This document shows, piece by piece, positions 1 through 64,000 of a DNA stretch of 64,000 nucleotides. The notes under the pieces are model-generated. The model saw only the letters and a program-made list of their open reading frames with translations, was not told the origin of the DNA and did not search any database. How positions within the stretch are numbered: the first letter of the stretch is position 1; every line of letters begins with the position of its first letter. Location: the NCBI RefSeq assembly GCF_032917945.1, contig NZ_CP136624.1, positions 2,728,001 to 2,792,000 of the forward strand, written 5' to 3'. The position numbers were made by a program, and so were the translations under genes. The DNA comes from Bradyrhizobium sp. sBnM-33 (GTDB taxonomy: Bacteria; Pseudomonadota; Alphaproteobacteria; Rhizobiales; Xanthobacteraceae).

Positions 1-266
1 GTTGATACAGGACAACGAGCGTTCGATGCCCCAATCTTCATTGTTTATGTTTCCTTTGTTGAAGCGCCCGGGGCCAATATTGCCCTTCAGGAATATTCCC
101 CACGGGCTGTCAAGACCGCCAAATAGTTCTCCGGAAGTCTGTCCAGTCCGTGATAAGTGAGCCTCGAGATGAGAATGCTAGGATCTCCAGGTATATGAGG
201 CGCAGCGCTATGGTCTCATTGGAATCGTCCCCGGCTGCGCCAGAGCCGCGATCCGCCTTCGAATGA
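1..266. other. no recognisable gene
   Basis: I see no coding region, RNA gene or repeat in this stretch. The short open frames crossing it do not resemble a known protein. It lies downstream of the porin remnant that follows. Confidence 0.4.
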
Positions 267-530
267 CTAATCGGCCGTGTACGCAATGGGCGGCACGCTG
301 GTGGGTTCTTTTGCATACAGCGGCGCGTCAGACCATTGCGCCGCCCGCGGGTCGGCGCCAAAGTGGTAATTCAACCCGACCTTTCCAATGTGATAGTTGC
401 TCGATAGGCTGGTTGTGTTCGCCGGAAGAATTGCAAGCGGTGGAAACTGCACGGTCGGAGCGGTCGCGACACTCGGCCCGCCAAAATGCAGGTAGTCATA
501 CTCAAATTTGACGGACCATGCAGGCGTAAC
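267..530 (-). pseudogene. C-terminal fragment of an Omp25/31-like porin
   Basis: Read on the minus strand, the frame from about 530 down to the stop at 267 encodes WSVKFEYDYLHFGG near its start and IGKVGLNYHFG near its end. Both are characteristic of the last beta-strands of the small Omp25/Omp31-type outer-membrane beta-barrels of rhizobia. Only this carboxy end of about 85 residues is recognisable. The barrel amino half and signal peptide are absent, and the frame upstream of 530 reads as unrelated sequence. A further ~25 residues follow the final strand, which is unusual because these proteins normally end at the aromatic residue of the last strand. I infer a decayed gene fragment. Confidence 0.55.
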
Positions 531-612
531 CGCCTGCCTGCGATGCAGAAGACTTCATCTGGTGCGGCTGCCGGGGCCGGCTGATGGCCAAGGTGCCCGG
601 CTTCGCCCAGGC

Positions 613-925
613 CATTGCCGCTGGCGCATCACCGAAATGGACAACTGGGACAGCGACTTCCTCGATCTTGTCGAAGAGGCGCATCTCACCTTCGAGGGTA
701 AGTCCGATTGTGAAATCGCCTTCGGTGCGCTGAAGCGCCTTCTCGACGTCCGCTACAGCGCGCGAGACGGTTCGGCCTGCTCGGAGTTTCTCATGGGAAG
801 GACACGACGAAAATGACCCCGCCTGCGGTCGCGGATCGGTTATGATCGGCACTGCGGGCAGGCTCGTCGGCCAATTCTTCATACACAATGGCGACGATAC
901 AAGCTTCGTTTGCGAACGCGGCTGA
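613..925 (+). pseudogene. frameshifted conserved hypothetical protein
   Basis: The frame carries WRITEMDNWDSDFLDLV followed by about 45 residues ending LDVRYSARDGSACSEF. At about 787-791 it slips by one base. The next frame continues SWEGHDENDPACGRGS and runs to a stop at 923-925, with a tail of about 25 residues rich in Gly and Phe. Together they resemble a family of about 110-130 residues common in rhizobia and actinobacteria (typical pattern RWRITEMDLWD ... FSWEGNDECD..GRG), whose function is unknown to me. One extra base near 790 explains the break. No clear ribosome site was found, so the true start is uncertain. A longer antisense open frame (502-888) is only the shadow of this gene. 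Confidence 0.55.
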
Positions 926-945
926 GTGCTTCAACAGCCCTGGCA

Positions 946-1074
946 GGTCAGCATCACCTCATCGAGTGCTGCTTCGGTAAACCGAAGCAATTTCGCCGCG
1001 TGGCGACCGGCTACGAAAAGACGGCCAGAAACGACCTGGCCGCCATCACGATCTCGGCTGCCGTGTTATGGCTC
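946..1074 (+). pseudogene. IS5-family transposase C-terminal remnant
   Basis: The translated stretch contains IECCFGKPKQFRRVATGYEKTARN and ends at AAVLWL. This matches the closing helix of IS5-type transposases, which typically read IE..F.KLKQFRRVATRYEKTARNY and end LWLR. Only about 43 residues remain and the catalytic DDE part is gone. It shows that an IS once lay between the flanking pseudogenes. Confidence 0.6.
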
Positions 1075-1096
1075 GATAGATCTCCACTCGAAAGGA

Positions 1097-1558
1097 TCAG
1101 GGTAGCGAAGCCGCACCGTGGCCCTGCGCAGTGTCCCAAACGAACTTCGCGCCGTCCGGCAGTTCGCAGATGAATTCGCCCTGATTCACGACTTCGGTCG
1201 CCCCGGCGGTCAGCTTGAAGGCCCGCACCGTAAGCTTGCCTTCGCGGCTGAGGCTGTGGCGGAATGTATTCCGTCAATCCACGGTTTGATGCGCATTGGC
1301 AAAGCTGATGCCGTTCTGGGCCGTCACCCTGAAGGCACTTATAACCAACCCGGCCTGCGTGGCCGGCCCGGGCTTGCCGCCATCGACGGTGGTACAGCGG
1401 TTCAGGTCCAGTATGAGCTTCACATTCTTGCCGGCCTGCAGGGCACTGAGCACCTCGGCGTATTTCGGCGAGGGCTCATCGGCCTTGGCGATCGTGCTCA
1501 CGCTTACAGCCGAAAGCAAGGACAACAGGATCGAAAGGCGTCTGCCACTGAACTTCAT
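1097..1558 (-). pseudogene. VirK-like secreted protein with internal stop codon
   Basis: The gene starts at the ATG at 1558 behind a strong GGAGG site on the minus strand. It opens with a signal peptide (MKFSGRRLSILLSLLSAVSV...AKA), then SALQAGKNVKLILDLNRCTT and ISFANAHQTVD. A TGA at about 1274-1276 interrupts the frame. Reading continues in the same frame without any shift (RNTFRHSLSREGKLTVRAFK...) to a stop at 1097-1099. The whole 153 codons match the size and pattern of the VirK family (about 145 residues, first seen on Agrobacterium Ti plasmids; periplasmic or secreted, function poorly known). The single nonsense codon suggests a recent lesion. Confidence 0.65.
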
Positions 1559-3622
1559 ACGCTCTTCTCCTCCACAACAACCGCAGGCAACGCAAGCGCC
1601 AACTTGCCCGATGTCGTGTTCGCAAACAGCCTGGCGGAGTCCGGACATATTCGGTCGCAACAACTACACGTGTCGCAACCGCGCGCAAGTCGTTGCGAAG
1701 GATAATCCAACCTCACAACCTCGGTACGTAAGGTATGCGAAGTGGCTTCACCATTTGTGACACCCTCTGCACTGTTTGGTCCAGCGGGTGGCAGCGTCGA
1801 AAGTACAAACGGCAATAGTGCGTGAATGCAAAGGAGGCCGATATGACCGAGAGGGTGCAGGCTCACATATAAGCGTAAGCGGAAGAGTTTCGAACGAGCA
1901 TTCAAGAAACGGGCATCTTGCCGAGCACTCCGTGTGGCCGCCCGGCAGGGACGCACCGCCCGAAGAAATGGTCGGGGAATGGACCGCCGGCGAAATTGAT
2001 GCGATGGGACGACGAGCAAAATACTTGCTCGGTCAAGGGACTTTGATCTCGGTATACCGAAACAAGCTTGGCGGAATGTCAAATGGCGCGACGGCAGCGT
2101 TGACTTCTTGACCTCGCGCTTTGCGCGGCTCCGGGTCCGCCCCGCTCATCGCAATGACTGGCTGACCCGCGGCGCTCCCGCTCAGAACAGAGGGTGACAT
2201 GCCGGACTCGTTCGCTACCATGCGGCGGTGCCTCGCGAGCGTATTTGCTTAGACGCTACCTAGATGTCCGTGCTGCGCTATCGAAATGGAAGCTCATGCG
2301 CCGTCATGATTTGTGACGCAGTAAATCTAATCCGTTCGGATATCGGCGTCCCTCTGGTCACAGGCCGCGCAAAGGAAGTCTCCCCGACATCGAATTTCGG
2401 CAATCGTCCGGCCACCGATCAAATCGATCTTGATGGCGTAACGCAAACTAAGCCCGGAGGAGATGGCCCATACGTACGCGCGCCCGCCCGCAAATGAAAA
2501 TCCGTGTGGCCGGACACCGGCGATTTCGACGCGGATCATCGGCACCTTTTCGTGTGGCATATTATTTGCACGGGTTTATCTGGGTTGGACACGGCCAGGT
2601 GCCGCGCCATGCCCCAACCGGCCCGACGCACCTCATACCCGGCAGTGTGCGTCGGGCCGGTGCTGTTTCAGCATAGGAGATCGACGCTCGACCGCATTCA
2701 TCGGTGTTAAGTCGGATGCAGCCGTTTGTGCGATGACCGATACAACGGTGCCGTTTCACTCGCGCTGTGCGAGGTGTAACACTGTGCATTGCCGCGCGTG
2801 CAACATCAAAAGCGCTTTCTGTGGTTCTGGCATGGAGAGCGCGTTCGCCAACGCGTCTAAGCTGCACCGTTAGGACTGATTTGCAGAGCTCAAATGATGC
2901 GCGATTTTCCGAACATCTCGATCAGCCTGTCTGTCGTTCCTACTACCGGATGGGGGCATCTCCTAGTTCGATATCGCAACGGCCGCGCTTCTACGCGCGG
3001 TCCTGAACGGAGGCTGCAAAGGTTTCCCAGCACCAAACACCATAAAATCGATTTCCGTTTATGGCGATCTTCCGATGCGTTACATTGTAATCGATTCTGT
3101 GGCTGATCTTGGGATGGAGTCACATAGCGGCCACTTCAGGCTGTGTTACGCTTGGGGAATGTCACGGCTCGCCAGCATATTCAGCACGTATACTGAGATC
3201 TGACCCAAGACCCGTAGCAGCCTCGCATATCGCATAGGGGCCGCCACCTGGCCGACCACGCCGCAGGAGATATCGGCCTTTCGCGACAGCGAGGAGCGCG
3301 CCTCTTGCCGATCACGAAGGCGGGGATCAAGCCGGAGGGCGGGGGTTAGGGTAAGATCGATCGACCGAGCAGGCTCGGATAGCGCTCTGCTGATCCGGGC
3401 TATGCTTGTTTCGTTTCATCCGGCTGCTTGCTGCATCCGCGTGCAAGCACGAAGCAAACGCGTTGTTAAGAATTGGCCCGCACTGATCTGCGCGATTCCG
3501 ATTCGTTCCTTGCGAACAAAATAGAGTCGAATGGAGAACAAAGCTGTGATGCTGCTTGTCTCCCTGCTTCAGGTAAGGATCGGCTGGAGTTATGATCATC
3601 CGGCCGAGCAGGGCGCGGCTTC
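1559..3622. other. 2-kb stretch without a recognisable gene
   Basis: Several open frames of 60-195 codons cross this stretch on both strands, but none shows a domain, a signal peptide or a convincing ribosome site. They overlap each other antiparallel, as expected of GC-rich non-coding sequence. I could not assign any remnant with confidence. Confidence 0.4.
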
Positions 3623-4337
3623 ATGGCGAAGAAAGCGGGCAAGCAAGCATCGCGGCATACGGTCCTCGTGATCGACATCGGTGGTTCGCGTGTGAAGGTC
3701 ACGACCAACAGGGAGCGAACCAGGCGCGCGTTTGCGTCCGATCCCGAGCTATCAGCGAGAGTGATGGTCAGGAAGGTCAAGGCGCTGACGAAGGACTGGT
3801 CCTATGACGTCGTCGCGGTCGGATATCCCGGACCTGTGGTCAACAACCGGCCCCTGTCGGAGCCTCACAATCTCGGTCTCGGGTGGGCCGGCTTCAATTT
3901 CGAAAGGGCCTTCGATCGCCCGACCAAGGTCGTCAACGATGCGCTGATGCAGGCGATCGGCAGCTATCAGGGCGGCCGAATGCTGTTCCTCGGCCTCGGC
4001 ACGGGTCTTGGCTCCGCGATGATCGTGGATGGCATTCTGGAATTGATGGAGCTGGCTCACCTGCCGTACCGCAACGGCAAGACATTCGAGCAATATGTCG
4101 GCGCCGCAGCCCTCAAGCGCGTTGGCAGGAAGAAATAGCAAACGCACGGTCGATGACGTCATCAGGCGCCTGCTCGCAGCCGTGGAGCCGGATTACATCA
4201 TGCTGGGCGGCGGCAACGCCGGCAAGGTCGACAAGCTGCCGCGCAAGGTCCGCCTCGGCGTCAACACCAACGCGTTCGAGGGCGGATTTCGGCTGTGGAA
4301 GAAGGGGGTAGTTAGATCGTCCGGCGTACGGCGATAG
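3623..4337 (+). pseudogene. ROK-family sugar kinase (polyphosphate glucokinase type), broken
   Basis: The frame opens MAKKAGKQASRHTVLVIDIGGSRVKV, the phosphate-1 loop of ROK/ASKHA kinases. It continues with GYPGPVV, KVVNDALMQAIGSYQGG and LGLGTGLGSAMIVDG (phosphate-2 loop). A TAG at 4136-4138 sits where the family has Trp (KKW). A few bases later one extra G shifts the frame. The second frame, read from about 4150, finishes with VDDVIRRLLAAVEPDYIMLGGGN and NAFEGGFRLW, and stops at 4337. Repairing both lesions gives about 238 residues, the normal length for rhizobial relatives of polyphosphate glucokinase. Two independent lesions point to real decay rather than a sequencing error. Confidence 0.75.
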
Positions 4338-4420
4338 AAAATGCCGCAGCTGCATAGGCGCGTGAGCTTTGCACCTGGATTTGAATGGCCTCTCAACGAT
4401 CGACTGTCTATGGTGTCCGC

Positions 4421-4779
4421 ATGTCCCGCCTTGTGTATCTCTTCACTGCTATCGTCCTGTCGCTGTTATCAGTCGCGCTCTGGCCGCACCGCTTCAAAAG
4501 CGGCCGGCTCCGCGCTGGCACGGCTATGGCTTCCTGCCGGGTGACCAGCAGCCGCTGAACAACAGCCTTCCACTTTACGCCCAGAAAGACGCGATGCGGC
4601 GATCGGCACGCCGCGACCGGCGCCCTTGGTACATTGACCCGGTCCCCCGTTACTACGGGTATGATGGCGCCTGGCACTATTTCGGCCGGCCCGGCTTTTA
4701 CGACAGCCGCTACAATGGCGGCAGCTTTGGCCCGTGCTGAACGCGGACGCCGACCGGGCCGATCTGGAATTGCGGCTGA
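4421..4779 (+). pseudogene. small secreted protein, frameshift plus nonsense
   Basis: The ATG at 4421 opens a good signal peptide (MSRLVYLFTAIVLSLLSVAL). A two-base insertion near 4475 moves the frame. The continuing frame (AAPLQKRPAPRWHGYGFLPG ... WYIDPVPRYYGYDGAWHYFG) is rich in Tyr, Pro and Gly and ends GGSFGPC followed by TGA at 4738-4740. A further dozen in-frame codons (TRTPTGPIWNCG) lead to the next stop at 4777, so that TGA probably replaced TGG. Such short Tyr/Gly-rich exported proteins are common in Bradyrhizobium and have no known role. Confidence 0.5.
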
Positions 4780-4999
4780 TTAGGTGGTAGGGCGCAATGG
4801 CGAAGCGTATTGCGGCGTCTGGCGTTGGTGACGGCTTAAGTTGGGCTAATCCAACTGGCGTGCGTACGCACGTGCCTCCAATATTCGCGACCCGCTGAGA
4901 GAGGTCAGTCGATGACCTCAGGCGTGTATGCCAGATGGCGCTTGCCAACGCGCCCATCCTTGTGGCGCGAACTTGGCTGCTTTGGCCACGCCGCCTTGC

Positions 5000-5176
5000 T
5001 CATGAGAACGCGTAAATGACCCAGCAGATGCCGACCCACAGTAGCGCGTTGAGGAGGACCGCCGCAAGCGGCCAGAAGTTCCACACTATCCGCGGCTGTG
5101 AAGCATCAGCATGCAATGCGCGATCGGCCTTACCGCCTTCAATCACGCGCGGTTGTGGTTTGCCCCAGTGCGTCAT
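5000..5176 (-). CDS. small single-span membrane protein
   Basis: This 58-residue frame starts MTHWGKPQPRVIEGG and ends with one strongly hydrophobic segment (NFWPLAAVLLNALLWVGICWVIY). That arrangement fits a tail-anchored or single-pass inner-membrane protein. The frame stays open upstream to 5275, but that extension looks less protein-like. I recognise no family. The ribosome site (GGGATA) is weak, and the surrounding genes are decayed, so it may itself be a relic. Confidence 0.4.
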   Translation of the reverse strand: MTHWGKPQPRVIEGGKADRALHADASQPRIVWNFWPLAAVLLNALLWVGICWVIYAFS

Positions 5177-5362
5177 CCGTATCCCATGCTTGCGCTGCGC
5201 TAGTCGATTTGGGTCCCAGCAAATCGAGATCACCAAGTCAAGTGAACGTCGCCATCCCGATGCCGATAGAATCACGGCCGTGAGGCTGGCGAGCCTGATC
5301 GTCCGCCTTGCCGACTACCAGATCCCAGCCGACCTGCGGTCCAGGGCTGGCTCTTCGAGCAC

Positions 5363-6064
5363 CTAACCATAGCGCTCAATGATCACGTGAGCCTCAGGCC
5401 TTTCGGAGATGAACCCCAGCGTTGCTTCGCGGTCGGCGCTTCCCTTCGACGACGCGGCACCTTGCTCAATGGGACCATGGAGCTCCTGCGGCATCAGCCA
5501 GCGCGAGGCATCATCACCAATCAATTGAAATCTCGTGACGAAGGCGAGCTCGTCATAGCCGATCTCGTATTGATCCGCCCGCGTGACTGTCGCGCCCTCG
5601 ATGCCCTTCGGCTGCATGGCCTCATGAACGCTGGGCGAACTCACTGACTCGATCACGGCTACCTTAAAAGGTGTCTCGGCGAGGCAGATCGATAATTTTA
5701 CGAAGGCCATCCTCTTGGACATCTCCGCGCCGTTCACGAGATTCGCACTCTTCCAAAGTAGGAAGTTTCCGATCGTGTTGATGAAGCGGCCTTCCGGTAG
5801 TACGGTTTCATCCACGACCAGCTCCGTTGGTCGCGTGTCGGCCGAGATCTGAAATTGCGCACCTTGCGTGACGTGGTTGTAACATTGTCCATTCGCGCCC
5901 GATCTCATAGCTGCCCCGTGACCAGCCGTCCGCTTGATGGTCGAGGCTATCTCCTTGGTCGGTGCGGTTAAGTTGGCGGCGAGGGCCACATTAATGTCTG
6001 CCGCTTGTACAGTTACGACTAGCCTCAACGCCGCATTGATCAATATCAATCGAGCAAGTCTCAT
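5363..6064 (-). pseudogene. degenerate ModA-like molybdate-binding protein
   Basis: The frame begins MRLARLILINAALRLVV, a signal peptide, followed by ADINVALAANLTAPTKEIAS, the family's first beta-alpha unit. It ends PEAHVIIERYG, the usual ModA tail cut a few residues short. Intact ModA proteins are about 250 residues and deliver molybdate to the ModBC permease, feeding nitrogenase cofactor synthesis. Here the frame is open for 233 codons, but several conserved stretches are shortened or changed: the oxyanion-binding GATGQFY region reads GANGQCY and the segments following it are short. No modB or modC is nearby. I infer a gene drifting without selection, though a divergent functional protein cannot be excluded. 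Confidence 0.6.
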
Positions 6065-6450
6065 TGTGAATTCCTGGGTCGGTGACCAGCGCGCCGCCTT
6101 TTAACTGCGGCATCTTCATCTCAGCAATCGGCGTGCCGAACGCGAAAGTGCTGTGCGCGTCGCTTGAAGAAGAAAAAGCACGTGCCCGAAGCGGCACCCG
6201 CGGAATGATTTAGGTGCAGTAGTCGGATTCTCCACATCAACGTCCGCAACCGGACACGACTGGTACGACAAGATAGATGACAAATGACGCCGGTCCCCCT
6301 CGTGCCGCCAAGACGGCAACAATGCTTTCGCATTTTGGGTTCAATCCAGCGGCTACATTCAGGGCCGGCCTTTCACCTCCGGCTCGCCGTCGGATCGACT
6401 GAAGAATGACGTCCGCCACTGGCGCTAAAAGTACTTCCCTCATTCTCACC
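6065..6450. other. no recognisable gene
   Basis: This stretch lies between the modA-like gene and the left end of an IS630 element. Only short antisense-overlapping open frames occur, with no domain or ribosome site. Confidence 0.4.
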
Positions 6451-6460
6451 TAGTGGTTCA

Positions 6461-6742
6461 TCATAGTGATTTTGACGTTTTGATACCGAGCCATTCGAGG
6501 ATGGGCAAGTTTTCCGGTGGCAAGAGAATCTCGATGCTTCTGGGGACGCCGGGTTGACGTCGGATGAAGCCGTTCCGTTCGAGGGTGACGATCATCTGGT
6601 GGACAGTCGGCGGGCTGACGCGGAAATGGCGCTGGATGTCGGCTTCGGCGGGCGGCTGTCCGAACATGTACGAATAGGTATGGATGAAAGCGAGGTAGTG
6701 CCCCTGCTTCTCGGTGAAACGCGCGCCTGATTTTTGCCTCAT
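6461..6742 (-). CDS. winged-helix DNA-binding protein carried by the IS630 element
   Basis: The 93-residue product reads MRQKSGARFTEKQGHYLAFI, then a helix-turn-helix (PPAEADIQRHFRVSPPTVHQM) and a short wing (RNGFIRRQPGVPRSIEILLP). This resembles the LexA/MarR-type winged helix. It is encoded divergently from the transposase inside the same inverted repeats, with start codons about 40 bp apart. It could therefore act as a repressor of the element or an accessory binding factor (inference). I chose the ATG at 6742; an upstream in-frame TTG overlaps the transposase ribosome site. The same gene in copy 2 has lost one base near its 3' end. Confidence 0.6.
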   Translation of the reverse strand: MRQKSGARFTEKQGHYLAFIHTYSYMFGQPPAEADIQRHFRVSPPTVHQMIVTLERNGFIRRQPGVPRSIEILLPPENLPILEWLGIKTSKSL

Positions 6743-6780
6743 CGTTGGATTGGCCCCGGCCTCCGCCAAGGAGGCAAAGC

Positions 6781-7915
6781 ATGAATGTACGTTATCGGGT
6801 CGAATTGAGCCAAGCCGAGCGCGATGAACTGACGGCGATGCTCGGCGGCGGCAAGCACGCCGCCCGCAAGCTCAAGCGGGCGCAGATTTTGCTGGCGGCC
6901 GATCGGGGCCGCCGCGACGAGGAGATTGCCCGGACCGTGAGTGTCAGCCTCTCCACCGTCGGCCGGACCAAGCGCCGCTTCGTGGAAAGCAATCTGGAGC
7001 GGGCCTTGAGCGAGGAGCCGCGTCCGGGCGCGGAACGCAAGCTGACGGGCAAGGAAGAGACCCTGCTGGTCGCGACCGCATGCGCCAAGCCGCCCGCCGG
7101 CCGCAAACGCTGGACGCTGACGCTGCTGGCCGACACGATGGTCAAGCTCACCGATCACGACAGCCTGTCGGGCGAGACCGTGCGTCGCCGGCTGGCCGAG
7201 AACGACCTCAAGCCATGGCGCAGGGACATGTGGTGGTGCATTCCCCATGTCGACGGCGAATACGTCGCCCGCATGGAGGACGTGCTCGATCTCTATTCCG
7301 AGGCGCCGGATTCCGAGCGGCCGCTGGTCTGCTTCGACGAGACCCCCGTCCAGCTCATCGGCGAGGTGCGTCAGCCGATCCCGGCCAAGCCCGGACAGCG
7401 CGAGTGCTACGATTATGAGTACCGCCGCAACGGCACCGTCAATCTCTTCGTCACCTTCGATCCGCATCGCGGCTGGCGCAACGTCAAGATAACAGACCGC
7501 CGCGCGGCCGTGGACTACGCCCACTGCATGCGTGAACTCGTCGACGTCCATTATCCCGATGCCGCCTGTATCCGTGTCGTGCAGGACAATCTGTCGATCC
7601 ATAAGCCTGGGGCGCTGTATCAAGCATTTGCGCCCGCCGAGGCCCGTCGCATCCTGCGTCGCCTCGAATTCCACTTCACCCCGAAGCACGCCAGTTGGCT
7701 CAACATGAATCGAGTGCGAGATCAGCGTGCTACAGCGCCAGTGTCTCGGCCGCCGCATCGACGATCCCAAACGGCTCCGAAAAGAGATCGCAGCATGGCA
7801 ACGGCAGCGAAACAAAGCACGAGACCGCATCAAATGGATGTTCACAACCGACAAAGCCCGCGCCAAACTCGGCCGCGCATATCCAACCACCGCCAAAGAG
7901 TCAAAATCACTGTGA
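6781..7915 (+). pseudogene. IS630-family transposase, frameshifted near the C terminus
   Basis: The ATG at 6781 follows AGGAGG. The product has an N-terminal helix-turn-helix (EEIARTVSVSLSTVGRTKRRF), the first catalytic Asp in VCFDETPVQL, the second in VVQDNLSIHK and the final acidic part just after HASWLNM. At about 7707 an extra A shifts the frame. The correct continuation, IECEISVLQRQCLGRRIDD to RAKLGRAYPTTAKES, is in the next frame and stops at 7915. The third catalytic residue (E in IECEISVL) is thus separated from the rest. The unshifted frame runs on to 7926 as meaningless sequence. Confidence 0.85.
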
Positions 7916-7978
7916 TGAACCACTAGTTGGCCTTGCCTTGCCTTGCCTTGTCTCACTGATCCCTTCACTTCAGATCAC

Positions 7979-8235
7979 GAAAGCCCATTCATGAAAGCGG
8001 CTTGCGGGAAAACTGCACGAGCCGTTTGAGCGGCGGGCGGAGGCAAGCCCTTCAATGGGCGACTCCCCCGACCCGACACTCCGAGGACGGGAAAGCCGGC
8101 CACATGGGGAAACGAAACTTGAACAGATAGCAGTGAAAGCTGTGAACCAACTGCCGAAGAGCGTGGTGCGGGAAATCCGCACGCCACGTTCTGTGAGAAC
8201 CGGGGGCGGGCGACCGCCTCCGGTGACCCGGTGGG
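7979..8235 (+). ncRNA. 3' remnant of a group II intron (domains V and VI)
   Basis: At 8159-8191 a 33-nt hairpin has the domain V signature: GAGC start, a GAAA-capped GCGG/CCGC stem, and a GTTC end. It is followed directly by a GC-rich hairpin at about 8192-8235 in the domain VI position. About 160 bp upstream, at 7995-8028, a second domain-V-like hairpin occurs (AGCGGCTTGCGGGAAAACTG and its complement). No intron-encoded reverse transcriptase remains, as the IS630 element ends at 7923. Open frames on the minus strand here are artefacts of this RNA sequence. Confidence 0.55.
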
Positions 8236-8396
8236 CGGAGCTGCGAGGCTCCTCCCTCTCGATCAATCACTTTCGGGGATCCCGTCAGCAAAGGGGGAGG
8301 GAGCCCGTAGGGAGTCCGTCCGCCAATGCGCCCCTTACTGATCCCAATGACTTCGGAGTCATCTGCAACGCGCTGTGAGGTGAGCGCCCCGTTCAG

Positions 8397-8430
8397 GTCC
8401 CCCCTTGCGGCCCCTCGCGGGGGAGGGGGT
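8397..8430 (-). terminator. possible terminator of the first M16 operon
   Basis: Downstream of the M16 stop on the minus strand lies a GC-rich inverted repeat, CCCCCTCCCCCGCGAGGGG with a matching G-run. No T-tract follows, so Rho-independent function is uncertain. Confidence 0.35.
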
Positions 8431-8472
8431 AGGGACAGGGATAAGCCGCAACGGAGGTGCGCCTAGAAAGCG

Positions 8473-9834
8473 TCAGTTCGACTTCGGGGTCGCCGCTGCC
8501 GGCTGGGCGGCCACCTGCGGGGCGCGGCCGACGATTACGGTGAGCAGGCCGTCGCCCCAGAGCTTCTTCGCGACCCGCCTGGTGTCATCAAGCGTCACCG
8601 CGTCGACGATGGCGTTGCGCTTCTCGATATAGTCGATCGGCAGCTTGTCGAGCTGATACTGCAGCATCTCCTGCGCCAGCTTGGAGGAGGTGTCGAGCGC
8701 CAGCATCTGCGAGCCCTTGAGATAGGACTTCGCCTCGTCGAGCTCCTGCTGCGTCGGGCCCTCCTCGGCGATGCGGCAGATTTCCTTCTCGACCGCATCG
8801 ACGGTCTCGCCGGCGCGATCGGCGCGGGCGCCGGTCTCGCCGATGAACAGCGCGGAGTGATCCATCCAGAGCAGCGCTTCATGGATCGAATAGGCCAGCC
8901 CGCGCTTCTCGCGCACTTCCTTGAAGAGCCGCGACGACGGGCCGCCGCCGAGAATGTGGTTCACCACATCGGCCGCCATGAAATCCGGGTCGTGCCTGTT
9001 GATGCCGGGTCCGCCGAAGGTGACGACGGTCTGCGGCACGTCGAGCGGGATGAAGGCGCGCTGCGGCGGCTTGGCCGCCACGACGTCGGGGATCGGCGTC
9101 AGTTCAGCCTTGGCCGGCAGGGCGCCGAAGGTCTTGTCGAGCAGCTTGCCGAGCGTATCGGGATCGACGTCGCCGACCACGACGATGCGCAGCGTATCCT
9201 TGGCGAGGATCCGGCGCGCATAGTCCTTCAGGTCGGCGATCTCGATCTTCGGTACGCTGTCCAGCGTGCCGGTGGCCGGCCTGCCATAGGGATGATCGCC
9301 AAACGCGACTTCGAGGACCTTGCGGTCGGCCAGCGAGGACGGATTGGTCGATTCACGGCGCAGGGTGGAGATCACCTGGGCGCGGATGCGTTCGACGTCG
9401 GCCGGCTCGAACCGCGCGGAGGTCAGCGCCATCCGCAACAGGTCGTACGCTTCGTCCTTGTTGTCCTTGAGCATGCGAAGCGAGCCGCGGAAGTGATCGC
9501 GCGTCGCGGAGAAGCTCAACTTGATGGCCCGGCGGTCGAGCCGCTCATGGTAGGTCTTGTAATCGAGATCGCCTGAGCCTTCCTCAAGCAGGTCGGCGAC
9601 CAGATTGCCGACGCCGGGCTTGCCGGCCGGATCCTGGCTCGCGCCGCCGCTGAAGGCATATTTCATCGCGATCAGGGGCACGGTCGCGTCCTGCACGAAC
9701 CACGCCTCGATGCCGCCAGGCGACACCAGTCGCTGGATCTTGGCTGCAGCCTGCGAGGGCGCGGATGACAGCGTCAGCATCGCGGCGCAGGCGCCGCCGA
9801 TCAGTGCCGCGCGGCGGGTGAGGGAATAGGTCAC
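8473..9834 (-). CDS. M16 peptidase-like subunit without zinc motif (copy 1)
   Basis: The 453-residue product starts with a twin-arginine-like signal (SLTRRAALIGGACAAML...SSAPSQA), followed by an M16 domain pair: QRLVSPGGIEAWFVQDATVP at the start and KYAFSGGASQDP where active members have the metal site. The HXXEH motif is missing, as in the non-catalytic partner of heterodimeric M16 proteases. The second half has the GGPSSRLFKEVREKRGLAYS motif of M16 C domains. The start is GTG at 9834, overlapping the stop of the upstream protease gene (GTGA). The pair probably forms a periplasmic heterodimer. It resembles the y4wA/y4wB pair of the NGR234 symbiotic plasmid (from memory). A second pair lies at 45.8 kb. 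Confidence 0.85.
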   Translation of the reverse strand: MTYSLTRRAALIGGACAAMLTLSSAPSQAAAKIQRLVSPGGIEAWFVQDATVPLIAMKYAFSGGASQDPAGKPGVGNLVADLLEEGSGDLDYKTYHERLDRRAIKLSFSATRDHFRGSLRMLKDNKDEAYDLLRMALTSARFEPADVERIRAQVISTLRRESTNPSSLADRKVLEVAFGDHPYGRPATGTLDSVPKIEIADLKDYARRILAKDTLRIVVVGDVDPDTLGKLLDKTFGALPAKAELTPIPDVVAAKPPQRAFIPLDVPQTVVTFGGPGINRHDPDFMAADVVNHILGGGPSSRLFKEVREKRGLAYSIHEALLWMDHSALFIGETGARADRAGETVDAVEKEICRIAEEGPTQQELDEAKSYLKGSQMLALDTSSKLAQEMLQYQLDKLPIDYIEKRNAIVDAVTLDDTRRVAKKLWGDGLLTVIVGRAPQVAAQPAAATPKSN

Positions 9835-11222
9835 GAGCGCTTCTCCTTATGTTTCGGCGCAGTATCCTTGATCAGATAGCCGGTCACCGATCGCTTCTTG
9901 TCGAGCCATTTGGCCGCGGCGTCGCGCACCTGCTCGGCGGTGACGGCGCGGATGCGGTCCGGCCAGCTCCTGATATCGTCGATGCTGAGACCGGTGGTCA
10001 GGGCACCGCCATACCAGCGCGCCAGGGTCGCCTGATTGTCCTGGGCGTAGATCGCTTCGGCAATGAGCTGGGTCTTGACTCGCTCGAGGTCCTCGGCGCG
10101 TGCGGTATTCTGCGCGAGGTCGGCGATCACCTTGTCGATCGCCTCCTCGATCGGCGCGAACTCGACGCCTTGCTTGGGGGTCACCGAGATCGAGAATTGC
10201 GACGGGTCGAGCGCCGTGCCATCGTAGCCAGCGCCGGCGCTGATCGCGAGACCCCTGTCGATCACCAGCGCGCGGTAGAGATAGGAGTTGGCGCCGCCGC
10301 CCATCAATTGCGCGAGCACATCGAGCGCGGGGCTTTCGCCCGTTGCCGCCGTTGCGGCCGCCGGCACCAGATAATAGCGGCGCAGGCCGGGCTGCTCGAC
10401 ACGCGGATCCGACAGCGTCACGGTGCGCGGCGCCGCCGGCATCGGCTCCTGTGGCCGCACGCGCTTCGCGGGGATCGCGTGCTGCGCCGGGATCGGACCG
10501 AAGTTCTTCTCCACCAGCGGGCGGATGTCCTTGACGTCGACGTCGCCGGCGATGACCAGGATTGCGTTGTTCGGGGCGTAGAAGCGCTTGTAGAACGCGA
10601 GCGCATCCTCGCAGTCGAGCTTTTCGATCTCCTGGTGCCAGCCGATCACCGGGCGGCCGTAGGGATGGTTGAGGTAGAGCGCGGCCATGATCTGCTCGGT
10701 CAGCCGCTCGTCCGGCTCGTTGGCGACGCGCATGTTGTATTCTTCCAGCACGACGTCACGCTCGGGCAGCACGTTCTCGTCCTTGAGGATGAGGCCGATC
10801 ATGCGGTCGGCCTCGAACTCCATCATGGAGCCGAGCTGCTCGCGGGGCACGCGCTGGTAGTAGCCAGTGTAGTCGACCGAGGTGAAGGCGTTCTCGTTGC
10901 CGCCGACCCGCCGCACGGTCTGCGAGAACTCGCCGGCCGGGTGCTTGGCGGTGCCCTTGAACATCAGATGTTCGAGGAAATGCGCGAGCCCGGATTTGCC
11001 CGGCGTCTCGTCGGCGGAGCCGAGCTTGTACCAGATCATCTGCGTCACGACAGGCGTGCGGTGATTGGGGATCACCACAACCTGCAGGCCGTTGTCGAGC
11101 GTGAAGCTGGCGGGGCGTTCGGAGGTAACCGTGGTCTGGGCGCGGAGGCCGCTGCTTGACAGCGAGGTCGTGCAAACAAGTGCGGCAACGAAAAGGGCGG
11201 TCGCTCGGTGTGAGGGCATCAT
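9831..11222 (-). CDS. zinc M16 protease subunit (copy 1)
   Basis: The 463-residue product has a signal peptide (to about residue 29), then the M16 core. HFLEH at residues 81-85 is the inverted zinc-binding motif HXXEH, and the downstream glutamate ligand lies in ERDVVLEEYN near residue 160. The C domain carries LMGGGANSYLYRALV. Such proteins are periplasmic metalloendopeptidases cleaving short peptides; the natural substrate is unknown. The gene is first in a two-gene operon with the non-catalytic partner, overlapping it by four bases. A TGGCACG -24 element 58-73 bp upstream suggests sigma-54 control. Confidence 0.88.
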   Translation of the reverse strand: MMPSHRATALFVAALVCTTSLSSSGLRAQTTVTSERPASFTLDNGLQVVVIPNHRTPVVTQMIWYKLGSADETPGKSGLAHFLEHLMFKGTAKHPAGEFSQTVRRVGGNENAFTSVDYTGYYQRVPREQLGSMMEFEADRMIGLILKDENVLPERDVVLEEYNMRVANEPDERLTEQIMAALYLNHPYGRPVIGWHQEIEKLDCEDALAFYKRFYAPNNAILVIAGDVDVKDIRPLVEKNFGPIPAQHAIPAKRVRPQEPMPAAPRTVTLSDPRVEQPGLRRYYLVPAAATAATGESPALDVLAQLMGGGANSYLYRALVIDRGLAISAGAGYDGTALDPSQFSISVTPKQGVEFAPIEEAIDKVIADLAQNTARAEDLERVKTQLIAEAIYAQDNQATLARWYGGALTTGLSIDDIRSWPDRIRAVTAEQVRDAAAKWLDKKRSVTGYLIKDTAPKHKEKRS

Positions 11223-11279
11223 GATCCTTATGGAAGCCCGAACATGCGGTCGGGGCGCGAAAGCACGGGCACCCTACAC

Positions 11280-11295
11280 GGCACTGTCCGTGCCA
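11280..11295 (-). promoter_or_regulatory. sigma-54 (RpoN) -24/-12 promoter before the first M16 operon
   Basis: On the minus strand the sequence reads TGGCACGGACAGTGCC. The -24 element matches TGGCACG exactly and the -12 element is GTGC against the consensus TTGC, with the required GG-N10-GC spacing. It ends about 58 bp before the ATG. I found no TGT-N10-ACA activator site in the next ~150 bp upstream. Confidence 0.55.
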
Positions 11296-11699
11296 GTCAT
11301 CACGAAACGGAGAGAGACGCGCCGCCCCGCATTAAGCTTTGCTCATGTGAGGCCCGGCCGCGAGGATGAGATTGTAAAACCATACGTATCGCTGATTGAC
11401 GTTAGGTTCGATCGTCTCCGCGCGGTGCGCCAGCGCCTCTCGTGGCAAACCTTTTACCTGCCGAAGTTTCCTCACGGTAAACGCGGTACCTTTCGGATAG
11501 TCACGCCCGAGAGGACGTCTCCTTCAAGAACTCTACACACGTCGCATCTAGTTTCTCCATGAATGGCTGTTGGGGCGCCGACTTGAATCTCCGTTGACAC
11601 CGAGCTCCAGTACGCCAGTTCCGGGCAGAATTCGGCACGGCATCGTGTCCGCAACAATCTGCCGGGTACACCGGACTTCTGCCCGCTCGTTTTCAAGAC
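11296..11699. other. no recognisable gene
   Basis: This is the upstream region of the M16 operon and the leader side of the Fic remnant. No coding signal stands out. Confidence 0.35.
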
Positions 11700-12700
11700 G
11701 CCAGTACTGGTGGGTCTGTTGCGCTGGATATCAAGGAACGCGCCCGCGCCGTAGTGAGCCAGATTCCAAAAGATCTGCTCGCGAACCGCTGCCGTTCTTC
11801 TCCTCAAAGACTCAAAGTCGAGCTACGTCAATAGAAGGCGAGAGACCACCGCAGGACCGTATCCAGCGATGGGGAATGGTCATCGGGAAGGCGGGACGGG
11901 GACCGCTCGATGAGGCAGAGGTTCTACGCGTGCAGCGCATCGCGATCGGCGATGAGCGCTTCGTGAAGCTCGGCTTCCGTACCGAAGCTGGTTTCGTCGG
12001 CGACCACGACCGCGAGACGCAAAGACCGATCCCGGATCATATCAGCGCGCGCCACGAAGATATCGCCTCCCTGGTCCGCGGACCAATCGCATTCGATCAT
12101 GCGGCGGAAAATGAGCTTGATCCAGTCGTCGCCGCCGCCGTGCTGGCCTTCGGTTTCGTCTTTATCCACCGCTTTGAGGACGGCAATGGCCGCATTCACC
12201 GATAGCTGATGCACCATGTTCTGGCACGACGAGGATTTCAATCCCGCTGGAATCGACATTCCGGTTTCGGCAGTCACTCTCGACAAGATCAGCGAATACA
12301 AGGAAGTGCTGGAAAGCTATTCGATTAGATTGCTTCCGTGTGTTGAATGGGGATCCGACGCCACAAGGCAACATGAAGGTCGTGAACGATACCGGGCGAC
12401 TTTTACCGCTTCTTCGACGCGACGCCACACGCCGAGTTTCTGTACGAATGCGTGCAGAGGACCGTCGAACAGGATCTTCCGAAGGAAACCCGATTTTGCA
12501 GAGCTTCGATAACTTCCGCACGAGGGGTCGAGAATATCGTCGACATGCCGGAACGAACGCTAAATAATCTCTTCGGGTTTCTGCAACAGAATGCAGGCGG
12601 ACTCTCAAGCGGGCCCGCGAGAATGAGTTTTCTGAACTGACTTCGGATGGAGTGACGAGAATTGCGGAGCTTTATCAAGCCGCCTTCTCTCCTTTGCGGG
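11700..12700 (+). pseudogene. Fic-family AMP transferase, multiply frameshifted
   Basis: Across three frames one can read SIEGERPPQDRIQRWGMVIG, GFVGDHDRETQRPIPDHIS, HRFEDGNGRIHR (the Fic loop, with Arg where the usual HPF has Pro), IDIPVSAVTLDKISEYKEVL, FFDATPHAEFLYECVQRT and NIVDMPERTLNNLFGFLQQN. The last motif is LKRARENEFSEL..DGVTRIAELYQAAF, ending near 12690. This order matches chromosomal rhizobial Fic proteins of about 370 residues, which transfer AMP to target proteins. At least four shifts are needed (near 11815, 12208, 12360 and 12400), and a TAG follows the Fic loop. An IS630 remnant begins immediately downstream. Confidence 0.7.
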
Positions 12701-12734
12701 GCGGCAGGAAACGGACAGCACGGTTTTTAATCGC

Positions 12735-13671
12735 TCACTCAGACCGTTCGGCCATGGCCTTTTCGATTTGCTCGGCAAGCTGCCTGAAATGGGCGGCGAG
12801 GTGCTCGTACAGTTCGCGCTCCTTCTGGTGCGCGCGGCACCCTTGCGCAGCGCCGTCTTCAGCTTCGAGAATGCCATTTCAATCGGATTGAGGTCCGGCG
12901 AGTAGGCCGGCAAATAGCGCACTTTGGCGCCGACCGCTTCGACCGCCTGGCGAACGCCGTCGATCTTGTGGGTGCGCAGGTTTTCCATGAAGACAATATC
13001 GCCTTTTCGCAGCATCGGCGCGAGGATCTGCTCAACATAAGCGAGGAACGATGGCCCATCCATCGCGCCGTCAATGACATAAGGCGCCGTCAGGCCGTTG
13101 ATGCGCAACGCGGCAACAAGCGTCAGCGTCTTCCAGTGGCCGTGGGCACGCTCGCAACGAGACGCTCGCCACGCGGTGAGCGGCCGCGATGCCGGACCAT
13201 CTTCGTCGTAACCGCCGTCTCGTCGATGAACACGAGGCGCGGCGCATCAAGCTTGGATTGCTCGACCTTCAGCTCGGCACGCGCTGCAGCGACATCAGGA
13301 CGATCCTGTTCGGCGGCGTGCAGAGTTTTTTTTGAACGTGATATCGTGGCGTTCGTAGAAGCGCCAGACCGAGGTCGTGCCGGTTTTCAGCCGCTTCTCG
13401 GACTTGAGCCGCGCGCGAATCTCTTCGAGCGTCAAGTCCGGCTCCGCTGCGACCAGATCAAGCAGCCATTGGCGATGCGCCTCGAGCGGCGAGCGGCAGT
13501 GGCCCGTGCCGGGCATGCCGCTACACTGCCCGTTGTCGCCCAGCGCTCGATCCAGCGGATTGCGGTCGAGGCGCTGAGACCGAGCACCCGCGCCGCTTCC
13601 CGTCTGCTCTCGCCGTCTTCGACAAGCGCAACCGCCCGCGCCCTGAGGTCCTTCGAGTATCCCTTCGCCAT
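12735..13671 (-). pseudogene. IS630-family transposase, multiply frameshifted
   Basis: The start (MAKGYSKDLRARAVALVEDG) and helix-turn-helix (SRREAARVLGLSASTAIRWI) are read from 13671. The linker LEEIRARLKSEKRLKTGTTS and KKN-type domain follow in a second frame. The catalytic section is FMENLRTHKIDGVRQAV with YSPDLNPIEMAFSKLKT in the third frame. The tail QKERELYEHLAAHFRQLAEQ ends at 12735. Three or more shifts separate the parts, so the gene is dead. It differs from the IS630 copies at 6.4 and 15.5 kb. I could not define its terminal repeats. Confidence 0.75.
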
Positions 13672-13775
13672 CGCGCGACCTCGCCGTTGCTGTCAAAGCA
13701 ACTCGAATCTGATTTGCGCGCCTCTGGGAACCCCCTTACTGTTCCGATTCACATCAACCGAAAACCGCTCTCTAG

Positions 13776-15243
13776 GAGCCTGTCCCTATAATGGACTTAG
13801 GATTAAGCGAAGCGGGTTCTGAAGCTTTTTTTGGGGAGACAGGTTCTCCTCAGCGTGCGGCGGCGAGTTTTGCGAGGTTGTGGGCGATGCAGATCATGGC
13901 CCATTCGGCTTTGACCTTGTCGATGCTGCGCAGGAGGAACTGGCGGAAGCCTCTTGCCTGCTTGATCTGACCGAAGACGGGCTCGACGATTTGTTTTCGC
14001 AATCGATATCGGCTTCGATAGCCTGCGCGCTTGAGCTTTGTGCTCATTCTGGCGACGAGCGTGCCGGATTTGAGCTTTCTTTTTGTCGTGGCCGCCTTGG
14101 TGCCGTGCTTTTGCCGTCCGGTGGCGACGTAGCCCTCGATCCGGCGTCGAATGAGCGTGCGAAGATTGGCTTGCGAGCAATAGCCTGCATCGGCCGACGC
14201 TTCATCCGGGTTCTTCCCGAGATTGGCTTTGATGGCATCGAGCAATGGCGCAAGCTGCGCCTGATCGCTTGGCGAGTTGGTCAGCGTGTGCGCCACGATG
14301 ATCTGATGGGCGCCATCGACGGCGGCCTGTGCGTTGTAGCCCTGGATGAAGCCGTTTTTGGTCGGCATCACGCGGCTGTCGGGATCGGTGAAGTTGCGCT
14401 GCGCCTTGTCGCTCGGCTCTGCCGTGACGGGCTTGGACTTGCGTCCCGGCCGGCCCTTGCCGCCGTCGCCGGAGCGGTCGTCGCCCGGCTTCGAGGCCGC
14501 TTTGGCTTTGGCTTCAGCTTCCAGCGCAGCCTTGGCGGTCCGGATCTTCTCCAGCCGCTTCTCTTTGTTGGCCATCCACTCGGGCATTTCGTCGCCACGC
14601 TTCGAGGCTCCGAGCTGACGATCCTCAGCCTTGTCGGCTTGGGCGGCCTGGGCCAGCCAGCCCTCGACCTCCGCCGCAAGCCTCGGCTCGGCCTCTTTCA
14701 TCCGGCCATAGCTCATCGCCTTGTTGATCCCGGCATTGGCCTTGATCTTGGTGCCGTCGAGCGCCACGTGGCCAAGCTTCACGAGCCCCGCCGCGCGACA
14801 CAGCGCAAGAACCTGCCGGAACAATCCGGAGAGCGCAGCCAAATGCCGCTTGCGGAACTCGCTGATCGTGCGGAAGTCCGGACGCTGCATCCCCGTTACA
14901 GCCGCAAAATCCAGCCGCTCCTCGCAGCCCCGTGCGATCTTGCGCGACGAGTAGATCCCCTGGCTGTACGCATAAAGCAGCAGCGCTACCATCATGCCAG
15001 GATGATAGGGCGGAAAGCCGCGCTCCTCGTCGTAGACATCCATGATCCGCGACAGGTCCAAGCCGGTGCGAACCGTGTCGCGCACAAAGTGGGCCGTGTG
15101 CCCGGAAGGCATCAAATCCTGGATCGATGGCGGCAGCAGCCAAACCTGATCAACGTCCCAAGGACGAAATGTCTTGCTCATCCACCGTTTGAATCACGAC
15201 GCTTGTTCTTCGTCGAGAAAAATCCGATTACTCGGACAGGCTC
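13776..15243 (-). mobile_element. IS1182-family element, intact
   Basis: Both ends read GAGCCTGTCC going inward, in inverted orientation. Each end is flanked by CTAG (13772-13775 and 15244-15247), consistent with a 4-bp target duplication. The 1.47-kb element contains one complete transposase gene. The flanking DNA on the right still encodes a protein fragment that the insertion probably split. Confidence 0.8.
13850..15181 (-). CDS. IS1182-family transposase
   Basis: The 443-residue protein starts MSKTFRPWDVDQVWLLPPSI, typical of this group. An N-terminal domain (GFPPYHPGMMVALLLYAYSQ; RTISEFRKRHLAAL) precedes the DDE core: first Asp in GHVALDGTKIKANA, second in ASADAGYCSQANL, Glu in KQIVEPVFGQIKQARGF. 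A charged linker rich in Ala, Lys and Gly lies between residues 175 and 255. No lesion is visible and the terminal repeats are present, so the element may be active. The long open frame on the opposite strand is its shadow. Confidence 0.9.
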   Translation of the reverse strand: MSKTFRPWDVDQVWLLPPSIQDLMPSGHTAHFVRDTVRTGLDLSRIMDVYDEERGFPPYHPGMMVALLLYAYSQGIYSSRKIARGCEERLDFAAVTGMQRPDFRTISEFRKRHLAALSGLFRQVLALCRAAGLVKLGHVALDGTKIKANAGINKAMSYGRMKEAEPRLAAEVEGWLAQAAQADKAEDRQLGASKRGDEMPEWMANKEKRLEKIRTAKAALEAEAKAKAASKPGDDRSGDGGKGRPGRKSKPVTAEPSDKAQRNFTDPDSRVMPTKNGFIQGYNAQAAVDGAHQIIVAHTLTNSPSDQAQLAPLLDAIKANLGKNPDEASADAGYCSQANLRTLIRRRIEGYVATGRQKHGTKAATTKRKLKSGTLVARMSTKLKRAGYRSRYRLRKQIVEPVFGQIKQARGFRQFLLRSIDKVKAEWAMICIAHNLAKLAAAR

Positions 15244-15247
15244 CTAG

Positions 15248-15528
15248 GATCCCCGCCCTTATAGAGCACAAAATAGGGTAGCCGGCGCTCGCCTTGCTTT
15301 CGTGTCTGAATAAAAAAACGCGGCTTTCGCAGCGCAGGCACTTGGCCGTCAACCCGTCTTGTCTACCACGGGCGCCGTCCGTTAGCCGATCCCGAAGAGT
15401 ACCCCACGTATCCTCGGACAAGGATGGAAGCTCGCGCGCCGACATTGAACCGATCGGCCGGTCAAACATGACCGCTTCGATGATGCGGCGCGGCGGGCGG
15501 TGCGGGGAGACTCACTTTTCAGCATTCC
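15248..15528 (-). pseudogene. fragment of an unidentified protein split by IS1182
   Basis: On the minus strand the frame reads FDRPIGSMSARELPSLSEDTWGTL, then a Cys pair in CLRCESRVFLFRH, and is cut at the IS1182 end. The pattern (charged helix, then CXXC and short beta-strands) looks like a zinc-ribbon protein, but I do not recognise a family. The other half was not found on the far side of the IS. Confidence 0.25.
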
Positions 15529-15530
15529 TA

Positions 15531-16326
15531 GTGGTTCATCATAGTGATTTTGACGTTTTGATACCGAGCCATTTGAGGATGGCAAGTTTTCCGGTGGCAA
15601 GAGAATCTCGATGCTTCTGGGGACGCCGGGTTGACGTCGGATGAAGCCGTTCCGTTCGAGGGTGACGATCATCTGGTGGACAGTCGGCGGGCTGACGCGG
15701 AAATGGCGCTGGATGTCGGCTTCGGCGGGCGGCTGTCCGAACATGTACGAATAGGTATGGATGAAAGCGAGGTAGTGCCCCTGCTTCTCGGTGAAACGCG
15801 CGCCTGATTTTTGACTCATCGTTGGATTCGTCCCGGCCTCCGACAAGGAGGCAAAGCATGAATGTACGTTATCGGGTCGAATTGAGCCAAGCCGAGCGCG
15901 ATGAACTGACGGCGATGCTCGGCGGCGGCAAACACGCCGCCCGCAAGCTCAAGCGGGCGCAGATTTTGCTGGCGGCCGATCGGGGCCGCCGCGACGAGGA
16001 GATTGCCCGGACCGTGAGTGTCAGCCTCTCCACCGTCGGCCGGACCAAGCGCCGCTTCGTGGAAGGCAATCTGGAGCGGGCCTTGAGCGAGGAGCCGCGT
16101 CCGGGCGCGGAACGCAAGCTGACGGGCAAGGAAGAGGCCCTGCTGGTCGCGACCGCATGCGCCAAGCCGCCCACCGGCCGCAAACGCTGGACGCTGACGC
16201 TGCTGGCCGACACGATGGTCAAGCTCACCGATCACGACAGCCTGTCGGGCGAGACCGTGCGTCGCCGGCTGGCCGAGAACGACCTCAAGCCATGGCGCAG
16301 GGACATGTGGTGCATTCCCCATGTCG
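15531..16326 (+). mobile_element. IS630-family element, copy 2, truncated
   Basis: From the left inverted repeat (preceded by TA at 15529-15530) this copy is almost identical to the element at 6453 for about 795 bp. It stops abruptly inside the transposase, at the codons for IPHV. Known differences include one lost G near 15581 and three missing bases at a Trp-Trp codon pair. The right-hand part and right end are absent. Beyond the junction the sequence is that of the nopP promoter region, with the tts box only about 50 bp away. Confidence 0.85.
15540..15819 (-). pseudogene. winged-helix protein of IS630 copy 2, frameshifted
   Basis: This is the counterpart of the gene at 6461-6742, with the same MSQKSGARFTEKQG start and helix-turn-helix. 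A one-base deletion near 15581 (GATGGCAAG instead of GATGGGCAAG) replaces the last dozen residues with a longer unrelated tail that reads on to 15382. The DNA-binding part is untouched, so partial function is possible. Confidence 0.6.
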
Positions 16327-16355
16327 CGCGAACGATGGTGCGCAATTGGGGCTAG
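15858..16355 (+). pseudogene. IS630-family transposase, N-terminal half
   Basis: The first 156 or so residues repeat the transposase of copy 1 (MNVRYRVELSQAERDEL through RRLAENDLKPWRRDMW). After IPHV the frame runs into foreign sequence and stops at 16355. The catalytic DDE domain is missing. Confidence 0.85.
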
Positions 16356-16376
16356 GGTGATGCGCCCCCTCTGTGC

Positions 16377-16404
16377 GTCAGCTTATTGTCAGCTCGGGCG
16401 CCTA
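16377..16404 (+). promoter_or_regulatory. tts box upstream of nopP1
   Basis: The site opens GTCAGCTTATTGTCAGCT and closes CGCCTA, with the spacing of the rhizobial tts box to which TtsI binds. It lies about 58 bp before the nopP start, right after the truncated IS630. Confidence 0.8.
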
Positions 16405-16461
16405 TCATTGTCCACAGGTCTTCGAGTAGGCCAGTACGTTGCGATAGGGAGAGCGAACCGC

Positions 16462-17334
16462 ATGTATAGTAGCAGAATCACTGGTTCTTCCAGCCAAGTT
16501 CCAAGTGTGAGCCAGGCCGATGAATCGGAGCTATCAGCAGATGGCCGTAGGTTTACGGAAACGCTTACGGCGCCTGGTTCGTCCTCGGGGGCGACACGGC
16601 CGTACTCCCTCATTTCCGAACCTCCCATCGATGAGATTGACAGGGAGTCATTCAGGGAAGAACTGAGAAATTTTTACGGTAAGGACATCAAGCACATAGC
16701 CGATAATCCGCAAGAATACTCGGATTTTGTTTCCGAAAAGGCTGAGCGCACAGCGATGGTCGCCAGAGCCGGATCCACCGTAGAGGATTCGGACCATGCG
16801 CGATATTTCAGCTATCAATTGGGTGACAAGAGTGTCGGGCTTCTAAAGACCGAAGGTCGACGTCGCATGGGAGGGGAGGCGTGGGAGCGGCACTTTCCTG
16901 GGCGAAAACACGTCTCGTCCGTTGTCGGTCTCCGGGTTACTCATCCGCTCGTCGAGAACGCAGGCGATGTTCTGCTGGAACATCAACTTCGGCTTGACGG
17001 CAAGCGGGCGTTGGTCATGTCGCGTCCTGCCACGGATGAGGTGAAGCCCCGTCTAGAGCAGATGGGTTTTGTTCACGTAGGGGACAATGAAGATGACAAT
17101 GAATATGTGCTTGACCCTAGGCAGCATCCCGACAAGTGGACGCTGAACGATGAGGGAAAATGGCAGCGGGCGGACAAGCCTCGGCTATATCTCTCCAAGG
17201 TTGAGAGTAGTGATGACGAAAACGAAGGAAGTGTCGAGAAATATTCGGGCGAAGAATACATCGAAACGGATTCGTCGGGGGACGATCCTTCTTGGTACTT
17301 CGACCGGCTCAATTTAGGCCCGGGGACTGGCTAG
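16462..17334 (+). CDS. nopP: NopP-type type III effector (copy 1)
   Basis: The 290-residue product starts MYSSRITGSSSQVPSVSQAD, a Ser-rich secretion-signal-like leader. It contains the NopP core: ARYFSYQLGDKSVGLLKTEG, FPGRKHV, RVTHPLVENAGDVLLEHQLR and VLDPRQHPDKWTLNDEGKWQR. NopP is secreted by the rhizobial T3SS, phosphorylated in plant cells, and alters nodulation in a host-dependent way. An acidic tail of about 40 residues (SSDDENEGSVEK ... SSGDDPSWY) sets it apart from the second copy at 34.3 kb. The start at 16462 is chosen because it matches the other copy and lies downstream of the tts box; the longer open frame from 16321 starts upstream of the box. Confidence 0.85.
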   Translation: MYSSRITGSSSQVPSVSQADESELSADGRRFTETLTAPGSSSGATRPYSLISEPPIDEIDRESFREELRNFYGKDIKHIADNPQEYSDFVSEKAERTAMVARAGSTVEDSDHARYFSYQLGDKSVGLLKTEGRRRMGGEAWERHFPGRKHVSSVVGLRVTHPLVENAGDVLLEHQLRLDGKRALVMSRPATDEVKPRLEQMGFVHVGDNEDDNEYVLDPRQHPDKWTLNDEGKWQRADKPRLYLSKVESSDDENEGSVEKYSGEEYIETDSSGDDPSWYFDRLNLGPGTG

Positions 17335-18878
17335 CAGAAGTCGCGCCGGGTGCGGCTTGGCCTGAAAGTGGCCGATTTCTCGTAGCGGCATGCACCGGGA
17401 AGGGGCGCTGCAACGGGAGCGCCCGCCACGCGCGGGTGTGCTCTCGATGCGGCGCGCGAGCGGAATAAATTGGAAGCGGCGGCGGTTCTCGAATTTGGCG
17501 GCAGAGCAGCTTCTTTGGAAGCCCTAGTCAGCCGCTCTGAGCTACTTTTTGCCTCATTGGCAACTCTCTGGGATTTGAACGCTCCACCATCGATGTTGCG
17601 CGACTCTTGCAGGGCGCTTCGCCGGACGATCAATTGAGGTGTGCCTCCTCATGACCACCAACGGCCAAGCCGAATGTCGCTGCCGACTGCGATCTGCGGC
17701 TTCAACGACATTAATCCGGCGCGCTAGGGGAGGAGCAAGCGATGAAACCAGTCTGGGTCTAGATCGATGAAAAACACCCGCGCGTGATGCAAACCAGATC
17801 GCGCTGTTCGTGGATCAATACCGCCAATTGTCTGGACACTTGGTTGTCGAGCCGAGGAGGGGCTCAGCTGCTCGCAGCTCCGCTTTCCGCGCCTCATCCA
17901 GACGTCATTCACGGATAGCGAAATGTCTTGCCCTCAATTGCTGATCTTAGTGCTCGCTCGGACGCCATTTCGCGATGCTCTGCCTGCACATTCTTGTTCA
18001 GTGGACCGCTTATCCTCAGTCAAGGGCTGCTTCGATCGCTCCCAATTCAGTATCGTTGCAGCAGTCCTTGAGTATGTTGGAAGACGGCGCGAGTGAGCGC
18101 AGCGCCAAACCAAGCTTGCGCAGTGTTTCAATGATGCGCACTGCGATCTCATCACGAGTAGCATTTAGAACTGTATCAAAGGGCAATTTGAACATTGGTC
18201 TGTTCGTCGATAAAGGGTCTGAGGTGAGCATCCTGCGGAAGCGCAAGGGTTGGCCGTCAATTGCCGTTACATGTTACAGCCGACCCGACTGTGCGTTGGC
18301 GCGGCCGCTCGCTGGATCACTTCACCAGCTGTTTAGCGCTTGGTAAGTGTAAGCAGCGAGCTCGTCGGCTCGAAGAACATCACGAGCGATTGCGACTGAG
18401 GCTTGGGGGAAGCCTGGCTCGTCCGGCCACTTGCCGAGACCGTTCACCAGGTTCGACGGGCACCGCTGCGCCTTCGACGGCGGGATCAAGCTTGGAAACG
18501 GTCGCCTTATGATCCCGGCATTCAAGGGAGCTCATTCCGTCGGCCGGCCGTGACTGAACTGGAAGAGCAGCTGTTTCCCGCGGTGCGTTGATGTGGTGAG
18601 GTGAAAAAGGAAAATCTGGTGCTCTGAACCAAACTCGCAAGCTGAAAAGCACCATTGTGACCATATCCGTGAGGAAAAGTACGCGTTCTTCTCAGTAAAG
18701 GTGAAGGAGATAGCGAAAGTTTGTACCGGCCTCTCGATGGAGGTTCTTTACCGGTTCAAGGAGAAGCGAGCGCCCGGTTGCATGTGCTTGCCGGCATTGG
18801 AAGCGGAAGAAGAGAGATGATCTACACTACGGTTTGCTCAGCAGTTTGTTCGAAATCAAGCGAGGCAAAGGAGGTGAC
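17335..18878. other. remnant-rich stretch without an intact gene
   Basis: No intact gene is visible. On the minus strand at about 18090-18190 the reading ATRDEIAVRIIETLRKLGLA resembles the start of a biotin carboxylase (usual pattern ANRGEIAVRII.T.RKLG), but only ~35 residues remain. At about 18655-18820 the plus strand has KYAFFSVKVKEIAKVCTGLS in an open frame that I cannot assign. The rest looks non-coding. Confidence 0.35.
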
Positions 18879-19298
18879 GTGAGAGCACAAGTTCTAGAAA
18901 AGCTCGAGGCTGGCCGCGTACGATATGGCCAATTCGCCAGCGCGCCGGAGTCAGGTCCTTGCGGCCTCTTTTTTGTCCAGGGGCCTTGTGGCTGCAAGCT
19001 CAGGATAATCGGACTTGTTCGCCCAGGTTGGGAGCATGTCTCCGTCTCTACGCCGCGACGTTGTCCGAACTGGAAAGAGATGTGCTTCGTCAAAGACCTG
19101 TTTTGGGATGAAGAGGAGTGCGTGATGCAGCTGCATCCTCCTCATTCGCAATACGTGAATAACAGCCGGTATTGCCTGCATCTCTGGAAGCCGACTCGTC
19201 GGGACATTCCAATGCCACCGGCTAGCTTCGTAGGCGTCGTCGGGCTTGATCCATCTGAAACGGCAATGTTGCTTGCACAGATTGGGGGGCTATCATGA
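18879..19298 (+). CDS. DUF7694-like hypothetical protein
   Basis: The 139-residue frame contains GWEHVSVSTPRRCPNWKEMC, FVKDLFWDEEECVMQLHPPH and YVNNSRYCLHLWKPTRRDIP. These match a small family found in phages and mobile islands (a Trp/Cys/His-rich core, now DUF7694; name from memory) of unknown role. I chose the GTG at 18879 because AGGAGGT stands just before it; the frame stays open up to an ATG at 18834. The protein looks full length and undamaged, unlike its neighbours. Confidence 0.6.
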   Translation: MRAQVLEKLEAGRVRYGQFASAPESGPCGLFFVQGPCGCKLRIIGLVRPGWEHVSVSTPRRCPNWKEMCFVKDLFWDEEECVMQLHPPHSQYVNNSRYCLHLWKPTRRDIPMPPASFVGVVGLDPSETAMLLAQIGGLS

Positions 19299-19504
19299 GA
19301 CCCGTATCTACAACGATTTGAGGGCCCCAACAGGGGCGCCGCCGCATCTATTCCGGTAGGAACGACAGCTGCGATAGACGAACAACTCCCTTCAATACAT
19401 CTAAGATGCTTGTTGATGTTTGTTCGGGGAGTTTTCAGATCCCTTCGGCTGATCAACAAGGGCTGGGACTCCCGCCAGACGATATCGTTGCCGTGGGGAA
19501 ACTC

Positions 19505-19532
19505 GTCAGCTTGGCGTCAGCTCGCATCCTTA
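19505..19532 (+). promoter_or_regulatory. tts box without an intact downstream gene
   Basis: GTCAGCTTGGCGTCAGCT is followed by CATCCTTA, an excellent match to the tts-box pattern. The next open frame, from the GTG at 19556, is broken. Confidence 0.7.
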
Positions 19533-19555
19533 GGGTGCCGATCCGTCAATAGGCG

Positions 19556-19905
19556 GTGAACGATGAGCCTTATCACGCATCGAGAAGAGCAGCGGGTTAT
19601 AGCGAGCATGTCTGGCCCTACGGAGGACACGGCACGTCTGGATTGGGTGCCGTTCTGGTTGCGATCGGCCTTGGATATAGCCGCATTGTGCTGTGTGGCG
19701 TGCCTTGTGATGACGGCCGTTATAATAATGACGAGCCTTTTTGGCGGCGTACTGCTTTTGCTTCATCTGAGGCGGCGGGCTCGGTGTGTGCAAATCGCAA
19801 CGTCTATTGTGGAAGGTGAACCAGATCGCTTTCGAGCCAAAAATGAGAAGCATGTCGGACCGCACCAAGAAGTGGTTGGGTGGCGCACACAAACTCGACC
19901 CGCAG
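19556..19905 (+). pseudogene. broken gene behind an orphan tts box
   Basis: The frame from the GTG at 19556 reads HVWPYGGHGTSGLGAVLVAI and GLGYSRIVLCGVPCDDGRYN. After a frame change near 19790 it continues FEPKMRSMSDRTKKWLGG. This alternation (a Rossmann-like beta-alpha-beta stretch ending in C-G-(V/I)-P, then RSMS.RT..WLG) resembles the carboxy part of a glycan- or capsule-related protein seen in phage islands and rhizobia. I do not recall its name. The amino half is missing, so the piece was probably joined to the tts box by rearrangement. Confidence 0.4.
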
Positions 19906-20455
19906 CCTCAGGAGATACGATCGAGTAGAACCCGCAGTAGTCGACCGCCTGAAAACAGCAGATCGCGCCACATGAGATGCGCTCCTGTCATAGTTTCAAC
20001 TTGCAAGAACGGGGAAACGGGTTCGAGCCTCTGGACGGCACCGGAGGTCAGCCGATGCCGTTGCACTGCATCAATGAGGCGCGCCTGAGCAGGGTAGCGC
20101 CTCTCAAAGCAGAGAGTATACTCATCGCAGCGTGCCTCAACACTGAGTACCGTGACACAAGCTCAATCCGGCATACGGTCAATGAGCTAGCGCGTGGCTG
20201 CCTCGCGGGCGCTGACTACACGATTGAGGATACATATGTTCTTACGCCGGTGTCGGTAAGAAGGGTGGCAGGAATCCACAGGGCGGATCGTCTTAGGGAT
20301 TCATGCATAGATCAGCCACGCCTCGTGGCGGTCTGAGCTTGAGACGGAGCTGGTTGATATCTGATCGCGCACCGCCGCTTCGAAGTAACCAGGGAGAATG
20401 ATGGGCGGAGAGCAGCTCGTTCAAGGGCTTAAGGAAGCAGGAACAAGGGCGCGCA
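19906..20455. other. no recognisable gene
   Basis: Open frames here (for example 19977-20336) show no domain or ribosome site and overlap antisense frames. I see no assignable content before the IS256 remnant. Confidence 0.35.
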
Positions 20456-21272
20456 GGGAATGTCAGATATTTGTGTAAGGGGCCTCTGTGAAGCTGGATT
20501 GCAGTCGTTTCTGGCATTAGCCGGACATTGTCATTTGATCCTATGGTGGCTAAACAGTGGCCGGGCAGCAAGCTCTGTCAAAGCCGCAGCCGTCGCAGGC
20601 GGGGCCCGCAGGCCCGCCTTTTCAGAGCTTGCTGATCGGCCAAACTCGGTCCGCCGGATAAGGCGGACATTTTGGTCATCGCGCTGATCCCGGAAAACGC
20701 GAGCCGAAGTGAATGGCGAACTGGCCCATGGCGGCAGTCCACTCGACACCTCGCCGCCACCTATCCGGCGTTCTTGTGCGAGATAAAGCAGCTTCAACGC
20801 GTCGTCGTCGTTGGGAAACTGCCGCGGGTCTTAATGATCTTGCGCAAGCTAACGCGCGCGTAGAGGCTCAGGATTTTGTCGTCGAAGCCGTCGAACGGGT
20901 CTGGCCCTTGGCGATCAATAGCGGCTCGAACCTGCCGGCCCGGTCGCGTGGCAAAGCTATGTCGATCTCGCCGTCCTCGGTCAGGATCGTCTTCGCGCTG
21001 GTCCCGTTACGGCTATTGCCGCTGCCGCGGCCGGCCCGGTCCCCTTCTCGTAGCCAAGATGATCGCTCAGCTCCGCACCAAGCGCCCGCTCAATCAGCGC
21101 CTTCTTCAGCTGCTTGAAAAGCCCGTCCGTACCTGTGAGGTCTTCAGGCGTCTCATAGTTAGCAAGCAGTTGTTCCAGTAGTTCAGGTGTAAACGTCGTC
21201 TCGGTCGTCATGTGAGTCTCCTCGGTAAGGTAAACTCACAGAAGCCTGCTTACACATTCTTTCTGGCACCCT
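20456..21272 (-). mobile_element. IS256-family element with internal deletion (copy A)
   Basis: The ends read GGGAATGTCAGATATTTGTG at the left and, on the opposite strand, GGTGCCAGAAAGAATGTGTA at the right; they are imperfect inverted repeats of the IS256 kind. The interior has the first ~65 codons and the last ~35 codons of the transposase, with most of the centre deleted. The same end sequences occur in copy B at 32.0-34.1 kb. Confidence 0.65.
20676..21211 (-). pseudogene. IS256-family transposase, centre deleted
   Basis: From 21211 the frame reads TPELLEQLLANYETPEDLTG, LFKQLKKALIERALGAELSD and HLGYEKG, the standard IS256 amino end. The carboxy end LKLLYLA ... RWRRGVEWTAAMGQFAIHFG is found in shifted frames down to a TGA at 20676. 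A normal transposase is about 400 residues; more than half, including the catalytic residues, is missing. Confidence 0.7.
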
Positions 21273-21284
21273 CTTGAGCCGGCA

Positions 21285-21884
21285 TCAATTCGGCTTCCGA
21301 AAGCAGGAGATCAAGCAGTCTTCGTTAGCCGACTGACCTTGGCAACTCACTCGCTCCACTTCGACCAAAGATTCCTTCAACATGAGCATGCAAGTCTCAG
21401 CTCCAGCGGCATGGCCCCAACGCCTGCAGTTGGTATCTCGGGCTGACCCAAAAACCAGCTGTCCATCTGGCGCCAGCATCTGCACCAACTTGCGGATAGT
21501 CGCGCGCATCTCGGCCACGCCTCCAAGGTAGTAGAGGACTTCGGCCAGTACGATCAAATCAAACCGCTCGGCGGTCGAAAACTGCTGAACGTCCGAAGCC
21601 ATCCAGGTTATGTGCGACCACCGTTTCGTCCGCAGGCTAGCTCGACGAATCGCTTGCGGCATAACGTCGATGACTGTGAGCCGTTTGCAATGAGGTGCTA
21701 GTATTTCCGTAAATGCGCCGGCCGCGCACCCGACCTCGAGGGCGTGCGAAATCACGCCTTGCGAAAGCGATAGCCGGAGCATTTGCGAGTGACGCTCGCG
21801 TTCGAATGGATTACCGTCGAGCCTCCACGGATCGTCGGCGGCTAGTTCCTGCTCTAGCGATTGATGCTTGCTGTCCGAACTCAT
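21285..21884 (-). CDS. nodS: NodS, N-methyltransferase of Nod-factor synthesis
   Basis: The 199-residue product has DDPWRLDGNPFERERHSQML, the AdoMet-binding motif ALEVGCAAGAFTEIL (residues ~48-62), DLIVLAEVLYYLGG and VFGSARDTNCRRWGHAAGAE, all hallmarks of NodS. The enzyme methylates the de-N-acetylated terminal glucosamine of the chitooligosaccharide backbone, using S-adenosylmethionine, before acylation by NodA. NodS is usually about 200-216 residues and sits in nodABCSUIJ. Here neither nodC upstream nor nodU downstream is present; an IS256 remnant starts 12 bp after the stop. The gene itself looks intact. A nod box lies about 300 bp upstream on the same strand. Confidence 0.85.
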   Translation of the reverse strand: MSSDSKHQSLEQELAADDPWRLDGNPFERERHSQMLRLSLSQGVISHALEVGCAAGAFTEILAPHCKRLTVIDVMPQAIRRASLRTKRWSHITWMASDVQQFSTAERFDLIVLAEVLYYLGGVAEMRATIRKLVQMLAPDGQLVFGSARDTNCRRWGHAAGAETCMLMLKESLVEVERVSCQGQSANEDCLISCFRKPN

Positions 21885-22190
21885 GAGTCACCTACCTACT
21901 GAGAATGCACGATCGGGTGCCCGTGCGGATGCTGTCAAACGAGACCAGCCTCGACGAACTACGGGAAAGCTCCGCCTCCGCGGGTCTACCGACCATTGAA
22001 GAGCCTCCAGTCCAGCTTTCGCAGACCTCATGCTCAATCCAGTACGGCGCACACCAGGACGCAGCTGGGCAATCATCCGTTCGCGCTTGCCTATCATCCA
22101 GCAACTGTGTTGAAACCAACAGTCATTTCACACGCATTTTCCTGATTGATGCTTGAGTTAGCCAGCGTCTGACTATGGGGATTGCGGCAA

Positions 22191-22239
22191 AATTGGTAAA
22201 ATCTATTGTTTGGATGGAACATATCCAGTCCGGTAATGG
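22191..22239 (-). promoter_or_regulatory. nod box (NodD-binding site)
   Basis: On the minus strand the core CATCCAAACAATAGATTTTA followed by CCAAT matches the conserved right half of the nod box, with GGATATGTTC in the expected place to the left. It points toward nodS. NodD with flavonoids would activate transcription from here. About 300 bp of sequence I cannot assign separates it from nodS. Confidence 0.75.
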
Positions 22240-22325
22240 TCCGCGAAGAACGCATTGGCGTTAAGCGCATGATGATCCGGCCGCCTTGACGTAGCAGCAC
22301 ATGCTGAACGGCCCCCACGACGTTG

Positions 22326-22349
22326 GTCCGGCGAAGATCCTCGCCGGAC
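22326..22349. terminator. perfect hairpin upstream of the nod box
   Basis: GTCCGGCGA and TCGCCGGAC form a perfect 9-bp stem with a 6-nt loop. No T-run follows in either direction, so termination is only a possibility. Confidence 0.3.
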
Positions 22350-22443
22350 ATCGAATGCCTCGAAAGCTCACGTCATGACGCAGAGCTGGACGCGCTCGAA
22401 CACTGCTCGCGGCGAACGTTCAAGCCGATGCCACTGTTTGATG

Positions 22444-22720
22444 AAGGCCAGCGGCGGCTCCTCCGATGATCGCGTCAGTTACACACCGAGCAAGCCGGGT
22501 GAGTTCGTCGCCGACAAGCTTGCGGGCATCGCCACGCTCGCCAGCGGGCGCTTTGCCATGATCGACGACGGCCTCGGCTTCCAGTTCGTCCCCTGGCAGT
22601 AGCCTGTGCTCGACAAGCGCAGGCCAGCATCAGCGGTGTGATGCGCGATAGCGGCGGCATCGAGTGGAGCTTCGGACGCAAACACGTTAGGCTTGTGAAG
22701 CAGCGGAAAGCCTTGCGTGC
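22444..22720 (+). pseudogene. VirD2/DUF3363-type relaxase, C-terminal remnant
   Basis: The frame from about 22444 includes FVADKLAGIATLASGRFAMI and DDGLGFQFVPW, then a TAG. In the next frame SGVMRDSGGIEWSFGRKH follows. Relaxases of integrative elements in alpha-proteobacteria end with just this sequence (SGRFAMIDDGLGFQLVPW ... GGIDWSFGRKRGLG). Only the last ~80 residues survive and they are split. It marks the conjugative-element origin of the following block. Confidence 0.6.
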
Positions 22721-22956
22721 TTGGCGCGAGTGGGCCGGATCAACGACGACTCTTCAAGGGCCGCTGTCGCGCCTCCTCTTCGCGGCTGACGGCCTGGACC
22801 AGCCGTCGCCGCCCCGGCTTGGGCTCTCCAAGCAAGTAAGGCTAATTGAGGGCGCGAGCGCTCCAATGCCCGAGGTGGAAGGGGTTCGCAGTGGTAGGTT
22901 GCGGCTTATAATATGACCCATAGGGTGGTACATAGGCTCTATGTTGGGGCCTTGGA

Positions 22957-23310
22957 ATGATCGTTGGCTTTCGGGATGAATGGCTACGCGCCTTCTTTGT
23001 GGATGATGTCCGCTCGCGGAACGTCCCGCCCGATCATGAAGCCCGGTTATGCCGCAAGCTTCAGATGATCGACGATGCGACGACCGATCAGGACTTACGC
23101 GTGCCGCCCAGCAATCACTTCGAGAAGCTGCGCGGCAATCTGGCAGGGTTCCATTCGATCCGCGTCAACCAGCAATGGCGGTTGATCTTCCGCTGGGACG
23201 GCAAGCGAGGCGAAGCGGCGGGCGTCTATCTGATCACTGCTACCGATGAGAGCGAGGCAAACCATGCTGACGACAAAGCGCAAGCCGGCCACCGGTCGCC
23301 GAGATACTGA
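22957..23310 (+). pseudogene. higB: HigB-type toxin with altered C terminus
   Basis: The product reads MIVGFRDEWLRAFFVDD, DHEARLCRKLQMIDDATTDQ, then FEKLRGNLAGFHSIRVNQQW and RLIFRWDGKRGEAAGVYL. This is the RelE/HigB fold of mRNA-cleaving toxins. Intact members end YLDDHSYR. Here about four bases are lost after YL, so the stop at 23246 is out of frame and the protein runs on to 23310 over the start of the antitoxin gene. The lost carboxy end contains catalytic residues in related toxins, so activity is doubtful. Confidence 0.65.
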
Positions 23311-23573
23311 CCGAGGAGTTCATGGAGCCGATGGGCTTGACCCAGGGCGCGCTTGCCGAGGCGATGGGCGTTCAGCGCAAGCACGTCAACGAGTTGTGCA
23401 ACAACCGCAGGAACGTGACGGCGGCGACCGCGCTGATCCTCGCCCGCGTGTTCGGCAACAGCCCGGACTTCTGGCTCAACGTGCAGCGGCGCAGCGATCT
23501 CTGGGAAGCGATGAACAGCCCCAAGGAGCGTCAGCGGATCGAACGCGCTCGTCCGCTGAAACGCGCCGCGTAG
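23264..23573 (+). pseudogene. higA: HigA-type antitoxin with N-terminal frameshift
   Basis: The ATG at 23264 opens MLTTKRKPAT, then one extra base near 23298 shifts the frame. The remainder (EFMEPMGLTQGALAEAMGVQ, RKHVNELCNNRRNVTAATAL, FGNSPDFWLNVQRR) is a normal XRE helix-turn-helix antitoxin of the HigA type ending at 23573. An internal ATG at 23322 could still produce the DNA-binding domain, lacking about 20 residues. The gene follows higB directly, as usual for this toxin-antitoxin module. Confidence 0.65.
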
Positions 23574-23715
23574 TCGACGATGAATTGCGATGAATAGCTC
23601 TGGTCCCGCGCCACGCAAGTATTTTCAAGCTGCGCGGCTTATCGCGCAGCTTAGCGTATCGTGGCGTAAAATTACGCTACTTCTTGCTTTCGACAGATCG
23701 CGCGATCCTGGCGGG

Positions 23716-23984
23716 ATGTCCCGAGCGCGCGCCAAACCCAGCAAAGACCGTCGCATCCCGGCATCCTGCCGGATGATCTTTTCGACTATGCCAGCATCGA
23801 GCCGTGGCCGCGTGCCGGCAGGCCGCCAAAGCATGATCTTGCTGACTGGACCGTCACAATCGATTGGCTCGACCGCGTCGCGGTCACGGACACCGAGGTG
23901 GACGTATTCGAGGCGTGGTTCGCCGATCTCTTCGACGACTGTTCGGGCCATGCCGATGATCTGACAAGGAGACGCCCGCCATGA
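23716..23984 (+). pseudogene. small conserved protein upstream of the recombinase, frameshifted
   Basis: It starts at the ATG at 23716 (MSRARAKPSKDRRIPAS). A slip near 23770 moves to the frame LPDDLFDYASIEPWPRAGRP, PKHDLADWTVTIDWLDRVAV and VFEAWFADLFDD. The stop at 23982-23984 overlaps the recombinase start (ATGA). This acidic protein often precedes large serine recombinases in alpha-proteobacterial islands (from memory); its role is unknown to me. Confidence 0.5.
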
Positions 23985-25560
23985 CCGTGCCCCAATGTTC
24001 GAAAGGGGCGCGCGCCGCCCTCTATCTGCGCGTCTCGAAGGCGCGGGAGGCCGAGCATGATGTCTCCATTCCTGATCAGAAGCGGCAAGGTGAGGCTTAT
24101 TGCTCGGCGCGCGGCTATGCGATCGTCGAGACCTACGTGGAGCCGGAGCCTCCGCGACCAACGACCGCCGCCCTGAGTTTCAGCGCATGATCGAGGCGGG
24201 CACATGCAAGCCCGCACCCTTCGACATCGTCGTGGTTCATTCGTTCAGCCGTTTCCTCCGCGACCATTTCGAGCTTGAGTTCTACGTCCGCAAGCTGGCG
24301 ACGAACGGCGTCAAGCTCGTCTCCATCACGCAGGAGATGGGCGATGACCTGATGCACGTCATGATGCGCCAGATCATGGCGCTGTTCGATAAATATCAAT
24401 CCAAGGAGAACGCCAAGCACGTGCTGCGCGCGATGAGCGAGAATGCACGGCGGGGCTTCTGGAATGGCGCCCTACCGCCAATCGGCTATCGCATCGTCGC
24501 GGCCGAGCAGCGTGGCGCCAAGACCAAGAAGAAACTGGAGATCGACCGACTGCACGCCGACACGGTGCGAATGATCTATCGTCTGTTTCTGGAGGGGGAC
24601 GGCGTATCCGGCCCGATGGGCGTGAAGTCCATTACCTACTATCTCAATGAACGCCGCACCTTCACCCGCGATGGCGGGCGCTGGGGTTTGGCTCAAATCC
24701 ACAGCATCCTGACCCGCACGACCTATATCGGCGAGCACAAGTTCAACAAGCGCTCGCACAAGGACGGTAGCGCAAACCCGAGAGCGAGGTCGTGACCGGT
24801 GCAGGCCGGTCTGAAATCTCGTCACCCCATGGTGACGCCGACCCGCGTCACCAGCGGTCCCACCCTCCTTACCGGCATTTGCTTTTGCGCCAAGTGCGGG
24901 GGAGCGATGACGCTGCGGAGCGGCAAGGGCAGCGCAGGCGGCATGTATCGCTAGTACACCTGCTCGACCAAGGCCCGGCAGGGGGAGACCGGATGCAAGG
25001 GCCGTTCGATTCCCATGGACAAGCTCGACGATCTTGTCGCCGGTCACCTTGAGAGCCGTCTGCTCCATCCCGACCGGCTGGAGGAAGTGCTTGCCAGCGT
25101 CCTTGACCGTCGCCAGGAGCGCTCAGCGCGCCGCCGAACACATCGCCGAGCTCAACAAGCGGATCACTGAAACCGACCAGCGGCTCAACCGGCTCTACGA
25201 CGCGATCGAACCGGGCGTAGCCGTACTGGACGCCCCAGGTCTGAAAGAGGGCATCGCGGGCCTCAACGCGATTCGGGATCAGGCCACGGCTGACGCCGAG
25301 CGCGCCCAGGCCGCGCTCGACAGCGTCGGCAATTAGGCTGTCAGCCCGATATGGTCAAGACGTTCGCAGACGTGGCCCGTGAGCGGCTCCGGCTTCGCGA
25401 CGGCGGCTATCGCCGCGATCACCTGCGCGCGCTCGCTCAGCGCATTGAGGTGGCGGAAAAAGAAGTCCGCATCATGGGATCGAAGTCAGAACTGCTGCGA
25501 CCCTGGTCGCCGCCTCAAGCGAAAAATCGGCGGCTCTCGGCGTTCGCGGTTCTGTACTGA
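23981..25560 (+). pseudogene. large serine recombinase, several lesions
   Basis: The catalytic domain begins MTVPQCSKGARAALYLRVSK, with the nucleophile Ser in YLRVS at residue 19. After a one-base shift near 24147 the frame carries PEFQRMIEAG, DIVVVHSFSRFLRDHFELEF and LFDKYQSKENAKHVLRAMSE. The recombinase domain (NGALPPIGYRIVAAEQRG; ILTRTTYIGEHKFNK) ends in a second shift near 24780. A zinc ribbon follows (CFCAKCGGAMTLRSGKGSAG), with a TAG where Tyr is expected, and another shift occurs near 25120. Repaired, it would be about 520 residues. It probably once integrated the surrounding element. Confidence 0.75.
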
Positions 25561-25562
25561 AA

Positions 25563-25638
25563 TGGCGCAGCCGACGCGATTCGCACGGGTGGCCTCCACC
25601 TTGGAGGGTCGCGCTCTATCCAGCTGAGCTACGCGTGC
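25563..25638 (-). tRNA. degenerate tRNA-Arg-like sequence (probable pseudo-tRNA or att remnant)
   Basis: On the minus strand the 76 nt open GCACGCGTAGCTCAGCTGGA, with a perfect D-arm (GCTCAGCTGGATAGAGC), and close with GCGCCA. The anticodon arm reads GACCCTCCAAGGTGGAGG. One T seems to be missing from CCTCCTAAGG, which would give anticodon CCU. The T-arm is also imperfect and the acceptor stem has two mismatches. It directly follows the broken recombinase, as expected for an attachment-site copy of a tRNA gene. Confidence 0.45.
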
Positions 25639-26636
25639 ATCTCGCAGTACTTGCGCGCATTTGTTGCAAATGTGAAGCGACGGCATAACGCTCTCGCAAG
25701 TCGTTGAATTACGACCTCTCAAAACTCTTTTTTTTGCACCAACTGGTTTGACACGTGCATTCGGGGGGCAAGCGTCTGGGCTGTCAATCGCGGAACTCGC
25801 TTTCCATGATCCGCTAGAATTGGGGCACGGAGATTTCGCACAAGACACGCGATGCATCGTGGGCTTCGCAGCTGCGCTTGACCCGCACTCTGGAGGCGAT
25901 CGAAGCGTTGATGCCCGGGCTCTACGAAATGTGCGTCAAGGACATTCAGGAACATGATGGACGAAAGTGTTTCAGTGTTGAACTGGTCAGACGCAGCTTC
26001 AAGGACATCCGTGCATTTAACGACAACTATAAAGACGAGTTTCCTTTCGGCGCCGTCGACCGCACATCTCAACTTCAGGCACAGATCTATCACACCACCC
26101 CAGCGGCCGACCGGAGACAATATCTGGGGCCAAGCAAGCATTGGCCGCACCGAGAATGACACAACTTTATCGATTCCTTTGGTTGTGTTTCTTTCTCGAC
26201 GCGCTCCGAAAGTTCAGAGACGAAGAGGAAAGCCGGTAAGTTAATACGTCGACTTCATCCATTGGATGAATGGACCGAGTTACGACGGAGATCATGGTGT
26301 CGGCATCGCGGGCGAGAAGATGAGGCGCGCCGTCCGCTTCGAACGATGGCACCATCCGACTGAGGGCAATAGTATATGCGGCTTCGCAGTTGGCACGTGC
26401 TTTGAATGTCCGACCTTACCAGAACAGCTCAATGGGGGGACGAGGTGATCCGTTATAAGATCGTGTGAAAGATCGTTAGTCATCTGCGACCTCAACGTGC
26501 GACATTTGCTAACCTGGACGCCCGATGCATCCGACGAAAGCCTCTGTCGGTGTATCCTTTCTCTGCTCTCGTTCAGAGCCATTTGTCCTGCACCCTTGTA
26601 ACTGTGACGCCTAGATTGAGACCCGGAAATCACATT
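25639..26636. other. 1-kb stretch without a recognisable gene
   Basis: A frame at 25878-26159 (LEAIEALMPGLYEMCVKDIQ) looks somewhat protein-like, but I do not recognise it and it lacks a clear start. Other frames are antisense pairs. There is a run of eight T at about 25728. Confidence 0.3.
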
Positions 26637-27000
26637 ATGCCAGCGGAGTCGGACATCAAATCTGCGAACGCAAACAATCGCACAAGCACCGTCTGGACAA
26701 TTGTGCTCGGCTTTGCCGCCGATTCGTTGATGCGGTGGAGTTGGCCTGACGCAAGGCGATATCTTCAGAGCATGCCTCAGTTCATCAACGCCTGTGGCGG
26801 ACGAGCATTCGAGCATGGCACAGCGTACGTCACGGGAGGGATTCGCGCCGCGGCCCTGTGGCTGCCTCCCGGCGTGCAACAAGACGAGGAGGCGCTGGAC
26901 GAAATCATGGCGCAGTTCCTGAGCCCGGGGATTACCGAGGATATGGTACACCTGCGGCGGGGAATGGCCCCGCTCACGCCAATGTTGCGAACGGCTATTA
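26637..27000 (+). pseudogene. GNAT-family acetyltransferase with internal deletion
   Basis: The frame begins MPAESDIKSANANNRTSTVW and contains GFAADSLMRWSWPDARRYLQ, FINACGGRAFEHGTAYVTGG and RAAALWLPPGVQ. These are typical of a rhizobial GNAT subfamily of about 210 residues. After LRRGMAPL it jumps straight to TPMLRTA, which is the family's last few residues. The central acetyl-CoA-binding stretch (usually Q..G.G..L) of roughly 70-80 residues is missing. The reading frame was kept, so a clean in-frame deletion is likely. Downstream the frame runs into an ImmA remnant. Confidence 0.5.
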
Positions 27001-27003
27001 AGC

Positions 27004-27300
27004 GGAATTCGGAGACGCTGAAGCGTTGGCCCAGCGCTTTGGCGTCGGCCAGGAAGCCGTGCTGCGGCGGCTGCTGACGCTCGGTCGCACCACCAGGCCT
27101 TCTATGACAGCAAGCGCGCTGATTTCCAGAAGATCTACGCCCAGCTTGACGAACAGAAAGAACCGTCCGAAGGCGGCCCCAAGTATCATTACGTGGTGCT
27201 GAGTCAGCTCGGTCGCACGTTTACCCAGCTTATTTCCAGGGCTATCACGATCGATATTTCACACTGCGCGATGTCGCGGATCTCTTAAATATGAAGGTTA
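27004..27300 (+). pseudogene. ImmA/IrrE-type protease, C-terminal remnant
   Basis: Over shifted frames one reads DAEALAQRFGVGQEAVLRRL, AFYDSKRADFQKIYAQLDEQ, KYHYVVLSQLGRTFTQLIS and GYHDRYFTLRDVADLLNMK. This is the carboxy part of XRE-associated ImmA/IrrE proteins that pair with DUF4411 toxins. The zinc motif HEXXH lies upstream in such proteins and is absent here. Two one-base shifts are needed. Confidence 0.5.
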
Positions 27301-27354
27301 CGACCGTTGCTCCAATGGAAAAAGGCGGCCTTTGGCATGGCGCCCTAAACCGGA

Positions 27355-27425
27355 ATGGCCAAGAAGATTTACTGCATCGATACGAGTGCGCTGATTGCCG
27401 CATGGTACGAGCGTTATAAACCGAA
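27355..27425 (+). pseudogene. DUF4411 PIN-like toxin, N-terminal remnant
   Basis: The ATG at 27355 opens MAKKIYCIDTSALIAAWYER, the first strand of the DUF4411/PIN-like toxin with its catalytic Asp. The next residues no longer match, and a short frame leads to a stop. It sits directly after the ImmA remnant, as in intact modules of this type. Confidence 0.5.
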
Positions 27426-27551
27426 GCGGAAGCTTTCAGTCTACCGGCCTGCTGAAGACCCATGATCTGATCACAGCCTGCTGGCTCCGGATTTCGGAGG
27501 TCTGGCTGATGGTGTCACCACAATCGGCACTCTACCGCGAGACGCCCCCGA

Positions 27552-29828
27552 CTACATCCCGTGTCGAGCGGCCTGCGTCGACCGGTGCTCCGCCTCGGCA
27601 AGCGGATAGCGTGGGTGGCCGCCAAGCACTGTGCTCAACAAGGACTTACAGAACGCAGGCGTAAGCTTGCCGCGGTGGACCACGACGCTCTCGTGACCCG
27701 TCGCAGCCCGGGCGTTCTGCCACTGCCGATTGTAGCCGCGCTGTTCATTGGACTTGACGTGGCAAGCGGCGAAGTCCACGTCATCCAGCGTCGCCAATTG
27801 CCGCGCAAGTACCGGCCGCTTCGTATGGATGTGCACCCACATCGGACTCGGCATTGCACCATTGCGCAGCGCCTTGGGTTGCAGCTTGATCTCGAACAGC
27901 GTCCCTGGCTCGCCCTTTAACGCGCGCGGTAGATCCGCAGGCGCCAACTCCTCGGCCGCCCGCAAGTGTTCAAGGTACTTCTGCGACGGAAAGGCGTAGG
28001 TTTTCATGCAATCGATCCTGGTCGTGGCCTTTCGCTCGTTCAAAGCCTTGGCCAGCCCCTGCGCCTGGGACAACATCATCTTGAGCCGGACTGTCTTGTC
28101 GTGCACTTCGGGCACTTGCGCAGGCGTGAGTAGGCCGCTTCGGCGAGGCTCCTCCAACGCGGCCACACAGGCCTGCATCTCGGCGGCCTGCGTCTGCAAG
28201 CGCTCAACTACGGTGTCCACGACGTGGTCGGCGTCCTCGGGTTTCATCTGGCGCGCTTGCGAGACGGCCCTTTGGTGACCAGACAGATCGAATTGCAAAA
28301 GTTCGTCCAACCGCTTGAGGAGTTGCGTCAGTGCCTCGATCGACGGCGGGGCCTGCCAGATCGCCAAGCGTGCCGTCGCCGACGATGACGCCCTCGCATG
28401 CGCCTCCTCCGCGCTCACGAGGCTCTTCGTACCTAGATCCGAGAGCACGAGAACCTTGGCTGCTGGCACTGTGGCGTTGTCGGCCGTAGCGACCTGAGGC
28501 TGCGTCCGCCCGGCCGCCGAACTCCCAGCGCCAGCGGCCGGCGCGCGCTTGCCTTTCCCCTTCCTCCGCGCTGTAGTGCCTTCGGCCACTACATCCCTGC
28601 CGGTAGTGTTGGCCGGTATCGCAGCCCCAGCGTCGGCCGGCGGTGCAATGATGGCTGGCGTCTTCGGCTGCAGTGACAGGAGGCGCATGACCTCATGCGC
28701 AGTGACCCACGTGCCTTCCACGATCTGGCCCAACAGTTCCAATGGGAGGTCGGCACCTGTTCCGACATCGCCTAGCTTGGCAATGATGTCGTGCAACGCC
28801 AACGCAAATTCCGAAAGCCGCTCCATGACTCCTTCCAGAACGGCGCAGTGCTCTGCGTCGAGCGCGCGTCCTTTACTGTTTAGAACAGCGTCGGCCGTCG
28901 AGCGGAATGCCGGAAAAACGTCCTCGATGAATGTTCCCAACAGACGCACCCGCCCGTTCTCACCCATGAGGATTTCCCTCATGGCTGGTTCGAACGTGCT
29001 CGCCTGCGGCTCAATCATGACCTGCGCGAGAGCGACCCGCGATTGCAGATGCATGCACTTCATATTAAGTGCCCAGCCGGTGTGTAGCCGCAGTGCGGCC
29101 TCTTCGGCCTGCCGCATCTCGGCCGTTGTACTTGGTAATTTGGCAGTGGCGGCGCAGACGGACTGCATCCGTTCCGAGCGCAATGCCTTCTTTCCCCACC
29201 ACTCCATGCAGGCCGCATAGCGGTTCGCCACACTGGAAACCGCTCGGCTCAGCTGGTCGGGGGGAGCGTTGGATCGGAGCATCCGGTCGAGCACGGTGGC
29301 CGCACTCTTCCTGCTCTGCTCCAAGGCGTAGATAGTCGGGGTGGCCAGTGTGTTGCATTGGTCCGCCGCATGGAGCGCCTCGTCGCGGAGTCCGCGAGCC
29401 TGATCATCGGACAGAATGCTACGCGCTACATGCGGGGGCAGGCTTGCGCGGTAGTCCAGAACTTTTGAGCTTGCCTTGACGAGCTGGTCGATCAGCTCTT
29501 GCGCCTCCGACGAGTTCTGCGCTTGCATGGCTGCATTACGGCAAGCGTCAAGTTCCTCAACCAGGCGGTCCATTTGTCGCTTTGTTGCCTTGATCTCGTC
29601 GCCTGTCGAGGAAATGGGAACTGCCATACCCGAAGTTCGCGGCTGGCTGGCGACCGGCGCCGTTCTATCTTGAGGCCCAGAGCGCATCCGCTCCACGACG
29701 GAAGCGAACCGTTGGCTGCCTTCCCTAGGGGCAAGACTAGACTCCGAGCGCGAACTGCTCAATCCCCACGTGCTGTCGGCTCCAGCAACCCCAACGTGCG
29801 ATTTGCCAGGTCGGCCAATGCCCGTCAT
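27552..29828 (-). CDS. candidate type III effector, XopP/HLK (RipH)-like
   Basis: The 758-residue product starts MTGIGRPGKSHVGVAGADST, a Ser/Gly-rich, Asp-poor leader typical of type III signals. The body is mostly helical with many Ala/Leu/Gln stretches (for example QMDRLVEELDACRNAAMQAQ) and a basic linker RRKGKGKRAPAAGAG near residue 430. The carboxy part (MWVHIHTKRPV, LATLDDVDFAACHVKSNEQR, VVVHRGKLTPAFCKSLL) resembles the end of Xanthomonas XopP / Ralstonia HLK effectors, with HVK where that family has HLK. I place the start at 29828 because a tts box lies 44 bp upstream; the longer open frame from 29924 would begin before the box. The family assignment is from memory and moderate. Confidence 0.6.
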   Translation of the reverse strand: MTGIGRPGKSHVGVAGADSTWGLSSSRSESSLAPREGSQRFASVVERMRSGPQDRTAPVASQPRTSGMAVPISSTGDEIKATKRQMDRLVEELDACRNAAMQAQNSSEAQELIDQLVKASSKVLDYRASLPPHVARSILSDDQARGLRDEALHAADQCNTLATPTIYALEQSRKSAATVLDRMLRSNAPPDQLSRAVSSVANRYAACMEWWGKKALRSERMQSVCAATAKLPSTTAEMRQAEEAALRLHTGWALNMKCMHLQSRVALAQVMIEPQASTFEPAMREILMGENGRVRLLGTFIEDVFPAFRSTADAVLNSKGRALDAEHCAVLEGVMERLSEFALALHDIIAKLGDVGTGADLPLELLGQIVEGTWVTAHEVMRLLSLQPKTPAIIAPPADAGAAIPANTTGRDVVAEGTTARRKGKGKRAPAAGAGSSAAGRTQPQVATADNATVPAAKVLVLSDLGTKSLVSAEEAHARASSSATARLAIWQAPPSIEALTQLLKRLDELLQFDLSGHQRAVSQARQMKPEDADHVVDTVVERLQTQAAEMQACVAALEEPRRSGLLTPAQVPEVHDKTVRLKMMLSQAQGLAKALNERKATTRIDCMKTYAFPSQKYLEHLRAAEELAPADLPRALKGEPGTLFEIKLQPKALRNGAMPSPMWVHIHTKRPVLARQLATLDDVDFAACHVKSNEQRGYNRQWQNARAATGHESVVVHRGKLTPAFCKSLLSTVLGGHPRYPLAEAEHRSTQAARHGM

Positions 29829-29871
29829 ATTCCAATCTCCGATACAGGCGAGAATGCGCAGCCTGTCTAGA

Positions 29872-29899
29872 TAGAAGGCCCGGCTGACAATTAGCTGAC
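29872..29899 (-). promoter_or_regulatory. tts box upstream of the XopP-like gene
   Basis: On the minus strand GTCAGCTAATTGTCAGCC is followed by GGGCCTTCTA, a good tts-box match. It is 44 bp from the chosen start codon of the effector gene. Confidence 0.75.
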
Positions 29900-30147
29900 G
29901 AAGAGCATTCTCACGGATGCACAAAGAAAATCCGAATCACCGTGGCTCCAATTCCATGGAAGATGCCGTGGTGCTAGTGTCCCGAGTCACAAGTTCGCAA
30001 TCGTAGCTTCGCGTCGCTGTGCCAAAGATGGCGTGCTGGCAACAGCGACGGCGGATCTGATCGCGGTCCAGCAACTTGCGCCCCTGATATAGAGCGATGA
30101 CGAGCGTGCCGAACTGAAGTCGCTGACAATGCGGCGAAAGAAGGCGC
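29900..30147. other. no intact gene; possible transposase shreds
   Basis: On the minus strand a frame reads RKLLDRDQIRRRCCQHAIFG and TRSYDCELVTRDTSTTASS. It looks protein-like but I cannot name it. No start or ribosome site is visible. Confidence 0.25.
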
Positions 30148-30149
30148 TA

Positions 30150-31267
30150 GTACCCGGAATCATAGCTGAGTGATACGGCGGCCTTCGAACCTGCGTTGAC
30201 GGACCTTTTTCTTGGTCCAGGCGAAGGGCTCAGCCCTTTCGTTGTATGCGTCGATGTAGGCATCGATGTGCTCCTGGAGCTGCCTAAGGCTTGTGAAGGA
30301 AGCGCCGCTGAGCGACTGTCCCTGCAGGATCGAGAACCATACCTCGACCTGATTGAGCCAGGACGCGCTTGTCGGCGTGAAATGAAATTGCACATTGGGA
30401 TGGGCCTTGAGCCAGTGCTCGTTCTTCTTGTGGGTGTTGAGGTTGTCGAGGATGACGTGAAGCTGGCGTTTCGGAAAAGCCGCGGTGACGCTGTTCATGA
30501 AGTCGAGAAACTCGACGCGGCGACGGCGCTTCGAATGAGTCGCGATGATCTTTCCGGTGGCGACTTCAAGCGCCGCAAACAGCGTAGTCGTGCCATGCCG
30601 CTTGTAATCGTGGCTCTGGCCTGTCAAGGCGCGGCCATTGGGTAACTTCAGATAGCCCTGCGCTCGCTCCAAAGCCTGGATCGAAGGCTTCTCGTCCACG
30701 CATAGCACAATGGCCTTCTCGGGCGGGGCGATGTAGAGGCCAACGACATCGGCGGCTTTGGCGGTAAAGTTCGGATCGTTGCTCTCGCACCAGGATTTGC
30801 GAACCACAAGGTCGATCTTGTGGTTGCGCAGGAACCGCCAGACATATTGGACGTCAACGTCGCCCAGCGCCCCGGCCAGCAGCGGCCCGGTCCAGCGTGC
30901 GAACCCTTCCGGCGGCGGCTTATCCAGCAGCTTCAGAATCCGCTTATCGGTGGCCTTCGTATAGATCGGCTGCTTGCCTGGCCGCGGCTTGTCTTGCAGC
31001 CCTTCAAGGCCATGATCGGCATAGCGATGCCGCCAAAGGCTGACAATCCGCGGCTGGACCCCAACCTCCTTGGCGATCGACCGGGTGCTGCGCCCGGCCG
31101 CCGCCAACAGAACGATCCGAGCCCGCTTTAAATCGCGCTGCAATGTCACCGGTGAGCGGCAACATGCCTCAAGCACCTTGCGATCTTTCTTCGAAAGCTG
31201 GACTTCTCTTGCTTCGGGTATCATCCCGATGTTGAATCACGACTCACGCTCTATGAAAAGTGGGTAC
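30150..31267 (-). mobile_element. IS630-family element, intact, inserted in another IS630
   Basis: The ends read GTACCC inward at both sides and are flanked by TA (30148-30149 and 31268-31269), with GCGC on the outside of each TA. The 1.1-kb element holds one intact transposase gene on the minus strand. Immediately to the right starts the amino end of a different IS630 transposase. Confidence 0.75.
30160..31224 (-). CDS. IS630-family transposase, intact
   Basis: The 354-residue protein starts MIPEAREVQLSKKDRKVLEA. It has a helix-turn-helix (STRSIAKEVGVQPRIVSLWR), the DDE core with Asp in VLCVDEKPSIQALER, Asp in LHVILDNLNTHKK and Glu in SASWLNQVEVWFSIL. The carboxy end KKKVRQRRFEGRRITQL is complete. 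No lesion is seen. Confidence 0.9.
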   Translation of the reverse strand: MIPEAREVQLSKKDRKVLEACCRSPVTLQRDLKRARIVLLAAAGRSTRSIAKEVGVQPRIVSLWRHRYADHGLEGLQDKPRPGKQPIYTKATDKRILKLLDKPPPEGFARWTGPLLAGALGDVDVQYVWRFLRNHKIDLVVRKSWCESNDPNFTAKAADVVGLYIAPPEKAIVLCVDEKPSIQALERAQGYLKLPNGRALTGQSHDYKRHGTTTLFAALEVATGKIIATHSKRRRRVEFLDFMNSVTAAFPKRQLHVILDNLNTHKKNEHWLKAHPNVQFHFTPTSASWLNQVEVWFSILQGQSLSGASFTSLRQLQEHIDAYIDAYNERAEPFAWTKKKVRQRRFEGRRITQL

Positions 31268-31269
31268 TA

Positions 31270-31640
31270 GCGCTGGCTCTGAGAGCTCGGATTGTGCTGA
31301 CCTGCGCGGAGAGCGGTGAGAACGAGGAAGTGGCGGCCAAGTTGGGCCTGGACACGCAGACGGTAGGCAAATGGCAGCGTCGTTTTGTGAAGCGGCGCGT
31401 GGCCGGGCTGCACGACGAGCCGCGTTCCGGGGCGCCGCGCACGAGTGACGACGCTCGCATCGAAGCGGTGGTCGTGCGGACGCTGGAGAAATGCCCCCGA
31501 GAACGCCACCCATTGGAGTTCGCGCGACATGGCGAACGCCAACGGCCTGTCGGTGTCGACGGTGCAAGGCATCTGGCGAGCCTACGTCTCGGCGCCGTGT
31601 GGATGAAAAGTCCCAAATCCAGGCGCTGGGCCTGTTGGAA
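31270..31640 (+). pseudogene. IS630-family transposase, N-terminal remnant
   Basis: The frame reads LALRARIVLTCAESGENEEV, AAKLGLDTQTVGKWQRRFV and GLHDEPRSGAPRT, the helix-turn-helix half of a second IS630 type. A shift near 31495 changes frame (MANANGLSVSTVQGIWRAY in the alternative frame). A short piece DEKSQIQAL of the catalytic part follows, showing an internal deletion. It was probably the target of the intact IS630 to its left. Confidence 0.65.
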
Positions 31641-31683
31641 TACTCATCGGGGCTCGGTTGTGATTCAAGCTTCGGGTGGAACG

Positions 31684-32030
31684 ATTCGTTTTTGACTGAC
31701 GCCCAATGGACGAAGATGGAACCGCTGTGTCTCGGCAAACCGGGCGATCCCGGACGCAGCGGCAAGGACAACCGGCTGTTTGTTGAGGCGGTGTTATGGA
31801 TCGCGCGCCCGGGCAGTCCCTGGCGCGATTTGCCGCGCGCTTTCGGCCAATGAAATAGCGTGTACACGCGTTTCCGCGACTGGGTGAAGGCGGACGTGTG
31901 GACGCCTGTTCGGCGCGATCTCGGACGAGCCGGACATGTTATACGCCATGGTCGACGCCACGATCGTCAAGGTCCATCGCCACGGACGGGGCGCAAAAAA
32001 AACAAAGACAGGCCATCGGCCGTTTGAAAG
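31684..32030 (+). pseudogene. IS5-family transposase, N-terminal remnant
   Basis: The frame reads FLTDAQWTKMEPLCLGKPGD, PGRSGKDNRLFVEAVLWIAR and GSPWRDLPRAFGQ, then TGA where the family has Trp. After it come NSVYTRFRDWVKADV and, in another frame, SDEPDMLYAMVDATIVKVHR. It ends abruptly where the IS256 remnant begins. Confidence 0.65.
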
Positions 32031-32129
32031 GGGAATGTCAGATATTTCGTGTAAGAGGCCTCTGTGAAGGTTGAATTGTAGTCGTTTCTTGCATCAGCCG
32101 GACATTGTCATCGATCCCATGGTGGCTAA

Positions 32130-33779
32130 CCCGCATTTCTCACAGGGCCAATTGATTTGCGACGGCCATTGGTGGATCGGCGCGAAGGCGACGAGGACCG
32201 TGGCGCCGAAGGCGCTGGGGCGATTTGGTTTGTGTGTCTCCGCTGGGGCTTCTTAATGATGCCGCGGATTGGGCGCGGCGGCGCGTGTCAGGCCGGCTAG
32301 GCGCGGGCCTTGGCGGCTTCGGCCAGGCGACGGGCAGCACGGCCCCATTGTTCGGCGGCTGGGCAGGCCGAGGCCATGGCGATCTTGATGCGGCGGCAGG
32401 AGATGCGCACCAGTGCCCCGATCTTCAGCAGCTTGAGGCGGATGGTGCCGCAGGTGGCGTCGGCAAAGGCGGTGTCGGCAAGGCCGATGCGCCGCAGCGC
32501 ACAGATCAGCACGTAGGCCATCGCGGCGAACCACAGCCTGAGCTGGTTGGCCCGCATGGTCTGAGCCGAGGTGCGGTCAGCGTAGAGATCGAGCTGGCAT
32601 TCCTTGATCCGGTTCTCCATGTCGCCGCGGGCGCAGTAAATGTCCTCATAGAGCTGCCGCGCGCCCGCCTCGCTGCGCTTGAGCGAGGTTACGACGAAGC
32701 GCGGGTTGGCCTCGCCGTGCGTCCACTCCGCCTTGGCGACGACGCGGCGCTCCTGGCTCCAGCTATCAAGCGTCGTCCACTGGAAGTCCCTGAAGCGGCG
32801 CGCCGGGCGGCCGGTCTTCTCGGCCGCGGCTCTTGCCGTGGCAAGCTCCTCTTCGATCATGGCTACCAGGCGCGTGTTGCGAGCGAGCCCGAACAGGTAA
32901 TCCACGCGGTTCTGCTCGCACCATGCCATCAGCGCCTCGCGCGCAAAGCCTGAGTCCGCCCGTAGCAGGATGCGCACGAACGGCCAGCGGGCACGGATCT
33001 GCCGGACGATCCGCTCGACCTCCGCGACGCTGCCCGCGCTGGCGTCGATGTCGGAGGGGCGCAGTTTGGCTGCCAACAAATGCCGGCCGCAGAACACGTA
33101 TAGCGGCAGATAGCAGTAGCAGTCGTAATAGCCGTGGAAGAAGCGCCCCTCCTGCTGCCCGTGCAACGGGTCGTCGGTGGCGTCGAGATCGAGGATGATC
33201 TGGCGCGGCGGCTGCTTGTGCGCCTCCAGGAACAGCGTCACCGGCAACGCCTCGATCGCCGCCGCGTCGTAAGCGATCTTGTGATAGCGCGAAGGCTCGT
33301 TTCGGCTCAGTTCCAGCCGGTTCAGCGTCGACTTGCCGGCCACCGGTGCGCAGTCCTCGCGCCGGGCCGAAAGCTTGCCCGAAAGCACCGCCATCAGCGG
33401 ATCGTGCCGCAACTCGTCGTGGTCGTTGAGATCTTCATAGCCGAGCGCGATGCCAAATACCCGCTGCCCGATCAGTGTCGCCACCGTGTGCTCGATCAGG
33501 TCCTGCCGGCGATGATCGCGAAAGCAATCCGCAAAACGCCCCACCAGATCGATCGCCCGATCGGCCGCGCCCAGAAGCAGCGCGCCGGCATCCGACGTCA
33601 CCAGTCCAGCGTCAAAGGCCGCTTCCACGAGGCGTCCTTCCACCCTTCCAAAATCAAACCGGTCTGCGCTACACTCTGTCGGCATCGGGGCGCTCCTCGA
33701 ATCATCGCAAAGTCCTTCTCGCAAAAGAACCTTCGCTGATTCGGCGCCCCGATGCGCCTAACTCTGTGAGAAATGCGGA
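32130..33779 (-). mobile_element. IS1380-family element, intact
   Basis: Inverted repeats CCGCATTTCTCACAG at each end are flanked by CTAA (32126-32129 and 33780-33783), a 4-bp duplication. Removing the element restores the sequence GGTGG-CTAA-CAGTGG seen, with one extra base, in IS256 copy A near 20545, which confirms the insertion point. Confidence 0.85.
32297..33685 (-). CDS. IS1380-family transposase
   Basis: The 462-residue product starts MPTECSADRFDFGRVEGRLV at an ATG preceded by GAGGAG. It has LIGQRVFGIALGYEDLNDHD, the DDE residues in QIILDLDATDDPLHG and ILLRADSGFAREALM, then YCARGDMENRIKECQLDLYA with the final Glu. These are the characteristic motifs of IS1380 (IS4-like clan). No lesion is visible and both ends are present. 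Confidence 0.9.
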   Translation of the reverse strand: MPTECSADRFDFGRVEGRLVEAAFDAGLVTSDAGALLLGAADRAIDLVGRFADCFRDHRRQDLIEHTVATLIGQRVFGIALGYEDLNDHDELRHDPLMAVLSGKLSARREDCAPVAGKSTLNRLELSRNEPSRYHKIAYDAAAIEALPVTLFLEAHKQPPRQIILDLDATDDPLHGQQEGRFFHGYYDCYCYLPLYVFCGRHLLAAKLRPSDIDASAGSVAEVERIVRQIRARWPFVRILLRADSGFAREALMAWCEQNRVDYLFGLARNTRLVAMIEEELATARAAAEKTGRPARRFRDFQWTTLDSWSQERRVVAKAEWTHGEANPRFVVTSLKRSEAGARQLYEDIYCARGDMENRIKECQLDLYADRTSAQTMRANQLRLWFAAMAYVLICALRRIGLADTAFADATCGTIRLKLLKIGALVRISCRRIKIAMASACPAAEQWGRAARRLAEAAKARA

Positions 33780-33816
33780 CTAACAGTGGCCGGGCAGCAA
33801 GCTCTGTCAAGGCACC

Positions 33817-34000
33817 GGGTCCCCCTTCTCGTAGCCAAGATGATCACTTAGCTCCGCACCAAGCGCCCGCCCAATCAGCGCCTTCTTCAGCTGCTTGAAA
33901 AGCCCGTCTGCACCTGTGAGGTCTTCAGGCTTCTCATACTTAGCAAGCAGTTGATCCAATAGTTCAGGGTGTAATCGTCGTCTCGGTCCTCATGTGAGTC
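33817..34000 (-). pseudogene. IS256-family transposase 5' remnant (copy B)
   Basis: On the minus strand the DNA is closely similar to 21040-21211 of copy A, encoding the IS256 amino end with LFKQLKKALIGRALGAELSD. One base added near 33968 shifts the first codons. The rest of the gene is deleted. Confidence 0.6.
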
Positions 34001-34054
34001 TCCTCGGTAAGGTAAACTCACAGAAACCTACTTACACATTCTTTTGACAGCCTC

Positions 34055-34338
34055 TGGGCGCATCAGGAGCGGCACTCACCGAACCTGTGGTGAGCTGCCC
34101 TGAGACGATTTCGCGCTGGACCATAGCCGCTCGATTTGCCGGCTCTCGATGAGAATAGCCGGCGCGCTCTTTTGTCCAACCAGCACAACCAGCGCTTACC
34201 GCGCGTGAGGCCCGTGTAGGCGATGAGTCTTCTTGAGTATCCTGAAGTTGCTGCATGGCGACGGACACCAAAGACGGGTATTCTGACCCACTGGCAAATC
34301 CGGTCTCGCTTCGCATGATCTATCTTCTTCGGACCAGT
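34055..34338. other. no recognisable gene
   Basis: This short stretch lies downstream of the second nopP gene and ends at the IS256 remnant. A minus-strand open frame here shows no domain. Confidence 0.35.
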
Positions 34339-35205
34339 CTACATAAAGTCATCGTCGTCCCAATCCGGCATGGTATCTGGGGCACGCTGGGCCCCCCTGG
34401 TTTCACTGCCGTCACTGGGTTCAGCTTTAGAAAGATACAATTGAGGCTTGTTTTTCCGCTGCCATTCGCCGTCATCATTCTTCGTCCACTTGTCGGAATG
34501 CCGGGTAGGGTCAAGCACCATCATCGAGTCACTCACCTCAACAAAACCCAACGCCGCTGCGCGGGCTTTCGCGTCGTCGTTGACAGCATGAGAGAGGAGC
34601 AAAGGCCGTTCGCCGTCGAGCCGAAGCTGATGTTCCAACAGAATATCGCCTGCGTTCTCGACAAGGGGATGAGTAACCCGAAAATCCACCGTGGATGTGA
34701 GTTCGGTCCGTCCGGGAAACTGTTCCCGCCAGCGCGCGCGTGCCTTTTCCTCTTTGAACACATCACTCATGCTAGCTCCGCCTTCCGTTCGCAGAAGTCC
34801 AACACTCTTGTTGCCTAGCTGATAGCTGAAATAGCGTGCGTTTTCCGAACCAGATTTCCTGCCGTGGTCATAAGCAACTTGTGCCGTGCGTTCGGCTTTC
34901 GAGGATATGGGAAGCGAGTATCGCTGTGGTTTCGCGGCGATATGCTGGATTTCATCGCCAAAACAGTCCTTCACGTTCTCCTCGAATGAAGACCTTGTGA
35001 TCTCCACCACAGGAGGTCGCCGAACGAGGGAGTACGAGGGTGTTGCTCCCGAAGACGAGCTAGCGCTCGGCGCCGCTATGTGCATCCCAGCAAACATGTC
35101 CGCAAAGCGCTGGCTGTCTGCATCAGATTGCGTGTGGTTGGTGGCGGATTGTCTCATTTCATCAGTGTCGGAAGCACCGGGTAAGCTATTGATTCGGCCA
35201 TACAT
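34339..35205 (-). CDS. nopP: NopP-type type III effector (copy 2)
   Basis: The 288-residue product begins MYGRINSLPGASDTDEMRQS and carries ARYFSYQLGNKSVGLLRTEG, FPGRTELTSTVDFRVTHPLV, ENAGDILLEHQLRLDGERPL and VLDPTRHSDKWTKNDDGEWQ. It is collinear with copy 1 but closer, from memory, to the classical NopP of Bradyrhizobium japonicum. The tail lacks the long acidic repeat of copy 1 and ends MPDWDDDDFM. A tts box lies 71 bp upstream. It lies beyond the end of the rhcV operon on the same strand. Confidence 0.88.
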   Translation of the reverse strand: MYGRINSLPGASDTDEMRQSATNHTQSDADSQRFADMFAGMHIAAPSASSSSGATPSYSLVRRPPVVEITRSSFEENVKDCFGDEIQHIAAKPQRYSLPISSKAERTAQVAYDHGRKSGSENARYFSYQLGNKSVGLLRTEGGASMSDVFKEEKARARWREQFPGRTELTSTVDFRVTHPLVENAGDILLEHQLRLDGERPLLLSHAVNDDAKARAAALGFVEVSDSMMVLDPTRHSDKWTKNDDGEWQRKNKPQLYLSKAEPSDGSETRGAQRAPDTMPDWDDDDFM

Positions 35206-35275
35206 GGTGATTGGGTTTCCTATCCGTGAAGTATTCTCCCACTGAGTTCAGACTCGTCGGGCACCGCGAATTTGA

Positions 35276-35303
35276 TAGTCAGCCCAGCTGACGACGAGCT
35301 GAC
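35276..35303 (-). promoter_or_regulatory. tts box upstream of nopP2
   Basis: On the minus strand GTCAGCTCGTCGTCAGCT is followed by GGGCTGACTA. It matches the tts-box pattern and lies 71 bp before the nopP2 ATG. Confidence 0.75.
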
Positions 35304-35351
35304 GCGCAGGCGCTAAGCGTGTACGATCCGGCGTTCTACGCGAAGGCCACG

Positions 35352-35942
35352 CTATGGCGAACGGGCCAGCGCACCCGGCTCGTGCGAAAGCGGTTGCAGG
35401 CTGGCGTTTCCAGTATCGGCATTCCCAGCAAGTGCGAGCGATAGGCCGAGATTGTTGCGCAACATCTGATTGCCTGGGGCCGCTGCGAGAGCCTCGCGAT
35501 ATAGCGCTTGTGCTTCATCATGACGCCCCTCGGCGTCGAGGACCACCCCTTTTGCATTCAGGGCACGCAAATTACCAGGAACTGTAAGCAAGATCTTGTC
35601 GGCTACCTCAAGTGCTTCGCCCGCGCGTTTCTGTGCCAGAAGGGCCTGCGTAAGCGAGATTGCCGCATCGACATTGTCTGGCTTTTGCTTCAGAGCCTCA
35701 CGCAAACTCTCCTCGTCGGAAACCCGCAGGAGGGCGTGTGCAATGCGCTCGCGCATAGCAGGATCGATGTCCTTGGCGCCCAGCAACTCTGGCCGCGGCG
35801 TCTCTTGAACTGAGCTAGCTTGCTGATCCAGACTGGCGCAACCACCAAGCACAAGAGTGGCGAATAAAGCGAGGAGAGTAAAGCCCGAGGGCGGATGGAA
35901 CGCATACAATCGAGCAGCGAACCTTGTTGTAGGTGAATTCAT
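35352..35942 (-). CDS. TPR lipoprotein of the rhc operon (y4yS-like)
   Basis: The 196-residue product has a lipoprotein signal with lipobox LGGC (around residues 31-36) and tetratricopeptide helices (ALLAQKRAGEALEVADKILL, VPGNLRALNAKGVVLDAEGR, HDEAQALYREALAAAPGNQM). It lies 32 bp after rhcV on the same strand, the position of y4yS in NGR234. It may assist secretin or apparatus assembly, as other TPR lipoproteins do (inference). The last ~20 residues (SLQPLSHEPGALARSP) break off where TadD-like relatives continue, so the 3' end may be truncated by rearrangement. Confidence 0.65.
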   Translation of the reverse strand: MNSPTTRFAARLYAFHPPSGFTLLALFATLVLGGCASLDQQASSVQETPRPELLGAKDIDPAMRERIAHALLRVSDEESLREALKQKPDNVDAAISLTQALLAQKRAGEALEVADKILLTVPGNLRALNAKGVVLDAEGRHDEAQALYREALAAAPGNQMLRNNLGLSLALAGNADTGNASLQPLSHEPGALARSP

Positions 35943-35974
35943 GCCATCCTCTCACGACCGACTGCTGCACTCTG

Positions 35975-38092
35975 TTAGCCGTTTGTGGCATGCAGGTTGC
36001 GTTGTTCTCCTGCCGGAGCTTTTTCCTTGGGACCTGTAAGCTTGAGCGACCCCACCGGCTGGACCGTGAAATCGGAGGCGAGATCCTGATAAGACAGAAC
36101 AGGAAGATCGAACCCGTTGCGGGTGAGAAAGCCGCGGACGAAGCGCCTGATATCCAGCGAACTCAGGATGACGGGCTGGCTCTGACCTGGTGGCATGCCT
36201 GAATGAATCTGGCGCAGTTGCGACAGCAACATCTCGCTATGCCGGTCCTCCAGCGCGAGGTACGGCCCGACGGCGGTCTCTCGGACCGCACTGCGAATCA
36301 CATCCTCAGTTTCACGTTCGACGATAAAGGCGGGCAGAACACGGTGAGCGTTGGCATGGCGATAGCAGATTTGCCGTCTTAGGCCGGAGCGGACATATTC
36401 GGTGAGCAGGACGGCGTTCTGCTCGCGTTCGCTCCATTCGGCGAACGCTTCCAAGACCAGCCGGGTGTTACGAATCGGGATGCCCTCGTCGAGCAGGCGA
36501 CGCAGGACATCGGCGATCCGGGGAACTGGAGTCGTGCGTAGCACTTCCTTCACCAGGTCGGCATATTCCTGCTCCATCCGGGCGAGCAATTGTCGCGTCT
36601 CTTGAATGCCTACCAAGCGCTGCGCATATCGCGTCAGTACGGAACTGACGCGCAGGGCTATGATTTCGCTCGGACGGTGATGCCCGATCCCGGCCGCTTT
36701 GAGAGCCGGTGCATGGCTCTGTTCGATCCAGATCCGGTCGGTGTCTGGATCTTGCCGATGCGGGATGCCGCTCAATTCAATGTTCGCTCGGTCGTCGGTG
36801 AGCGCGAGCTGCGTCGGATCCACCCGATCCCGTTCAACCGGTACTCCTTCCACATCTAGCCTAAACTCGGATTGGGCCAAACGTTGATCGACCTGGACTG
36901 GAATGCGGGGAATCGTGATGCCAAGATCGGCTGAGACCAGTGCCGAAATGCGAGCGATGTGCTGCTCAACTTCCTCTCTGTCAATCGCGTTTACCAGGTT
37001 AGGTGCAAAGAATACCGCGACCGGAAGCGCCTCCGCAGGTATGGTTTGCCGTTGAGCCTGCGCTGGATTTGAAGTCGGAGTACTAACGTTAGCGCTCGTC
37101 TTGGAGCCCGTGTTCGCGCCTTGCACACCGCCTTTGACATAGCTCGTCCCGGCAAAAAGTGCGGCCAGCATGAGAAACGGGGGCAAAGGGAAACCTGGTA
37201 TGAGCCCCATGAGAAGTAAGACGCCGGCCGCTAGCCGCAGTGCCTGGGTACTGGCCGTGAGTTGGTTGATGATATCGGCACCAAGCTTGAGCTTGGAAGG
37301 CCCATTCACACGTGTGACGATGGTTGCGGCCGTAACCGACAGCAGGAGCGCCGGAATCTGAGAAATCAACGCATCGCCGATGGTGAGCAGCGTATATTGG
37401 TGCAACGCCTCATCGACGGACATGCCCTTGGAGAGCAGTCCGATGCTGATTCCTCCCAGCATGTTGATGCAAATGACTATGAGTCCGGCAATGGCATCCC
37501 CTTTCACGAACTTCATGGCGCCATCCATCGCACCGTGAAGTTGGCTTTCTCGCTCCAGTGAGGCTCGCCGGCTGCGTGCCTCGTGCTGATCGATATGACC
37601 GTTGCGTAGCTCCGCGTCGATAGCCATCTGCTTGCCCGGCAGAGCGTCGAGCGTGAATCGTGCCGAGACTTCAGCAACGCGCTCGGCGCCCTTGGCGAGA
37701 ACCATGAACTGCACCATGGTCACGATCAAAAATATAACAATGCCGACCGCGATGTTCCCTGATATCACGAACTCACCGAAGGTGTGAATGATGCTGCCGG
37801 CGTCTCCTTCAGCGAGAATCAGCCGGGTTGTCGCGATGGTCAGCGCCAGACGAAAAACGGTAGAGATCAGGATGACGCCGGGCAAGGACGAGAAATCCAG
37901 TGGCGTACTGAGATACAGTGCAACCATCAGCAGCAATACGGCAAAACCCAGATTGAAGCCGATCAGCATGTCGACCACGACGATCGGCATCGGCATGATC
38001 ATCATTGCGATTGCCAGAAGCAGCATGAACGCGACCATGAAATCCGGGTGGAATGGCGCGCGCACGATAAGCTTACGAAGGAGGTTTGCCAT
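35975..38092 (-). CDS. rhcV: RhcV, T3SS export gate protein (SctV/FlhA family)
   Basis: The 705-residue protein has an N-terminal membrane domain with about eight spans (LLLAIAMMIMPMPIVVVDML, GFAVLLLMVALYLSTPLDFS, and others). It carries the family signature TVFRLALTIATTRLILAEGD and the cytoplasmic FIPEP loop region MDGAMKFVKGDAIAG. After about residue 340 comes the large cytosolic domain that forms the nonameric ring binding chaperone-effector complexes. Length and motifs are normal. It lies in the nopC operon with short spacing to its neighbours. Confidence 0.95.
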   Translation of the reverse strand: MANLLRKLIVRAPFHPDFMVAFMLLLAIAMMIMPMPIVVVDMLIGFNLGFAVLLLMVALYLSTPLDFSSLPGVILISTVFRLALTIATTRLILAEGDAGSIIHTFGEFVISGNIAVGIVIFLIVTMVQFMVLAKGAERVAEVSARFTLDALPGKQMAIDAELRNGHIDQHEARSRRASLERESQLHGAMDGAMKFVKGDAIAGLIVICINMLGGISIGLLSKGMSVDEALHQYTLLTIGDALISQIPALLLSVTAATIVTRVNGPSKLKLGADIINQLTASTQALRLAAGVLLLMGLIPGFPLPPFLMLAALFAGTSYVKGGVQGANTGSKTSANVSTPTSNPAQAQRQTIPAEALPVAVFFAPNLVNAIDREEVEQHIARISALVSADLGITIPRIPVQVDQRLAQSEFRLDVEGVPVERDRVDPTQLALTDDRANIELSGIPHRQDPDTDRIWIEQSHAPALKAAGIGHHRPSEIIALRVSSVLTRYAQRLVGIQETRQLLARMEQEYADLVKEVLRTTPVPRIADVLRRLLDEGIPIRNTRLVLEAFAEWSEREQNAVLLTEYVRSGLRRQICYRHANAHRVLPAFIVERETEDVIRSAVRETAVGPYLALEDRHSEMLLSQLRQIHSGMPPGQSQPVILSSLDIRRFVRGFLTRNGFDLPVLSYQDLASDFTVQPVGSLKLTGPKEKAPAGEQRNLHATNG

Positions 38093-38103
38093 GGAGACGA
38101 TTC

Positions 38104-38544
38104 TTATTGTTGTTCCGTTGGGGCTGTCCTGCCACGCAGGGACACATAGTCTTGGAAGACTGCCCGCGCCTCGTCCATACGGCCGGCCCGTCGTAGCGCG
38201 TGACTGCGGAGAAGCGTCAAAGGCAGACGCGAAGAGGGCTCGTCATCAAGCGTGTCTAGTCTATCCAGCACGGCAAGTGCTTCATTGCCAAAGCCCTCCG
38301 AGATGAGAGCATAGGTAAGAATGCGAAGCAGGTCGACGTCTTGCGAATCGTCATGGGCAATGAGCCGCAACAGAGCGAGAGCTTGTGCGCTCTGTCCACA
38401 CGCAAGGTGGACGAAGGATATTGCGCAGACCAAATCACGCTCCTGCCCTGAGATTGGCAAGACATCGCCGGTTTTGGAAGCATCGGCCGGCGGCGGTGGA
38501 CTGGCGAACTGCGCTCCGCCCGAGTCGATCATGCTAGCCCCCAA
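38104..38544 (-). CDS. TPR protein of the rhc operon, SctY-like
   Basis: The 146-residue product is made of TPR-like helices (HLACGQSAQALALLRLIAHD, LRILTYALISEGFGNEALAV, LRSHALRRAGRMDEARAVFQ). It overlaps the preceding gene by 11 bp and ends 11 bp before rhcV. In Ysc-type systems the gene pair next to sctV encodes the small proteins SctX and SctY, and SctY is a TPR protein; the position here is the same. The homology is inferred from fold and position only. Confidence 0.5.
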   Translation of the reverse strand: MGASMIDSGGAQFASPPPPADASKTGDVLPISGQERDLVCAISFVHLACGQSAQALALLRLIAHDDSQDVDLLRILTYALISEGFGNEALAVLDRLDTLDDEPSSRLPLTLLRSHALRRAGRMDEARAVFQDYVSLRGRTAPTEQQ

Positions 38545-39061
38545 TCAAACTGTTCTGGTTCTGCCGGAGCAGGATGAGCCGCCGGAGCTCCTGCTGCAGG
38601 GCTTCGGTCCCTTCACGCGCCGCCGAAGCCTCCGGTTCGGCGCATAGCCTATCGGCCAAGCGCTCGAGAAGAACACCATGCTTCTCTGCTCGCAGCACGT
38701 CCGGGTCACGCAGGCGTGGTGTCACGAAGGAGAGCAGGCCAGTTGCGAGATTGCGGCCATAAAGTGAAGCGAGTGCTGCACGGGGATCGATCTCAGCTAT
38801 CCGTACGCGCCTCTCGTTGAGACTGACGCGCGAGACGGCATTGATATCGTTTACCTCAAGCGCGGCCTCGATTGGCAGATCCGGCGCCTCGGTATCCGGC
38901 CAAACCGACCCGTGCCTCTTCTCGCCACCGCCATCGGTGCCATGGATCCCTAAATTATGGACTTGAGGGAGGGCCGGCTTGTTCGCTGGCTCATGGTCGT
39001 GCGTGTTGAGCCTTTGCGAAGAGGTGCCAAGTCCGACAGGATGCTGGGGCAGCTTGGTCAT
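38534..39061 (-). CDS. T3SS operon protein, SctX-like
   Basis: The 175-residue protein has a disordered polar first half (MTKLPQHPVGLGTSSQRLNT) and a helical second half: DPRAALASLYGRNLATGLLS, DVLRAEKHGVLLERLADRL, ending LRRLILLRQNQNSLIGG. The short C-terminal pattern R-x-N-x-L-x-G-G is reminiscent of YscX-type export substrates. It sits between rhcD and the TPR gene, 30 bp after rhcD. No transmembrane segment is present. I propose an SctX-like role with low certainty. Confidence 0.45.
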   Translation of the reverse strand: MTKLPQHPVGLGTSSQRLNTHDHEPANKPALPQVHNLGIHGTDGGGEKRHGSVWPDTEAPDLPIEAALEVNDINAVSRVSLNERRVRIAEIDPRAALASLYGRNLATGLLSFVTPRLRDPDVLRAEKHGVLLERLADRLCAEPEASAAREGTEALQQELRRLILLRQNQNSLIGG

Positions 39062-39091
39062 GACGTTCTCCTTTCCTGCGGCGGTGGAGCT

Positions 39092-39979
39092 CTAATAGGG
39101 AAGAGCAGCAAGCCGTCCATTCCGGCTGAGCAGTACGCGTCCCGTCTCGATACGATCGACCGTCCATCCATCGTTCAACAGCGCGCCCACGAAGTACTTT
39201 TGGCCACCAATAAGAAGATAGGGGTGGGCTCCGCGCCACACCGCCTGGACAGCAATTGAGGAGGGCGGCTTATCCTCCTTCACGACCACTCCATTTACGA
39301 GTGTCAGCGATCCGTTCGTATGCTGATCGAACCATTGCTGAACCTTCTGCCATCTACTGACTGACGCAGGCGTCACGGTGCCCTCGGCGCTGACCACACC
39401 TGGCCCAGGACCGATCTTGATATTGAGAAGTCCCGCTTTGTTGACCTCCTCTTGCAGCTGTTCGGCGGCCGCATGGAGGGGGCGATCATCAGGACCGTTG
39501 AGCGTCAGCTTCGGTGGAAATGCGGCGACAGGGGGCGCATCGGGGCTCAGTGCACCGGCACTGCCGTCAAAGAGGAAGCTGACTGCAAGAGTGGCGATCC
39601 CGACAGAGCTCAGCAAGACCAAGGCGGCTGCTATTATCGAGACACGCGACAGGCCGATTGATCCTTGCTCCGAATCCTGTGTGCAGCGAATGGACATCGT
39701 GCCCGCATGAACGACGGCAGGAAGAGAAATAACAACCCGCTTGCCTACGGCAATATCTCCGTTTCCTTCTATGCTGACTCCGGCTGCTAGAGCCTCGATC
39801 TCCATCGAATCGTGCAGGGGGGTGAGACGGAAGTGATTCGGCTCGAGCCCCTGGTCGACGAAGACGATATCGGCATCGAGGCCACTTCCGATAAGGCTCG
39901 TTCCGACGGGCGCTTCACCGGTCACCCCGGAATAGAGCCCTGATAGCACTTCGAAATCAACGGAGGCCGGTTCGTTCAC
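39092..39979 (-). CDS. rhcD: RhcD, inner-membrane ring protein with FHA-like domain (SctD)
   Basis: I start at the GTG at 39979, which follows AGGGAG; an open extension to 40066 is unlikely. The 295-residue product has an FHA-like cytoplasmic domain (VGTSLIGSGLDADIVFVDQG, PNHFRLTPLHDSMEIEAL), one membrane span near residues 115-137 (IIAAALVLLSSVGIATLAV), and a periplasmic region with ring-building beta-alpha units ending KYFVGALLNDGWTVDRIETG. This is the SctD/PrgH plan; the NGR234 counterpart is y4yQ (from memory). It is the third gene of the nopC operon. Confidence 0.75.
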   Translation of the reverse strand: MNEPASVDFEVLSGLYSGVTGEAPVGTSLIGSGLDADIVFVDQGLEPNHFRLTPLHDSMEIEALAAGVSIEGNGDIAVGKRVVISLPAVVHAGTMSIRCTQDSEQGSIGLSRVSIIAAALVLLSSVGIATLAVSFLFDGSAGALSPDAPPVAAFPPKLTLNGPDDRPLHAAAEQLQEEVNKAGLLNIKIGPGPGVVSAEGTVTPASVSRWQKVQQWFDQHTNGSLTLVNGVVVKEDKPPSSIAVQAVWRGAHPYLLIGGQKYFVGALLNDGWTVDRIETGRVLLSRNGRLAALPY

Positions 39980-40100
39980 GGAGAGGCTCCCTGAGCAACG
40001 AGAAGCCGTACGGCGTTGCCGTACGGCTGGTTCCGAATTCGTCAGGCTGTAGAGAGCATCCAGCACGCGAAAAAAGCGGCCGTGAGCCCCTCTTGCAGCG

Positions 40101-40298
40101 CTAACTCACGCGCTCGTCGGCAACCTTCTTTTCGGACGAGAGCTCAGTCGTAATTCTGCGCATCACGATGCTATTGGCCTGAGCTTCTTTGCTAACACGC
40201 TCGAGCTCGGCGAGCTGCGCCGCGAAATCGCCAGCCCCGGTTTGCTGATTCGTAGGGACTTCAGACGGAGTGGGGAAACGGCCAACGGGAGAAACCAT
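40101..40298 (-). CDS. nopA: NopA, T3SS pilus subunit
   Basis: The 65-residue product (MVSPVGRFPTPSEVPTNQQT through ELERVSKEAQANSIVMRRIT) is the right size and is mostly helical, as expected for a needle- or pilus-type subunit. Its position between nopC and the rhcD-type gene is that of nopA in NGR234 and Bradyrhizobium. NopA builds the surface appendages through which the other Nops pass. It is 53 bp downstream of nopC. Confidence 0.75.
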   Translation of the reverse strand: MVSPVGRFPTPSEVPTNQQTGAGDFAAQLAELERVSKEAQANSIVMRRITTELSSEKKVADERVS

Positions 40299-40351
40299 AT
40301 CGACTCACCTTTCTGTTTGGAAGTTACTGCTACTGATGACCTGCCTCACGC

Positions 40352-40639
40352 CTAACCAACTGGCGTGACGACGGCAGGAAATGAAATCATTACATGCGCG
40401 CCTGGCGGGCCATTCAAGAGAGTCAATTCGCCGTTGCCGTGGTTACACTGGGGGGTGCTTCCTGCGGCAGGGCCATTGTCCTTGGCGACCTTGTCAGCAT
40501 CAGCCTTCTCAGGCTCCAAGCTGTGAATAACCTTCTCGAAGGCTTGGTCGAGTACTCCACCGACAGCGGAACCAATTGCCGCTCCCGACGGTCCACCGAG
40601 CCATCCACCAGCCGCGCTTCCGATCATTTCTCCAATCAT
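40352..40639 (-). CDS. nopC: NopC, secreted T3SS protein
   Basis: The 95-residue product has a Gly/Ala-rich start (MIGEMIGSAAGGWLGGPSGA) and a polar second half (CNHGNGELTLLNGPPGAHVM). It is the first gene after the tts box at 40711 and precedes nopA, the position of nopC. NopC is a small T3SS-dependent secreted protein. The Gly-rich leader resembles glycine-zipper segments. The assignment rests mainly on position and size. Confidence 0.65.
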   Translation of the reverse strand: MIGEMIGSAAGGWLGGPSGAAIGSAVGGVLDQAFEKVIHSLEPEKADADKVAKDNGPAAGSTPQCNHGNGELTLLNGPPGAHVMISFPAVVTPVG

Positions 40640-40710
40640 CGCATTCTCCTGTGTTCATCTCCACTAAGATCAATAGACGACTCGTCGCCTAGAGATCAGC
40701 GCTCTCATCC

Positions 40711-40739
40711 TAAGAGGATTACCTTTCGAGAAGCTGACG
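40711..40739 (-). promoter_or_regulatory. tts box of the nopC-nopA-rhcV operon
   Basis: On the minus strand CGTCAGCTTCTCGAAAGG followed by TAATCCTCTTA matches the tts box closely. It lies 72 bp before nopC and should drive the minus-strand operon down to 35.3 kb. Confidence 0.85.
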
Positions 40740-41008
40740 AGTCTCAGAAAGGCCGCGGAATGAGTCGTGGTGGCCCAACTTTTTCTCTCACGGAAATGTG
40801 TCGGTTCTCTAAGGCACCGAAAGACCGCCTGGAGCATTCACGCGAGAGGCTCGGCCGACGTTCTTTAGAGAGCGTGGACGCTTGCTGGCCGCGCGTCCCA
40901 AGATGTCGTTGTTCCGACGCCCATCACGAAGAGCGATTCGTCGCGATCACATGCTCTCAACATTCAGATGATCCGAAAGCTGATGTGCTGGTGGGCGATT
41001 ATCTTATC

Positions 41009-41036
41009 GTCAGCTTTTCGACAGGTACTCAGGATA
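41009..41036 (+). promoter_or_regulatory. tts box upstream of nopE
   Basis: GTCAGCTTTTCGACAGGT is followed by ACTCAGGATA. It fits the tts-box pattern. The start codon of nopE is 233 bp away, so the mRNA has an unusually long leader. Confidence 0.75.
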
Positions 41037-41269
41037 AACTTCCTGCGACTTGGATGCGCTCGACGTGAGAGGCCCGCATTGCCGAAGGCAAGGGTAAGAG
41101 AAGTGGTCCGCCGATCAAGGCTGTTGTCACCTGCAACAAGAAACGCGAGGGCGGCCTGCTGCTGGTCATGACGTGGGATTGGTTTTTGAATGGCCTCGGC
41201 GCAACGTGCCAAGTTGATTGTGCGGGTGGTCCTCGCAGTCTGTCGCTTCCTTCAATGCAATAGGAGTGA

Positions 41270-42694
41270 ATGAAAATGGCGTATCTTCCCGTGGTGGGCG
41301 GCTTCAATCCGGCGGTAGGGCTAGTGCCTGAAGGCGTGCCCGCCGCTCCAATGTTCAACGTGGTGATGGGGCAGTACGCCGGCACTGCCGGCGTCCCGGT
41401 TGGGGCCTACCAGTACCTGCCGGTAAATGGTCCGGCCGTCGTCGCTCACGCCGTACGCAGTCGGGCCCACGTTTCCGTTCTCGCCCTGCCGCCGCCTCCT
41501 TCGTTCGCGCCGGTCGCGCAGAACCAAAGCTCGTCGTCCTCAATTGATCCGGTGTGGACGCATGAGGTCCATGACGGCAAGGCCACGATCCACCTTGGCG
41601 ATAAGTATACAATCACGGCGGACGAGAAGGACGGGACCTGGACTGTCCGCAATAACGAGACCGGGCATGTCACGAAGATCCACGGCGATCCTCACTTCGA
41701 TGCTGATGGGGACGGGAAGGACGATTTCGATTTCAAGAAGGGCATGACCCTGAAACTCGATGATGGTACGAAGATCACCGTGGATACGGCCGACTACGGC
41801 AACGGCAAGAGCATTTCATCGAAGCTCACCATCACGAATGGCAGCAACGCCATGGTTGTCGAGGGCCTCGGTGACGACAAGGATGGTGCCAACAATCTGA
41901 AGGTGACGCAGTCTAATGCTGGCCTCACTCTCGATGAGCTGACAGCCGATGGTTCACAAACGATCCATGAGCAAGGTCAGGGTTGGGTCGACGGCGCCGG
42001 GCGTGAGGTGGACCAGGCGAGTATCGATGCTGGTGAAGAGGGGCGCGCCCCGGGCGCCGGCTCCCAATCCCAGTACACTCCTCCGCCGCTCGCTACTCCA
42101 TTGTACTACTACACGCCAGTTTTCGTTCCTCCTCCCCCGCCTGCGTCGATGACCCCAGTTGCGGTGAACCAGAGCCCGCCACCTAAAACTAATCCGGTGT
42201 GGTCGCATGAGGTCCATGACGGCAAGGCAACGATACACCTTGGCGACAAGTATACAATCACGGCCGACGAGAAGGACGGCACCTGGAGTGTTCGCAACAA
42301 AGAAACCGGCCATGTCTCGAAGATTCATGGCGACCCTCATGTCGATGCTAATGGAGACGGCAAGGACGACTTTGATTTCAAGAAAGGCATGACCCTGCAA
42401 CTCGATGATGGCACGAAGATCACCGTGGATACGGTCGACTACGGCAAGGGAACCATTTCGTCCAAGCTCACCATCACGAATGGCGACAACGCTATGGTTG
42501 TCGAGGGACTCGGTGACAAGAGGGACGGTGCCAACAATCTGAAGGTGACGCAGTCCAATGCTGGCCGAACCCTCGATCAGCTTACGGCGGATGGTGCACA
42601 GACGATATATGAGCAAGGTCAAGGGTGGGTCGATAGGTCCGGATGGCGGGTCAACCAGGCGAGCATTGACGCCAATGAGCGGGCTGCCGGGTAA
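41270..42694 (+). CDS. nopE: NopE, effector with two self-cleaving domains
   Basis: The 474-residue product has two nearly identical DUF1521 (metal-ion-inducible autocleavage) domains, at about residues 95-250 and 310-465. Each contains VHDGKATIHLGDKYTITADE and the scissile region KIHGDPH(F/V)DA(D/N)GDGKD. In NopE of Bradyrhizobium japonicum cleavage occurs between Asp and Pro of GDPH when calcium is present; here these are D140-P141 and D355-P356. A Pro-rich spacer (residues ~260-310) joins the domains. The first ~80 residues form the secretion leader. The next ATG, two codons on, is equally possible as start. Confidence 0.92.
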   Translation: MKMAYLPVVGGFNPAVGLVPEGVPAAPMFNVVMGQYAGTAGVPVGAYQYLPVNGPAVVAHAVRSRAHVSVLALPPPPSFAPVAQNQSSSSSIDPVWTHEVHDGKATIHLGDKYTITADEKDGTWTVRNNETGHVTKIHGDPHFDADGDGKDDFDFKKGMTLKLDDGTKITVDTADYGNGKSISSKLTITNGSNAMVVEGLGDDKDGANNLKVTQSNAGLTLDELTADGSQTIHEQGQGWVDGAGREVDQASIDAGEEGRAPGAGSQSQYTPPPLATPLYYYTPVFVPPPPPASMTPVAVNQSPPPKTNPVWSHEVHDGKATIHLGDKYTITADEKDGTWSVRNKETGHVSKIHGDPHVDANGDGKDDFDFKKGMTLQLDDGTKITVDTVDYGKGTISSKLTITNGDNAMVVEGLGDKRDGANNLKVTQSNAGRTLDQLTADGAQTIYEQGQGWVDRSGWRVNQASIDANERAAG

Positions 42695-42722
42695 GGCCGA
42701 TCTGAGCACAGTTCAAAATAAC

Positions 42723-42750
42723 GGGAGCGGGCGCTGTCGCCCGCTCTCCC
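42723..42750 (+). terminator. hairpin after nopE
   Basis: GGGAGCGGGCG pairs with CGCCCGCTCTCCC through a CTGT loop with a small bulge. It lies 29 bp after the nopE stop. No T-run follows. Confidence 0.45.
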
Positions 42751-43441
42751 ATGCTCCTCAGCGCGAGTGCGCAGGGAAGCGCCTCGCTTCGGGATACTCA
42801 TGCGTATTCCGCGCTCTCACGCTATCGATGATCTGGCTGTCATATCTCTGCCGGTAACAGTCTGCAACGAAGGCACGACTGGACGAGTGGGGGCGTCTCA
42901 ACCAGCGAGAGTTGGTCCAACCTCAAGTCGACGATGCACAGGATTCTACCAGTAGTTCCATTGCAAGGTCGATTGATTGACAAGAGGGCCTCGGCGGCCG
43001 GATGCGCTATGGCGGCGAACGCCAGGCGGCAGGAATGCGCGATTTATCGGGTTTACGGCCAAGAGCGACGCGCCGAGTCGTTAGGCGCGTCCAGCCGCTA
43101 CGCAGCGCGCGAGGAGAGGAAGATCCTGTTCGGTCTCTCACCCGTATAAGACACCTTATGACGTGCAAGTTTGTAAATGCGCGATTGCCTGAAGCGAGGC
43201 GCGTCCGTTAGGTATGTGAGCCAGACGTCTTGGGCTACCGAGATGCGGATGACCGGAGTGGCCCGGAGCGACAAGAACCCTAAGGACTGTCACGCCAAGC
43301 TTACCGCAACCGATCAGAACGATCAGACACTATTGTGGTGCGGATCCTCCAGCTGCGGAGAAGCTCCTCTCCTTTCTCTCTTCTCACCGTTGCTTGGATG
43401 TGCCGTGTGCCGCTCGTTGTTCCCGACTCGACGGGGCGGAG
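42751..43441. other. no recognisable gene
   Basis: This stretch lies between the converging nopE gene and the small tts-box gene. Open frames are short and carry no recognisable motif. Confidence 0.4.
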
Positions 43442-43651
43442 TCAAACATCCTCTTCTGTGTCGTCCATGACAGAGTCTAGATCGGCCTGCGCATCGCTGA
43501 CAATTCGCATTGCGATCATGCCAAGTGCCGATTCGAAAGCTTTGCGTTGTTGCGCGGCCTGCGAGTTGGCGTCATCGGCCCCTTCGGTTCCGTCAAAATT
43601 CGCACCGTTATTGCTTCCCGTTGCTCCGATATCGGGTGCACCTGCGTTCAT
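43442..43651 (-). CDS. small acidic protein behind a tts box
   Basis: The 69-residue product starts MNAGAPDIGATGSNNGANFD, continues AAQQRKAFESALGMIAMRIV and ends DLDSVMDDTEEDV. A polar Gly/Asn-rich leader followed by one amphipathic helix is the layout of small type III-secreted or needle-like proteins. The frame is open up to 43687, but that position touches the tts box, so the ATG at 43651 is the likely start. I do not recognise the family; a NopH-like secreted protein or a small chaperone are possibilities. Confidence 0.5.
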   Translation of the reverse strand: MNAGAPDIGATGSNNGANFDGTEGADDANSQAAQQRKAFESALGMIAMRIVSDAQADLDSVMDDTEEDV

Positions 43652-43689
43652 GTTCGTAACACCGCCTGTAGATAACCACTCTCTCATCC

Positions 43690-43717
43690 TAGCAACGTTA
43701 GCTTTCGAGAAGCTGAC
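43690..43717 (-). promoter_or_regulatory. tts box upstream of the small acidic gene
   Basis: On the minus strand CGTCAGCTTCTCGAAAGCTA followed by ACGTTGCTA is nearly identical to the tts-box consensus. It is 39 bp before the chosen start codon. Confidence 0.85.
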
Positions 43718-43802
43718 GAGGCTCAGTGCGTTTCATGATGAGCCATTGGAGACCACATCGATGCTTCCGTCAGGTGAGGCGTCGGGGTCTGCCAAAGAAG
43801 AG

Positions 43803-44829
43803 CTAGGTGTTTAGTCCCGAGCTTTGATGGTGCATTCTTATCGCACGATTCGAAGGATGCGCTATGGGACAAGTTTTACACGGCTGCGCCACCACGACGG
43901 AGGCAGTCCGTCGAGCAATACAGAATAGTCAAGAGAGCCTGAGGGCGCTCGCCAAGCGCTACGGGATCAACCAGAAGACCGTCGCGAAGTGGAAGGAGCG
44001 CGAGACTGTCGCCGATCTCCCGACAGGCCCGAAGGAAGCCAAATCGACCGTGCTTTCCATCGAGGAGGAGGCGATCATCGTCGCTTTCCGGCGGCATACG
44101 CTATTGCCGCTCGATGATTGCCTCTATGCGCTCCAGCCGACCATCCCGCATCTGACGCGATCATCCCTGCATCGCTGTCTCCAGCGCCACGGCATCAGCC
44201 GATTGCCGGAGGTCGAAGGCAGCAAGCCTCCGAAGAAAAAGTTCAAGGCTTACCCGATCGGTTATTTCCACATCGACATTGCTGAGCTCCAGACCGCTGA
44301 AGGCAAGCTCTACCTCTACGTCGCCATCGATCGCACCAGCAAGTTCGCCTTCGTGCAACTGGTCAGGAAGACGGGAAGGACCTCCGCCGCGGCCTTCCTC
44401 GAAGCTCTGATTGCGGCTGTCCCCTACAAGATCCACACGGTTCTCACCGACAATGGGATCCAGTTCACTTTCCCGCCGCGCTACGCAGACGGCCCGACGG
44501 CAAGATACGTGACACATATGTTCGATATGCGCTGCCAAGAGAATGGCATCGAACATCGGCTAACCAAGATCAAGCATCCCTGGACCAATGGCCAGGTCGA
44601 GCGCATGAACCGCACGATCAAGGAAGCGACCGTCCAACGCTACCATTACGATCGACACGATCAGCTCGAAGCACACCTTGCCGACTTCATTAACGCCTAC
44701 AACTGCGCTCGGCGGCTGAAGACCCTGAAGGGTCTCACGCCCTACGAATACATCTGCAAATGCTGGACTTCCCAGCCAGAACGATTCAAACTTAATCCGC
44801 TCCAGAAAATGCCGGGACTAAACACCTAG
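43803..44829 (+). mobile_element. IS481-family element, intact
   Basis: The ends are perfect 17-bp inverted repeats, CTAGGTGTTTAGTCCCG and its complement, of which the outer CTAG may be a target duplication. The element carries one complete transposase gene. The stop codon of the gene lies within the right end. It separates the small tts-box gene from the IS3 and Nudix remnants. Confidence 0.85.
43864..44829 (+). CDS. IS481-family transposase
   Basis: The 321-residue product has an N-terminal helix-turn-helix (QESLRALAKRYGINQKTVAK) and an integrase core. The catalytic Asp residues are in GYFHIDIAELQTAEG and KIHTVLTDNGIQFT, and Glu is in HPWTNGQVERMNRTIKEATV. The tail YICKCWTSQPERFKLNPLQ is typical for the group. 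No lesion is seen. Confidence 0.92.
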   Translation: MGQVLHGCATTTEAVRRAIQNSQESLRALAKRYGINQKTVAKWKERETVADLPTGPKEAKSTVLSIEEEAIIVAFRRHTLLPLDDCLYALQPTIPHLTRSSLHRCLQRHGISRLPEVEGSKPPKKKFKAYPIGYFHIDIAELQTAEGKLYLYVAIDRTSKFAFVQLVRKTGRTSAAAFLEALIAAVPYKIHTVLTDNGIQFTFPPRYADGPTARYVTHMFDMRCQENGIEHRLTKIKHPWTNGQVERMNRTIKEATVQRYHYDRHDQLEAHLADFINAYNCARRLKTLKGLTPYEYICKCWTSQPERFKLNPLQKMPGLNT

Positions 44830-44973
44830 TGCTGGCCGGAGAAGAGTTTGAGGTGGGGCAAGACGGTCTCGGTGGACGCTAGCACGCCGGCAATCCGAAA
44901 AGCCTGTTTCGTTTAGAAGAGCTCCTCCTGCAGGACGGCAGCTCTCGGCAGTGGCCGCCAAGAGGGTGCGTCC

Positions 44974-45111
44974 GAATTGGCTGAGGCGCTCAAGCACCTA
45001 CGTAAGTTGTGGGGGAAGAAGACGATGGCGGCCGACACGCTGCGTGAACCGGTGGAGCACGGTCGGGCAAAGAATGAACTACGTGATCGTCATCATTGCC
45101 GGAGCCAATAG
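44974..45111 (+). pseudogene. IS3-family orfA remnant
   Basis: The frame reads ELAEALKHLRKLWGKKTMAA and DTLREPVEHGRAKN, the leucine-zipper end of IS3-type OrfA proteins (usual pattern LAEA.R.IREL...LGKK..E.EILREA). About 45 residues remain. Sequence from 44830 to 44973 and from 45112 to 45335 is not assignable. Confidence 0.4.
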
Positions 45112-45335
45112 TTTGTGATGCCGAGGAGGGACGTGAAACTCGATGCAATCCGAGCACCTGATCTCGCAGGTCGCTAAAGTAGCGCTTGAACGGCGCAGCG
45201 GCTGGTGCTGGAGGGCGAGCTGATTGAACTCAAGGTGCGGTGCGAGGTGCAGGACAAAATTCGCCGGGCCTGAAACCTTCCACATGATCTTGTCGCGTAT
45301 ACGCTAGGACATTTCGGGTCATTCGGATCGAAGAA

Positions 45336-45500
45336 ATGGCAAGATCGTCAAAGCTCGTCGCGTCGAAGCGCGGCCGGGTACTCCTGGTGCGGCGGCGCCG
45401 CGACAAGCTTTGTATGTCTCCTGGCGGGCGCCGGCGCGGCCACGAAACGGCGGAGCAGTGCCTCTGGCGCGAGATCAAGGCGCCATTATGTGGCGTCGCA
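45336..45500 (+). pseudogene. Nudix hydrolase, N-terminal remnant
   Basis: From the ATG at 45336 one reads MARSSKLVASKRGRVLLVRR and RRDKLCMSPGGRRRGHETAE, then QCLWREIKAP. This is a Nudix hydrolase start with the box G-x5-E-x7-RE broken just before its EE pair. The rest of the protein is missing and the frame continues into unrelated sequence. Confidence 0.5.
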
Positions 45501-45738
45501 GGATTTAGGCAAGCGCGAGGCGGCGAGTTATTGTGCGTTTTCGTGTGCAACGTCGTGTTCGCAACATGTTGGCGGATACCAAACAAGTGCGGCTTTGGCT
45601 TTCGGAAGAGAAAGCACGCGCCACGCTTCGTTTTGCGTCCAGCTGCCCGCGCAGCGGTCCGTGCGCGGGAGCATTAGGCGCGATTGGCCCGGCTTTTGCT
45701 CCCTTGTTTGCCAACGGCGTGCGGCTCTCTGCTTTGTC

Positions 45739-45754
45739 GGGATCGGCCGTTGCA
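45739..45754 (+). promoter_or_regulatory. possible sigma-54 promoter before the second M16 operon
   Basis: GGGATCGGCCGTTGCA has the GG-N10-GC spacing of -24/-12 promoters, a perfect TTGCA at -12 and a weaker -24. It lies 35 bp before the start codon of the second M16 protease gene. Confidence 0.4.
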
Positions 45755-45788
45755 GAATGTGTATCTCGATGTGACCAAAGGCGATGCC

Positions 45789-47264
45789 ATGAAGAATTGG
45801 AGTTCCGTGACAACCAAGGTGCTAGGCACGGCCACTGTTGCAATGGCCTTGACGACACCCACCGCGCTGGCGGTCGAATACAAAGTCGAATACAAAAGGG
45901 ATAATAGCAGCAATCCTAGCCTCCGGGACGTTCCTGAAAACAGCAGCGTGCTTACCCAGATCACAGTCACCTCGGAACGACCAGCAAGCTTCACGCTTGC
46001 GAACGGCCTGCAGGTGGTGGTGATCCCCGATCATCGCAACCCGGTCGTGACTCATATGATTTGGTATAAGGTCGGCTCCGCCGATGAGACGCCGGGCAAA
46101 TCGGGGCTTGCGCATTTCTTCGAACACTTGATGAAAAAGGGCACAGCGAAGCATCCGCCCGGCGAGTTCTCCCAGACCGTGCTGCGCGTCGGCGGCAACC
46201 AGAACGCCTTCACCTCGATGGACTACACCAGCTATTACCAACGCGTGCCGCGCGAGCAGCTGACGAAGATGATGGAATTTGAGGCCGACCGCATGACCGG
46301 TCTCGTTCTCCAAGATGAGGACGTGCTGTCCGAACGCGATGTTGTGCTCGAAGAATTCAACATGCGCGTCGCCAACAATCCCGATGCGCGGCTCACCGAG
46401 CAGATGATGGCGGCGCTTTACCTCAACCACCCCTACGGCCGCCCCATTATCGGCTGGCGGCAGGAGATCGAAAAGCTCGACCGCGAGGACGCGCTCGCCT
46501 TCTACAGGCGCTTCTACACGCCGAGTAACGCGATCCTGATCATCGCCGGCGACGTCGATCCCAAGGACATCCGCACGATGGTGGAGAAAAATTTTGGCGA
46601 CATCCCTGCAGATCCTTTGATTCCTGCAAAACGCCTGCGGCCGCAGGAGCCGACGGCGGCGGCCCCGCGCACGGTGACGTTATCCGATCCGCGAGTCGAG
46701 CAGCCGACCCTACACCGCTATTATCTCGTGCCGTCGGCTCACACCGCGGCCGCCGGCGAGAGTCCTGCGCTTGACGTGCTCGCGCGATTGATGGGCGGCG
46801 GCGCCAATTCCCATCTCTATCGTTCGCTGGTGATCGACAAGCAGCTCGCGAGCAGCACGGGCGCGAACTACCAGCGCACCTCGCTCGATCCCTCGCGATT
46901 CATGATCTCTGTCACGCCGAAACCTGGTGTCGAATTCGCCCAGATCGAGGACGCGATCGACAAGGTGATCGCCGACCTCGCGCAAAATCCCGCGCGCGCC
47001 GAGGATCTCGAGCGCGTCAAGACCCAATTGATTGCGGAAGCCATCTACGCCCAGGATGACCAGGCGACGCTTGCGGGCTGGTATGGAAGCGCGCTCACCA
47101 CCGGGCTCAGCGTTGACGATATCCGAAGCTGGCCGGACCGCATCCGGGGCGTCACCCCCGAGCAGGTGCGCGAGGCCGCGCAAACATGGCTCGACAAGAA
47201 ACGCTCGGTGACCGGCTATCTGATCAAGGATTCTGCGCACAAACGCGAGGAGAAGCGCTCGTGA
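45789..47264 (+). CDS. zinc M16 protease subunit (copy 2)
   Basis: The 491-residue product starts MKNWSSVTTKVLGTATVAMA, a signal peptide ending ALA. It then has a unique ~30-residue insert (EYKVEYKRDNSSNPSLRDVP), followed by an M16 domain closely similar to that at 9831-11222. The zinc motif is HFFEH at residues 109-113 and the glutamate ligand lies in ERDVVLEEFN. MKKGT replaces the MFKGT that follows the motif in copy 1. The long upstream open frame from 45684 lacks a signal peptide, so 45789 is preferred. It overlaps the partner gene by four bases. Confidence 0.88.
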   Translation: MKNWSSVTTKVLGTATVAMALTTPTALAVEYKVEYKRDNSSNPSLRDVPENSSVLTQITVTSERPASFTLANGLQVVVIPDHRNPVVTHMIWYKVGSADETPGKSGLAHFFEHLMKKGTAKHPPGEFSQTVLRVGGNQNAFTSMDYTSYYQRVPREQLTKMMEFEADRMTGLVLQDEDVLSERDVVLEEFNMRVANNPDARLTEQMMAALYLNHPYGRPIIGWRQEIEKLDREDALAFYRRFYTPSNAILIIAGDVDPKDIRTMVEKNFGDIPADPLIPAKRLRPQEPTAAAPRTVTLSDPRVEQPTLHRYYLVPSAHTAAAGESPALDVLARLMGGGANSHLYRSLVIDKQLASSTGANYQRTSLDPSRFMISVTPKPGVEFAQIEDAIDKVIADLAQNPARAEDLERVKTQLIAEAIYAQDDQATLAGWYGSALTTGLSVDDIRSWPDRIRGVTPEQVREAAQTWLDKKRSVTGYLIKDSAHKREEKRS

Positions 47265-48685
47265 CCTGTTCCTTCACACGGCGTGCCGTCCTCGGTGGAG
47301 CCTCGCTCGCGATCGCGACGCCCGGCTCTGCACCATCGCTTGCCGCCACGAAAGTTCAGCGCCTGGTCTCCCCCGGCGGCATCGAAGCCTGGTTCATGCA
47401 CGACGCCACCGTCCCGCTGATCGCGATGGAATGCGCCTTCGGCGGCGGAGCGACCCAGGACCCCAACGACAAGCCCGGTGTCGGCCACATGGTTGCCGGC
47501 CTGCTCGATGAAGGGTCCGGCGATCTCGACTTCAAGACCTTTCACGAGCGGCTCGACCGCCGCGCCATTGAGCTGAGCTTTGACTCGACTCGCGATCAGT
47601 TTCGCGGCTCCTTGCGCATGCTCAAGGACAACAGGGACGAGGCCTTCGACCTGCTGCGAATGGCGCTGACCTCGCCGCGTCTCGATGCGGCCGATGTCGA
47701 ACGGATCCGTACCGCGGTGCTCGCGAAGCTTCGGCGTGACTCCACGAATCCTTCAACGCTCGCCAATCGCAAGTTCCTTGAAGTCGCCTTTAACGATCAT
47801 CCTTATGCTCGCCAGGCCGGAGGCACGGTCGAGAGCGTGCCGAAAATCGACGTCGCCGATCTGAAGGACTATGTCCGCCGCGTGATCGCGAAGGACACGC
47901 TCAAGATCGCGATGGTCGGTGACCTCGATCCAGAGAGCCTCGGAAAATTGCTCGACAAGGCCTTTGGCAGCCTGCCGGCCAAGGCGGAGTTGACACAGGT
48001 AGCCGACGTGGTCGCGGCAAAGCCGCCGCAGCGCGTCTTCATTCCGCTCGACGTGCCGCAGACCGTCGTGACCTTCGGCGGTCCCGGCGTCCGCCGCAGC
48101 GAGCCGGATTTCATGGCGGCCTATGTCGTCAACCACATCCTCGGCGGATTCGGACTATCGTCGCGGCTGTTCCGCGAAGTCCGCGACAAGCGCGGGCTCG
48201 CCTATTCCGTCCATGAGACGCTCTTGTGGATGGATCATTCCGCACTGTTCGTCGGCAATACCGGCACCCGCGCCGATCGCGCCGGCGAGACGGTGGAAGA
48301 GATCGAAAAGCAGGTTCGTCGCATGGCTGAGGAAGGCCCGACCCAGCAGGAACTCGATAATGCCAAGTCGTACCTGAAGGGCTCGCAGATGTTGGCGCTC
48401 GATACCTCGTCAAAGCTTGCGCGGGCGCTGCTGCAGTATCAGCTCGATAAGCTGCCGATCGACTATATCGAGAAGCACAGCGCGCTCGTCGATGCGGTGA
48501 CGCTGGAGGATGCCAGGAAGGCGGCGCAGCGGCTGTGGGGCCGGGGTCTGCTCAGCGTCATCGTCGGCCGCTCCCCACCGGCCCCAGCCCAGTCGACCAT
48601 CGCGCCATCGGCCACGACGCCGCCGCCAGCGGCAGTACAGCCAGGCGCCGCGCCATCCGCCGCAACGCCGGCAACACCCAATTAA
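47261..48685 (+). CDS. M16 peptidase-like subunit without zinc motif (copy 2)
   Basis: Translation starts at the GTG at 47261 (GTGA overlap with the protease stop). The 474-residue product has a Tat-like signal (MTCSFTRRAVLGGASLAI), then QRLVSPGGIEAWFMHDATVP and the partner-type M16 domains without HXXEH. It is closely similar to the product at 8473-9834 until near the end. There it gains an Ala/Pro/Thr-rich tail of about 40 residues (SATTPPPAAVQPGAAPSAAT). The overall gene arrangement is identical in both copies, so the pair was duplicated or acquired twice as a unit. Confidence 0.85.
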   Translation: MTCSFTRRAVLGGASLAIATPGSAPSLAATKVQRLVSPGGIEAWFMHDATVPLIAMECAFGGGATQDPNDKPGVGHMVAGLLDEGSGDLDFKTFHERLDRRAIELSFDSTRDQFRGSLRMLKDNRDEAFDLLRMALTSPRLDAADVERIRTAVLAKLRRDSTNPSTLANRKFLEVAFNDHPYARQAGGTVESVPKIDVADLKDYVRRVIAKDTLKIAMVGDLDPESLGKLLDKAFGSLPAKAELTQVADVVAAKPPQRVFIPLDVPQTVVTFGGPGVRRSEPDFMAAYVVNHILGGFGLSSRLFREVRDKRGLAYSVHETLLWMDHSALFVGNTGTRADRAGETVEEIEKQVRRMAEEGPTQQELDNAKSYLKGSQMLALDTSSKLARALLQYQLDKLPIDYIEKHSALVDAVTLEDARKAAQRLWGRGLLSVIVGRSPPAPAQSTIAPSATTPPPAAVQPGAAPSAATPATPN

Positions 48686-49075
48686 TTTTGTATTCGTGAG
48701 GTGACATGCGCTCTGAACTTCTTTTTTGCGGCCGAGACAGCTGCGGTCGCGGCAAGCGATGCCGTCAATGCGACGGAACGTACGCAGGAGGTGTTTTCAA
48801 AAACCTCTGCCGGTTGAGAACCGGAAGCTTGCGGGGATATCTGCGTCGTCTCAGCCAGGATGTCCTGGCCGCGCCGACTGCCTGACCAGATCTCTTAAAG
48901 TGACACATAATTAATTGACCGCGTACAATCATCTTGGCGCGAGGCCAACATAGCCAAGATAATCGACGCCGGCACAAAAGGGACACCGCCAAGTGCTCCT
49001 GCCATCGGCGGCATCCCAAAGGTCCGTTTTAGCGGGGAGGGCATGGCTCTGCCGCAAGCTGGGCTGTGGAAACGC
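48686..49075. other. no recognisable gene
   Basis: This is the convergent intergenic region between the M16 pair and the broken effector. No coding signal or clear hairpin is seen. Confidence 0.35.
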
Positions 49076-49905
49076 CTACCCGGTGGGGGAATCCTCACCC
49101 GAGTATCCAGGCCAGAGGCTAGGGTCAAGCGACGGGTTGAGACGAACAAAATCCTCTTCTCGCCATTCGGCTGTGTGGGGCACACCTAGGATAGAGAAAG
49201 TTGTCGGTGAGTCCTTGCTCGGCATGAGTCCGACGGTTCTTAGCATGTTGAGCTGGGCGTTCGATGCCGTTTGGGGACAGAAGACCCAGTACTCGTAGGC
49301 GCGACGTCCGTTTTCCATGACGAAGTTTCCGAGTTCCAGTGGCGCATCCCCCGTGGACGACGATGGCCCGGCTTGTGATGGCGCGGCATGCGATGGCCCG
49401 GCCTGTAACAGCCTGGGTTCGAGCTCCTCCCAAACCGGGTCCTTATCGGGGGCTTCCGCGAGCGACTGAGCAGGCGGCTGCTGCGAGCTGGGCTGCAGAA
49501 ACCGGTCGCCGGCGGCCGAGGATGGCTCGGCTTGCATTGGACCGGGTTCGACATTCTGCCAAATCAGATCCTGATCGAAATCTGGGGCTTCCGCCAGCGA
49601 TTGAGCAATCGTCTGCTGCGAGCTGGGCCGCAGCAAACTTTCGCCGGCGGCCGATAATGGCCCAGGGGGGCCGCAGCCGGCGTATGCAGATCATCGTCCC
49701 AACTCAAATGTGACGAATAGGGATGCTCGGCCTCCAAATATGGCGAATAGGCTTCCCCCTGCGGCACTGGCGACCACGCAGCATATGGCGGGGGACTGTC
49801 TTGCAACTCGCTCAGCTGGTGCTCAAAGCCCGTTGGATCCGCGGGCGTTGGCAGTGAGGCGGGCTGTGGGTCCGTGTTCAGTGGGTCGATTGAGTTGAAA
49901 TCCAT
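49076..49905 (-). pseudogene. repeat-bearing type III effector, frameshifted at a G run
   Basis: The gene starts MDFNSIDPLNTDPQPASLPT behind AGGAGG, with a tts box about 230 bp upstream. After HTPAAAPLG the frame is lost at a run of six G (49665-49670, plus strand). The next frame continues SAAGESLLRPSSQQTIAQSL and repeats a ~47-residue unit twice (SSQQ..AQSLAEAPD...W...EP...QA.PS). It then reads LGNFVMENGRRAYEYWVFCP, FSILGVPHTAEWREEDFVRL and ends at 49076. The layout recalls tts-box effectors of Bradyrhizobium with a repeated Pro/Ser-rich amino part and a missing enzymatic end. I cannot name the family; an Ulp1-like origin is possible. Confidence 0.6.
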
Positions 49906-50131
49906 CCTGTTCCTCCTTTGATACAGGGAGCGGCTCGAGCCCTTCTTTGAAGAAGGCCACTTGCATCGCGACTACGGAGAACAGCTGAGAACTCTCGCCT
50001 TGAGCTGTAGCCTCCAATCTGCCAGCAACAATGGCGCCAACCAGGTTTACGGCTATTCCGAGCATCGGGTGCCCCGACGTTGCATGAGGTGGATAGACGG
50101 CATCGCCGCCGAGACATCCGCGCTCTCATGC

Positions 50132-50159
50132 TAGGAGGGTGAGCTTTCGAGAAGCTGAC
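50132..50159 (-). promoter_or_regulatory. tts box of the broken effector
   Basis: On the minus strand CGTCAGCTTCTCGAAAGCTC followed by ACCCTCCTA equals the published consensus at every defined position. It lies 227 bp before the effector start codon. Confidence 0.9.
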
Positions 50160-50235
50160 GAGCATCAGAAGGATTCAAAATGAGCCAATGGAGACGGCAT
50201 TGACTTTCGCCGAAAGCTGCCGCGCATTCTAAATT

Positions 50236-50934
50236 TCATCTCTGGCCCGGCGCAGGCTCGCGCACGATGCTGTCCTGACGCGGCGCGTCGGAAGAATAGG
50301 GGGCTTCCGGTCGTCCATCGCGAACGACCGTGGTTGAGGAGCCACGAAATAACTTCAGCACCGATTCCCGCGACTGCTTTTCGACGGCAGCGTGCGGCCG
50401 CGCCTGCGCCTCCGCTACAAGGCCGTTGAGCGTTTGGTCTAAGAGCGCGATGAAGCGTGGTGGACCAGAAACTAGGACGAGGCCATCTCCTGGTGCCGGT
50501 CTCACAAGATAGCGCTCGTCGGAGATATTGAGTGCATCGAGGGCCGCTTTGAATGCATCGAAGCTGATCGGCTTCAACACAAGCAGACGACTTTGCGCCT
50601 CATTTGCAGCAGATACATACAGCACGAGCCCATCGTAGTACCATTGAAGATTGTAGAGATTGGTCAAACGGTCCAGGAACTCGCGCGGTGGCAGATCTGG
50701 CATGCGCCCGCGAATCCGACCCCTCACCTCCGCGCTGACGTTCACTCTGATATTGAGGTTGTTACCGAATTCCAGCAGTGCGGCAGACAGGTCCTGATCC
50801 AGAACCGTGTAGCTATAAGGTGCCGAAGGCAGCGAGAGCGGAGCCCCAAACGCCGTGAGTACCCCGGAGCAAAGGAAAACTCCTGCGCCCGCAACTCGGT
50901 TCAAAATGTTCAGGATCGTGCGTCGGCTTAGCAT
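50236..50934 (-). CDS. rhcC1: RhcC1, N-terminal half of the split secretin (NolW)
   Basis: The 232-residue product has a signal-like start (MLSRRTILNILNRVAGAGVF) and the secretin N0/N1 domains: YSYTVLDQDLSAALLEFGNN, LPPREFLDRLTNLYNLQWYY and VLKPISFDAFKAALDALNIS. The membrane-spanning secretin domain is absent. Rhizobial T3SSs use a split secretin with RhcC1 (NolW, about 234 residues) providing the periplasmic part. I chose the ATG at 50934 over a TTG nine codons upstream. It is divergent from nopB. Confidence 0.85.
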   Translation of the reverse strand: MLSRRTILNILNRVAGAGVFLCSGVLTAFGAPLSLPSAPYSYTVLDQDLSAALLEFGNNLNIRVNVSAEVRGRIRGRMPDLPPREFLDRLTNLYNLQWYYDGLVLYVSAANEAQSRLLVLKPISFDAFKAALDALNISDERYLVRPAPGDGLVLVSGPPRFIALLDQTLNGLVAEAQARPHAAVEKQSRESVLKLFRGSSTTVVRDGRPEAPYSSDAPRQDSIVREPAPGQR

Positions 50935-51029
50935 TCCCAAGTCCCTTCGGCCTGAGAACAAGTATTAAGACTTCGCCCAAATTGGAAGCCAAGCGTGATC
51001 TTTAAAATGGCCTTATGGCTCGCATGTTC

Positions 51030-51057
51030 GTCAGCTTGCGGTCAGCTGGCCTCTTTA
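51030..51057 (+). promoter_or_regulatory. tts box of the nopB-rhc operon
   Basis: GTCAGCTTGCGGTCAGCT is followed by GGCCTCTTTA. It lies 55 bp before nopB and drives the main apparatus operon. Confidence 0.8.
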
Positions 51058-51111
51058 CGGTATTGACCATCAATTCTTAACAAGGGCGATGTCTCATCGC
51101 AGCCCAAACCA

Positions 51112-51636
51112 ATGACACCTTCGATCACGCTAGGCGCTACGCCGATCTCTCTGAAGCCTAACGACGGTCTGTCCGGGCTCTGCCAGCCGGCAGCCATCGG
51201 CCAGCAGTGCCAGTTTCAGCAGACTCTTCTGCATGTCGCTTCGACATCAGACGCTGCCTCCTCAGTTACCGATAGAGCAGCGTCCGTTCCTGCGGTGTCA
51301 GAGGTTCAGCGTGCAGCAGTGCAGGCGAGCCCGCCTGGCGAGCGCGTGCTCCAGGCTCTCTCTTCGATGTATCGGAGCAATCCCATTCCTTCTGCAACGA
51401 GCGGCGGTGTGACCGCCATTTCGAAGACCGTTCAACCTGGGCCGGCCGCTCAGCCGCTTTCACGGTCGCAGCTAGTCGGGGCGAGCCCCGCGGGCAAGCC
51501 GGAAGGGGTGCTCGACTTCGACGCGATGGTTGCGGGTCTGCGGGACGTTTACAAGGGTGTCGTCGAGGTTTCGCTTGTGTCCAAGAGCACCAGCGCCGTC
51601 AGCTCATCTTTGAACAAATTGCTATCGGCGGGCTGA
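51112..51636 (+). CDS. nopB: NopB, extracellular T3SS component (NolB)
   Basis: The 174-residue product begins MTPSITLGATPISLKPNDGL and ends LVSKSTSAVSSSLNKLLSAG, the latter being the conserved NopB end. NopB is secreted, associates with the pilus and is needed for secretion of other Nops. It is the first gene of the operon, with rhcJ starting 6 bp after its stop. Size and position agree with NolB of other rhizobia (about 164 residues). Confidence 0.85.
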   Translation: MTPSITLGATPISLKPNDGLSGLCQPAAIGQQCQFQQTLLHVASTSDAASSVTDRAASVPAVSEVQRAAVQASPPGERVLQALSSMYRSNPIPSATSGGVTAISKTVQPGPAAQPLSRSQLVGASPAGKPEGVLDFDAMVAGLRDVYKGVVEVSLVSKSTSAVSSSLNKLLSAG

Positions 51637-51641
51637 GTTCG

Positions 51642-52508
51642 TTGACGTCTGCTTTCATCTATGGACAAAACGGCCATGCCCGCCTATCCGGTCAGTGGTT
51701 GCGTGTTTTTGCCGTGCTATCGCTTCTCCTCCCCTTGATTGGCTGTAAGGCCGATCTCTACACCAAAGTGCAGGAGCGCGAGGCCAATGAGATGCTTGCT
51801 CTCCTGCTTAGCAAGGGAGTCGATGCGGTCCGTGTTACTGCCAAGGACGGGACCAGCACGATCCAGGTCGAAGAGAAGCAGCTAGCCTTTTCGATTGAGC
51901 TGCTAAATCTCGAAGGGTTGCCGCGCCACCCTTTCAAGAACCTCGGCGAGGTGTTCAAAGGATCGGGCCTGGTTGCCTCGCCGATCGAGGAGCGCGCCCG
52001 CTACGTTTATGCCCTGAGCGAAGAATTGTCGCGCACGATTAGCGATATCGACGGCGTCATATCCGCGCGTGTCCACGTTGTTTTGCCAAAAAATGATCTA
52101 TTGCGCCAGGACACGATGCCGTCCTCAGCGTCGGTGTTCATTCGACATAACTCCAATGCAAAGCTCTCGCTCCTGCAACCGCAGATCAAGATGCTGGTCA
52201 CCAACAGCATCGAGGGCCTATCCTATGACAAGGTGGTGGTGGTCTTTGTGCCGGTTGAGCGGGCTCCGCTTGAGCAGCCTGCCCCGCGAGCTGCGTCCGC
52301 TCAGTCGACCAAATCCATTTCAGACCCGCTACTTGCGGCCGGTATCGGAGGGGGCGGCGCTGCGATTGGCCTTCTGTGCTACATATTCCTGGGCTCTCGT
52401 ATGCATCAGCGCGCCCAGCAGTCGCGCGCGCGATCCAGACTTGGCAACCGTTCGAACACGCCCGCTATCCCGCCTCCCGGTAAAAAGATCACCTCCGACA
52501 AGGCATAG
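51642..52508 (+). CDS. rhcJ: RhcJ, inner-ring lipoprotein (SctJ; NolT)
   Basis: The 288-residue protein has a lipoprotein signal with LIGC at about residues 32-35. It carries the YscJ/FliF ring domain (LYTKVQEREANEMLALLLSK, YALSEELSRTISDIDGVISA, RVHVVLPKNDLLRQ) and a carboxy-terminal membrane span (LLAAGIGGGGAAIGLLCYIF). It forms the inner-membrane ring together with RhcD. The start is a TTG at 51642. Confidence 0.93.
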   Translation: MTSAFIYGQNGHARLSGQWLRVFAVLSLLLPLIGCKADLYTKVQEREANEMLALLLSKGVDAVRVTAKDGTSTIQVEEKQLAFSIELLNLEGLPRHPFKNLGEVFKGSGLVASPIEERARYVYALSEELSRTISDIDGVISARVHVVLPKNDLLRQDTMPSSASVFIRHNSNAKLSLLQPQIKMLVTNSIEGLSYDKVVVVFVPVERAPLEQPAPRAASAQSTKSISDPLLAAGIGGGGAAIGLLCYIFLGSRMHQRAQQSRARSRLGNRSNTPAIPPPGKKITSDKA

Positions 52509-52518
52509 GAGTGCGCAG

Positions 52519-53157
52519 ATGCCCATACCGCTGCCATGCTCCGGTTCTCATACGATGTCCGAATCGACCTCTGAGGGGCTGCGCGAGCTTGCTGCCTCGA
52601 CCCATCTGACCCGATTTGCTGCCCGTCTTGACGGGCGGCTGTCGGCTTCGACTTTGGTCCGGCTACAGAAGAGCTCAAGGCTGCAGGTAAGACTTGCTGA
52701 AATGCTGCTTGGTAATGAAATGGACTCCAACGGCCGTAACTGGGGAACTGATCTTCTGCTCGGCCATGATCCGAATAGGGCTGCTTTGCTTGCCGGCAGT
52801 ATCTGGCATGCTGGCTCGCTCCTAAAGCTCGTCTCAAAGCAGCATCTCGCGATTCTGCTCGGGCGTATCGGGGCAGAAGCGCACGCTTTCGGTATCCGGA
52901 ACTTGGCCAGCGCGGTCGCAATCACCGCTACCGCTGATCCGGAGCAACTTTCGCAACAGATTGAACACGATGGCCATGCCTGCCTAGGTGCTTGGCTCGA
53001 CGAAGCCTCGGCACTTGATCGCACGCGCGTGCTGTTACGCTTGCCCATGGGCACTGCTGCCGAGAATCCAGCGGCCGAACACCGCAATGCCGCGGGCCCA
53101 GTGCTTTCCTTGGTGATAGCCCATTTGTCGAGGGAGACGCCACGGCATGACAGCTGA
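52519..53157 (+). CDS. nolU: NolU, T3SS operon protein (SctK-like)
   Basis: The 212-residue product starts after AGGAG and includes LRELAASTHLTRFAARLDGR, LLKLVSKQHLAILLGRIGAE and RVLLRLPMGTAAENPAAEHR. Its length equals that of NolU in NGR234. The position between rhcJ and nolV corresponds to SctK (the sorting-platform connector) in other systems. It overlaps nolV by 11 bp. A longer open frame extends upstream over rhcJ, but this is a shadow. Confidence 0.85.
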   Translation: MPIPLPCSGSHTMSESTSEGLRELAASTHLTRFAARLDGRLSASTLVRLQKSSRLQVRLAEMLLGNEMDSNGRNWGTDLLLGHDPNRAALLAGSIWHAGSLLKLVSKQHLAILLGRIGAEAHAFGIRNLASAVAITATADPEQLSQQIEHDGHACLGAWLDEASALDRTRVLLRLPMGTAAENPAAEHRNAAGPVLSLVIAHLSRETPRHDS

Positions 53158-53770
53158 TGACCCAGCGCCGCCGGTGGCCCCCGAGATACGGCCGCTCGGG
53201 CCTCTCATATCGGCGGCCGAGATCGGGATCTGGTGCGATGCCGTAGAGGCGCGCGCGGCTGCCGAGCGGCATCTGCAACGCGTTCGCGGCTGGGGACGGA
53301 CAGCTTATAAGCGGGAGCGGGCGCGCGGCTGTGCGGATGGCTTCAAGAGCGGCGCCGAGGAAATGTCTCGGCTGATTGCACAGGCTGCTTCCGCACTTGC
53401 GCAGCGAAAAGCCATTCTGGAGCAGGAGTTGCCGCAGCTCGTCATGGAGATCGTGAGCGATCTTCTGGGCGCGTTTGATCCAGGCGAGATGTTGGTGAGG
53501 ACCGTTCGTAACGCGATCGAGCAAAAATATGGTAGCGCGGAAATTTGCCTTCATGTCTCTCCTCTGAAAGCCGATGCGCTAGCGCGCGAGTTCGCTACGT
53601 GCGATGGACAGGAGGGCCGGCCGAAAGTGCGGGTTGCTCCGGATCCGGCTCTAACGACAGAGCAGTGCGTGTTGTGGAGCGAATTTGGCAATGTAGACAT
53701 TGGAGTTGCCGCGCAGCTGCGGGCTCTACGTCTTGGCCTGGGTTTGCCATCAAAGGAAGACGGGCCATGA
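53147..53770 (+). CDS. nolV: NolV, stator protein of the export ATPase (SctL)
   Basis: The 207-residue product has the helical core of SctL/FliH (FKSGAEEMSRLIAQAASALA, RKAILEQELPQLVMEIVSDL, VRTVRNAIEQKYG) and the carboxy-terminal SctL domain (CVLWSEFGNVDIGVAAQLRA). SctL dimers bind the ATPase RhcN and link it to the sorting platform. It overlaps rhcN by four bases (ATGA). Confidence 0.88.
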   Translation: MTADDPAPPVAPEIRPLGPLISAAEIGIWCDAVEARAAAERHLQRVRGWGRTAYKRERARGCADGFKSGAEEMSRLIAQAASALAQRKAILEQELPQLVMEIVSDLLGAFDPGEMLVRTVRNAIEQKYGSAEICLHVSPLKADALAREFATCDGQEGRPKVRVAPDPALTTEQCVLWSEFGNVDIGVAAQLRALRLGLGLPSKEDGP

Positions 53771-55116
53771 CCACATCAGCCACCGATGCGGCGGGAGAGA
53801 GGAATCTGCACGCCGCGCTGTCGTCTCTGAAATCTACAGCAAAGCATATCGACACGCGTGCTGTACGAGGGCGGATCACACGGGCGGTCGGCACCTTGCT
53901 CCATGCCGTCTTGCCAGAGGCGCGTATAGGGGAGCTTTGCCTGTTGCAGGATCCCCGCACCGGATGGTCGCTCGAGGCCGAGGTGATCGGCCTATCGCAA
54001 GATGGGGTATTGCTCACTCCCATTGGTGACATGGCGGGCTTATCCAGCCGAGCAGAAGTGGTCGCGACCGGACGAATGCATGAAGTTCCGGTCGGCCCCG
54101 ATTTGCTTGGCCGGGTGATCGACAGCTTCGGCCGTCCGATCGACGGAAAGGGTCCAATCAACGCCGCTCAAACTCGCCCGCTGCGCGGCAAGGCCCCCAA
54201 CCCCATGACAAGGCGCGGTATCGAGCGAACATTGCCACTCGGCGTCCGTGTCTTGGATGGGCTTCTAACATGTGGCGAGGGGCAGCGGATCGGCATCTAC
54301 GGAGACCCAGGGTGCGGTAAGTCGACGCTCCTGTCGCAGATCGTAAAAGGCGCGGCTGCCGACGCCACCATAGTCGCGTTGATCGGTGAGCGCGGTCGTG
54401 AAGTGCGGGAATTCATCGAGCAGCACCTTGGTGAGGCAGCGCTTCGCCGCACCGTCGTTGTCGTTGAGACCTCCGATCGCTCGGCAATGGAACGAGCGCA
54501 ATGCGCTCACATGGCGACGGCAGTCGCCGAATATTTTCGTGATGAAGGACTTCGCGTCGTCCTGATGATGGACTCATTGACGCGCTTTAGCCGCGCCATG
54601 CGCGAAATTGGCCTTGCGGCAGGAGAGCCGCCGACGCGGCGCGGCTTTCCGCCATCGGTTTTTGCGATGCTTCCTGGCCTGTTGGAGCGTGCCGGCATGG
54701 CCGAGCGCGGCTCGATCACGGCCTTCTATACTGTGCTTGTCGAAGGCGACGGCTCGGGTGATCCAATCGCCGAAGAATCACGAGGCATTCTTGATGGCCA
54801 CGTTGTTCTCTCACGCCTTTTGGCTGCGCGCGAGCATTTTCCAGCTATTGACGTATTGTCAAGCCGCAGCCGCGTGATGAATGCGGTCGTCTCTGTGTCG
54901 CATCGAAAGGCGGCTTCCTTCTTCCGTGATCTGCTCTCCCGCTACGGCGAGGCCGAGTTCTTGGTGAAGGTTGGCGAATATAAACAAGGCAGTGATCCTC
55001 TGACAGACCGGGCAATCAATTCGATCGAGGAGTTGCGGAAATTCCTGCGTCAGGGCGGAGACGAGGCGTCAAGCTTTGAGGAGACGGTCACATGGATGTC
55101 ACGTCTGACCGCGTGA
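53767..55116 (+). CDS. rhcN: RhcN, T3SS export ATPase (SctN)
   Basis: The 449-residue protein has the Walker A motif GDPGCGKST at residues 179-187, GERGREVREF (the catalytic-Glu region near 208-217), Walker B VVLMMDS near 264-270, and the ATPase family signature PPTRRGFPPSVFAMLPGLLE. The carboxy end ELRKFLRQGGDEASSFEETV is normal. It uncouples chaperones from effectors and powers unfolding at the export gate. The start is the ATG in ATGA shared with nolV. Confidence 0.96.
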   Translation: MTTSATDAAGERNLHAALSSLKSTAKHIDTRAVRGRITRAVGTLLHAVLPEARIGELCLLQDPRTGWSLEAEVIGLSQDGVLLTPIGDMAGLSSRAEVVATGRMHEVPVGPDLLGRVIDSFGRPIDGKGPINAAQTRPLRGKAPNPMTRRGIERTLPLGVRVLDGLLTCGEGQRIGIYGDPGCGKSTLLSQIVKGAAADATIVALIGERGREVREFIEQHLGEAALRRTVVVVETSDRSAMERAQCAHMATAVAEYFRDEGLRVVLMMDSLTRFSRAMREIGLAAGEPPTRRGFPPSVFAMLPGLLERAGMAERGSITAFYTVLVEGDGSGDPIAEESRGILDGHVVLSRLLAAREHFPAIDVLSSRSRVMNAVVSVSHRKAASFFRDLLSRYGEAEFLVKVGEYKQGSDPLTDRAINSIEELRKFLRQGGDEASSFEETVTWMSRLTA

Positions 55117-55622
55117 ATCGCGTCCATGCCTCGAAATTGCGGCTAGTGAAGGACATGAGACAGCGGAGCGCCCTTCGTGAGGTGTACAACATGGAGGCCA
55201 AGCGCCGCACCGCGCTTCAAGCGGTGGAACAAGCTGTCCGGGATCTTGCAACGGCCGAGAAAAACCAAGCGGCGCTAGAAGCGGAGCTTTACCGAGAACT
55301 GGCATCTTTTGATTCGCTATCTGTCGAAGAGCTCGATCGTCGCTGTCACATCGTCATTGGACGGCTCAAAACTGAGATCGCAGGAGCACGCCGAACGCTT
55401 GAGGAAGCGCGCGCCGCTCAAGAGCGTGCCGAGACGGCGGTCTTCGATGCGCGGACCACTTTGACCAAGTGCTCGGCGGCGAGTCACAAATGGCAGAAAA
55501 TTGAAGGCGACGTTCAGCGCGCGAGTGATGCCCATTCAGAGGCGGAAGCCGAGATGGAGGCCGATGATGAGGTTTTGCTTCGGTATCGCAGTGGTTCGCG
55601 TACTCACACGGCTAGCTACTGA
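55092..55622 (+). CDS. RhcO, coiled-coil stalk protein (SctO; y4yJ-like)
   Basis: The 176-residue protein is almost entirely helical with long charged heptads (MEAKRRTALQAVEQAVRDLA, TAEKNQAALEAELYRELASF, ARRTLEEARAAQERAETAVF). This is the pattern of SctO/FliJ central-stalk proteins that bind inside the ATPase ring. It overlaps rhcN by 25 bp and occupies the y4yJ position of NGR234. Confidence 0.75.
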   Translation: MDVTSDRVNRVHASKLRLVKDMRQRSALREVYNMEAKRRTALQAVEQAVRDLATAEKNQAALEAELYRELASFDSLSVEELDRRCHIVIGRLKTEIAGARRTLEEARAAQERAETAVFDARTTLTKCSAASHKWQKIEGDVQRASDAHSEAEAEMEADDEVLLRYRSGSRTHTASY

Positions 55623-55627
55623 ATCTG

Positions 55628-56737
55628 ATGGCTTCTTCTATGCTAGGGAAGGCGCCTTGTCTTGTAGACGCGCCTGTGACCATGGCTACGGGTGAACAAT
55701 CGGGATTTAAACCGGCGCTAACCCTGTCCCCTGCGGTCGTCTCTTGGCTCAACGAGATCGCGGCTGCCCGCAAGCCTCTGCAAAGCCGTCTCCGCGATAA
55801 GCCGCTATCCGTACGGATGGAACGGCTGGTCTGGGAGCCGGAGCCGTGTGCCGTATCGATGCTCGACTGCGTTTGGGCCATCGGACATGAAACAATCATC
55901 TTATCGTTGGCCCGTCCGGTTGTAGAAGGGCTGATCGCGACGGTGCAAAGTGAGCTTGGCCTACCTGCCGAGCCCACTCGTTCGCTCCTCGTCGAATTTG
56001 CACTCGATCCGTTGCTCGATCAACTAGAGGGTCTGACACAACAGAAGTTGCAGCTGATCTGTTTGAGCGAAGCAACGGCTCGGGGTCCTTATCTGGAGCT
56101 CGAAATCACCTACCGCCCATTCAAGGGAAAAGCGCGCCTGCTCCTGTTCTCACCTCTCGATGGGTCAGTTCCACCCGCGTTTCGGGCGTTAGGCGGACTG
56201 CTCAGGCAGCTGCCGCGAGAGGCACGCCAGCTTCCCCCAGAATTGCCTGTCATCGTTAAGGGAGAGATCGGTTCGCTCCGTGCGACGGTTGCGCTGCTAG
56301 GGAAAGCAAATGCAGGAGACGCTCTATTGCCGGACGTAATACCCTTGGCCCGTGGCCAAGCCATCCTCAACGCGGGAACCTTATGGGCTCCGGCACATGT
56401 TGCAGAGGATCGCTTGATCGTGCGAGGGGCATTCCGCCTCCAACCACATCCCCTGGAGTGTGCACATATGATGACTCAATCCGAAAAACCCCGGCCGCCC
56501 TCTGAAAGTGATCTCGACAACATCGAGATTACTCTTGTTTTCGAATGCGGCCGCTGGACTGTCGCACTCGGAGCCTTGAGGGATATCAGCGAGGGACATG
56601 TGTTCGAACTTGGCCGGCCGCTCGACGGACCGGTTGATATCCTTGCTAACGGCCGCCGCATAGGCCGCGGGGACATCGTAAGCATCGGCGGGGAGCTTGG
56701 CGTCAGGTTGCGGGGCAGGTTGGCCGTCAATGACTGA
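55628..56737 (+). CDS. rhcQ: RhcQ, sorting-platform (C-ring) protein (SctQ)
   Basis: The 369-residue protein ends in a SpoA domain (NIEITLVFECGRWTVALGAL, FELGRPLDGPVDILANGRRI, GRGDIVSIGGELGVRLRGRL), the hallmark of SctQ/FliN. The amino-terminal part has the looser YscQ-type region (PLSVRMERLVWEPEPCAVSM). It forms pods below the export gate that select effectors. It overlaps rhcR by eight bases. Confidence 0.92.
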   Translation: MASSMLGKAPCLVDAPVTMATGEQSGFKPALTLSPAVVSWLNEIAAARKPLQSRLRDKPLSVRMERLVWEPEPCAVSMLDCVWAIGHETIILSLARPVVEGLIATVQSELGLPAEPTRSLLVEFALDPLLDQLEGLTQQKLQLICLSEATARGPYLELEITYRPFKGKARLLLFSPLDGSVPPAFRALGGLLRQLPREARQLPPELPVIVKGEIGSLRATVALLGKANAGDALLPDVIPLARGQAILNAGTLWAPAHVAEDRLIVRGAFRLQPHPLECAHMMTQSEKPRPPSESDLDNIEITLVFECGRWTVALGALRDISEGHVFELGRPLDGPVDILANGRRIGRGDIVSIGGELGVRLRGRLAVND

Positions 56738-57395
56738 CATTCAACCGGGAATTCTTGGACTCCTTGCGCTCACGGCCGGCCTTGGCCTGCTGGCGTTCCT
56801 AGTCGTAACAAGCACAGCGTTCATAAAGGTGTCCGTCGTGCTCTTCCTCGTTCGCAACGCGCTCGGGACTCAATCTATCCCACCGAACCTCGTTCTATAT
56901 GGCGCGGCGCTGATCCTGACAGTTTTCATTAGCGCGCCAGTGATTGAACAGACCTATAATCGCCTTTCTGCGCCACAACTCCGCTACCAAACGGTCGATG
57001 ATTGGCTGAGCGCCGCAAAGGAGGCGCAGGAGCCGCTGCGCGGGCATCTGAAGAAGTTCACCGCTGACGAGCAGCGCCGCTTCTTCTTGGCTTCAACCGA
57101 ACAGGTCTGGCCCGAGGACATGCGCGGCAACGTGAGCGCCGATGACCTGGTCATTCTGGTGCCATCTTTCCTAATTTCAGAACTCAAGCGTGGCTTCGAA
57201 ATTGGTTTTCTTCTCTATCTGCCCTTTATCACCATCGATCTGATTGTAACGACCATCTTGATGGCCATGGGTATGTCGATGGTTTCGCCAACGGTGATAT
57301 CCGTGCCGTTTAAGCTGTTTCTATTCGTCTCAATCGACGGCTGGTCGCGGCTCATGCACGGGCTGGTGCTCAGCTACACAACACCGGGAGGCTGA
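56730..57395 (+). CDS. rhcR: RhcR, export gate protein (SctR/FliP)
   Basis: The 221-residue membrane protein starts MTDIQPGILGLLALTAGLGL and carries the family motifs STAFIKVSVVLFLVRNALGT, SFLISELKRGFEIGFLLYLP and VTTILMAMGMSMVSP. Four spans are visible. SctR5-SctS4-SctT1 form the entry portal. The ATG at 56730 overlaps the rhcQ stop; an upstream GTG-type start would extend into rhcQ. Confidence 0.95.
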   Translation: MTDIQPGILGLLALTAGLGLLAFLVVTSTAFIKVSVVLFLVRNALGTQSIPPNLVLYGAALILTVFISAPVIEQTYNRLSAPQLRYQTVDDWLSAAKEAQEPLRGHLKKFTADEQRRFFLASTEQVWPEDMRGNVSADDLVILVPSFLISELKRGFEIGFLLYLPFITIDLIVTTILMAMGMSMVSPTVISVPFKLFLFVSIDGWSRLMHGLVLSYTTPGG

Positions 57396-57397
57396 GC

Positions 57398-57682
57398 ATG
57401 GATGAGGCGAGTATTCTCACTCATATGAGCCGGTCACTTGTGATCTTCATGATCTGGGTTCTGCCACCGCTTATCGCGGCGGTCGTTGTCGGCTTGGTCG
57501 TCGGCATCATCCAGGCGGCAACGCAGCTTCAGGATCAAACTTTGCCACTGACTGTGAAGCTTCTTGTCGTTGTCGCGGTGATCGCTTTGTTCTCTCCAGT
57601 GCTCAGCGCCGCGCTGATCAAGGAAGCAGAGCAGGTATTTACCGACTTTCCCGCACTCACAGCAAGTATTAGCCGACGTTAG
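57398..57682 (+). CDS. rhcS: RhcS, export gate protein (SctS/FliQ)
   Basis: The 94-residue protein has two membrane spans (LVIFMIWVLPPLIAAVVVGL; VKLLVVVAVIALFSPVLSAA) with VVGIIQAATQLQDQTLPLTV between them, as in SctS. It begins 2 bp after the rhcR stop. Confidence 0.95.
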   Translation: MDEASILTHMSRSLVIFMIWVLPPLIAAVVVGLVVGIIQAATQLQDQTLPLTVKLLVVVAVIALFSPVLSAALIKEAEQVFTDFPALTASISRR

Positions 57683-58504
57683 ATGAACGTCCCCTCATTC
57701 ACCGAGACGCAAACTCTGATCCAGGAGGCGATCGAACTCGTGCTCGCAGCCGGGCTCGCGGCAGCCCGCGCCCTTGGCATTATGTTGGTCCTTCCCGTGT
57801 TTACGCTGCCGCGCATTAGGGGGCTGATCCGCGGCTGCGTGACCTTTGCGATGGGACTGCCATGCCTGTTGCAGATCAGGCACGGCTTGCAGTCGCTGGA
57901 TGAGGGCTCACGACTGATCAGTCTCACGCTGCTCGGTTTGAAGGAGGTGTTCGTCGGCCTGCTCATCGGCTTTTTGCTCAGTATTCCGTTATGGAGCATC
58001 CAGGCAGTGGGTGAGATCATCGATACCCAAAGGGGGATTACGAACCCTGTTGCTTCCGATGATCCAGCCACGCGTGGCCAGGCTTCGGCGACGGCGGTTT
58101 TACTCGGTACCACTGCGATTTCGATTTTCGTTCTAGCCGGGGGATTGGAGAATATGATTAGGGGCCTTTATGGCAGCTATTTGATCTGGCCCGTGTATCG
58201 GCTGATGCCTAGCTTGACCGTGCAAGGCGCGATGGCATTTCTGGGGCTTCTCGGTCACATCATGTATACGGCGCTACTGGTCTCTGGCCCCGTGTTGGCA
58301 TTCCTGCTGCTACTCGATGTATCGGTCATGATACTCGGGCGGTTTGCGCCGCAACTCAAACTGAACGATGTCTCTCCCACCATGAAGAATCTGGCGTATG
58401 GGATAATCATGGTAAGTTACGCCACCTTCCTCGTCGAATATATGGGATCGGAGATCAGTCAGTCCAACACCGTGCTCGAGTTGTTCAAGAACCTCCTTAA
58501 ATGA
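57683..58504 (+). CDS. rhcT: RhcT, export gate protein (SctT/FliR)
   Basis: The 273-residue membrane protein has six or so spans (VLAAGLAAARALGIMLVLPV, GLKEVFVGLLIGFLLSIPLW and others) and the GEIIDTQRG motif of SctT/FliR. It immediately follows rhcS and overlaps rhcU by four bases (ATGA). Confidence 0.95.
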   Translation: MNVPSFTETQTLIQEAIELVLAAGLAAARALGIMLVLPVFTLPRIRGLIRGCVTFAMGLPCLLQIRHGLQSLDEGSRLISLTLLGLKEVFVGLLIGFLLSIPLWSIQAVGEIIDTQRGITNPVASDDPATRGQASATAVLLGTTAISIFVLAGGLENMIRGLYGSYLIWPVYRLMPSLTVQGAMAFLGLLGHIMYTALLVSGPVLAFLLLLDVSVMILGRFAPQLKLNDVSPTMKNLAYGIIMVSYATFLVEYMGSEISQSNTVLELFKNLLK

Positions 58505-59538
58505 GTGGCTCGAGCGAAGAGAAGAAGCTCCCCCCCACTCCCAAGAAGCTAAAAGATGCGCGCAAGAAAGGGCAGAGTCCGCGCAGCACCGATTTGGTCA
58601 GCGCAGTCAGTGTTTGCGCCGGTTTCGGCTGCCTCTGGTTAAGAGCGGGCCTCATTGAGACCAAGTGGTATGAAACGGTACGGCTAATCGACAAACTGCA
58701 GGGGCAGCCGTTCACAAGCGCGGTCCAGCAGGCGCTGGGCGGCTTGATCGAACTGTTTCTTGCGGCCGTTGGTCCATTCCTCGGGGCCGGTGTTGCCGCT
58801 GGTATTCTAGCGGGAGTCCTGGCCAACGGTGGATTAAACGTCTCTTTCGAGTCCTTAAAGCCGAAATTCGAGAAATTGGATCCCATGAAGGGGCTCAAGC
58901 GGATTGCGTCTAAGCGGTCGCTCATTGAACTCTCGAAGTCGCTTCTTAAGGTGTGCGTTCTCGGCGCAAGCTTGCTATTCACGGTTATCGCAAGTTGGAA
59001 GGCGCTGGTATACTTGCCAACCTGCGGTAGGGGATGTCTCAACTTCGTGTTCACTGAGATCAAATTGCTGACCGAAATTGCTGCCGGTGCTTTTCTGATC
59101 GCCGGATTGGCCGATCTTCTTATCCAGCGCTGGTTGTTTTTACAGGACATGCGCATGACGGAGACCGAGGCCAAACGCGAGTCCAAAGAACAGCAGGGCA
59201 ATCCGCAGGTCAAACGAGAACACCGTCGCCTTCGTCAGGAGACGGCGAACGAGCCTCCGCTTGGCGTGCATCGCGCTACATTGATAGTGACAGGACAAGC
59301 GATCTTGATTGGGCTTCGCTACATTCGTGGCGAGACCGGCGTGCCGATCGTGGTTTGCCGTGGTGAGGGCGAACTTGCCTCACGACTGCTTTCTGAGGCG
59401 CAGTCGCTGCGCCTCAGCATTGTCCAGGATCCAGCCTTGGCGCGGCAGCTCATCCGGAATGCCAGGCTGGGCAACGTCGTTCCTGGGAAGTGCTTTGAAG
59501 GAGTTGCGAGAGCGCTCTATTCCGCCGGGCTGGTCTAG
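58501..59538 (+). CDS. rhcU: RhcU, export switch protein (SctU) lacking the NPTH motif
   Basis: The 345-residue protein starts MSGSSEEKKLPPTPKKLKDA, the usual SctU/FlhB opening, followed by four membrane spans (for example FLGAGVAAGILAGVLANGGL). The cytoplasmic linker EAKRESKEQQGNPQVKREHR and ANEPPLGVHRATLIV are typical. The self-cleavage site NPTH, expected right after ATLIVT, is replaced by GQAIL at residues 265-269, followed by IGLRYIRGETGVPIVV. In SctU proteins, cleavage between Asn and Pro lets the export apparatus switch substrate. Without it, RhcU probably stays uncleaved. The frame is otherwise intact. Confidence 0.93.
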   Translation: MSGSSEEKKLPPTPKKLKDARKKGQSPRSTDLVSAVSVCAGFGCLWLRAGLIETKWYETVRLIDKLQGQPFTSAVQQALGGLIELFLAAVGPFLGAGVAAGILAGVLANGGLNVSFESLKPKFEKLDPMKGLKRIASKRSLIELSKSLLKVCVLGASLLFTVIASWKALVYLPTCGRGCLNFVFTEIKLLTEIAAGAFLIAGLADLLIQRWLFLQDMRMTETEAKRESKEQQGNPQVKREHRRLRQETANEPPLGVHRATLIVTGQAILIGLRYIRGETGVPIVVCRGEGELASRLLSEAQSLRLSIVQDPALARQLIRNARLGNVVPGKCFEGVARALYSAGLV

Positions 59539-59577
59539 ACATTGCTTATGGCAGCAATGATTGCGCCATCCGGCGCG

Positions 59578-60243
59578 CTATCGAGGCGACTGTATATCCC
59601 TCGTCGCCGTTGACCCGGCTTCTGGCGAGGACCTGTTGCCAATTCCATCTTCCAAGTCGCTCTTGTTGCGTCGCCCCATGGACCCATATGTGGCAACAGG
59701 AGTGGCGGCACGATCACCTTTTGTTGCCATAACAGCTCTATTGTCCAGCAGGTCGCTCGGATCGTTGACCATGACGCCCAGATTGTTACGGGTTGAGCAG
59801 CCTAGCGTCTGGTCGAACGAATTATCGTTAACCGAAGGACCAATGATCGAAAGGGACGGACATACGGGAGGACGTGCTTCATAGACAATGGCCTCGATTC
59901 GCACCGCGAAGCCGACAGGCCGGTCGATGCCAGGGCCGAACAGGCGGACGTTGTAAGGCGCGACGCCCATTGCGCGGGCCTCGCTGGCTACCTGCGCGGC
60001 GAGCCGGGGCGAGCCGGTGATATCGAGATGGAGCGCATCAAACCGACCGCGACTGGCGCCGGCAATGAAATCCCTCAGTCGATACCGCTCGAGGCCACGA
60101 AGGCTCTGCAGCACCAAGACACTGTTCTGCTGCTGCACCATGCTTGGTTGTTCAGCCGGCCCCGTGTTGATCAGAGCAGTGCTTGTGCAGCCGCCTAGGC
60201 TCGCCATCAGAACGAACAGATGGGGCAGGGCTCGTAAAGTCAT
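59578..60243 (-). CDS. y4xK-like lipoprotein of CpaD type
   Basis: The 221-residue product starts MTLRALPHLFVLMASLGGCT, a lipoprotein signal with GGC lipobox. It contains YRLRDFIAGASRGRFDALHL, ARAMGVAPYNVRLFG and GCSTRNNLGVMVNDPSDLLD, the motifs of CpaD proteins of tight-adherence pili. It is the last gene of the ttsI-rhcC2 operon and corresponds to y4xK of NGR234. A role as a secretin-assembly lipoprotein is inferred. It converges on rhcU with 39 bp between stops. Confidence 0.75.
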   Translation of the reverse strand: MTLRALPHLFVLMASLGGCTSTALINTGPAEQPSMVQQQNSVLVLQSLRGLERYRLRDFIAGASRGRFDALHLDITGSPRLAAQVASEARAMGVAPYNVRLFGPGIDRPVGFAVRIEAIVYEARPPVCPSLSIIGPSVNDNSFDQTLGCSTRNNLGVMVNDPSDLLDNRAVMATKGDRAATPVATYGSMGRRNKSDLEDGIGNRSSPEAGSTATRDIQSPR

Positions 60244-60253
60244 TCGACGATCC

Positions 60254-61732
60254 TCATTCGATAATAAAGCCGGCGCCGCCTGTCGCGCCTGGTACACTGG
60301 TGCGCGGAGCGTCGCGGCCTCGCGGCGGGCTTGCCAACGTGTTCGTCAAGGCGCGCCCCATATCTGAGGGCGGTCCGATGCGGTCGGCGGGGGCGCTCAT
60401 CCGGTTCGGGTTCGATGCTGGCCGCACGATGTAAGGCGTGACAATAATAACGAGCTCCGTCTCCTGCTTCTGAAAGGACGAAGAGCGAAACAGTGCACCG
60501 AGAATGGGCAGGTCGCCTAACCAAGGAAAAGTACTGATATCCGTGCTGAAGTTACGCCTGATTAGCCCGCCTATTACGAAGCTTTGTCCGCTCCCAAGCT
60601 CGATAACGGTCTCCGCACGCCTCGTAGAGAGGGCAGGCACGGCCATACCGTTCACTTTGACCTCACCTACTTTCGAAATCTCGCTGACCTCAGGTTTCAC
60701 GCGGACATTGATTTGATTGTTGTTAAGAACAGTCGGGACGAAGTCGAGGCTCACTCCATAGTGACGAAATTCGATCGAAACCTGTCGGTTGTCCTGCATG
60801 ACCGGAATTGGAAATTCGCCGCCCGCCAGGAAGCGCGCGGACTCACCGGACATTGCGGTGAGATTCGGTTCAGCCAGTACGGAAGCGAGGTGCTCGCTGG
60901 CGAGCGCGTCGAGAACAGCGCCGACGTTGATACTACCGGCGCTGAAGCCGATACCTGCCTTGCCGCCGCCGCTAGCCGTGCCGGAACCAGCACCTTTGCC
61001 GCTGCTAAAGAAAAAAGTGCCATTCTGACCCAAAGCGGAGAGGTTGATGCCGAGCTCCTTCATGGCGCTGCGTGAGACCTCCGCTACGCGAACGCTCAGA
61101 TTGACCTGTAACGATCCGGCGACCTGAATTTTATTGAAGACCAGCGCACCCGGACCGAGAAACTGCTCTGTGACCCTCACGGCAGTGGCGACGACATCGG
61201 CATTGGGAGCCGTACCGTTAAGGATCGCGCCGCGGGGGGTATAGCTGACTTGGATCGGATAGTCGCCGACCTGGGCCTTCAGCATGGCACGCAGATCCTC
61301 GATCGGGTCCTTGACGATAACACGAAACTCGGCGAGAGCTTCCCCATTGTCGTTCAAAGCGAACAGGCTGGTCCGTCCTGACTTCTTGCCAAAGACGAAG
61401 ATGGTCGTGTTCGATGGCGCTTGATAATCCGCGATCGTCGGGTCGGCAACAAAGATGCTCGCCGCCGGCCCGGGCAGATGAATTGTCTTGCCGAGCGAGG
61501 AGGAAAGGACCAGCGTCCCATTGATGCTGCTAGGAGCCGCGCGCGGCGGCCCCCCTCTAGCGTCCCGCGTCGTCTGAGCTGCGGAAGTTAGTGGCGATAG
61601 CAAAGCGACCGCGCACAGGAGGTGGGAAAGAGAAGGACAAACGGCAGACCACAGGGCGCTAGCGACGATCGAGCGTCGATCGCTGCCACCCTCATTATCA
61701 AGAGCGATCTTCAAGGTAGTCTTTGCTTTCAA
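60254..61732 (-). CDS. rhcC2: RhcC2, outer-membrane secretin half (CpaC-like)
   Basis: The 492-residue protein has a signal peptide (to about residue 51), a BON-like domain (PIQVSYTPRGAILNGTAPNA, DVVATAVRVTEQFLGPG) and the secretin core (VNLSVRVAEVSRSAMKELGI, LASEHLASVLAEPNLTAMSG). It ends with the conserved VIGGLIRRNFSTDISTFPWL and LPILGALFRSSSFQKQETEL. It supplies the outer-membrane channel to the split secretin; RhcC1 is encoded 9 kb away. The arrangement with CpaD-like y4xK and the pilus-type signature suggest a CpaC ancestry. It begins 10 bp after ttsI. Confidence 0.88.
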   Translation of the reverse strand: MKAKTTLKIALDNEGGSDRRSIVASALWSAVCPSLSHLLCAVALLSPLTSAAQTTRDARGGPPRAAPSSINGTLVLSSSLGKTIHLPGPAASIFVADPTIADYQAPSNTTIFVFGKKSGRTSLFALNDNGEALAEFRVIVKDPIEDLRAMLKAQVGDYPIQVSYTPRGAILNGTAPNADVVATAVRVTEQFLGPGALVFNKIQVAGSLQVNLSVRVAEVSRSAMKELGINLSALGQNGTFFFSSGKGAGSGTASGGGKAGIGFSAGSINVGAVLDALASEHLASVLAEPNLTAMSGESARFLAGGEFPIPVMQDNRQVSIEFRHYGVSLDFVPTVLNNNQINVRVKPEVSEISKVGEVKVNGMAVPALSTRRAETVIELGSGQSFVIGGLIRRNFSTDISTFPWLGDLPILGALFRSSSFQKQETELVIIVTPYIVRPASNPNRMSAPADRIGPPSDMGRALTNTLASPPRGRDAPRTSVPGATGGAGFIIE

Positions 61733-61742
61733 GTTCGATCGA

Positions 61743-62432
61743 CTACGCGGCCGATGCCGCGCTGTTCAATTCAAGGATATAGCCGACGCCGCGTGCGGTT
61801 GTGATCCGTAGCGTCGCACCAGACTGATTCAAATGACCGCGCAAGCGATAGATTGCGACTTCAAGTGCATTGGTAGAGACCTCGTTGTCAAACGCATAGA
61901 GGCTATCCTCCAGCGACGCGCGTGGCACGGCGCGGCCTGCGCGGCTGAGCAGATGCTCAAGAATGCACACTTCGCGGCGTGCAATCTTTAGCGGCCGACC
62001 ACCAACTGAAACTTGCCGGGCGATCGGATCGAATTTTAGATTGCCAAACACAACGACGGGGGCTGTCATTTGCGTTGATCGCCTCAGAATGGCTCGCATC
62101 CGAGCGATGAGTTCATCAGTAGACACGGGCTTGGGCAGAAAATCGTCTGCACCACCATTGAAAATGGCGATCCGCCTATCGAGATCATTGCGGCTGCTCA
62201 TCACCATGGCAGGCATCAAATGTCCGTCGCGTCTCAACCGCTTCAGCCAGTCCAGGCCGTTTCCATCCGGTAGGGCCAACTCGAGCAGGAGAACGTCGTA
62301 CTTGGCGTAGTCGAGAGCGGTCGCCGCCTCATCCAGCGTGCCCGCCACATCAACGGCGAAACCGCAATCCGAGAGCGCTCCTTGCACAGCGCGCGCAAGG
62401 TCCGCATCATGATCAACCAGTAGCGTTCGCAT
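61743..62432 (-). CDS. ttsI: TtsI, transcriptional activator of the T3SS
   Basis: The 229-residue product has an OmpR-type receiver (MRTLLVDHDADLARAV, KYDVLLLELALPDGNG, Lys at FLPKPVSTDE) and a winged-helix DNA-binding domain (RREVCILEHLLSRAGRAVPR, EVAIYRLRGHLNQSGATLRI). The phosphoacceptor Asp is replaced by Glu-51, as in other TtsI proteins, which are thought to act without phosphorylation. It binds tts boxes. The ATG follows AGAGG. It is first in the operon with rhcC2 and y4xK. Confidence 0.95.
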   Translation of the reverse strand: MRTLLVDHDADLARAVQGALSDCGFAVDVAGTLDEAATALDYAKYDVLLLELALPDGNGLDWLKRLRRDGHLMPAMVMSSRNDLDRRIAIFNGGADDFLPKPVSTDELIARMRAILRRSTQMTAPVVVFGNLKFDPIARQVSVGGRPLKIARREVCILEHLLSRAGRAVPRASLEDSLYAFDNEVSTNALEVAIYRLRGHLNQSGATLRITTARGVGYILELNSAASAA

Positions 62433-62433
62433 T

Positions 62434-62819
62434 TCATTGCCTCTTCATGCCAAAACTACCAAGCAGATCACCGTCGACCATGAAGTCGGGCGAAATTGAG
62501 TTCTCCAGCTTCAACGTAAACGTCGGGAGTCGGTACCGACTAAGAAGAGCAATGTTGCCAACGGCCAACATCGCTCCGCCCATTGAGAGCCGATTAGCAA
62601 TTTCGGCCGTTTGCTGTGGATCGCATGCGTCCTTGACAGTCACCGTGGTCTTGATGTCGGGAACTAGGTCAGAATTAGTCAGAGCATTGAGCGCTGTGGC
62701 AGGACCCTCGTGCATCTTCGCGCCAATCTCGGCAGTGCTTCCGGTCATCGGCTCGGCGAGCGCATTGCCAGCACGCGCAATCGAAACCAAAGCACAAGAG
62801 AGAATGGCTGGATTGGCAT
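62434..62819 (-). pseudogene. LivK-like periplasmic binding protein, N-terminal remnant
   Basis: From an ATG at 62819 (MPIQPFSLVL) a one-base shift leads to RAGNALAEPMTGSTAEIGAK, MHEGPATALNAL and KDACDPQQTAEIANRLSMGG. These are motifs of the branched-chain amino-acid binding protein (usual GPMTGS.A..G..M..G and DDACDPKQAVAVANK). Only the first ~120 of some 370 residues remain. The frame then passes into unrelated sequence ending 2 bp before ttsI. The remnant occupies the place where a ttsI promoter should be. Confidence 0.55.
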
Positions 62820-63477
62820 CCGAACTGAACGAGACATTTCGAATCTCCCCATGTTGCCCTGACTCTGCGGTGAGTCTTGATATGCCATCGACCTGTGAGG
62901 TCGTTTGGTCATAGCAAATGCAACCTTGAACGCGTGAAGACAGATCGCACCCCCGCAGCGGGCCGATGCTCTAGATGCCGCTAACATGGGACGAAACAAC
63001 CAATGCGCCGCGGGCTATGAAAGATTGTCTCGGTGGGCGGTGACGTGCATCGGGAGCGCGAGAAAACCCGGCATTTAGACAGATCCAACGCGCCCGCTTG
63101 GCTGCGGCCCATCTGGCACACCGAAGAATGGCGAGTCCGTCCCCGCAGCGGCGTAATCAGGCATGTGGTTCGGGTGGTTCCGCCGCCTGCATTCCACCTC
63201 TCGGGACGAACGGCGGCGGATACCGAACTTGGACTCAACTTCATTTCCCCTCTGACAACGGGAACGCGACGACAGCGAGTACTGCTCTTGAGCTCCTCGT
63301 GCTGTTGCAGCCTCAACTTGGCCGGCGCGGGTACCCCGTCCGGCGCGTAGGCTACGTTGCCAACAGGCTTTCGAGTGGACTGATCGAGGAGCGTGACGGG
63401 GTCGAGCGGTGTGGCCCTACGGGTTGGAGACATTCGCAATTCTTGTTACCTTGTCAGGAAGTGTTGCGCGCGACGCA
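62820..63477. other. no recognisable gene
   Basis: This is the region upstream of the livK remnant. A minus-strand frame (62981-63439) is open for 152 codons, but its composition (Arg/Pro/Ser-rich) is typical of chance frames. I see no nod box or tts box here. Confidence 0.35.
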
Positions 63478-63554
63478 TTGTCGCGACTGGTGTCTGAAAC
63501 CCTACAATCTGACGCTACGTGCGATTCAAGTCCCTTCGAGAGCTCGTTGCATGA
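63478..63554 (+). repeat. direct repeat, left copy
   Basis: The 77-bp sequence begins TTGTCGCGACTGGTGTCTGA and ends GAGAGCTCGTTGCATGAA. It recurs at 63766-63842 with about 80% identity. It contains TGT-N10-ACA (63491-63506), the pattern bound by NifA, and TTGCA near its end. Confidence 0.6.
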
Positions 63555-63765
63555 ATATTCTAAAAATCGCAGGCTTGCTGAAGCAGCCACCATGGGAAAT
63601 TGGATAAAAAGCACCGCGACGCATCAAAACAGCAAATCATCTTACGCGAACCAGAGGGCCTTCGCTGGCGCCGAGACTCATCATTCGTGGTTATCTGGAC
63701 GGAAAATCGATGCCTCTCATGCGGGTTTGAGACATTTCGCGCTTTTTGCTATCTGTCAGGACGTA

Positions 63766-63842
63766 TTGTCGCGAGCTGTGTCGGAAACACTACAATCTTA
63801 CGCTGCATACGATTTAAGTCCTCCGAGAGCTCGTTGCGTGAA
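63766..63842 (+). repeat. direct repeat, right copy
   Basis: This is the second copy of the repeat, with TGT-N10-ACA at 63779-63794 and TTGCG near the end. The stretch GAGAGCTCGTTGC is identical in both copies. The ~210 bp between the copies and the last 158 bp of the window contain no gene that I recognise. Confidence 0.6.
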
Positions 63843-64000
63843 GATAAGCGGCCAACCCCCCTGACGCTCGATTCATACTCTCGTCCGACGTTTGCCGTCT
63901 TATATCCGGTGACGTCGTTCGTGCACCGACGAAAATTGATAAGCTCCTTCGCATGGGTGAGAGTTGCATCACTTCACCCGAGATAAGCAAGGGGCGCGAC

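Follow-up and report, generated by a model that had tools for sequence, protein, structure and literature searches.

In the self-cleaving SctU/FlhB proteins, mutational work has tied an NPTH motif, the self-cleavage site described as universal, to the order of type III export. In Xanthomonas, according to the available sections of PMC3040844, NPTH is needed both for cleavage and for binding of the SctP protein HpaC to the C-domain of HrcU, yet HrcU Y318D, which is poorly cleaved, secretes late substrates without HpaC. In Yersinia, YscU A268F suppresses a yscP null mutation (excerpt of PMC3504009). Late secretion is lost in EscU N262A and in HrcU N266A of Erwinia (excerpts of PMC3189125 and PMC4875606, respectively). 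For the rhizobial (Rhc) systems, the accessible portion of Gazi et al. (2012, PMC3574062) gives the hrpP/yscP-like gene, which usually lies between hrpO and hrcQ, as missing in all Rhc subgroups, and that of Tampakaki (2014, PMC3973906) describes SctP as not identified in rhizobia; SctP proteins are stated to vary too much to be analysed by similarity (extract of PMC3459982). Extracts from three further reports concern activity: induced NGR234 releases several Nops (PMC10970691), an rhcN mutant of Bradyrhizobium sp. DOA9 is altered in nodulation (PMC5611442), and the T3SS of B. elkanii USDA61, whose RhcU we have not singled out among our loci, is described as functional (PMC7291247). The accessible parts of PMC3973906, PMC8780523, PMC9569860, PMC3459982, PMC3040844 and PMC1084347 mention no Rhc exception to NPTH, and we found no report of one in the literature searched, which lay outside subscription journals; an earlier notice is possible.

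We have compared the T3SS genes, and their order, in a 64,000-nucleotide stretch (the window) from Bradyrhizobium sp. sBnM-33 with those of NGR234; percentages below refer to that comparison. On the plus strand are nopB/nolB (51112..51636; 40% to NolB), rhcJ (SctJ; 51642..52508; 60%), nolU (52519..53157, the start being approximate; 64%), rhcL/nolV (SctL; 53147..53770; 66%), rhcN (SctN ATPase; 53767..55116; 81%, and 643 bits to TIGR02546), y4yJ (SctO-like; 55092..55622; 47% to Y4yJ, with 25.4 bits to the YscO model PF07321, under its cut-off of 28.8), rhcQ (SctQ; 55628..56737; assigned from the ORF, profile and NGR234 comparison), rhcR (SctR; 56730..57395; 78%), rhcS (SctS; 57398..57682; 72%), rhcT (SctT; 57683..58504; 59%) and rhcU (SctU; 58501..59538). 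The minus strand carries rhcC1, a short secretin gene (50236..50961; 68% to NolW by tblastn), and rhcV (SctV; 35978..38092; 72%), both free of stops. NGR234 NopX had no match in window positions 1-64000 at E 1e-3. The other apparatus genes tested were present, and the remark in the initial annotation that they have open frames holds for all those found in the window. Using a tts-box consensus that we presume to be the right one, we counted 10 sites in the window fitting a loosened pattern against 1.45 expected, and 7 with at most 3 mismatches against 0.25 expected; the site 5' of nopB (51030..51047, plus strand), with 2 mismatches to the loosened pattern, is a weaker one. Sites of this kind also stand upstream of each of two nopP-like genes (16528-17214, plus strand; 34399-35205, minus strand), the products of which are 51% and 55% identical to NGR234 NopP.

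The rhcU frame is complete (345 aa), has no stops, and encodes a protein 58% identical to NGR234 RhcU. Residues 6-339 match Pfam PF01312 (Bac_export_2; FlhB/HrcU/YscU/SpaS) with 259.2 bits, against a cut-off of 24.4; the SctU equivalog TIGR01404 gives 259.3 bits, below its curated cut-off of 358, and the NPTH-bearing SctU of plasmid pNK6b, at 355, likewise falls slightly under it. Residues 258-274 read RATLIVTGQAILIGLRY, and NPxH is absent from them. In alignments, the place of NPTH is occupied by the turn GQAIL (residues 265-269; 59293..59307, plus strand), near the beginning of the cytoplasmic switch domain (CC/PTH domain; residues 259-345; 59275..59535, plus strand); the corresponding position of an FlhB-type protein from this genome is occupied by NPTH. 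The replacement of NPTH by GQAIL, which the initial annotation had located within 59289..59310, is thus confirmed, as is its statement that one residue has been lost without disruption of the ORF. The stretch that opens with the conserved Ala and closes with the Tyr of xLRY is 16 residues long in the window RhcU, as compared with 17 in 89 of 92 NP-bearing sequences that match the same pattern and 15 in the other three. Since both NPTH and the Asn required for self-cleavage are missing, the sequence indicates that RhcU is most likely uncleavable.

A sequencing or assembly error at this site can be dismissed, because a protein 100% identical to the window RhcU is encoded in a separate assembly of a different Bradyrhizobium species (L004, G039:C37), and because 14 more loci, at 91-99% identity, have GQAIL (11), GEAIL (2) or GETIL (1). 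Nothing was found that favours an artefact, the same state recurs in many independent records, and we regard that explanation as having a negligible chance. The identity of RhcU between species also suggests transfer of a symbiosis island between them.

We then asked how far the state extends. Each of the 195 Bradyrhizobium genomes searched yielded a hit, either to RhcU or to one of its paralogues. Every listed match of at least 61% identity was fetched as RhcU, which gave 92 loci, that of the window included, and NPTH occurs in none of them. It is absent from L031 of genome G188 as well. Nine further Rhc-like loci (L034-L042; 37-47% identity) also lack it without exception. In contrast, NPTH is kept in 13 of 13 SctU of other T3SS types from the genus (30-33% identity; L043-L053, L116 and L117) and in the four FlhB-type genes fetched (L001, L118-L120), which are named by type and not by flagellar context. 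In the protein database, the best 120 listed of 1331 RhcU relatives are all without NPTH, as are all 109 new proteins listed when a distant relative served as the query. With an Rhc-III protein as query, NP was found in 82 of 86 more distant proteins listed (P0157-P0242); of the remainder, P0157 and P0158 belong within the NPTH-less clade described below, and P0237 and P0238 were taken as a fragment and a garbled end, respectively. A contig scan found 396 relatives, of which 80 loci were kept; 76 lack NPTH, one of these (L160) being apparently frameshifted at the site and unsafe, and NP is present in loci from Photorhabdus (L207), Endozoicomonas (L208), Halochromatium (L209, NPTR) and Allochromatium (L210). 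Aligned together, 575 rows, among them near copies and places fetched twice, comprise 420 without NP, 114 with NPxH, 3 with another NP form, and 38 that end before or soon after the site. The His of the motif is replaced, with Asn-Pro kept, in L209, P0235 and P0236, which have NPTR, NPTQ or NPTE.

Named systems fall on the same side as the window. NPTH is absent from NGR234 RhcU on pNGR234a (L125, GTAVL) and from the SctU on pNGR234b (L126), from RhcU of Bradyrhizobium sp. DOA9 (L164, GRATL) and Bradyrhizobium sp. ORS 285 (P0032), and from SctU of Pseudomonas amygdali (L135) and Rhizobium johnstonii (L233). The Rhc-I proteins of NGR234, DOA9 and ORS 285 are of the same type as the window RhcU, with Gly at the turn, and at this site differ from it only in the variable residues round that Gly. 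By comparison, the SctU of a beta-proteobacterial Mimosa isolate, Paraburkholderia caribensis (L235), which was not placed in the tree, keeps NPTH; it is our sole SctU from the beta-rhizobial side, and we confine our claim to the alpha-Rhc family, a label which for the NPTH-less members from Acetobacteraceae, Paracoccus, Sulfitobacter and Klebsiella is our own.

For phylogenetic placement, we used only the part of the protein before the motif site, in 155 rows: 150 that are less than 62% identical to each other and five added SctU. We excluded the short L003 and nine rows judged to be fragmentary, garbled or near-duplicate. In the resulting quick tree, which has long branches and an outgroup of our own choosing, the NPTH-less SctU group together in a single clade, with 81 rows (SH-aLRT 98), the NP-bearing L207-L209 all fall outside it, and a single gain or loss of NP suffices if rows that have no switch domain are scored as no NP. 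The window RhcU groups with NGR234 RhcU and L182 (SH-aLRT 95), in agreement with its placement in Rhc-I. This tree places the NPTH change in the ancestor of a large clade, as a single event, and we read its direction as loss, given that FlhB and the sampled SctU of other T3SS types carry NPTH.

Within the same clade, the Rhc-III proteins of Rhizobium and Sinorhizobium resemble RhcU in having neither NPTH nor room for SctP, but unlike RhcU they are without the switch domain altogether. When SctU of Rhizobium phaseoli (L127:9650-10447; 265 aa) was used as the query, in a search that could find relatives of 146-464 aa, all 34 listed clusters of at least 40% identity (P0123-P0156) proved to be 219-279 aa long and to end before the site, the shortest (P0149, 219 aa) probably being a fragment. 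Nine such domain-less rows nest inside the NPTH-less clade. Judged by these predicted proteins, Rhc-III SctU has lost the entire switch domain. Searches by tblastn with six C-domains for a split-off domain in two Rhc-III loci (L127 and L234) gave only short matches (best E 0.008), which lie on the strand opposite to, or just before, a secretin-like ORF and were taken as chance; neither locus holds a convincing remnant.

In the window RhcU, the switch domain keeps its fold in the AlphaFold model (pLDDT 88-95), and the modelled turn that replaces the NPTH loop is two residues long. Structural matching with VIA-align 2 gave cleavage-dead EscU and CT091 as the best matches. Such cleavage-dead proteins (EscU N262A/N262D, YscU N263A and the CT091 mutant) remain single, uncleaved chains; they are laboratory-made, and the EscU forms impair effector delivery, whereas the NPTH-less state of RhcU is natural and inherited. 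The domain is under purifying selection, with dN/dS of 0.15 for the membrane part of the protein, 0.22 for the switch domain and 0.36 for the turn. Among Rhc-I proteins, the only conserved turn residue is Gly (67 of 67), and a single Asn occurs in the 67 x 5 turn positions; some Rhc-II-like proteins (P0093, L154 and L155) have Asp-Pro in the loop. The positions of known suppressors were only partly consistent with an explanation through those residues. At the YscU A268 position, 63 of 68 Rhc-I proteins have Leu and 20 of 20 NPTH-bearing T3SS rows have Ala, but Ala is also found in 67 of 232 NPTH-less proteins; that of HrcU Y318 is Ile in the window RhcU and Leu in 12 of the 20 NPTH-bearing rows, and is not diagnostic.

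The partner protein was approached through the SctN-SctR interval. This measures 1423-1738 bp in 67 NPTH-less loci, two of which (L205 and L224) are one place, with 1617 bp in the window; it is 1016 bp in two Rhc-III loci and 2138-2871 bp in six NP loci. The set was formed without L213-L223, 11 stretches round Bradyrhizobium NPTH-bearing SctU in which the search missed SctN, SctR or both. In the window, the rhcQ ORF begins 5 bp behind that of y4yJ, and the usual SctP slot is therefore empty; the intervals of the other NPTH-less loci measured likewise leave no room for SctP in that slot. As controls, sctP is annotated beside sctQ in two Hrp2-type loci, and an HrpP-domain gene lies between SctN and SctR in an Hrp1-type locus. 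On plasmid pNK6b of B. diazoefficiens NK6 (L128), which carries a Ysc-like T3SS with the NPTH-bearing SctU mentioned above, insertion-sequence genes lie between the YscO and SctQ genes. Two profiles provided no test of SctP: the Pfam HpaP model was silent in 27 genomes and in every control as well, and Flg_hook (PF02120) matches in 27 of 27 genomes but, by the listed coordinates, never less than 100 kb away from a listed T3SS SctU of that contig, for NPTH-bearing and Rhc systems alike. The sBnM-33 genome encodes two Flg_hook proteins, both distant from the T3SS. In that genome, at L228 (G000:C1:4647000-4651500), a FliK-like Flg_hook ORF precedes a 214-residue open frame that matches FlhB in its C-terminal part only and that we take to be FlhX-like.

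From these observations, we favour, with a probability of roughly 0.7, the reading that RhcU is a normal, working alpha-Rhc SctU which stays uncleaved, and that export proceeds without the SctP/NPTH switch. The NPTH self-cleavage loop would have been replaced in the common ancestor of the clade, and on the branch leading to the window a tight beta-hairpin turn, in which a Gly is invariant, would have taken its place. In the cell, the export-switch domain would then remain one chain. With SctP, the ruler through which this domain is acted upon, likewise missing from the alpha-Rhc family, as had been reported, pilin, translocon and effectors would be exported without a cleavage- and SctP-dependent change from early to late substrates. 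Either the uncleaved domain may be fixed in an export-permissive shape, or no order may be imposed. The state of the Rhc proteins resembles the situations of HrcU Y318D and YscU A268F, which argues, short of proof, for uncleaved export that is not ordered by the switch; the likeness to Y318D lies in the combination of poor cleavage with late export in the absence of an SctP protein, and the difference is that Y318D is a laboratory point mutation in a protein that otherwise has NPTH. A stronger form, in which alpha-Rhc injectisomes have dismantled the switch, with NPTH loop and SctP gone, the domain also gone in Rhc-III, SctU late-permissive and export unordered, we hold to be somewhat less probable than its opposite. 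Both losses map to one branch, and their association is hence one event, a single coincidence rather than statistical proof.

The initial annotation had instead suggested a quiet loss or change of function in this strain. The late-secretion defects of the EscU and Erwinia HrcU mutants cited above speak for such a loss. Against it stand the absence of NPTH from all 92 RhcU loci of the genus, the open apparatus genes with a tts-box-like site 5' of the operon, and the selection on RhcU; the NPTH-less proteins of NGR234 and of DOA9, both with T3SSs active in experiments, supply the contrary case that the initial annotation had itself named and refute it, and we consider a strain-specific defect very improbable. 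What stands from that earlier reading is the absence of the motif and of the cleavage Asn; the implied uniqueness gave way to a state common to all relatives of the same type examined, and the loss of function to the evidence of active systems. It is also conceivable that RhcU is still cleaved, whether at a different bond or by a different protease, and that the switch operates as usual through other chemistry, as the retained and selected fold and the Asp-Pro of some Rhc-II-like loops might hint. However, an Rhc-I turn that conserves only Gly, with almost no Asn, and that is modelled as merely two residues long makes this unlikely. A better, though still doubtful, candidate is a switch retained by other means: an SctP analogue that has escaped recognition and works on the uncleaved domain, timing of expression in the TtsI regulon, or chaperones. 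The constraint on the Rhc-I switch domain implies that it still does something, and the reported variability of SctP proteins would allow an analogue to escape notice, but no gene fits the usual SctP slot and Rhc-III lacks the domain entirely. If the stronger form given above holds, the rule of a universal NPTH cleavage that effector export requires would apply to the other families alone. A large natural clade that has neither NPTH nor an SctP in the usual position, and that contains systems active in nodulation, lets one ask directly whether an injectisome can work without the switch; models of the T3SS derived from pathogens should not be transferred to rhizobia unchecked.

Two minor observations concern individual loci. 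Genome G080 has two Rhc-I RhcU copies (L067 and L078), one of which is interrupted by a TAG stop. On an IncF plasmid of Klebsiella aerogenes (L129, NZ_CP099261.1), an Rhc-like T3SS with an NPTH-less SctU is accompanied by an HrpK-domain gene; two plasmids of K. pneumoniae are listed with this T3SS as well.
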